IMG/VR virus record: IMGVR_UViG_3300042509_001557
Span: 1-21,720 of that record
Source of the DNA: a virus
DNA: 21,720 nt
Direction: 5' to 3' (one strand)
Both the position numbers and the translations under genes were made by a program. Shown piece by piece: positions 1 through 21,720 of this stretch. The notes under the pieces were generated by a model. The model was not told the origin of the DNA, did not search any database, and worked only from the letters and a program-made list of their open reading frames with translations. Each line of letters begins with the position of its first letter. Positions within the stretch are counted from its first letter, which is position 1.

Positions 1-36
1 CTCAAGACACAAGACGTCCTAAATTATCTTCAATGA
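1..36 (+). CDS. C-terminal end of an unidentified upstream gene (partial)
   Basis: The first reading frame is open from base 1 and ends at a TGA at 34-36, giving the tail LKTQDVLNYLQ. The TGA overlaps the ATG of the next tiny frame at 33-35 in an ATGA arrangement, the stop/start overlap used many times in this window, which is the main reason to believe it is a real gene end. Eleven residues are too few to identify the protein; it does not resemble the NrdA C-terminus I would have expected next to nrdB. Confidence 0.45.
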   Translation, partial: LKTQDVLNYLQ

Positions 37-86
37 ATAAGCACAAGAAGAGAAACTTTAAGGCATATCGTGGGCAAGGAAGATAA
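33..86 (+). CDS. 17-residue basic peptide ORF
   Basis: A very short frame encodes MNKHKKRNFKAYRGQGR. It starts in an ATGA overlap with the upstream stop and ends in a TAATG overlap with the ATG at 86, so it fills the gap between two genes with no spare bases. The peptide is strongly basic, with eight Lys/Arg out of 17. I do not recognise it. It may be a genuine mini-gene or only a coupling device that carries ribosomes to the next start. Confidence 0.35.
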   Translation: MNKHKKRNFKAYRGQGR

Positions 87-274
87 TGCAATATATTAAA
101 ATTGATAGTGACATGTGGGCAGACGCAGGCAAAATTTGGTTTGTGCATGAGTATACGACACGTGCAAACAGCACAGCAGTTACTCTTACGATTGAAGATA
201 CAAAAACTGGTGAAATTGAAACTCGCGTTGTTCCACAAAACCAAATCGAATGGCTAGAAGCAAAGGACTGGTAA
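86..274 (+). CDS. Hypothetical 62-residue phage protein
   Basis: This small soluble protein contains an amphipathic beta-rich stretch (VTLTIEDTKTGEIETRVVP) and ends in EWLEAKDW. No known motif is visible: no Cys pairs, membrane segment or signal peptide. It starts in a TAATG overlap with the preceding mini-frame, and its own stop TAA overlaps the ATG at 274, so it is translationally coupled on both sides and probably belongs to the nrdB operon. Function unknown. Confidence 0.7.
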   Translation: MQYIKIDSDMWADAGKIWFVHEYTTRANSTAVTLTIEDTKTGEIETRVVPQNQIEWLEAKDW

Positions 275-819
275 TGCTATACACAGGATCGGGGAATATA
301 CCTCATCACATCTATTGTTGGGTAGATTCTTCTTTCATTCGTAAAGATGCCAAACCAAACACATACGAACCTTGCATCTGGTTTGCATTGCATGCCAAGG
401 CTGGACATTCTTGGGGATGTCATATCATGCTCGAGTGCGGTGCAGTTTGGAGAGGTGTTCCTCCACACGCATTGGCATTCTCTCCAGATCCAGAAACACT
501 TTGGTATCTCGAAGACACACAAGTGTGGGATTGCTACGGCGATCAGTTTTCGGTATTGATATATAACTATCTACACAGCCAACAAGCAGAGATTCGAAAG
601 AGCGGCCTTTTTGGCCGTTATCTTTTTACAGTGATTCCAATGCACGATGGATATTCACAAGATCCTTCTCAGTCGAAGGAATTTATGTTTATTCAATTAG
701 ACAATGGCAGACTGACTATCATGCCTACAAACGAACTTCGATTCCATGATAAATCATATACCGAAGGCGATTGGCCGAAAGATATTAAATTAAATACCAG
801 CACCTGGAGAGTTGAATGA
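274..819 (+). CDS. Hypothetical protein upstream of nrdB
   Basis: A 181-residue protein with no motif I can assign. It is rich in Trp, His and Cys in its first half (for example CWVDSS, EPCIWFALHAK, HSWGCHIMLECGAVW), which suggests a compact globular or metal-binding fold, but the Cys/His spacing fits no zinc finger I know. I chose the ATG at 274 because it forms a TAATG overlap with the previous stop; a longer frame from 250 would add eight residues inside the upstream gene. The 3' end overlaps nrdB by ATGA. The position suggests co-expression with ribonucleotide reductase, but no role can be inferred. Confidence 0.75.
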   Translation: MLYTGSGNIPHHIYCWVDSSFIRKDAKPNTYEPCIWFALHAKAGHSWGCHIMLECGAVWRGVPPHALAFSPDPETLWYLEDTQVWDCYGDQFSVLIYNYLHSQQAEIRKSGLFGRYLFTVIPMHDGYSQDPSQSKEFMFIQLDNGRLTIMPTNELRFHDKSYTEGDWPKDIKLNTSTWRVE

Positions 820-1916
820 CAGTTTTTTCAAACGAAATGTTTGATGCTACAGAACAGACTTGTTTCTTCGGAAAGCAAGTTAATATTGCCCGTTACGATA
901 AGCAACGTTACAATATCTTCGAGAAGCTGACAGATAAGCAACTCGGATTTTTTTGGCGGCCAGAAGAAGTAGATCTGTCAAGAGACGGCAAAGACTTTAA
1001 AGGGTTAAGCGACCATGAAAAGCACATCTTTACAAGCAATCTCAAGCGTCAGATTCTTCTTGACTCTGTTCAAGGACGTGCGCCTAGCCTGGCGTTTCTA
1101 CCGATTTGTTCGCTCCCCGAACTCGAAACCTGGATCCAAACATGGACATTTTCCGAAACGATTCATAGTCGATCCTACACTCATATCATTCGAAACGTTT
1201 ATTCAGATCCGTCAAGGGTATTTGACGAGATGCTCGACATCCAAGAAATAGCCGATTGTGCTCATGACATAAGCAAATACTATGATGATCTGATTGAAAT
1301 GAACAATCTAAATTCCATCGATCCTTACTGGGTTGGTGATAGGCAAGCTGTTGATCCATATCAACACAAGAAGGCTCTATGGCTTTGTCTAAATGCTGTT
1401 AACGCTCTCGAAGGAGTAAGATTCTATGTCTCGTTTGCATGCAGTTGGGCTTTTGCGGAAGTTAAGAAAATGGAAGGTAACGCCAAGATCATCAAGCTCA
1501 TCGCGCGGGACGAGAACGTTCATCTTGCCTCGACACAACAGCTCCTCAAAATTCTACCGAAAGAGGATCCAGACTTTGCTCGCATACAAGAAGAAACACG
1601 AGATGAGTGCATCAGCATGTTTTATCGAGTGGTCGAGCAAGAAAAAAGTTGGGCACATTACCTTTTCCAGAACGGTTCGATGATTGGTTTGAACGAAGAG
1701 CTTCTTTGTAACTACGTAGACCATATCGCCGCGAAACGTATGGGTGCTATCGGTCTGAACGGTAAGCCAGGAGCGAATCCTTTGCCATGGACACAGAAGT
1801 GGATTTCAGGTTCTGACGTACAAGTTGCACCGCAAGAAACAGAAATTACTAGCTATGTGATTGGTGGAGTTAAAAAAGATGTTGATGAAAACACATTCAA
1901 AGGATTTACACTATAA
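816..1916 (+). CDS. nrdB: Ribonucleotide reductase class Ia beta subunit (NrdB)
   Basis: The R2 subunit houses the diiron-tyrosyl radical used by NrdA to reduce ribonucleoside diphosphates to deoxyribonucleotides for phage DNA synthesis. The 366-residue length is normal. By comparison with E. coli NrdB the iron ligands are present: D83 (LLDSVQG), E114 and H117 (FSETIHSRS), E199 (NALEGVRF), E233 and H236 (ARDENVHL). The radical tyrosine is Y121 in RSYTH. The C-terminus (NTFKGFTL) matches the type of tail that docks on NrdA. The start overlaps the upstream stop (ATGA) and the stop overlaps the next ATG (TAATG). nrdA is not in the window and probably lies upstream. All key residues are intact, so it should be functional. 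Confidence 0.98.
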   Translation: MTVFSNEMFDATEQTCFFGKQVNIARYDKQRYNIFEKLTDKQLGFFWRPEEVDLSRDGKDFKGLSDHEKHIFTSNLKRQILLDSVQGRAPSLAFLPICSLPELETWIQTWTFSETIHSRSYTHIIRNVYSDPSRVFDEMLDIQEIADCAHDISKYYDDLIEMNNLNSIDPYWVGDRQAVDPYQHKKALWLCLNAVNALEGVRFYVSFACSWAFAEVKKMEGNAKIIKLIARDENVHLASTQQLLKILPKEDPDFARIQEETRDECISMFYRVVEQEKSWAHYLFQNGSMIGLNEELLCNYVDHIAAKRMGAIGLNGKPGANPLPWTQKWISGSDVQVAPQETEITSYVIGGVKKDVDENTFKGFTL

Positions 1917-2053
1917 TGGATTGGATTACTTGCCCCTCATGTGATGAGGAATTTAAAATAATCACAGAAAACACCGCTCTTCCAGAATATTGTCCATATT
2001 GTTCTGCAGAGCTTGAGCTTGAAGATCCATTCGACGAAGAATATGAAGAATAA
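1916..2053 (+). CDS. 45-residue zinc-ribbon mini-protein
   Basis: This short frame starts in a TAATG overlap with the end of nrdB. It encodes one CPSC and one CPYC knuckle about 19 residues apart (MDWITCPSC...EYCPYCSAEL), the layout of a single zinc ribbon, followed by a very acidic tail (EDPFDEEYEE). The four Cys strongly suggest one bound zinc. Such mini-proteins often act as nucleic-acid or protein adaptors, but no specific role can be read from the sequence. Perfect coupling to nrdB suggests co-translation. Its acidic tail argues against simple DNA binding. Confidence 0.8.
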   Translation: MDWITCPSCDEEFKIITENTALPEYCPYCSAELELEDPFDEEYEE

Positions 2054-2083
2054 ATAGATCTTTCTCCTGATGGAACGTGATCT

Positions 2084-2506
2084 ATGAGTTGGTTATACGA
2101 AGACAAAGAATTTACTGAAGTCGAAGATTATTATGGCTTCATATATCTCATCGAAAATTTGGTAAACGGCAGGAAATATATAGGTCGTAAGTATCTGACA
2201 AAAGCCGGATACAAAACTGTCAAAGGCAAACGAAAGAAGCTTCGCGTAGAGTCCGATTGGCGAGACTACTACGGATCTTCTACTTCCCTCAAAGAAGACA
2301 TTGATCTCTACGGAAAAGATAACTTTCGTAGAACGATCTTAAGACTCTGCAAGGGTCGCGGAGAATGTAATTACTTTGAAACAAAATATATATTCGATAC
2401 AGATGCCATTTTAGATCCTAAATATTACAATAGTTGGGTATCTTGTAAAATTCAAACAAGCCACGTGAAGGCTTTACTTTTCAACCCCGAACAGGAGAAT
2501 TTATGA
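2084..2506 (+). CDS. GIY-YIG family endonuclease
   Basis: The N-terminal half carries the GIY-YIG nuclease core: GFIYLI at residues 18-23, then KYIGRKYL at about 31-38, an Arg-containing helix and YYGSS, with the metal-binding Glu plausibly in NYFETKYIF near residue 98. This domain makes single-metal DNA cuts in homing endonucleases (T4 Seg type, I-TevI) and in some repair and restriction enzymes. At 140 residues there is little room for a DNA-recognition domain beyond a basic segment (KGKRKKLR, about 48-55). It stands alone between nrdB and speD. It could be a freestanding mobile nuclease or a resident phage nuclease; no intron or inserted-gene boundary is visible. The 30-base gap upstream holds AATAAATA at 2049-2056, close to but not matching the late-promoter octamer. 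Confidence 0.85.
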   Translation: MSWLYEDKEFTEVEDYYGFIYLIENLVNGRKYIGRKYLTKAGYKTVKGKRKKLRVESDWRDYYGSSTSLKEDIDLYGKDNFRRTILRLCKGRGECNYFETKYIFDTDAILDPKYYNSWVSCKIQTSHVKALLFNPEQENL

Positions 2507-2507
2507 G

Positions 2508-2897
2508 GTGGGTAAGGTACTAGAACACAAGCATTTGATTGTAAGAGCTGAGCTGAACAATCCTCCGCAGTGCACATCGGCGATCGATGAGTGGATGAAG
2601 AAGCTGGTCAATCAGATTGATATGAAAATTTTAATGGGACCATACACAGTGTATTCTGATATGGTCGGTAATCGCGGATTGACTGCCGTGACTATCATCG
2701 AGACCAGTCATATTGCTCTACATGTATGGGACGAATGCGAGCCGGCGATGGCTCAGCTAGATGTTTACACGTGCAGCACTTTGAATATTCAAGATGTGTT
2801 TGATGCCATCACTGAATGGGATCCTACAAAAGTTGAGTATAAGTATATAGACCGAGAAAACGGGTTGACATTAATTGAGAAAAATGAGGTGTTATAA
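2508..2897 (+). CDS. speD: S-adenosylmethionine decarboxylase-like protein (SpeD family)
   Basis: The family makes decarboxylated SAM, the aminopropyl donor for spermidine, using a pyruvoyl group formed by self-cleavage before a conserved Ser. The 129-residue protein has HKHLIVRAE near the N-terminus, SHIALHVW at 67-74 and LDVYTC at 84-89. S67, H72 and C89 align with the cleavage Ser, the processing His and the catalytic Cys of the bacterial class. The residue before the Ser is Thr (ETS), not the usual Glu (ES), so processing may be altered. The start is GTG, because no ATG lies in frame before residue 30; AGGAG at 2493-2497 sits 10 nt upstream. An overlapping ATG at 2503 opens only a six-codon frame. 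The activity is inferred from family membership. Confidence 0.8.
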   Translation: MGKVLEHKHLIVRAELNNPPQCTSAIDEWMKKLVNQIDMKILMGPYTVYSDMVGNRGLTAVTIIETSHIALHVWDECEPAMAQLDVYTCSTLNIQDVFDAITEWDPTKVEYKYIDRENGLTLIEKNEVL

Positions 2898-3166
2898 TGG
2901 GTAAGAAGAGAACACGTAAGACAGTCGTATCGAAAGGCCAACGTCGTTCGATCGTAGCTGGTGTGAAAGAAGTCCGTCAAGATCGTAGCGAAGGCGAAAA
3001 GGCCTACAATAAGCTGAAAGCTTGGCGCAAAGGCCAGAATCCATGGATTACTGTTCCTGGTCCGCAGTCTAACATGCGCTTTATTAAAGTGCGTGCGAAC
3101 GGTGTTTGGGGTAATCCAAAAAATCGATCAACAGGTATTTACAGCAAAGCGACGAGCGATGAATAA
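2897..3166 (+). CDS. Hypothetical basic protein, 89 residues
   Basis: This protein is very basic at its N-terminus (GKKRTRKTVVSKGQRRS) and contains KAWRKGQNPWITVPGP followed by a VRANGVWGNPKNR segment. It looks like a small nucleic-acid-binding protein, but charge and size are the only basis. I have the impression of similar proteins in T4-like phages of marine bacteria but cannot name a family. The start is in a TAATG overlap with speD, and its last bases overlap the glutaredoxin ATG at 3159, so it sits in a tightly coupled operon. Confidence 0.75.
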   Translation: MGKKRTRKTVVSKGQRRSIVAGVKEVRQDRSEGEKAYNKLKAWRKGQNPWITVPGPQSNMRFIKVRANGVWGNPKNRSTGIYSKATSDE

Positions 3167-3413
3167 GAATATTCTAATCTATACGAAAGACAACTGCCCT
3201 TTTTGTGTACAAGCGAAAAACTTGTTTACAAATAAAGGAGAACAGTATATAGAGAAGAAGATAGGAAAAGATATTACGCGCGAAGAGTTTATGGAAAACT
3301 TTCCAGACGTAAGAACAGTTCCTTTCATTATAATTGACACAGAAAAGGTAGGTGGTTATGACAAACTCGTTGAATGGTACGACAGACCAGAACGAAGCTT
3401 CTTGGCAGAATGA
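3159..3413 (+). CDS. Glutaredoxin (probable reductant for ribonucleotide reductase)
   Basis: An 84-residue thioredoxin-fold protein with the glutaredoxin active site CPFC at 14-17, the cis-proline motif TVPFI at about 54-58 and the GGYDKL glutathione-binding turn near 66-71. Glutaredoxins of this size (as with T4 NrdC) recycle the reduced state of ribonucleotide reductase, and a nearby nrdB supports that role. I chose the ATG at 3159, inside the last codons of the upstream gene, because the domain begins right there (MNKNILIYTKDNC); a longer frame from 3093 would add only out-of-frame coding of the upstream gene. It overlaps the next gene by 56 nt. Confidence 0.93.
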   Translation: MNKNILIYTKDNCPFCVQAKNLFTNKGEQYIEKKIGKDITREEFMENFPDVRTVPFIIIDTEKVGGYDKLVEWYDRPERSFLAE

Positions 3414-3654
3414 ATATCTCAAGAAAACATTATTTGAAAATGTAGTTAATGTTTTGTTTGTAAAGAAAGATGGAACAGAACGCAAGTTAATTTGCACTCT
3501 GAAACCAGATCTTCTTCCAGTACAAACTGATCTTGAAGAAGCCGTGCAAAAGAAAACTCCAAATCCAGATGTACTCGCCGTATGGGATATTGAAAACAAA
3601 GGCTGGAGATCGTTTCGCTATGATTCGATCCTTGGATACATGGTCCACGAATGA
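3358..3654 (+). CDS. Sm-like/SH3-barrel phage protein (DUF2693/WYL_2-like)
   Basis: The core VVNVLFVKKDGTERKLICTL, then LLPVQ, and a final VLAVWDIENKGWRSFRYDSI match my memory of the DUF2693 family (Sm-like SH3 beta barrel) common in T4-like phages. Its function is not known; the fold suggests nucleic-acid or protein binding. The ATG at 3358 is preferred over an in-frame GTG at 3352 because a purine-rich AGGTAGG stretch lies just ahead of it. The first 56 nt overlap the glutaredoxin gene in another frame, an unusually long overlap for this window. The stop overlaps the next start by ATGA. Confidence 0.75.
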   Translation: MTNSLNGTTDQNEASWQNEYLKKTLFENVVNVLFVKKDGTERKLICTLKPDLLPVQTDLEEAVQKKTPNPDVLAVWDIENKGWRSFRYDSILGYMVHE

Positions 3655-4016
3655 TCTACATGGTAGATATTGATCAGACCATCTGTGTAACTCCATGCAC
3701 AGATGGTCGACATCGTTATGAGCTTGCGTGCCCATATCAGTACCGTATTGATCGTATAAATAGTTTGTACGACGAAGGGCATACCATCATTTATTGGACA
3801 GCCCGAGGTTCAGGATCAGGAATCGATTGGACCGAACTTACCAATAAACAACTCAATGATTGGGGCTGCAAGTTCCATGAAGTTCGTCTTGGAAAACCGT
3901 CATACGACGTATGGATTGATGACAAGGCAATGAGTGATGTTGAGTTTTTTAAAAGTGTTGACATCGAGGCGAAGTACGATGACTTTTTAGTAAATGGATA
4001 CAAAAATAATGAATAA
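3651..4016 (+). CDS. Small HAD-superfamily phosphatase, possible sugar-phosphate phosphatase
   Basis: The 121-residue protein shows HAD motifs: VDIDQT at 5-10 (nucleophile D6, acid/base D8), YWTAR with T50, Lys in RLGKPSYD (K82) and the acidic pair D90-D91 in VWIDDKA. It is close to the minimal HAD size, like the capsule or LPS-associated phosphatases. It starts the sugar cassette and overlaps both neighbours. Given the HddA-type kinase and GmhA-type isomerase downstream, the attractive role is removal of the 7-phosphate from heptose 1,7-bisphosphate (the GmhB step). That is inference: true GmhB proteins are longer (about 180 residues), and many small HADs act on nucleotides. A perfect TATAAATA at 3755 lies inside the coding sequence and is probably chance. 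Confidence 0.85.
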   Translation: MIYMVDIDQTICVTPCTDGRHRYELACPYQYRIDRINSLYDEGHTIIYWTARGSGSGIDWTELTNKQLNDWGCKFHEVRLGKPSYDVWIDDKAMSDVEFFKSVDIEAKYDDFLVNGYKNNE

Positions 4017-4998
4017 TCAAGATAAGATTGAACTGAACGAACTGAATAAGGACTCGAATGGTGGAACAGAACTTACCACTCGAAATCTTTTCCACCGACT
4101 TTCAAGTGATGAACTCGATGGTGTCCAAATTATCACTGCTCGCGTCCGCGACCTCGATCCTGACCGAATTAAGATCTATCATTTACATGATCTCGCCGGT
4201 GATCCGGAAGCTTCACACCTTCAAGATCCAGCTTCTCGAGCTCGCTTTCAAAAGTTGGTCTTCAGTTCTAACTGGCAGTATCAACAGTATCGTGATTATC
4301 TTGGAGTTCCATATAGCAATCATTCAACAGTTATCGAAACAGGCATCGAGCCTATTCCACTCGTTGACAAACCAAAGGACAAGATTCGTCTCATTTATAC
4401 GTCCACGCCTCATCGTGGATTGGAGATTCTGGTTCCTGTCTTTTGCGCTCTCGCCGAGAAATATCCTAACATCGAGCTAGACGTATACTCTTCGTTCGGC
4501 ATTTATGGTCCAGGTTGGGAGAGTCGCGACGAAGCGTACAAACCTATCTTCGATCGGATGAAAGAGCACCCACAAATCAACTATCATGGTTGGGCAGATC
4601 AGGAGACAGTCCGTGCCGCATATCAAAAAGCCCACATCTTTGCGTATCCTTGTATCTGGCCGGAAACTTCGTGCAGGTCTCTTATTGAAGCTATGTCAGC
4701 TGGTTGTTTGGCGGTTCATCCTAACTTCTCTGCTTTGGCTGACACGTCGGGTGGGTTGACCGTACAGTATGACGGTGATCATGAGAATCCAAATCTGCAT
4801 GCTAACATCTTTGCACACACTCTGATGTATGCTATTGAGAACGTACAGAATAATGACATTACTAACATGATGTCATTCGTCAAAGCCTACGCAGACACTC
4901 GCTTCGGTTGGGATTCTGTAATTCCCAAGTGGAAGGGACTCATCGCTTCGTTAAAGGAACAACACCGTGATATTGGCCAAAGCACCACTCAGAGTTAG
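4009..4998 (+). CDS. GT4-type (GT-B fold) glycosyltransferase
   Basis: A 329-residue retaining glycosyltransferase. The N-terminal half has NGGTE (17-21) and a Rossmann-like core; the C-terminal donor-binding half has YTSTPHRGLEIL (about 130-141) and the EX7E signature PETSCRSLIEAMSAG with E219 and E227. These families transfer sugars from nucleotide donors to lipids, glycans, proteins or, in some phages, DNA bases. Adjacent heptose-type genes suggest a nucleotide-heptose donor, but the acceptor is unknown. I prefer the ATG at 4009, which overlaps the upstream stop; an in-frame ATG at 3994 is possible and neither has a clear ribosome-binding site. The 3' end overlaps the kinase gene by 32 nt. 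Confidence 0.9.
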   Translation: MNNQDKIELNELNKDSNGGTELTTRNLFHRLSSDELDGVQIITARVRDLDPDRIKIYHLHDLAGDPEASHLQDPASRARFQKLVFSSNWQYQQYRDYLGVPYSNHSTVIETGIEPIPLVDKPKDKIRLIYTSTPHRGLEILVPVFCALAEKYPNIELDVYSSFGIYGPGWESRDEAYKPIFDRMKEHPQINYHGWADQETVRAAYQKAHIFAYPCIWPETSCRSLIEAMSAGCLAVHPNFSALADTSGGLTVQYDGDHENPNLHANIFAHTLMYAIENVQNNDITNMMSFVKAYADTRFGWDSVIPKWKGLIASLKEQHRDIGQSTTQS

Positions 4999-5908
4999 TT
5001 TTTTCGGCGGGGGTAGTGATATCCCCGCCCACTTTGCGCAATGGGGTGGAGCAACCATCTCAACTGCCATCGACAAGTATGTCTATGTAGCAGTCATGCA
5101 TACTCCTCACGACCACATCAAAGTTTCTTATTCGAAACAAGAGTGTGTAGAGAACGTTGAGGATCTTCAGAACGATATTGTCAAGAACGCTTTGAAATTC
5201 TTCGGTATCAAATCCAACATCGAGATCACATCATTCGCAGACATCCCTACGATCGGCAACGGTCTCGGTGGATCGTCTGCTTTTACTTGTGCCTTGATTA
5301 AAGCGCTATCAGCATATCTTGGTTACGAATACGTAAACCCTTATCTCATCGCAAAGACTGCTTGCCACATCGAGATCGATCTATGCGGTTGGAAGATTGG
5401 CATGCAAGATCAGTTTGCATCTGCCTTCGGCGGTATGAACTATATTCAATATTCGAACAGCGGTAATATCACTGTAAAGCGTTTAGATACAATGGGAATC
5501 GAGAATTACATAATCTTGATTCCTACAAACGTAGAGCATCATGCAGCAAAGATTCTTGATAAGATTAACTTCGAAGCCAAGACATTTGTAATTCGTGAGC
5601 TTGCTCATATGGCAGATATGCAAAGCACTCAAGCTGTAAATCCATTTGACTATGGTGGATTGTTGAATGCTGCATGGATATTAAAGAAACAGATGACTGA
5701 AGGCATCTCTTCAGAAGAGATAGATAGTATGTACGATCGATGCCAATCAGCAGAAGCATTCGGATCTAAACTGCTCGGAGCAGGAGGCGGCGGATACATG
5801 CTAGCAATCACAGATCAGAAAAACTTGATCCGCCAAGAATTTTCAGACAGAACGTGCCTCGATGTAGGCATCGCACATGAAGGAGCAAGAGTTGTCTATC
5901 GAGACTGA
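4967..5908 (+). CDS. hddA: GHMP kinase, HddA-type D-glycero-D-manno-heptose 7-phosphate kinase
   Basis: The N-terminus KAPLRVSFFGGGSDIP with TAIDKYVYVAV is the hallmark of the HddA branch of GHMP kinases. The ATP-binding loop is GNGLGGSSAF (97-106), and the C-terminal KLLGAGGGGYM (268-278) is the usual third motif. HddA phosphorylates heptose 7-phosphate at C1 to give the 1,7-bisphosphate used for GDP- or ADP-heptose. The 313-residue length is normal. The start is GTG at 4967, with AAAGGAA at 4954-4960 upstream; no ATG fits the conserved N-terminus. It overlaps the glycosyltransferase (32 nt) and gmhA (32 nt). Other GHMP sugar kinases are possible, but the GmhA neighbour supports the heptose call. 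Confidence 0.9.
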   Translation: MILAKAPLRVSFFGGGSDIPAHFAQWGGATISTAIDKYVYVAVMHTPHDHIKVSYSKQECVENVEDLQNDIVKNALKFFGIKSNIEITSFADIPTIGNGLGGSSAFTCALIKALSAYLGYEYVNPYLIAKTACHIEIDLCGWKIGMQDQFASAFGGMNYIQYSNSGNITVKRLDTMGIENYIILIPTNVEHHAAKILDKINFEAKTFVIRELAHMADMQSTQAVNPFDYGGLLNAAWILKKQMTEGISSEEIDSMYDRCQSAEAFGSKLLGAGGGGYMLAITDQKNLIRQEFSDRTCLDVGIAHEGARVVYRD

Positions 5909-6476
5909 CATTATATTCGATCATATGGGCTTGATTAATATCGGCTTTGCAAGTATCGATCATGAAGAATTTAAAAAGGCAGCCGAACTCATTTGGTTGA
6001 CAAGCATTTCGAATCATCGTAACAACATCTATACAATTGGAAACGGTGCTTCTGCTTCCATCGCTCAGCATTGGGCATGCGACTATACCAAAGGATGTAA
6101 GAAAGGCGGACTGCGACCAAGAGTTATTTCTTTGGCAGCAAATATTCCACTCATGACAGCCGTGGCGAATGACATCTCTTATGATGATGTTTACTCGTTC
6201 CAGCTCGATGCACTCGGGCAAGAAGGCGATGTACTCGTAGCCATTTCTTCGAGTGGTAATTCTCCAAATGTTGTCAAGGCAATTGAGACTGCTAAGTCAT
6301 TGAAAATAAAGACTATTGCTCTGACAGGATTTTCACCAGATAATAAGTGTGCTCAACTCGCAGATATTTCTTTGCACGTTGATATTCAAGAATACGAAGC
6401 AGCAGAAGACGTCCATCAGGCGATCATGCATATGATTGCTAAATATATCAGAACCAGAGGTAAGGTAACTACATAA
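5877..6476 (+). CDS. gmhA: SIS-domain sedoheptulose 7-phosphate isomerase (GmhA-like)
   Basis: A single SIS domain of about 190 residues with the GmhA/DiaA pattern: IYTIGNGASAS (51-61), PRVISLAANIPLMTAVANDISYDDVY (split motif, 81-106), ISSSGNSPNV (123-132), IALTGF (147-152) and EDVHQAIMH (177-185), where H180 aligns with the catalytic His of E. coli GmhA. GmhA converts sedoheptulose 7-phosphate to D-glycero-D-manno-heptose 7-phosphate, the first step of heptose synthesis. The catalytic Glu of E. coli GmhA (HFAEEL) is not obviously kept (HWACDY here), as in some GmhA homologues of hddA clusters. The start is uncertain: ATG 5877 has no good ribosome site, whereas AAGGAG at 5880-5885 sits 6 nt before an in-frame TTG at 5892. 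DiaA is a less likely alternative. Confidence 0.88.
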   Translation: MKEQELSIETDIIFDHMGLINIGFASIDHEEFKKAAELIWLTSISNHRNNIYTIGNGASASIAQHWACDYTKGCKKGGLRPRVISLAANIPLMTAVANDISYDDVYSFQLDALGQEGDVLVAISSSGNSPNVVKAIETAKSLKIKTIALTGFSPDNKCAQLADISLHVDIQEYEAAEDVHQAIMHMIAKYIRTRGKVTT

Positions 6477-7231
6477 TGTCACAACAACCAGTATCGATCC
6501 ATCAGATCCAAGCACAATTCGGCACAGACAGTGGAAACTATGAAGTACTCACTGACGCAGCCATTCGATCAAAAGGTGTAGAAGGTGCGGCAGTCGAGAT
6601 CGGTGTCCGTCTCGGTGGTGGTCTACAACGTATCATCGACGGTCTCGTAGAAAGCGGTCAGACTCCTGAGAAGCCAGTCTTTGGTATTGATCCGTATGGC
6701 AACATCGAATATTATCGTGACGAGATCTTCAAAGAAGGTCGCTGTGACTATACGAATGAGATGCGCGACGTGTGCATGATCAACATGTATCTGTATTGTC
6801 GTCAGAAGAATGTGAATTTCTACATGTTCAACCTCGAAGACACAGAGTTCTTCAATCGTTATGCAGACGGTGTTCCTGTCTATGCAGAGCATAAGAGTCT
6901 TGTCAATAAGTACAGCGTAGTTCACTTCGATGGTCCTCATACGCTCGAAGCGCTTGATACCGAGATTGCGTTTTTCCTTGAACGATCAGATCCTGGCGCA
7001 GTCTTCGTCTTCGATGACGTAGAGATGTACGAACACGATGCTGTGCACAATCAATTGCTCGAGTATGGTATGGAAACGGCAATGGAAACTTCTCGTAAGT
7101 GGTCATATGTCAAGAAGGAACATATCGACAAAAAGTGGGAACCGGTCGTTGGAACTCCTGGTTGGGAGCCAAACGCAGAGCAGTACACGCCAAAGGGTGG
7201 TCCAAGTTTTAATTATAAAATCGACCTATGA
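6476..7231 (+). CDS. Class I SAM methyltransferase-like protein, end of the sugar cassette
   Basis: A 251-residue protein with Rossmann-type methyltransferase features: AAVEIGVRLGGGLQ (39-51) fits the glycine-rich SAM loop, FGIDPYG (69-75) the acidic end of strand 2, and VVHFDGPHTLEALDTEIAFF (about 148-167) then GAVFVFDDVE (174-183) resemble the TylF/Methyltransf_24 type of small-molecule or sugar methyltransferases. It starts in a TAATG overlap with gmhA and ends the cluster, just before a promoter element. A role in O-methylation of the transferred sugar is a reasonable guess. Substrate unknown. The family assignment is from pattern only, and a cephalosporin-hydroxylase-like relative is possible. 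Confidence 0.7.
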   Translation: MSQQPVSIHQIQAQFGTDSGNYEVLTDAAIRSKGVEGAAVEIGVRLGGGLQRIIDGLVESGQTPEKPVFGIDPYGNIEYYRDEIFKEGRCDYTNEMRDVCMINMYLYCRQKNVNFYMFNLEDTEFFNRYADGVPVYAEHKSLVNKYSVVHFDGPHTLEALDTEIAFFLERSDPGAVFVFDDVEMYEHDAVHNQLLEYGMETAMETSRKWSYVKKEHIDKKWEPVVGTPGWEPNAEQYTPKGGPSFNYKIDL

Positions 7232-7232
7232 A

Positions 7233-7276
7233 AATAAACATGTACAAATTATCAAAACTGTAGTAGATTGAATAAT
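7233..7276 (+). promoter_or_regulatory. ACATGTACA-type promoter element 1
   Basis: AATAAACATGTACA (7233-7246) directly follows the sugar cassette. ATCAAAACT follows it, and an AATAAT hexamer lies at 7271-7276, 24 nt after the box. The next gene starts at 7303 with AGAGG in between. The box and the ATCAAAACT segment match the elements at 11932 and 12622. No TTGACA-like -35 box is visible. Confidence 0.6.
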
Positions 7277-7302
7277 ACAAACAAGGAACTACAGAGGTAA
7301 AC

Positions 7303-8391
7303 ATGGTCATTAAGGTTAAAGCTAAACCCAAACAGATCTCTCGTGCGGCTATTCGGTCGATCGATGACAAAGCCTATGGCTCAGAACCCATCGTAATCGA
7401 TGGCTATAGCAATGCTCTGAATTGGTATAACTACATGGCATCTGATGATCAGTCACGCGACTGGTTCTTCACATATGCCAAGAAGAATTATACCAAGGAC
7501 CAACTCGCACTCCTACGCAAGCTTCCAAAGTGGAAGATTTCCAAAACTCTTGGTAACGTTGCACGTATTCTCCTGAATGGCAATGAGCTGCCGCAAAAGA
7601 ATCTCGACTATTTCAATGATAGTGTAAAGAATCTGCTTGCGGCAGCCACTCAGATTGTCGAAGAAGTCGAAGATGCGCCAAAGCCTGTCGTCGATATTCA
7701 AGCTCGCATTCGTGAGAAGGCCAACTACATCATTACGAGTCTCGAAGAAGAACTCGATAATGTCATCGATGGCAAAGAGTTCTCGATGTACACTTTTTGT
7801 CAAGCGAACGAATTGAACGCACAGATTCTCGGCATCGTAGCTGACTACTACCGTCCTCAATATACAGAGATTATGTCGAATGACGAGCAAGTTCAAGAAG
7901 CCTTCGGCAAGCGTCTGAAGTTTTGGATTAACTTTTGGCAGAGTTTCTTCGATGACATCGATCGTTATGTAAATAACAAGAAGGCTGTCAAGGTTCGTAA
8001 GCCACGTGAGAAGAAAGCAAAGTCTGCAGTCGATCTGGTCAAGAACCTTAAATACCAGAAGGAAGAGCCTTCACTCAAGATTGTCTCTGTCCATCCAGCA
8101 GAGATCGTAGGATGTACACAGCTATGGGCTTACAACACCAAATACAAGAAGTTGGCTCGATATGATTCGAGTGGTCCAGCTGGAATCCAAGTGAAGGGCA
8201 CTACCTTGATCGGTTATGATGTCGAAACTTCTACAAGCAAGAGCTTGCGAAAGCCAGATGTTTCTATTCAAGCATTGCTCGGTGCAGGCAAAGTCAGCCT
8301 ACGCAAGTTTATGGACGAGATCAAGACCGTAGAGTCGAAGCCGAATGGCCGAATCAATCAAGACACCATTCTACTAAGGGTTATTAAATGA
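7303..8391 (+). CDS. Conserved phage protein of unknown function, 362 residues
   Basis: This soluble protein has a charged N-terminal part, a helical middle (about 110-230) and a Lys/Arg-rich linker with KVRKPREKKAKSA near 228-240. It is followed by a beta-rich C-terminal region with LWAYNTKYKKLARYDSS and LIGYDVETSTSKSLRKPD. I have a memory of similar proteins in T4-like cyanophages and marine phages but no function. The basic linker and location before Rnh suggest a role on DNA or RNA, which is inference. ATG 7303 has AGAGG upstream, and the gene is the first behind promoter element 1. Its stop overlaps the next start (ATGA at 8388-8391). Confidence 0.85.
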   Translation: MVIKVKAKPKQISRAAIRSIDDKAYGSEPIVIDGYSNALNWYNYMASDDQSRDWFFTYAKKNYTKDQLALLRKLPKWKISKTLGNVARILLNGNELPQKNLDYFNDSVKNLLAAATQIVEEVEDAPKPVVDIQARIREKANYIITSLEEELDNVIDGKEFSMYTFCQANELNAQILGIVADYYRPQYTEIMSNDEQVQEAFGKRLKFWINFWQSFFDDIDRYVNNKKAVKVRKPREKKAKSAVDLVKNLKYQKEEPSLKIVSVHPAEIVGCTQLWAYNTKYKKLARYDSSGPAGIQVKGTTLIGYDVETSTSKSLRKPDVSIQALLGAGKVSLRKFMDEIKTVESKPNGRINQDTILLRVIK

Positions 8392-8738
8392 CGGACAACG
8401 TAATCTTATTTCCAGGTGTCAAGCGCGACGAGGCGCCGCCTCAGAACTTAGACGAAATTCATGATAAGGTTACTCAGACTCGTAAAGAACACGTGGCTGG
8501 AGTCATGAATGACATGATTCCTGACATAATTAATATGTTCGGAGCTTATGGCGTAGATATCAATGACGATAAATACATCAAAGATGTAGCCTTAGTCATG
8601 GAAGGCATCAAGGCATTGTTGCACAGACAGTATAATCTCGAGCATCCATTTCATAATATGTCTGACAACATATTTGAATTTAGATATAATGAAGACAGTA
8701 CAATTGAATATACGTATACTTTACCAGATGAAGAGTGA
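8388..8738 (+). CDS. Hypothetical phage protein, 116 residues
   Basis: An acidic, mostly helical protein beginning MTDNVILFPGVKRDE, an N-terminal pattern seen in several small T4-like phage proteins. The middle is predicted helical (HVAGVMNDMIPDIINMFGAYG...VALVMEGIKALLHRQY), and the C-terminus is a short acidic strand (EDSTIEYTYTLPDEE). No catalytic or metal motif is visible. The ATGA overlap with the 7303 gene suggests coupled translation. Function unknown. Confidence 0.8.
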   Translation: MTDNVILFPGVKRDEAPPQNLDEIHDKVTQTRKEHVAGVMNDMIPDIINMFGAYGVDINDDKYIKDVALVMEGIKALLHRQYNLEHPFHNMSDNIFEFRYNEDSTIEYTYTLPDEE

Positions 8739-8747
8739 GAAATTGAA

Positions 8748-9599
8748 ATGATTATTATGGACCTTTCGCAGGTTATGATTTCCAATCTAATGATACAACT
8801 TGGAAACCACACGAATGCAGATATCGAAGAAGATCTTTTGCGACACATGGTGCTAAACTCTGTTCGAGCTTATAATGTCAAGTTTAAGAACGAGTTCGGC
8901 GAGATGATTATCGCATGCGATGCTGGTAATAACTGGCGCCGTCAAGTATTTCCCTATTACAAAGCCAATCGTCGTAAGAATCGTGAGAAGTCCGAGATCA
9001 ACTGGACTGCCGTATTCGAGACTCTCAATAAAGTCCGCGATGAACTCAAGGATTACTTTCCTTATCGAGTCATTCGTGTCGATGGCGCCGAAGCTGATGA
9101 TATCATCGGCACTCTTGCACAAACCTATGGCAATACCAACGAGAAGATCTTGATTCTTTCTGGTGACAAGGACTTTGTGCAGCTTCAAGCTTACATGAAC
9201 GTACAGCAGTTTGATCCTGTACAGAAGAAGTGGCGTAAGACGAACGACGTCGATAAGTTCATCAAAGAACATATCATTCGCGGTGATACTGGCGACGGTG
9301 TTCCTAACTTCTTGTCAGCAGATGACACGTTCGTTGTCGGTGCCAGACAGAAACCTATTAGTCAGAAAAAATTAGATCAGTGGCTCGTATCAGATCCAAA
9401 GGAATTCTGTGACGAGAAGATGCTGCGCGGTTACCTTCGCAATCAGCAGCTCGTTGATCTCAACTTCATTCCTCCTGATATTAAGAAGGAAGTGCTCGTG
9501 CAGTACGAGCAGCAAGCTGGTAAAGGAAGAGATAAACTCTTCAACTACTTTATCGAACGTCGTCTCAAACTCCTATTAGAAAGCATTAACGAGTTTTAA
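8748..9599 (+). CDS. rnh: T4-type RNase H (5'-3' exonuclease, FEN-1 family)
   Basis: Rnh removes RNA primers and adjacent DNA from lagging-strand fragments during phage replication. The 283-residue protein aligns by eye with T4 Rnh along its length. Metal-binding acidic residues appear in MDLSQ (D5), CDAG (D58), GAEADDI (E115, D117, D118), SGDKDF (D140, D142) and RGDTGDGVPN (D180, D183). The basic segment NNWRRQVFPYYKANRRKNREKS (61-82) corresponds to the arch region, and the last residues SINEF match T4. Two ATGs (8748 and 8757) are possible starts; D5 would be kept with either. In T4, rnh lies near the 33-59-32 cluster, as it does here at some distance. Confidence 0.95.
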   Translation: MIIMDLSQVMISNLMIQLGNHTNADIEEDLLRHMVLNSVRAYNVKFKNEFGEMIIACDAGNNWRRQVFPYYKANRRKNREKSEINWTAVFETLNKVRDELKDYFPYRVIRVDGAEADDIIGTLAQTYGNTNEKILILSGDKDFVQLQAYMNVQQFDPVQKKWRKTNDVDKFIKEHIIRGDTGDGVPNFLSADDTFVVGARQKPISQKKLDQWLVSDPKEFCDEKMLRGYLRNQQLVDLNFIPPDIKKEVLVQYEQQAGKGRDKLFNYFIERRLKLLLESINEF

Positions 9600-9600
9600 T

Positions 9601-10029
9601 ATGCAAAGAACATTAGCGATAGCAGAGATCCTTGATTTGGTCAAGGAAGCAAAAGATGTACCATCAAAGGTTTCTGTCTTACGACAGTATGATAATGAAA
9701 CACTTCGGTATATCCTTGAATTGGCATTCCATCCTAACGTAGGATGGTGGCTACCAGAAGGAGCTCCTCCTTATAAGCCGAGCGAAGTGCTCGACAGCGA
9801 AGGAAGACTCTATCAAGAGGCACGTACACTTCCTCTTTACCTCAGCGGCAATCGTCCTGACATTAAACAAGTTCAGCGCGAAATGCTTTTCATCGGTCTT
9901 CTCGAATCTCTTCATCCGAAGGATGCAAATCTTTTGATTGCAGTCAAGGATAAGAAAGTCGAAGGACTCAACGCAGCAACAATTAACGAAGCTTTTCCAG
10001 GGTTAATTCCAAATGAGCAACACGGTTAA
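9601..10029 (+). CDS. Conserved T4-like phage protein (DUF6433-like)
   Basis: A 142-residue protein: an N-terminal helix (TLAIAEILDLVKEAKDVPSKVSVLRQYDN), a core RYILELAFHPNVGWWLPEGAPPY, then a helical C-terminus with EMLFIGLLESLHPKDANLLIAVKDKK and AFPGLIPNE. The order of these blocks matches my recollection of DUF6433, found in T4-like cyanophages; that label is from memory. It starts one base after the rnh stop, so it probably shares the operon. Its 3' end overlaps a small gene at 10013. Function unknown. Confidence 0.82.
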   Translation: MQRTLAIAEILDLVKEAKDVPSKVSVLRQYDNETLRYILELAFHPNVGWWLPEGAPPYKPSEVLDSEGRLYQEARTLPLYLSGNRPDIKQVQREMLFIGLLESLHPKDANLLIAVKDKKVEGLNAATINEAFPGLIPNEQHG

Positions 10030-10180
10030 GCGTTTTAGAAAATATAATGAAGAATATGACGACTCGAAAAATACATCACATGATCATCGTCAGCATTTGA
10101 GTGAGAAGCGGCTTCGATCTGCCCTTCGTTCTAAAGCAAAAAGCACCCTTTTAGATCTGATAGAAGATGAAGATTATTAA
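10013..10180 (+). CDS. 55-residue charged small protein
   Basis: This short frame lies between two well-supported genes and overlaps both: its ATG is inside the end of the 9601 gene and its TAA overlaps the ATG at 10180 (TAATG). The protein begins MSNTVKRFRKYNEEYDD, has a His/Arg-rich centre (SHDHRQHLSEKRLRSALRSK) and ends in a helix with an acidic tail (LLDLIEDEDY). Alternating basic and acidic helices suggest a small adaptor. Similar KRFRKYNEEYDD-type small proteins occur, as far as I recall, in other T4-like phages. No function can be assigned. Confidence 0.75.
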   Translation: MSNTVKRFRKYNEEYDDSKNTSHDHRQHLSEKRLRSALRSKAKSTLLDLIEDEDY

Positions 10181-10479
10181 TGCCTATATACGAATTTAGA
10201 CTCAAAGAAACCGGAGAAGTTTTCGAGGAATTCTTTAACTATCAACAGAAAATTGATTTTCTCGAGGCCAATCCAGACATCGAAGAAATTATAGGCGCTC
10301 CTAATTTTGTATCAGGAATAGCAGGCGTAACTCACAAAAATGACTCGGGCTTTAACGACCTACTCAATAGAATCGGTAATGCCAACCCATACTCGCCACT
10401 CGGTGAACAACACGCTGATAAAGGTATTAAAAGCACCAAAACCAGAGAGGCAGTAAATAAGGCTCGTAATAAAAAATAA
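10180..10479 (+). CDS. Conserved small phage protein with FmdB-like N-terminus lacking Cys
   Basis: The start MPIYEFRLKETGEVFEEFFNYQQKIDFLEANPDIEEII resembles FmdB-type zinc-ribbon proteins, but the Cys pairs of that family are absent, so no zinc site can form. The middle has NDSGFNDLLNRIGNANPYSPLGE and the C-terminus is basic (KGIKSTKTREAVNKARNKK). This arrangement is common in T4-like phages; the role is unknown. It is translated from a TAATG overlap with the previous gene and is followed by the PhoH gene. Confidence 0.8.
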   Translation: MPIYEFRLKETGEVFEEFFNYQQKIDFLEANPDIEEIIGAPNFVSGIAGVTHKNDSGFNDLLNRIGNANPYSPLGEQHADKGIKSTKTREAVNKARNKK

Positions 10480-10488
10480 GGACAACTT

Positions 10489-11241
10489 GTGCAACATAGC
10501 CAACCTCGTTTAACTAAGAGAGAAAAAAGAATCGCCAGACAAAATGGTGACACACAAGAAGGGTTGACATTTAAAACTCAAAATTTCAATTTAAAAAATA
10601 TTAATCCACTCACAGAAAACCAGCGCATTGCGTTTGATGCTTTTGATGATGGAAAACATTTGATGTTGCACGGCATGGCTGGTACAGGTAAAACGTTTAT
10701 TGCTCTGTATAAGGCCATTGAATCGATGATGGAAAATACCGGTGTACAAAATAAGATTTATATTGTAAGATCGGTAGTACCAACACGAGATATGGGTTTT
10801 CTTCCTGGAAACCAGAAGGAAAAGATGAAGGTCTATGAGGCACCTTACTATGCAATCTGCACCGAATTGTTTGATCGGTCTGATGCATACGAGATCCTCA
10901 AGCAGAAGAACGCCATCGAGTTTATCTCAACGTCGTTCGTTCGTGGTATTACCATGAACAACTGTTTTGTCATTGTGGACGAAGTCAATAACATGACGTT
11001 CCACGAACTGGACTCGGTGATCACTCGTATTGGTAAGGGTTGTAAAGTATTGTTCTGCGGTGACTTCCGTCAGTCAGATCTTACGAAGGACCAAGAACGC
11101 AACGGACTCAAGGACTTTATGAAGGTCCTCGGTAAGTTGAATGATTTTGTACATGTTGACTTTCTCGAACAGGATATCGTTCGATCGAAATTAGTGAAGG
11201 AATATATAATTGCTCGTCAAAAACTCGGACTTCAACCGTAA
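10489..11241 (+). CDS. phoH: PhoH-family P-loop ATPase
   Basis: A 250-residue protein with the PhoH ATPase core: Walker A GMAGTGKT at 62-69, RSVVPTRDMGFLPG (94-107), FVRGITMNNCF (150-160), Walker B VIVDEVNNM at 161-169 and the sensor-like GDFRQSDL (191-198). PhoH proteins are widespread in phages of marine and soil bacteria; they are related to helicase domains and may act on RNA, but the phage role is unsettled. The second acidic motif reads DEVNN, not the usual DEAQN. The start is GTG 10489, with AAGGA at 10478-10482 upstream; no ATG is near. The 3' end overlaps the nuclease gene by 32 nt. Confidence 0.92.
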   Translation: MQHSQPRLTKREKRIARQNGDTQEGLTFKTQNFNLKNINPLTENQRIAFDAFDDGKHLMLHGMAGTGKTFIALYKAIESMMENTGVQNKIYIVRSVVPTRDMGFLPGNQKEKMKVYEAPYYAICTELFDRSDAYEILKQKNAIEFISTSFVRGITMNNCFVIVDEVNNMTFHELDSVITRIGKGCKVLFCGDFRQSDLTKDQERNGLKDFMKVLGKLNDFVHVDFLEQDIVRSKLVKEYIIARQKLGLQP

Positions 11242-11899
11242 AGGTTTCGAATACGATCTGCTAGACTTTGCGGAGCTGCAAAGGATAGATGGTCCAACAC
11301 GTCTCTATGAGACACCAGAAGGAAAGAGATATCCGTCTGTCACCGCCGTCCTCGGTAAGATGACTGATAAATCTGCCCTTGAAGCTTGGAAGAAAAGAGT
11401 AGGCGAGGACGAAGCAGCTCGAGTTTCATCTCGGGCTGCCACTCGTGGAACTAACATCCATACGATGTGTGAAAACTATGTGTTAGGCCATGACATCGAT
11501 ACGTCGATGCCTCATAACATGATGATGTTTCGTCAGATCAAGATGATCCTTGACGACAAGGTTGACATGATCAGAGCCACAGAATGTACGCTCTTCTCCG
11601 ATCATCTGAAACTAGCAGGTTCATGCGACCTCATAGCAGACTACGACGGCCGTCTGTCGATCATTGACTATAAGACTTCTGCGAAGCTGAAGCGAAAGGA
11701 CTGGATCGAAGGATACTTCCTACAGACCAGTCTCTATGCATACATGCTATGGGAAATGACAGGCATCTTAGTGAAGGATATCGTTATCATCATTGGTGTC
11801 GATGATTCTCTCGAGGCACAAGTGTTTAGGGAACGTCCTCAAAACTACCTTGAGAAAGCGACCGATCTGGTTCGATCTTACCATCAAATGTACGGATAA
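11210..11899 (+). CDS. PD-(D/E)XK exonuclease (RecB/Cas4-like fold)
   Basis: The 229-residue protein has the RecB-type nuclease pattern: ATRGTNIH with H84, LAGSCDLIA with D140, IIDYKTS with D153 and K155, and a following Gln-Tyr motif (LQTSLYAYM, Q172). These residues form the metal site of single-strand or double-strand exonucleases. Related proteins are common in T4-like cyanophages as putative exonucleases and may process replication or recombination intermediates. No in-frame ATG exists upstream of the conserved part. The TTG at 11210, with GAAGGA upstream at 11196-11201, is the best start, within the last codons of phoH. Next comes a strong terminator. Confidence 0.88.
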   Translation: MLVKNSDFNRKGFEYDLLDFAELQRIDGPTRLYETPEGKRYPSVTAVLGKMTDKSALEAWKKRVGEDEAARVSSRAATRGTNIHTMCENYVLGHDIDTSMPHNMMMFRQIKMILDDKVDMIRATECTLFSDHLKLAGSCDLIADYDGRLSIIDYKTSAKLKRKDWIEGYFLQTSLYAYMLWEMTGILVKDIVIIIGVDDSLEAQVFRERPQNYLEKATDLVRSYHQMYG

Positions 11900-11900
11900 G

Positions 11901-11928
11901 AAAATGCGGCTTCGGTCGCATTTTTTTT
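11901..11928 (+). terminator. Rho-independent terminator after the replication block
   Basis: AAATGCG (11902-11908) pairs with CGCATTT (11917-11923); a G-T wobble and a C-G pair close a TTCG tetraloop, and eight Ts run from 11921 to 11928. It lies two bases after the stop of the exonuclease gene and ends the rnh-phoH-exonuclease transcript just before promoter element 2. Confidence 0.93.
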
Positions 11929-11931
11929 GAC

Positions 11932-11979
11932 AATAAACATGTACATTTTATCAAAACTTTGGTAAGGTGGACCTATAAT
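11932..11979 (+). promoter_or_regulatory. ACATGTACA-type promoter element 2
   Basis: AATAAACATGTACA (11932-11945) is followed by a conserved CAAAACTTTGGTAAGGTGG stretch and a perfect TATAAT at 11974-11979. All 48 bases recur exactly at 12622-12669. It lies right behind a terminator and 17 nt before the ATG at 11996, so it is almost certainly a promoter. No -35 consensus is present; the box centre falls about -44 to -47, near where a class II activator binds. Confidence 0.78.
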
Positions 11980-11995
11980 CAAAGAGGAAAAAATC

Positions 11996-12181
11996 ATGAC
12001 TAACACCATTACCTTCGACTTCGACTACAACCACAACATCTTCGAAACTCTCGCTTCGTATTATACCACTATCACCGACATTCAATACACCACCGTTACC
12101 CGTAACGGAAATCCAACCATTTGTATCACTTTCGTCGACATCGATTCCGCCAATAAATTCAAAACCGAAAATCACCTCTAA
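11996..12181 (+). CDS. Small hypothetical protein, 61 residues
   Basis: This protein reads MTNTITFDFDYNHNIFETL, then two beta-type stretches (TDIQYTTVTRNGNPTICITFVDI) and a short polar end. The pattern suggests a small alpha/beta fold. It has its own promoter (element 2) and a GAGGA ribosome site about 10 nt upstream, and is followed by another promoter, so it is a single-gene unit. No homologue comes to mind. Genes like this in phages are often host-takeover or anti-defence factors, but there is no direct evidence here. Confidence 0.75.
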   Translation: MTNTITFDFDYNHNIFETLASYYTTITDIQYTTVTRNGNPTICITFVDIDSANKFKTENHL

Positions 12182-12188
12182 TTTTCGA

Positions 12189-12236
12189 AATAAACATGTA
12201 CAATATTTCGAAAACAAGGTATCCTGGATATATGAT
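12189..12236 (+). promoter_or_regulatory. ACATGTACA-type promoter element 3
   Basis: AATAAACATGTACA (12189-12202) is followed, after 28 nt, by TATGAT (12231-12236), the same spacing as elements 2 and 4. The intervening bases keep CGAAAAC and GGTA...TGG but differ elsewhere. Nine bases upstream is the stop of the 61-residue gene; downstream AAGGAA precedes the ATG at 12253. Confidence 0.7.
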
Positions 12237-12252
12237 AAAGAAGGAAACAAAA

Positions 12253-12459
12253 ATGACTAAGCTATATGAATACATCCTCGCTCAAGATGATCCTTTCGAT
12301 TTCATCTATGAAGCCCTCAGCGGAACTCATGGTGTTGAAACCATGAACACCTGCACTGAGATGTACAGTGATATCTCTGCAGATTATATGTTGCATCCTG
12401 ATGATGACTTCGAAAAAATCATTGCAATCATGGTTCAACAAATGGAGGATGATGTATGA
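12253..12459 (+). CDS. Small acidic hypothetical protein, 68 residues
   Basis: An acidic helical protein (MTKLYEYILAQDDPFDFIYEAL...DDDFEKIIAIMVQQMEDDV). I chose ATG 12253, preceded by AAGGAA at 12241-12246, because a longer frame from 12196 would begin inside promoter element 3. The stop overlaps the next ATG (ATGA at 12456-12459). No motif is recognisable. The DxDD-rich surface resembles DNA-mimic or inhibitor proteins only in charge, which is a weak hint. Confidence 0.75.
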   Translation: MTKLYEYILAQDDPFDFIYEALSGTHGVETMNTCTEMYSDISADYMLHPDDDFEKIIAIMVQQMEDDV

Positions 12460-12626
12460 GTAGTCCTGTCATAGGCTACTTCGGCATGGATACCGTTCAG
12501 CGAGCCATCGCCGCATATTTCGCCAAGCATGGCATCACAGAAGATGTTCGTGACTATCTTATGGTCCTCGAGGACGAAAAGCCCGATGACTTTTTTCAGA
12601 TGGTTTCTGATTTTATCGAAAAATAA
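12456..12626 (+). CDS. 56-residue hypothetical protein coupled to the 12253 gene
   Basis: This short frame begins in an ATGA overlap with the previous gene and ends at a TAA whose bases already belong to promoter element 4. The protein (MSSPVIGYFGMDTVQRAIAAYFAKHGITEDVRDYL...) has two likely amphipathic helices and an acidic C-terminal part (EDEKPDDFFQMVSDFIEK). Tight overlap and a normal codon pattern support it. No family is recognised; it may form a pair with the 68-residue protein upstream. Confidence 0.7.
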   Translation: MSSPVIGYFGMDTVQRAIAAYFAKHGITEDVRDYLMVLEDEKPDDFFQMVSDFIEK

Positions 12627-12669
12627 ACATGTACATTTTATCAAAACTTTGGTAAGGTGGACCTATAAT
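12622..12669 (+). promoter_or_regulatory. ACATGTACA-type promoter element 4 (exact copy of element 2)
   Basis: This 48-base segment is identical to 11932-11979, including TATAAT at 12664-12669. It overlaps the stop codon of the 56-residue gene and is followed by AAGAAGGAAG and the ATG at 12686. Confidence 0.78.
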
Positions 12670-12685
12670 AAAGAAGGAAGCAAAC

Positions 12686-12829
12686 ATGAACACGATCACT
12701 CAAGTTATTCGCGATATGAAGGCTACTATGACTCCTGCAGAGTTTCGCAACGAGATGCTCGCTAGCCTCTCATTTCTTATCTTTGCCCCTATCGTATTTG
12801 CTGGCCTCTGGATTATCACGCCAGCGTAA
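12686..12829 (+). CDS. 47-residue single-pass membrane protein
   Basis: The N-terminal half is a polar helix (MNTITQVIRDMKATMTPAEF) and the C-terminal half is one hydrophobic span (LASLSFLIFAPIVFAGLWII) ending in TPA. It has its own copy of the repeated promoter and a GAAGGA ribosome site upstream of ATG 12686. Small membrane proteins in this position in phages can serve as superinfection or lysis regulators, but nothing specific is visible. The TAA at 12827-12829 abuts promoter element 5. Confidence 0.72.
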   Translation: MNTITQVIRDMKATMTPAEFRNEMLASLSFLIFAPIVFAGLWIITPA

Positions 12830-12875
12830 ATTAAACATGTACAAATAGGCCATTCTATGGTAGAATGGTTATACC
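12829..12875 (+). promoter_or_regulatory. ACATGTACA-type promoter element 5
   Basis: AATTAAACATGTACA (12829-12843) is followed after 26 nt by TATACC (12870-12875). The intervening segment keeps CTATGGTA..ATGG, similar to CTTTGGTA..GTGG of elements 2 and 4. It precedes the DUF932 gene at 12899, with AAAAAGGAAA between. The -10 is weaker than in elements 2 and 4. Confidence 0.6.
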
Positions 12876-12898
12876 AAATTGAAAAAGGAAACTATATT

Positions 12899-13846
12899 AT
12901 GGCTCATATGATTGAATTTCTCGACGGCAAGGCTTCGATGGCTTATGCCGGCGAAACACCTTGGCATGGTCTCGGTACGAAGGTCTCGAACGACCTTACA
13001 CCGAATCAGATGCTGAAGGCCGCTGGTCTTGACTGGAAGGTCAATCCAATTACTGCTTTTGCCAATATCGGTGGCAAACAAACCGACATCGGCCACTCCG
13101 CTCTGGTTCGTGACGTTGACAATAAGATCCTCGACGTCATCACCAACGATTGGGTTCCTAATCAGAACGAATCGGCCTTCGAATTCTTCAATGATTTCGT
13201 TGCAGCTGGTGAGATGGAAATGCACACAGCTGGTTCGCTTCGCGATGGCCAGCTTGTTTGGGCCTTGGCAAAGGTGAAGGATTCCTTCGAATTGTTCAAG
13301 GGCGATCAGGTCGATTCCTACCTGCTCTTCACCAATCCGCATAAGTATGGTTGGTCGATCGACGTTCGCTTCACTCCTGTTCGCGTCGTTTGCAACAACA
13401 CTCTCACGCTCTCGCTGAACAGCCAGTCGAGCAAGATTGTCAAGGTCAGCCATCGCCGCGAGTTTGACGGTGACGTTGTCAAGGAAACACTCGGTGTTGC
13501 CAAGGAAAAGCTTGCGAAGTACAAGGAAATGGCTGCTTATCTTGGTTCGAAGCGTTACACTGACGAGAACATCGTCGAGTATTTCCAGCGTGTATTCCCT
13601 GTCACCGGTTCGAAGAAAGATCTCAGCAAGAATGCTGGTATCGCTCTCGAAATCATGGATCAACAGCCTGGCGCCGAATATGGCGAAGGTAGCTGGTGGC
13701 AGGCTTTCAACGCGGTTACCTTCATGACTGATCACATGATTGGTCGCAATGCAGATAATCGCATGACTTCTGCCTGGTACGGTTCGAATAAGAACCTCAA
13801 GACGAAGGCATTGGAAACTGCGGTGGAGTTTGCAGATGCTGCCTAA
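12899..13846 (+). CDS. DUF932 (phage/plasmid-like, TIGR03299-type) protein
   Basis: A 315-residue protein starting MAHMIEFLDGKASMAYAGETPWHGLGTKV, the usual start of the DUF932 family, which is found on plasmids, phages and mobile elements. Other family landmarks are LVRDVDNKILDVITNDWVP, FELFKGDQVDSYLLFTNPHKYGWSIDVRFTPVRVVCNNTL and EGSWWQAFNAVTFMTDHMIGRNADNRM. The function is not established. The ATG at 12899 is preferred over 12857, which lies in the promoter element; AAAAAGGAAA is upstream. Codon use is more GC-rich at third positions than in neighbouring genes, suggesting strong expression or separate origin. A long opposite-strand frame here is only a shadow. Confidence 0.92.
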   Translation: MAHMIEFLDGKASMAYAGETPWHGLGTKVSNDLTPNQMLKAAGLDWKVNPITAFANIGGKQTDIGHSALVRDVDNKILDVITNDWVPNQNESAFEFFNDFVAAGEMEMHTAGSLRDGQLVWALAKVKDSFELFKGDQVDSYLLFTNPHKYGWSIDVRFTPVRVVCNNTLTLSLNSQSSKIVKVSHRREFDGDVVKETLGVAKEKLAKYKEMAAYLGSKRYTDENIVEYFQRVFPVTGSKKDLSKNAGIALEIMDQQPGAEYGEGSWWQAFNAVTFMTDHMIGRNADNRMTSAWYGSNKNLKTKALETAVEFADAA

Positions 13847-13851
13847 TATGG

Positions 13852-13875
13852 TTGGGAGAGCTTCGGTTCTCCCAA
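13852..13875 (+). terminator. UUCG hairpin after the DUF932 gene (weak terminator candidate)
   Basis: TTGGGAGA (13852-13859) pairs with TCTCCCAA (13868-13875), extended by a G-T and a C-G pair around a TTCG tetraloop, giving a ten-pair stem that begins five bases after the DUF932 stop. The loop region GCTTCGGT is the same as in the terminators at 11901 and 17894. Only TTATAAAT follows, not a T run, so it may act as a weak terminator, an RNA 3' end or a stabiliser. Confidence 0.6.
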
Positions 13876-13876
13876 T

Positions 13877-13884
13877 TATAAATA
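13877..13884 (+). promoter_or_regulatory. T4-type late promoter octamer TATAAATA
   Basis: This is a perfect match to the T4 late promoter core, lying in a noncoding gap immediately after a terminator-like hairpin and before the 13890 gene and two exported-protein genes. gp33, the late coactivator, is encoded in this window. The transcript start would fall at about 13890, on the ATG itself, so the first gene would be leaderless. Confidence 0.5.
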
Positions 13885-13889
13885 CGTTT

Positions 13890-14069
13890 ATGGTAGAAAA
13901 CGGTACTTACTTTGTTGGAATGGCATTCGAAATGGAGGATGATGAGATCATCTTTCCTGTCATGTTCCATACAAAGAATTACAAAGAAGCGCTTACACTG
14001 ACTCGATGTATCACTGATGGAGATCCAAGAAAACGAGTGATGTTTGCCGATATCGATGAAAGGTTCTAA
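13890..14069 (+). CDS. Hypothetical 59-residue protein
   Basis: The frame from ATG 13890 encodes MVENGTYFVGMAFEMEDDEIIFPVMFHTKNYKEALTLTRCI..., a mixed alpha/beta protein without known motif. The frame is open further back to 13830, but that would run through the hairpin at 13852-13875 and the late octamer, so the later ATG is preferred. No ribosome-binding site lies ahead of 13890. The stop is two bases before the next ATG, so it is likely co-transcribed with the exported proteins downstream. Confidence 0.6.
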   Translation: MVENGTYFVGMAFEMEDDEIIFPVMFHTKNYKEALTLTRCITDGDPRKRVMFADIDERF

Positions 14070-14070
14070 T

Positions 14071-14403
14071 ATGAAGAAGCTTATTACATTCGCAATTGTC
14101 AGCAGTATGCTGATTTCTACTCCAGTTCTTGCAAGAAATTATGATCGTACAGAACATCGCGAACACAAACAAAAACGTAAAAGCGGATGTGGTTGGCTAT
14201 GTAGTGCCATTATCGGCGGTGTCGTTGTAGGTGTGCTTGCTTCAAAAGAACGAGCACCAGAAGAAGATAGAAATCAAGATTATAATGACACTCGTTATTA
14301 TCCACCAGATTATCGATATGATAGACGCTACTGCGTTCGTGAACAGATTACCGAGTGGCGCTACGGTCGCCGGTATGTTTATTGGGAAACCACTTGTAAT
14401 TAA
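14071..14403 (+). CDS. Exported protein with glycine-zipper segment
   Basis: A 110-residue protein with a clear signal peptide: MKK, a hydrophobic core (LITFAIVSSMLISTPVLA) and probable cleavage after VLA at residue 21. The mature part has a basic stretch (HREHKQKRKSGCG), then a short hydrophobic glycine-zipper-like segment IIGGVVVGVLAS (47-58), and a Tyr/Arg-rich C-terminus with two Cys. It resembles small periplasmic or outer-membrane proteins of alphaproteobacteria in style and may be a captured host gene. ATG 14071 is chosen because the signal peptide begins there, with GAAAGG upstream. Function unknown; a role at the envelope is likely. Confidence 0.8.
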   Translation: MKKLITFAIVSSMLISTPVLARNYDRTEHREHKQKRKSGCGWLCSAIIGGVVVGVLASKERAPEEDRNQDYNDTRYYPPDYRYDRRYCVREQITEWRYGRRYVYWETTCN

Positions 14404-14412
14404 GGAAAATAT

Positions 14413-14850
14413 ATGAAGAATTTTATCGCTCTAGCATTAGTCATGCTAGCAACTCCAGCAATTGCTCAGAAAACACCCGTTGGTGTAACCTATGATGCAA
14501 AGATCGTTCGAGCAATTGATGGAGATACGATTGTCATCGAGGCACCATACTTACCAGCTCCGCTCAAGCCTGAACTCGGCGTTCGTATCTTTGGTGTTGA
14601 TACTCCAGAAAAAAGCTTTCGTGCCAAGTGCGAGAGCGAAAAGAAGCGTGGAGAGCAAGCTTCTGTTTTTGTCAAAGATGTAATTGCTGGTACGAAGAAA
14701 CATCAGGTTGTTCTATATGATTGGGACAAGTTTGGTGGCCGTGTACTCGGTGACATTCTGCTTGACGGCATGAGCCTTCGCGATCTGCTTATTAAGAACA
14801 GCTTTGCTCGAGCATATTTCGGAGATGCAAAACAGTCTTGGTGCAATTAA
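14413..14850 (+). CDS. Exported staphylococcal-nuclease-like thermonuclease
   Basis: A 145-residue protein with a signal peptide (MKNFIALALVMLATPAIA, cut after about residue 18) and an SNase domain. Its active-site set is complete by alignment with staphylococcal nuclease: AIDGDT (D36, D38), VRIFGVDTPEKS (R58, D63, T64, E66) and FGGRVLG (R110). SNases cut DNA and RNA to 3'-phosphates and need calcium. Export predicts a periplasmic or secreted enzyme; an intriguing possibility is destruction of incoming phage DNA or scavenging of DNA, but this is inference. AAGGAAA precedes ATG 14413. Its stop overlaps promoter element 6. Confidence 0.93.
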   Translation: MKNFIALALVMLATPAIAQKTPVGVTYDAKIVRAIDGDTIVIEAPYLPAPLKPELGVRIFGVDTPEKSFRAKCESEKKRGEQASVFVKDVIAGTKKHQVVLYDWDKFGGRVLGDILLDGMSLRDLLIKNSFARAYFGDAKQSWCN

Positions 14851-14891
14851 GCATGTACAATTAAAGAAAAACATTGTATATATAGTATATC
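14845..14891 (+). promoter_or_regulatory. ACATGTACA-type promoter element 6, in front of the tmRNA
   Basis: AATTAAGCATGTACA (14845-14859; one change, A to G, in the core) overlaps the thermonuclease stop. A TATA-rich stretch follows: TATATC at 14886-14891 is 26 nt after the box, with TATAGT at 14881 as an alternative -10. Transcription would begin around 14897, at the beginning of the tmRNA acceptor piece. Confidence 0.5.
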
Positions 14892-14953
14892 AGTTGTTGA
14901 CAATCAACAATAAAGGCGGAAAGACCGGGGTTCGACTCCCCGCACCTCCACCA

Positions 14954-15036
14954 TCTACTATGCATTAATCCGGATACGGTTATAATCGTATCCCGAACAT
15001 GCCAGGAAGCCGAAGCGTGTTTGCATAGTAGATGAT
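14954..15036 (+). other. Intervening segment of the permuted tmRNA, removed on processing
   Basis: Between the encoded ACCA and the 5' GGGGGTG lie 83 bases whose ends are perfectly complementary: TCTACTATGCA (14954-14964) with TGCATAGTAGA (15022-15032), continuing the acceptor stem. An inner hairpin GGATACG/CGTATCC is at about 14973-14993. This is the loop expected to be cut out by RNase P and 3' processing enzymes to give two RNA pieces. Confidence 0.85.
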
Positions 15037-15117
15037 GGGGGTGACCTTGGAATTCGATTTTCGTGTAATAGGGCGGTTCGAGACTGATTGCCTGGCAAAG
15101 TGCCACTAAACATAAAT

Positions 15118-15162
15118 GCTAACGATAACGATAGCTTTGCAGATATCCGCCTAGCGGCATGA
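15118..15162 (+). other. tmRNA proteolysis-tag reading frame
   Basis: From the resume codon GCT at 15118 the frame reads ANDNDSFADIRLAA and ends at TGA (15160-15162). The ANDN start and LAA end are standard for tmRNA tags recognised by ClpXP and related proteases; rhizobial tags as I recall them (ANDNYAEARLAA) share ANDN and RLAA. The resume position is inferred from the tag, since it is set by structure and upstream bases. Confidence 0.85.
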
Positions 15163-15208
15163 TCTACACGGGTATGGCTCCACCTTGGAACAGAACGGGC
15201 CACTTGCT

Positions 15209-15256
15209 ACCAGTTGAATCTCTGGTGCTACGAGTCACCAGAAAAACCGCTGGTGG
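15209..15256 (+). other. Four alternating complementary segments near the tmRNA 3' end
   Basis: ACCAG (15209-15213), CTGGTG (15222-15227), CACCAG (15236-15241) and CTGGTGG (15250-15256) can pair in competing ways: the middle two as a hairpin, or 1-2 and 3-4 as successive hairpins, or 1-4 around the central hairpin. This may be a tmRNA pseudoknot or helix, or a 3'-end signal for the coding piece. Confidence 0.5.
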
Positions 15257-15259
15257 TAG

Positions 15260-15267
15260 TATAAATA
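15260..15267 (+). promoter_or_regulatory. T4-type late promoter octamer TATAAATA upstream of the endolysin
   Basis: This is a perfect late-promoter core, in noncoding DNA just after the tmRNA. The transcript would start at about 15273 and run through a leader hairpin and a small frame into the SleB-like endolysin gene at 15522, a gene expected to be late. It also marks a natural boundary for the tmRNA 3' end. Confidence 0.55.
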
Positions 15268-15279
15268 AAATATCACGAC

Positions 15280-15296
15280 GGAGGTTAGAATCCTCC
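15280..15296 (+). other. Stem-loop at the start of the putative late leader
   Basis: GGAGG (15280-15284) pairs with CCTCC (15292-15296) around TTAGAAT. It lies within the first ~25 bases of the putative late transcript and hides a GGAGG sequence. It looks like a tRNA T-arm, but no complete tRNA can be folded around it. A 5' hairpin could protect the late mRNA from decay. Confidence 0.45.
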
Positions 15297-15325
15297 ATTG
15301 ACTCTTGCAAAACTTCAAGTCTTAG

Positions 15326-15505
15326 ATGGCTAGAAAGCGGCATCATTCGGATGTCACCGACGAAAACACTAATGATTTTGCATTTCCAGTAAGAGGGAAA
15401 TGGATGGAAGATACTTCGTTATTCTCTTGTGTATCTTCTTATAGCGGCAGAAAACTATATGGCTGGGATGCCTGTAAAGTAGTCTCTGTTTGCCAAAGTC
15501 ATTGA
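15326..15505 (+). CDS. Possible 59-residue protein between tmRNA and endolysin
   Basis: An ATG at 15326 opens a frame to the TGA at 15503-15505 encoding MARKRHHSDVTDENTNDFAFPVRGKWMEDTSLFSCVSSYSG...CKVVSVCQSH. The composition is protein-like, with three Cys and a basic start, but there is no good ribosome-binding site and no known motif. It ends 16 nt before the endolysin ATG and would be carried on the same late transcript. Alternatively this stretch is an untranslated leader. Apart from this frame I see nothing else in 15297-15521. Confidence 0.4.
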   Translation: MARKRHHSDVTDENTNDFAFPVRGKWMEDTSLFSCVSSYSGRKLYGWDACKVVSVCQSH

Positions 15506-15521
15506 GACTAAGAGGAAGAAC

Positions 15522-16100
15522 ATGAAACTTTTCGAAACTAGAAAAGATTTCCCGTATCTACGCTGGGCCGAAGGCTTTGTCATAGGTATCATTGCAGTAA
15601 CAGGCGTGGCTTTGGCTACACCAAACAAAGAACCTGAAGTCAAGATCGTAAAGGTCCCAGTCATTCAGGTAATCGAAAAAGAAAAGGTCGTAAAGAAGCC
15701 AGTCTATCTGAGCAACTACGACAAAAAACAAATCCAATGCATGGCCGAGAATACATACTTCGAAGCAGGCCATGAACCTTATAAAGGTAGGATTGCGGTA
15801 AACAATGTTGTTTTGAACCGCGCAAAAGACGATCGTTTCCCAAGCACGCCATGTGGAGTTATCAATCAGAGAACTGCGCGCGTATGCCAATTTTCATGGA
15901 AGTGTGAGGGTGGAAAAAGAATTCGTGACGGTGTAGCTTTTGCAAAATCAAAGGAAATCGCCGAACATGTGTATCTCGGAAATTACGGTGACGTAACAAA
16001 GGGAGCAAAGTTTTACCACGCTGACTACGTAAGTCCGTCATGGGGTAGAGTGTTTGCTCGTACGACTAAGATTGGTGCACACATTTTTTATAGAGGATGA
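15522..16100 (+). CDS. SleB-like cell-wall hydrolase, probable membrane-anchored (SAR-type) endolysin
   Basis: Residues 1-16 are charged, followed by one weakly hydrophobic span rich in Gly/Ala (GFVIGIIAVTGVALA, 18-32), then a Val/Lys linker and a Hydrolase_2 (SleB) domain from about 70. The domain shows CMAENTYFEAGHEPYKGRIAVNNVVLNRAKDDRFPSTPCGVI, where E81 of YFEA is the expected catalytic Glu, and QFSWKCEGG. The weak, Gly/Ala-rich N-terminal span is typical of signal-arrest-release endolysins, which start membrane-tethered and become active when released. AGAGGAAG precedes ATG 15522. This is the best endolysin candidate in the window; no holin is evident next to it. The gene is likely late, from TATAAATA at 15260. 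Confidence 0.87.
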   Translation: MKLFETRKDFPYLRWAEGFVIGIIAVTGVALATPNKEPEVKIVKVPVIQVIEKEKVVKKPVYLSNYDKKQIQCMAENTYFEAGHEPYKGRIAVNNVVLNRAKDDRFPSTPCGVINQRTARVCQFSWKCEGGKRIRDGVAFAKSKEIAEHVYLGNYGDVTKGAKFYHADYVSPSWGRVFARTTKIGAHIFYRG

Positions 16101-16104
16101 TATT

Positions 16105-16350
16105 ATGGTGGACGACGTCATTTCAACGAAAGCATTGACTTCTGAAAAGTTCATTAAAGAAATTGAACGACTGGTTATTAATTATGATTTAGATTATATG
16201 GATGCCGTCGTCCACTATTGTGAAAAGAATAACATCGAGATCGAGGCTGCTGCGAGTATCATTCGTAGTAACATTCGTATCAAGGCAAAGCTTCAAGACG
16301 AAGCAGAAGAACTCAACTTCATGCCAAAGAGGGCTAAGCTACCAGTATGA
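16105..16350 (+). CDS. 33: gp33-like late transcription coactivator
   Basis: An 81-residue protein with TSEKFIKEIERLVINYDLDYMDAVVHYCEKNNIEIEAAASII, then RIKAKLQDEAEELNFMPKRAKLPV. This pattern matches the short gp33 proteins of T4-like cyanophages as I remember them. Its position directly before genes 59 and 32, as in T4, supports the call. In T4, gp33 binds the RNA polymerase flap and, with the sliding clamp and gp55, activates late promoters. I chose ATG 16105, since the longer frame from 16054 lies inside the endolysin gene; AGAGGATG is upstream. The stop overlaps gene 59 (ATGA). Confidence 0.82.
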   Translation: MVDDVISTKALTSEKFIKEIERLVINYDLDYMDAVVHYCEKNNIEIEAAASIIRSNIRIKAKLQDEAEELNFMPKRAKLPV

Positions 16351-16922
16351 CTCCATTCGAGAGCTACACCACTTTCCTCGCCCTTAAAAACCACTTCACA
16401 ACAGACAGCTATGACTACATCAAATACAACGGCAAGATAGGCGCAAAGCCTTCGAGCTTTGATGTACGTAAGGACAAGTATCAGTTCTATAAGTTGTCGA
16501 AACATAAAGATCCACTCAAATATCTTGTTGCCAACTTTGTAGATGGCGATTTAAAATGGATAGGCGATCTGTTCGGCGATGACTCAGAGAAAGTGTACAA
16601 TGAATGGTTGAAGAGACAGCAGTCTCTTTCTTATATCTTCGAAGAAGACGTAAAAAAACTATGTACAAATTTCAATGATTGTGTTATTGTAAAGAATGGG
16701 CAACATCCCTTCTTACTGAAACAATATCTTCGTCGAGAGATTTCTATCGAGACGGTGATTATCCTCAATGATATCTTCGGGTTCTTCGGTCATTGGAACA
16801 AGAAGATTGAGGATGGTGTCCTATGGCCCAGCATCCACAAGAAGCTGCTGAAGTATAAGCCTTTCTTTCATTATGATGCATTTAAATGTAGAAAAATTGT
16901 CAAGGCTGCCTTTACTTCATGA
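16347..16922 (+). CDS. 59: gp59-like replicative helicase loader
   Basis: A 191-residue protein that can be aligned by eye with T4 gp59: YDYIKYNGKIGAKPSSFDVRKDKYQFYKLS matches the YDVIKYN...KRRDKYFFQKLS block of T4, and LVANFVDGDLKWIGDL and the later SIETVIILNDIFGFF correspond to further T4 blocks. gp59 loads the gp41 helicase on gp32-coated DNA at forks. The order 33-59-32 matches T4. It starts in an ATGA overlap with 33. Its length (191) is a little below T4 gp59 (217). An ATGTACA at 16661 inside it is not a promoter element. Confidence 0.9.
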   Translation: MTPFESYTTFLALKNHFTTDSYDYIKYNGKIGAKPSSFDVRKDKYQFYKLSKHKDPLKYLVANFVDGDLKWIGDLFGDDSEKVYNEWLKRQQSLSYIFEEDVKKLCTNFNDCVIVKNGQHPFLLKQYLRREISIETVIILNDIFGFFGHWNKKIEDGVLWPSIHKKLLKYKPFFHYDAFKCRKIVKAAFTS

Positions 16923-16930
16923 TAAATACA

Positions 16931-16948
16931 ATTGCAGTTCGCTGCAAT
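16931..16948 (+). other. Stem-loop in the gene 32 leader
   Basis: ATTGCAG (16931-16937) pairs with CTGCAAT (16942-16948) around TTCG, a perfect seven-pair stem starting 57 nt before the gene 32 ATG. The closing pair is G-C, not the extra-stable C-G, and no T run follows, so it is not a terminator. In T4 the gene 32 leader has a structured 5' element used for translational autoregulation. The TTCG loop can pair with CGAA at 16959-16962, so an H-type pseudoknot is possible. Confidence 0.65.
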
Positions 16949-16987
16949 CTAAATACTTCGAAACATACCGACATATAGGAGATTACT

Positions 16988-17884
16988 ATGTCATTTGCAG
17001 ACCTTAAGCGTTCTTCCAACTCTTCTTTTGAGAAGCTCACCAAAGAACTTGCTAAACAAAATACCACATATTCAGATCCCGACGAGGGAAAGTATTGGAA
17101 GCCTACCGTTGATAAAGCTGGTAATGGATACGCCGTGATTCGTTTCCTTCCCGCGCCAGCCAACGAAGACATTCCTTTCACTCGCATCTGGGACCATGGA
17201 TTCCAAGGACCAACAGGTCTTTGGTACATCGAGAAGTCGCTTACGACTCTCGGTAAAGACGATCCCGTGTCAGAATACAACAGCGTTCTTTGGAACACTG
17301 GTCTTGACTCTGATAAGGAGATCGCACGCAAGCAGAAGCGCCGCTTGGCATACCACAGCAACATCTATGTTGTGAAGGATCCAGGCAATCCTGCGAACGA
17401 AGGTAAGGTCTTCCTGTACAAGTACGGAAAGAAGATCTTCGATAAGCTGAACGACCTCATGAACCCAGGTTTTGAGGACGAGAAGCCAGTAAATCCTTTC
17501 GATCTTTGGAACGGTGCTAATTTCAAGCTCAAAATTCGTAAGGTCGAAGGTTGGCCTAATTACGATAAGTCAGAATTCGACTCTCCCGCACCACTGTTCG
17601 ATGATGACAGTGAGCTTGAACGTGTCTACACTCAAGAGTATCCGCTCGCTGAGCTCGTAGATGCAAAGCAATTCAAGTCTTATGAGGATCTTAAGACTCG
17701 TCTGAACACTGTCTTGGCACTTTCTGCGGAACCTGCCAAGATTCGCGGAGTTGATCGTGATGAAGAGGAGTATAAAGCTCCTGCGCCTACCTTCAAGGCG
17801 GCTGCTGCACCTGCTGCAGCTTCTACGGTCGATGAAGACGACGATGATCTCGATTTCTTCAAACGGCTTGCCGAAGAAGATTGA
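16988..17884 (+). CDS. 32: Single-stranded DNA-binding protein gp32
   Basis: A 298-residue gp32 with the N-terminal cooperativity segment (MSFADLKRSSNSSFEKLTKELAKQ), an OB-fold core (NGYAVIRFLPAP, GFQGPTGLWYIEKSLTTLGKDDPVSEYN, EGKVFLYKYGKKIFDKLNDLMNP, NPFDLWNGANFKLKIRKVEGW) and an acidic C-terminus (VDEDDDDLDFFKRLAEED) after an Ala/Pro linker. gp32 coats ssDNA and coordinates replication, repair and recombination. It has no Cys at all, so the T4 zinc site is absent; this fits cyanophage-type gp32. TAGGAG lies just upstream of ATG 16988, after a leader stem-loop. A strong terminator follows. Confidence 0.97.
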   Translation: MSFADLKRSSNSSFEKLTKELAKQNTTYSDPDEGKYWKPTVDKAGNGYAVIRFLPAPANEDIPFTRIWDHGFQGPTGLWYIEKSLTTLGKDDPVSEYNSVLWNTGLDSDKEIARKQKRRLAYHSNIYVVKDPGNPANEGKVFLYKYGKKIFDKLNDLMNPGFEDEKPVNPFDLWNGANFKLKIRKVEGWPNYDKSEFDSPAPLFDDDSELERVYTQEYPLAELVDAKQFKSYEDLKTRLNTVLALSAEPAKIRGVDRDEEEYKAPAPTFKAAAAPAAASTVDEDDDDLDFFKRLAEED

Positions 17885-17893
17885 TAAGGTGGG

Positions 17894-17921
17894 AAAGGGC
17901 GGCTTCGGTCGCCCTTTTTTT
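17894..17921 (+). terminator. Rho-independent terminator after gene 32
   Basis: AAAGGGCG (17894-17901) pairs with CGCCCTTT (17910-17917), with G-T and C-G pairs closing a TTCG loop; seven Ts follow at 17915-17921. The stop codon of the convergent minus-strand gene (17920-17922) overlaps the T run. The upstream side has only AAA, so it should act mainly on plus-strand transcripts. Confidence 0.95.
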
Positions 17922-20115
17922 ATGCTCTTGCCGCTTGTTTATAATCGAGCGGCGCAAATCCCATACGAGTTAAGTAATATTGAATGCTGGCGTTATCTCC
18001 AGTCGACTCAGCGATTTGCATTTGAGAAGAACTCGCAGAAGCCTTTGTATCTGCTGAACTCGTCTTTATCGTAGCAGCTGCAGATTCTATAATTTTTGAA
18101 TCGACAATCGCATTTGTTTTTTCTCTTGCTGCTTTTCCTATATCACTTGACATTGTACTATTAAAACTATTTTGAAGTTGTGATCCAGTAGTAATACTCA
18201 TAGGTCCTAAAGCAGCACTTAGAATATTTCCAACTGCCTTGATCGCGCCCTCCGTTAAATCAACGCCGGCTCCAACCGCTTGTTCCAAAGCGCTATCTCC
18301 GGTTCCTCCTAATGGCGCTCCTCCCACTGCTCCTTTGCCATATGGTTTTTGCGGGTTATATCTTCTTATTTGCAATCCATTTTTAGCATTGTTATCTAAA
18401 AAATATCTCTTAACTTTATTGCTAGTGTTACCGGCTATGAGCTCGACTTTGTTTCCTTGTCTTACGCCTGTTGCGATACCTATATGGCCACCAGCAACAT
18501 CTGGACCTAAACCACGAGTTTGAATAACAATGTCGCCTTCTTGAACAGAAGACACTGGAACATTATCTCCCCACTTTTGAAAGCTATTAGCTATGTTAGT
18601 TGCGCCTTTTAATCCAACTTGAGCGAGTGTAGAGTTTACAAATGCCGAGCACCATTTTTCATTTCGCGGATCTAATCCGACGCCACCTTGTCTTAAATAG
18701 TTGCCTATTTGTGATTCACCAATACCAACTTGACTAGCAGCTAGTCGAGTAGCTTTACTCAATGATTGATTAGAAGTTGCGCTAGGAGAAGATCCACCCG
18801 TTTGAGTTGCTTGTGCCGGCGCCGTAGATTTTGTACCATTAGCTGGTGCCGTAGTAGCTGGAGTAGCTGCAGGAGTTGCAGAAGCAGGAGTTGTAGCTGC
18901 AGAAGAAGGAGTTGTAGCTGCAGAAGAAGAAGGCGTTACAGCGGTTGCAGAAGAAGAAGGCGTTACAGCGGTTGCAGAAGAAGCGCGAGTAGCATCAGAA
19001 CCTTTTGACCCTGTTGTGCCACCGGAAGTACCGGATTTTGAAGAAGATTTAGGCCCCGGAAAAGCAGTTAAAATTTCTTCGGGTGAATTCGGTCCACTTG
19101 AAGCTTTATTGCCAGAAGTAACAGGTTGTTTTGGACCTGAAAATGCTGTGGAATCTTCTGATTGGTCGTTGGTTTGTTGCATTTCGGCGGAAGGTTGTGT
19201 TACGCCTGTTGCAGAAGAACCAGTTTCAGTTGATAATTTTTCTGCTGCTCTTGACTCTGGAGTTCCTACAATATTGCGTAGGCCATCATTAAAAACTCCA
19301 GCTATTCCTGATGCAAAATCATAAACACCTTTTGCAAAGTTTACAATAGCATTAAAAGTTTCTTTTACCGGATCGAGTTGAGATATAAAAAGAGCTCCAG
19401 CTGCAACAGCTGCACCTAATAATATACCATTCGATTCTTTATTTGCTTTTTCTACTTCAGCATCGACTTTTTCTTGTTCTAAATTAGGAGTAGCATCTGT
19501 TTGCGATGCACCTTGTTCTATCGATTGTTCTTTTGTAGAAACACTGCGCGTATTATATGAAGATATATTGTTATTTAATCTTTGCTTGAGATAACCGTCA
19601 ATCGTAGCTAGCTTCTCTATCATCTGAACGATAGGAGAATTAATTTTAATATTACTCATTGAAGGAAGTGTGCCGCTTCCTGTCTTCGAAGTTTTTGTTT
19701 TTTGATTTGTTGCAAACATATTATTTGCAAGCACATCTTTCATTGCTGCTTTTGCGGCCGCAGTGCTTGGAGTTGGTGTACCGGGATCTTGTAACTGATC
19801 ACTGCCGAGTGTCGACTGATATGTTGCTTCAATCAATAAGCTAAAACGCGGATTCGAAGCTTCTCTTGTTTTCTTATCGATCCATACTTTTCCGTTGAGA
19901 TCCCATACATATTCTGTTTTACCGAGTTTTATAACAGGTCGAGAAGGATCAATACGAACACGCTTCTTCTTGCCTTCAGAAAGAGAATTCTCAGATTGAA
20001 GATTATTCAGAAGCTTAAGTAAGCCTTCGGGCGCTTTTATTTTTGTTTTTTGATCTACCCATCCATCACCAGTTTTAATGAAGGTTTGGCCGCCAATCGT
20101 AACCGGTTCAGCCAT
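17920..20115 (-). CDS. Large tail/virion protein with CHAP-like peptidoglycan hydrolase domain
   Basis: A 731-residue protein. Residues 5-36 and 60-95 are two copies of a short module (GDGWVDQKTK and NGKVWIDKKTR). One hydrophobic span lies at about 230-246. A long Ser/Ala/Thr/Pro linker runs from about 295 to 450, with tandem repeats. The CHAP/TIGR02594-type domain (about 455-575) has C489 in EKWCSAFVN and H544 in GGHIGIATG. The C-terminal part (about 605-660) shares GxMSxTTGSQLxNxFN with the next minus-strand protein. Linker, hydrolase and place beside a second muralytic protein suggest a virion-associated enzyme that opens the wall during DNA entry. It starts in a TAATG overlap with the upstream gene. 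The exact structural role (tail fibre, hub or tape measure) is not clear. Confidence 0.85.
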   Translation of the reverse strand: MAEPVTIGGQTFIKTGDGWVDQKTKIKAPEGLLKLLNNLQSENSLSEGKKKRVRIDPSRPVIKLGKTEYVWDLNGKVWIDKKTREASNPRFSLLIEATYQSTLGSDQLQDPGTPTPSTAAAKAAMKDVLANNMFATNQKTKTSKTGSGTLPSMSNIKINSPIVQMIEKLATIDGYLKQRLNNNISSYNTRSVSTKEQSIEQGASQTDATPNLEQEKVDAEVEKANKESNGILLGAAVAAGALFISQLDPVKETFNAIVNFAKGVYDFASGIAGVFNDGLRNIVGTPESRAAEKLSTETGSSATGVTQPSAEMQQTNDQSEDSTAFSGPKQPVTSGNKASSGPNSPEEILTAFPGPKSSSKSGTSGGTTGSKGSDATRASSATAVTPSSSATAVTPSSSAATTPSSAATTPASATPAATPATTAPANGTKSTAPAQATQTGGSSPSATSNQSLSKATRLAASQVGIGESQIGNYLRQGGVGLDPRNEKWCSAFVNSTLAQVGLKGATNIANSFQKWGDNVPVSSVQEGDIVIQTRGLGPDVAGGHIGIATGVRQGNKVELIAGNTSNKVKRYFLDNNAKNGLQIRRYNPQKPYGKGAVGGAPLGGTGDSALEQAVGAGVDLTEGAIKAVGNILSAALGPMSITTGSQLQNSFNSTMSSDIGKAAREKTNAIVDSKIIESAAATIKTSSADTKASASSSQMQIAESTGDNASIQYYLTRMGFAPLDYKQAARA
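18890..18983. repeat. In-frame tandem repeats encoding the Ser/Ala/Thr/Pro linker
   Basis: Two 21-base units (18890-18910, 18911-18931) run into two 27-base units (18920-18946, 18947-18973) and a partial third, all multiples of three. On the minus strand they encode copies of SSSATAVTP and SSAATTP. This is a low-complexity protein linker that can grow or shrink by slippage without breaking the frame. Confidence 0.85.
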
Positions 20116-21720
20116 TATGCAATTACCAATTTTTGATGTTGCATATATTTTTCCATAAGCAAGCTATCGCTTGGGTAATTCGGATCAAAGTGATCTCGCT
20201 TACTATCGTTTGAAGATCCGGGTTTTCCAATAGGAGATATATTTGCAGATGCTGGTTCGGTTGCTGCTTTAGTAGAATCTAATTTCCCTAAATCAACCGT
20301 GTTTTGTAATTCTGTAGATATTTTAGAAATTTTGGCAGCTGCCGCAGATTCTGATTTTACAGGAGTTTGCATATTATTATTAAATTTATTAGATAACTGC
20401 GAACCGGTTGTAAGACTCATCTCTCCAAGACTGGCTTGAAACACTTTACCGGCGCTTTCAATTGCGCCTTTGCCTAAATCAGCAAGAGAACCCATAACAC
20501 CTTTTGATTCTTGCGAACTTGCTCCTTGCGAATCATAAGAAGAAGCCGAATATTTTCCACCGGTATAATCTGCCATCCATTTTGCTTGATATGCTTGTGG
20601 AGTCATACCATTGTTTATAGCAAGCGCCTTTGCAGACATCTTTCCTTGTATATTGCCTGTATACCAGGCAAGTGGAACTTTCGAAACATCACCGCCGGCT
20701 TTTTGTAATATTTCTTGAACGTATTTTGCGGCAACAGCATCTTGAATAGGCGGCGGAGCAAGATAGGCGCTACTATATTCTGTTCCTATATTATACTTTT
20801 TAGTTAATCCTCTCCAAGATCCATTTGTAAATGCATAAGCGCCGGATGCAGTTTGACCTGGCATGCCATTAGGATGTGGAATACCATAATTGCCACCAGA
20901 CTCGCGTGTTCTGATAGTAGCAAGGATTTTTTCTACGTCTGCAGGAATTGAAGGAAGATTTTGTGTTTGAGCTGCAGAAGCCACAGGAGCGCCTGATATA
21001 TTTGCAGATCCGGATGTTGCTGTCGCGTCAGGTGTTGCGGCTGTAGATACAGGCGATGCATTTGCTCTTTCATCGTCGGTAGCTTCTTGTGCTCTCGCTT
21101 CTGCTGTTTCCGAGAATTCTACCCAAATTTGATACAAATCCCATAGCAACCAAGCAGTAAAACCTGCTGCTATTAGCTTTGTTACCACGGCAGAAACCGC
21201 AGCCACTGGTGCACCTATACCGGTGGCAGCTAGTGTAGCTTCAGCAGCAGTAGTAGCGGCGGTCGTAGCGGCCACAGCAGCAATTTGAGCAAGAAGTCTT
21301 TGCTGAGCTTTCTTTTCTAAGTATCTTAAGAAAAGATTCCACAATCTATTTTTACCGTATGCAGAGAAAGCGAAACGTATAAAGGCTTTTTCTGCAAACC
21401 ATGCCATAAATCTTGCTGCTTGTTTTTTTGTAAAAGCAGTAAGTGCACCTGCTATAGTTTTAAGTCCTTTATATGCAAATTTAATAGCGGTGACAGGAGC
21501 TATAGCTACCGCTGCGAGTGGAAAATTACTAACTATCGATGAAAGCAGTCCTTGACCACCTTCTCTTTGTCCTGTTTTTTCATTAAATGTTCCATAAGCA
21601 TCTTCATATATTTTCCCGCCAATTAATCCGAGGAGTGCTCCTCTCCAACCGAAAACACTTCCTACTGCCGCTCCTGCGATTGCTGTTGTGCCCAATGCGG
21701 CTGCAAAATTTTGAACGAAA
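20115..21720 (-). CDS. Virion protein with lysozyme/transglycosylase-like domain (5' end outside window)
   Basis: The frame stays open to the window edge (upstream codons read FVQNFAAALGTT), so the N-terminus is missing and the TTG at 21695 is not the true start. Numbered from that TTG, the first ~190 residues are Ala/Gly-rich with several hydrophobic segments (8-26, 55-80, 135-190), as in tape-measure or membrane-inserting tail proteins. Residues 250-380 form a lysozyme/transglycosylase-like domain: TRESGGNYG with probable catalytic E265, TASGAYAFTNGSW and VPLAWYTG. The C-terminal part shares GEMSLTTGSQLSNKFN with the CHAP protein. It is the upstream member of a convergent, probably late, tail gene pair. 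A tape-measure-like role is possible; the lytic domain is the firmer part of the call. Confidence 0.82.
   Translation of the reverse strand, partial: FVQNFAAALGTTAIAGAAVGSVFGWRGALLGLIGGKIYEDAYGTFNEKTGQREGGQGLLSSIVSNFPLAAVAIAPVTAIKFAYKGLKTIAGALTAFTKKQAARFMAWFAEKAFIRFAFSAYGKNRLWNLFLRYLEKKAQQRLLAQIAAVAATTAATTAAEATLAATGIGAPVAAVSAVVTKLIAAGFTAWLLWDLYQIWVEFSETAEARAQEATDDERANASPVSTAATPDATATSGSANISGAPVASAAQTQNLPSIPADVEKILATIRTRESGGNYGIPHPNGMPGQTASGAYAFTNGSWRGLTKKYNIGTEYSSAYLAPPPIQDAVAAKYVQEILQKAGGDVSKVPLAWYTGNIQGKMSAKALAINNGMTPQAYQAKWMADYTGGKYSASSYDSQGASSQESKGVMGSLADLGKGAIESAGKVFQASLGEMSLTTGSQLSNKFNNNMQTPVKSESAAAAKISKISTELQNTVDLGKLDSTKAATEPASANISPIGKPGSSNDSKRDHFDPNYPSDSLLMEKYMQHQKLVIA

Follow-up and report, generated by a model that had tools for sequence, protein, structure and literature searches.

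The window, a viral record 21,720 bases long that derives from a metagenome, carries a circularly permuted tmRNA gene on its + strand (14889-15205). We regard it as a functional phage-encoded two-piece tmRNA gene with a ribosome rescue role exerted via host SmpB, and put the probability of this reading at roughly 0.8; it builds on the gene itself, its structure and conservation, its promoter layout and its locus. The gene is of a known kind, around which the newer points are the pairing of the spacer ends, the recombining halves and an HNH-like gene in the spacers of relatives.

A Permuted tmRNA Gene of the Alanine Type

ARAGORN called a circularly permuted tmRNA (tmRNA*) at 14858-15253 on the + strand, with the tag ANDNDSFADIRLAA*. 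The Rfam models RF04321 (tmRNA_permuted; 14892-15162, 89 bits versus a cut-off of 47, E = 3.2e-16) and RF01849 (alpha_tmRNA; 14850-15204, 54.2 bits versus a cut-off of 50) matched as well. A reading made from the sequence only had proposed a permuted two-piece tmRNA and suggested these ARAGORN and covariance-model searches, and the agreement between ARAGORN and RF04321 bears it out. The parts of the gene, read by eye and then rechecked by script, are as follows.

14889-14953, +, acceptor piece (3' tRNA-like half) including a 5' hairpin; 5' end placed from the promoter position
14916-14922, +, P2 strand of the acceptor piece
14926-14942, +, T arm CGGGG-TTCGACT-CCCCG, read directly
14943-14949, +, 3' acceptor strand CACCTCC, read directly
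14950-14953, +, encoded ACCA, read directly
14954-15036, +, spacer of 83 nt, presumably excised; its ends pair, prolonging the acceptor helix in the precursor
15037-15205, +, coding piece (acceptor strand, D-loop-like segment, P2 strand, tag region, 3' helix); 3' end approximate
15037-15043, +, 5' acceptor strand GGGGGTG, read directly
15048-15057, +, D-loop-like TGGAATTCGA, read directly
15058-15064, +, P2 strand of the coding piece
15118-15162, +, tag reading frame ANDNDSFADIRLAA with stop TGA, from ARAGORN and the script recheck

The 3' tRNA-like half is thus encoded ahead of the 5' half and the tag frame, the order that defines a permuted tmRNA. All seven acceptor pairs form, the third being G-U, and the CCA is encoded; a G-U third acceptor pair is the mark of alanine. 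Direct reading and the script therefore uphold the earlier claim of seven complementary pairs, a G-T third pair and an alanine type. The tag frame has an alanine resume codon, a stop and an -AA end. The span first proposed, 14892-15257, was right as to the gene and probably off at both ends. Judged from the promoter, the 5' end of the transcript is probably near 14889, and the likely 3' end of the coding piece is near 15204-15205, not 15253-15257: the RF01849 match stops at 15204, and the stretch that the two tag-region copies of a related contig (L206) have in common stops at the equivalent of 15205.

A Fixed Locus in T4-Like Phages

The genes for gp33, gp59 and gp32 downstream of the tmRNA mark the window as part of a T4-like phage genome, from a virus of aquatic bacteria; its earlier assignment to the T4 superfamily holds. 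The nearest genes are listed below. Elsewhere in the window, 3994-7231 is a possible sugar-modification cluster (glycosyltransferase, GHMP kinase, SIS-domain protein and methyltransferase).

14413-14850, +, SNase-like nuclease, upstream neighbor (Pfam PF00565, E = 1.5e-8; phrog_452 endonuclease, E = 2e-16)
15522-16100, +, cell wall hydrolase, downstream neighbor (Pfam PF07486, E = 1.6e-23)
16096-16350, +, gp33-like late transcription regulator (phrog_254, E = 1.4e-17)
16347-16922, +, gp59-like helicase loader (phrog_269, E = 5.3e-57)

A gp59 search of the viral collection gave 321 relatives, of which the best 80 were used. In 57 of these 80 the sequence extends 1950 nt or more upstream of gp59, and a permuted tmRNA lies there in 57/57, a count that includes many close relatives and not 57 independent cases. 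ARAGORN found 51, and Rfam added the six that ARAGORN missed (L171, L174, L179, L185, L191 and L192). Among loci outside the 57, with 1500-1949 nt upstream of gp59, L195 has a tmRNA, L154 has the tag at its very edge, and L160 (1596 nt) gave no Rfam match.

A phage two-piece tmRNA at this locus is already known: PMC9004378 reports one, in 2022, for Methylophilales phage Melnitz, which reduces the novelty implied by the first reading. The same paper counts 53 two-piece forms among 133 unique phage tmRNA structures by ARAGORN, and PMC11915505 gives a list of 79 tmRNA sequences from phages along with a description of RF04321. The ssrA of Melnitz (MZ577097, gene 86), confirmed by both ARAGORN and Rfam, is like the window's a permuted alpha-type tmRNA (RF04321, 113.4 bits; RF01849, 106.7 bits). 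The annotated Melnitz record gives the same locus, made up of PhoH, PDDEXK nuclease, SsrA, gp33, gp59 and ssDNA-binding protein, and we confirmed a PDDEXK nuclease in both Melnitz and the window. The two also share pairing spacer ends (stem score 9 in Melnitz) and a likeness upstream of the tmRNA, where Melnitz has TTGACA and TATAAATA. They differ in tag (ANDNYVPVDYALAA in Melnitz versus ANDNDSFADIRLAA), in T-loop type (GGGGGCAGTACCC versus TTCGA) and in the other genes between nuclease and tmRNA; Melnitz also has a glutamine riboswitch match beside its tmRNA, whereas the window has none at the gathering score.

Permuted tmRNAs also occur in Ruegeria phage RpAliso (OR257569; L352, 2441-2784) and Caulobacter phage phiCbK (NC_019405; L353, 1447-1886), with ARAGORN calls and RF04321 scores of 129.5 and 71.4 bits, respectively; neither record table has a tmRNA feature. 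RpAliso shares 34 identical bases with the window over the T arm and acceptor strand. Unlike the window, both belong to other phage groups, have tRNA genes nearby and carry other tags. A GOLLD RNA match lies near the phiCbK tmRNA.

Covarying Helices and a Precursor Stem

Covariation was examined in 117 tmRNA rows drawn from the loci, 64 of them unique; rows were admitted if they began with ATCAG, ended with TCCACCA, paired fully in the acceptor stem and had TCGA after the stem and an AACGA-type tag start. Acceptor pairing, like U70, is not independent evidence here because it was part of this selection; only the T stem, P2 and G3 are independent of it. The five pairs of the T stem are paired in 64/64 unique rows, in C-G, G-C and A-T versions with both sides changing. 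P2, the helix between the pieces (14916-14922 with 15058-15064), is paired at each position in 56 to 64 of the 64 rows and likewise covaries, both strands changing. All 117 rows have G at position 3, though the selection also permitted A. Near the tag, the consensus fold has one covarying 3' helix; such folds cannot display pseudoknots.

Among relatives in one listed group, spacer length ranges between 3 and 157 nt, but the ends of the spacer still pair. For 72 unique viral spacers, the precursor stem scored a mean of 8.56 with matched ends versus 1.86 with swapped ends, the top of 200 swaps reaching 2.58. This set drew on every collected viral permuted tmRNA with a spacer of 24 nt or more, other phage groups included; all rows were retained, even the eight with a score of 0, which in at least five cases comes from a mis-set spacer start in the script. 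The stem is common to window-type phages and cellular permuted tmRNAs, where 14 unique spacers scored 7.07 matched versus 2.48 swapped (top swap mean, 4.93). The window's acceptor strands and spacer ends (14943-15043) fold as one long helix (−52.2 kcal/mol, z = −8.77, with 0/200 shuffles as good). Together these data suggest a stem general to permuted tmRNA precursors, which may have been described in older literature.

Some relatives have merely 3-5 nt between the CCA and the coding piece (L008, which is the L138 contig, L148, L078 and L091). Others, namely L017, L064, L101, L089, L057 and Melnitz, have small reading frames in the spacer, which we do not claim as genes. Those of L017, L064, L101 and Melnitz (L341) follow ribosome-binding-like sites, and those of L017, L064 and L101 are cysteine-rich. 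A Pfam search of the L017, L089 and Melnitz frames yielded nothing accepted (L017 was sub-threshold at 0.061), and a PHROGs search of the L017 and Melnitz frames gave no match.

Promoter Layout

Promoter-type motifs lie on either side of the gene.

14854-14884, +, promoter: -35 TGTACA (14854-14859), 17-nt spacer, -10 TATATATA (14877-14884)
15260-15267, +, TATAAATA before the downstream genes, which we take to be a T4-type late promoter motif

The -10 box of the window begins 12 nt ahead of a conserved ATCAGTTG. Across 33 unique contexts, a TATAWATA box precedes ATCAGTTG in 30, at 12 nt in 28 and at 13 nt in two. A -35 hexamer stands 17 nt before TATA[ACT]ATA in 33 of 38 unique upstream stretches (TGTACA in 18, TTGACA in 10, TTGACT in five); the remaining five have another hexamer (two) or no such box (three). 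Given this layout, the predicted 5' end of the acceptor piece would be the transcription start. At first, the TATAWATA box was taken as a T4 late promoter; a sigma70-type promoter fits better given the -35 hexamer at 17 nt in 33/38, and both may be present before the tmRNA. The window holds three copies of TATAAATA versus 0.88 expected, an excess that is weak on its own since 8 of 100 shuffles reach three. Melnitz ssrA is placed after an early promoter in PMC9004378.

Tags, Halves, and Origin

In the viral collection, 58 stretches contain the tag ANDNDSFADIRLAA, with an intact frame ending in LAA, and the tag DNA is identical in 64 of the 78 ARAGORN rows that have it, rows that include repeated loci of the same contig. 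Four tags, ANDNDSFADIRLAA among them, are each combined with two or three types of T loop, and every main T-loop type is in turn found with several tags; the acceptor and coding halves therefore recombine between phages. L206 (3804-4286; the L157 contig) has a complete tmRNA, then an inserted reading frame, and after these the tag region again as a partial second copy; the inserted frame continues into this tmRNA remnant, an arrangement that looks like recombination. The inserted frame had no match in Pfam or PHROGs.

By its Rfam matches, the window tmRNA is classed as alphaproteobacterial, and it resembles the permuted tmRNAs of Alphaproteobacteria (RF01849, RF04321) in gene order, tRNA-like domain and ANDN-type tag. 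It differs from them in its tag, which an exact degenerate pattern search found in none of 84,980 species genomes, and in falling in a tree group of 19 viral rows without a cellular row. A BLAST search of 385 genomes from a single class with 14889-15206 as query, with at most two candidates scored per genome among the matches listed, matched nine at E ≤ 0.001, the genome-side matches being 28 to 56 bases long; the nine include the genome used as center. No donor was found by this search, whose sensitivity for distant relatives is low: the query matched only two of five genomes chosen for having a permuted tmRNA.

The cellular tmRNAs were gathered by one exact pattern, ATAAATGCNAACGATAAC (103 stretches), which biases the cellular sample. 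The tree, on 153 of 283 columns, had 87 rows: 19 of the window group (18 of them a random draw), 18 other viral, 47 cellular and three isolates. Rows received their group label from a short motif, wherever it lay in the locus, and three rows that look mislabeled (L061, L002 and L053) fall among the other viruses. The 19 viral rows around the window include Melnitz and have a support of 91/99, which is not starred; the smallest starred set with the window has 43 rows, comprising all viral rows and three Microvirga rows. Melnitz and others sit on long branches. A single phage origin of the tmRNA is not proved by this tree. The proposal that the phage took the gene from its host is not supported, given the tag search, the short BLAST matches and the virus-only tree group, nor is a recent capture.

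How the RNA Would Act, and Rival Explanations

The probable course of transcription, processing, charging, rescue and benefit can be sketched from established tmRNA knowledge. A sigma70-type promoter would start the precursor at about 14889, and in the folded precursor the spacer ends would extend the acceptor stem. Once host RNA-processing enzymes had removed the spacer, the acceptor stem and helix P2 would hold two RNAs together: the acceptor piece, some 65 nt long with CCA at its end, and the coding piece of some 170 nt. The G3-U70 pair would allow charging by host alanyl-tRNA synthetase; the charged tmRNA would then enter a stalled ribosome together with host SmpB, add alanine plus ANDNDSFADIRLAA and free the ribosome, and the tagged protein would go to ClpXP-type proteases. 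The likely benefit is that ribosomes are kept free during the breakdown of host DNA and mRNA. Ribosome rescue, as first proposed, is thus supported as the likely role.

A phage smpB, which the sequence-only reading suggested looking for, was found in none of 11 records, any of them possibly incomplete, by a PF01668 search of the window and 10 longer related contigs (the longest 128,766 bases); the same search found smpB in 10 of 14 control genomes. Function of the tmRNA would therefore depend on the host, and missing smpB is what is expected if host SmpB is used, though the contigs may be incomplete. The same result would also suit an RNA that acts as a decoy, binding SmpB or the ribosome and blocking host trans-translation in the manner of the tRNA-like-only tmRNA of mycobacteriophage DS6A, a type of molecule that strongly inhibits tmRNA, perhaps by SmpB titration, according to PMC4131195 and PMC11915505. 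We consider a decoy unlikely: unlike DS6A, 58 viral stretches retain the whole tag frame with its stop codon and LAA end, and the tmRNA helices covary.

Less probable still is that the gene is a non-functional host copy, either decaying or carried as a passenger. The partial tag-region copy in L206/L157 would suit such decay, which is strongly disfavored by covariation, with compensatory changes in the T stem, P2 and the precursor stem, as well as by the fixed promoter spacing and the presence of the tmRNA in all 57 testable loci. That host DNA was misassigned as viral is a thought invited by the metagenomic source of this 21,720-base record, and we give it almost no weight, for in many contigs the tmRNA has phage genes on both sides, the isolate Melnitz has one at this same locus, and the tag ANDNDSFADIRLAA is in none of the genome collection. 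A functional two-piece tmRNA working with host SmpB is the reading we retain.

HNH-Like Genes in the Spacers of Relatives

The Rfam tmRNA matches in L171 and L192 span 659 and 687 nt because an HNH-type reading frame lies in the spacer, with a TATAWATA motif ahead of it.

L171, 4267-4738, HNH-type ORF locus in the tmRNA spacer
L192, 1174-1679, HNH-type ORF locus in the tmRNA spacer

Both frames match a PHROG homing endonuclease family (E = 1.8e-11 for L171, 2.2e-13 for L192); the Pfam HNH score narrowly passes the cut-off for L192 and falls short of it for L171. Scanning with the L192 protein turned up 29 loci, in 11 of which tmRNA halves flank the HNH frame (ten by our own scan, L356 by Rfam). 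The further loci are L355, L356, L357, L358, L359 and L361-L365, the last five sharing one allele; with L171 added, eight different tmRNA alleles have an HNH frame. Rfam gave no match on L357 and a match that does not span the frame on L358. L360 and L380 begin inside the HNH frame and were left unjudged; no tmRNA was seen by our own scan in the other 16 of the 29, nor by Rfam in the nine of these also scanned with it. TATAWATA lies 23-41 nt into the spacer in eight HNH spacers (seven alleles) and in L356, and those eight keep the precursor stem (scores 8-11; swapped mean 3.6). The 83-nt window spacer has no HNH gene. We found no description of HNH genes in permuted tmRNA spacers in the open-licence literature.

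The HNH-like protein may home. We tentatively propose, at well under even odds, that the permuted tmRNA gene is an intron-like landing site, at which homing with co-conversion of the flanks spreads and shuffles the halves, the window being an endonuclease-free allele. On this proposal, mobile genes could sit in the spacer unharmfully because the spacer is cut out of the RNA.

Implications

A T4-like aquatic phage group, here almost solely metagenomic, is confirmed to carry a full ribosome-rescue RNA at a fixed locus, and trans-translation therefore seems useful to the phage. The pairing of the spacer ends with compensatory change, in phages and in the sampled cells, bears on how the two pieces are made. 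A spacer housing HNH endonuclease genes would be the counterpart of an intron site without the need of splicing, and if the landing-site proposal is true, tags and combinations of halves arise in these phages that the sampled cells lack.
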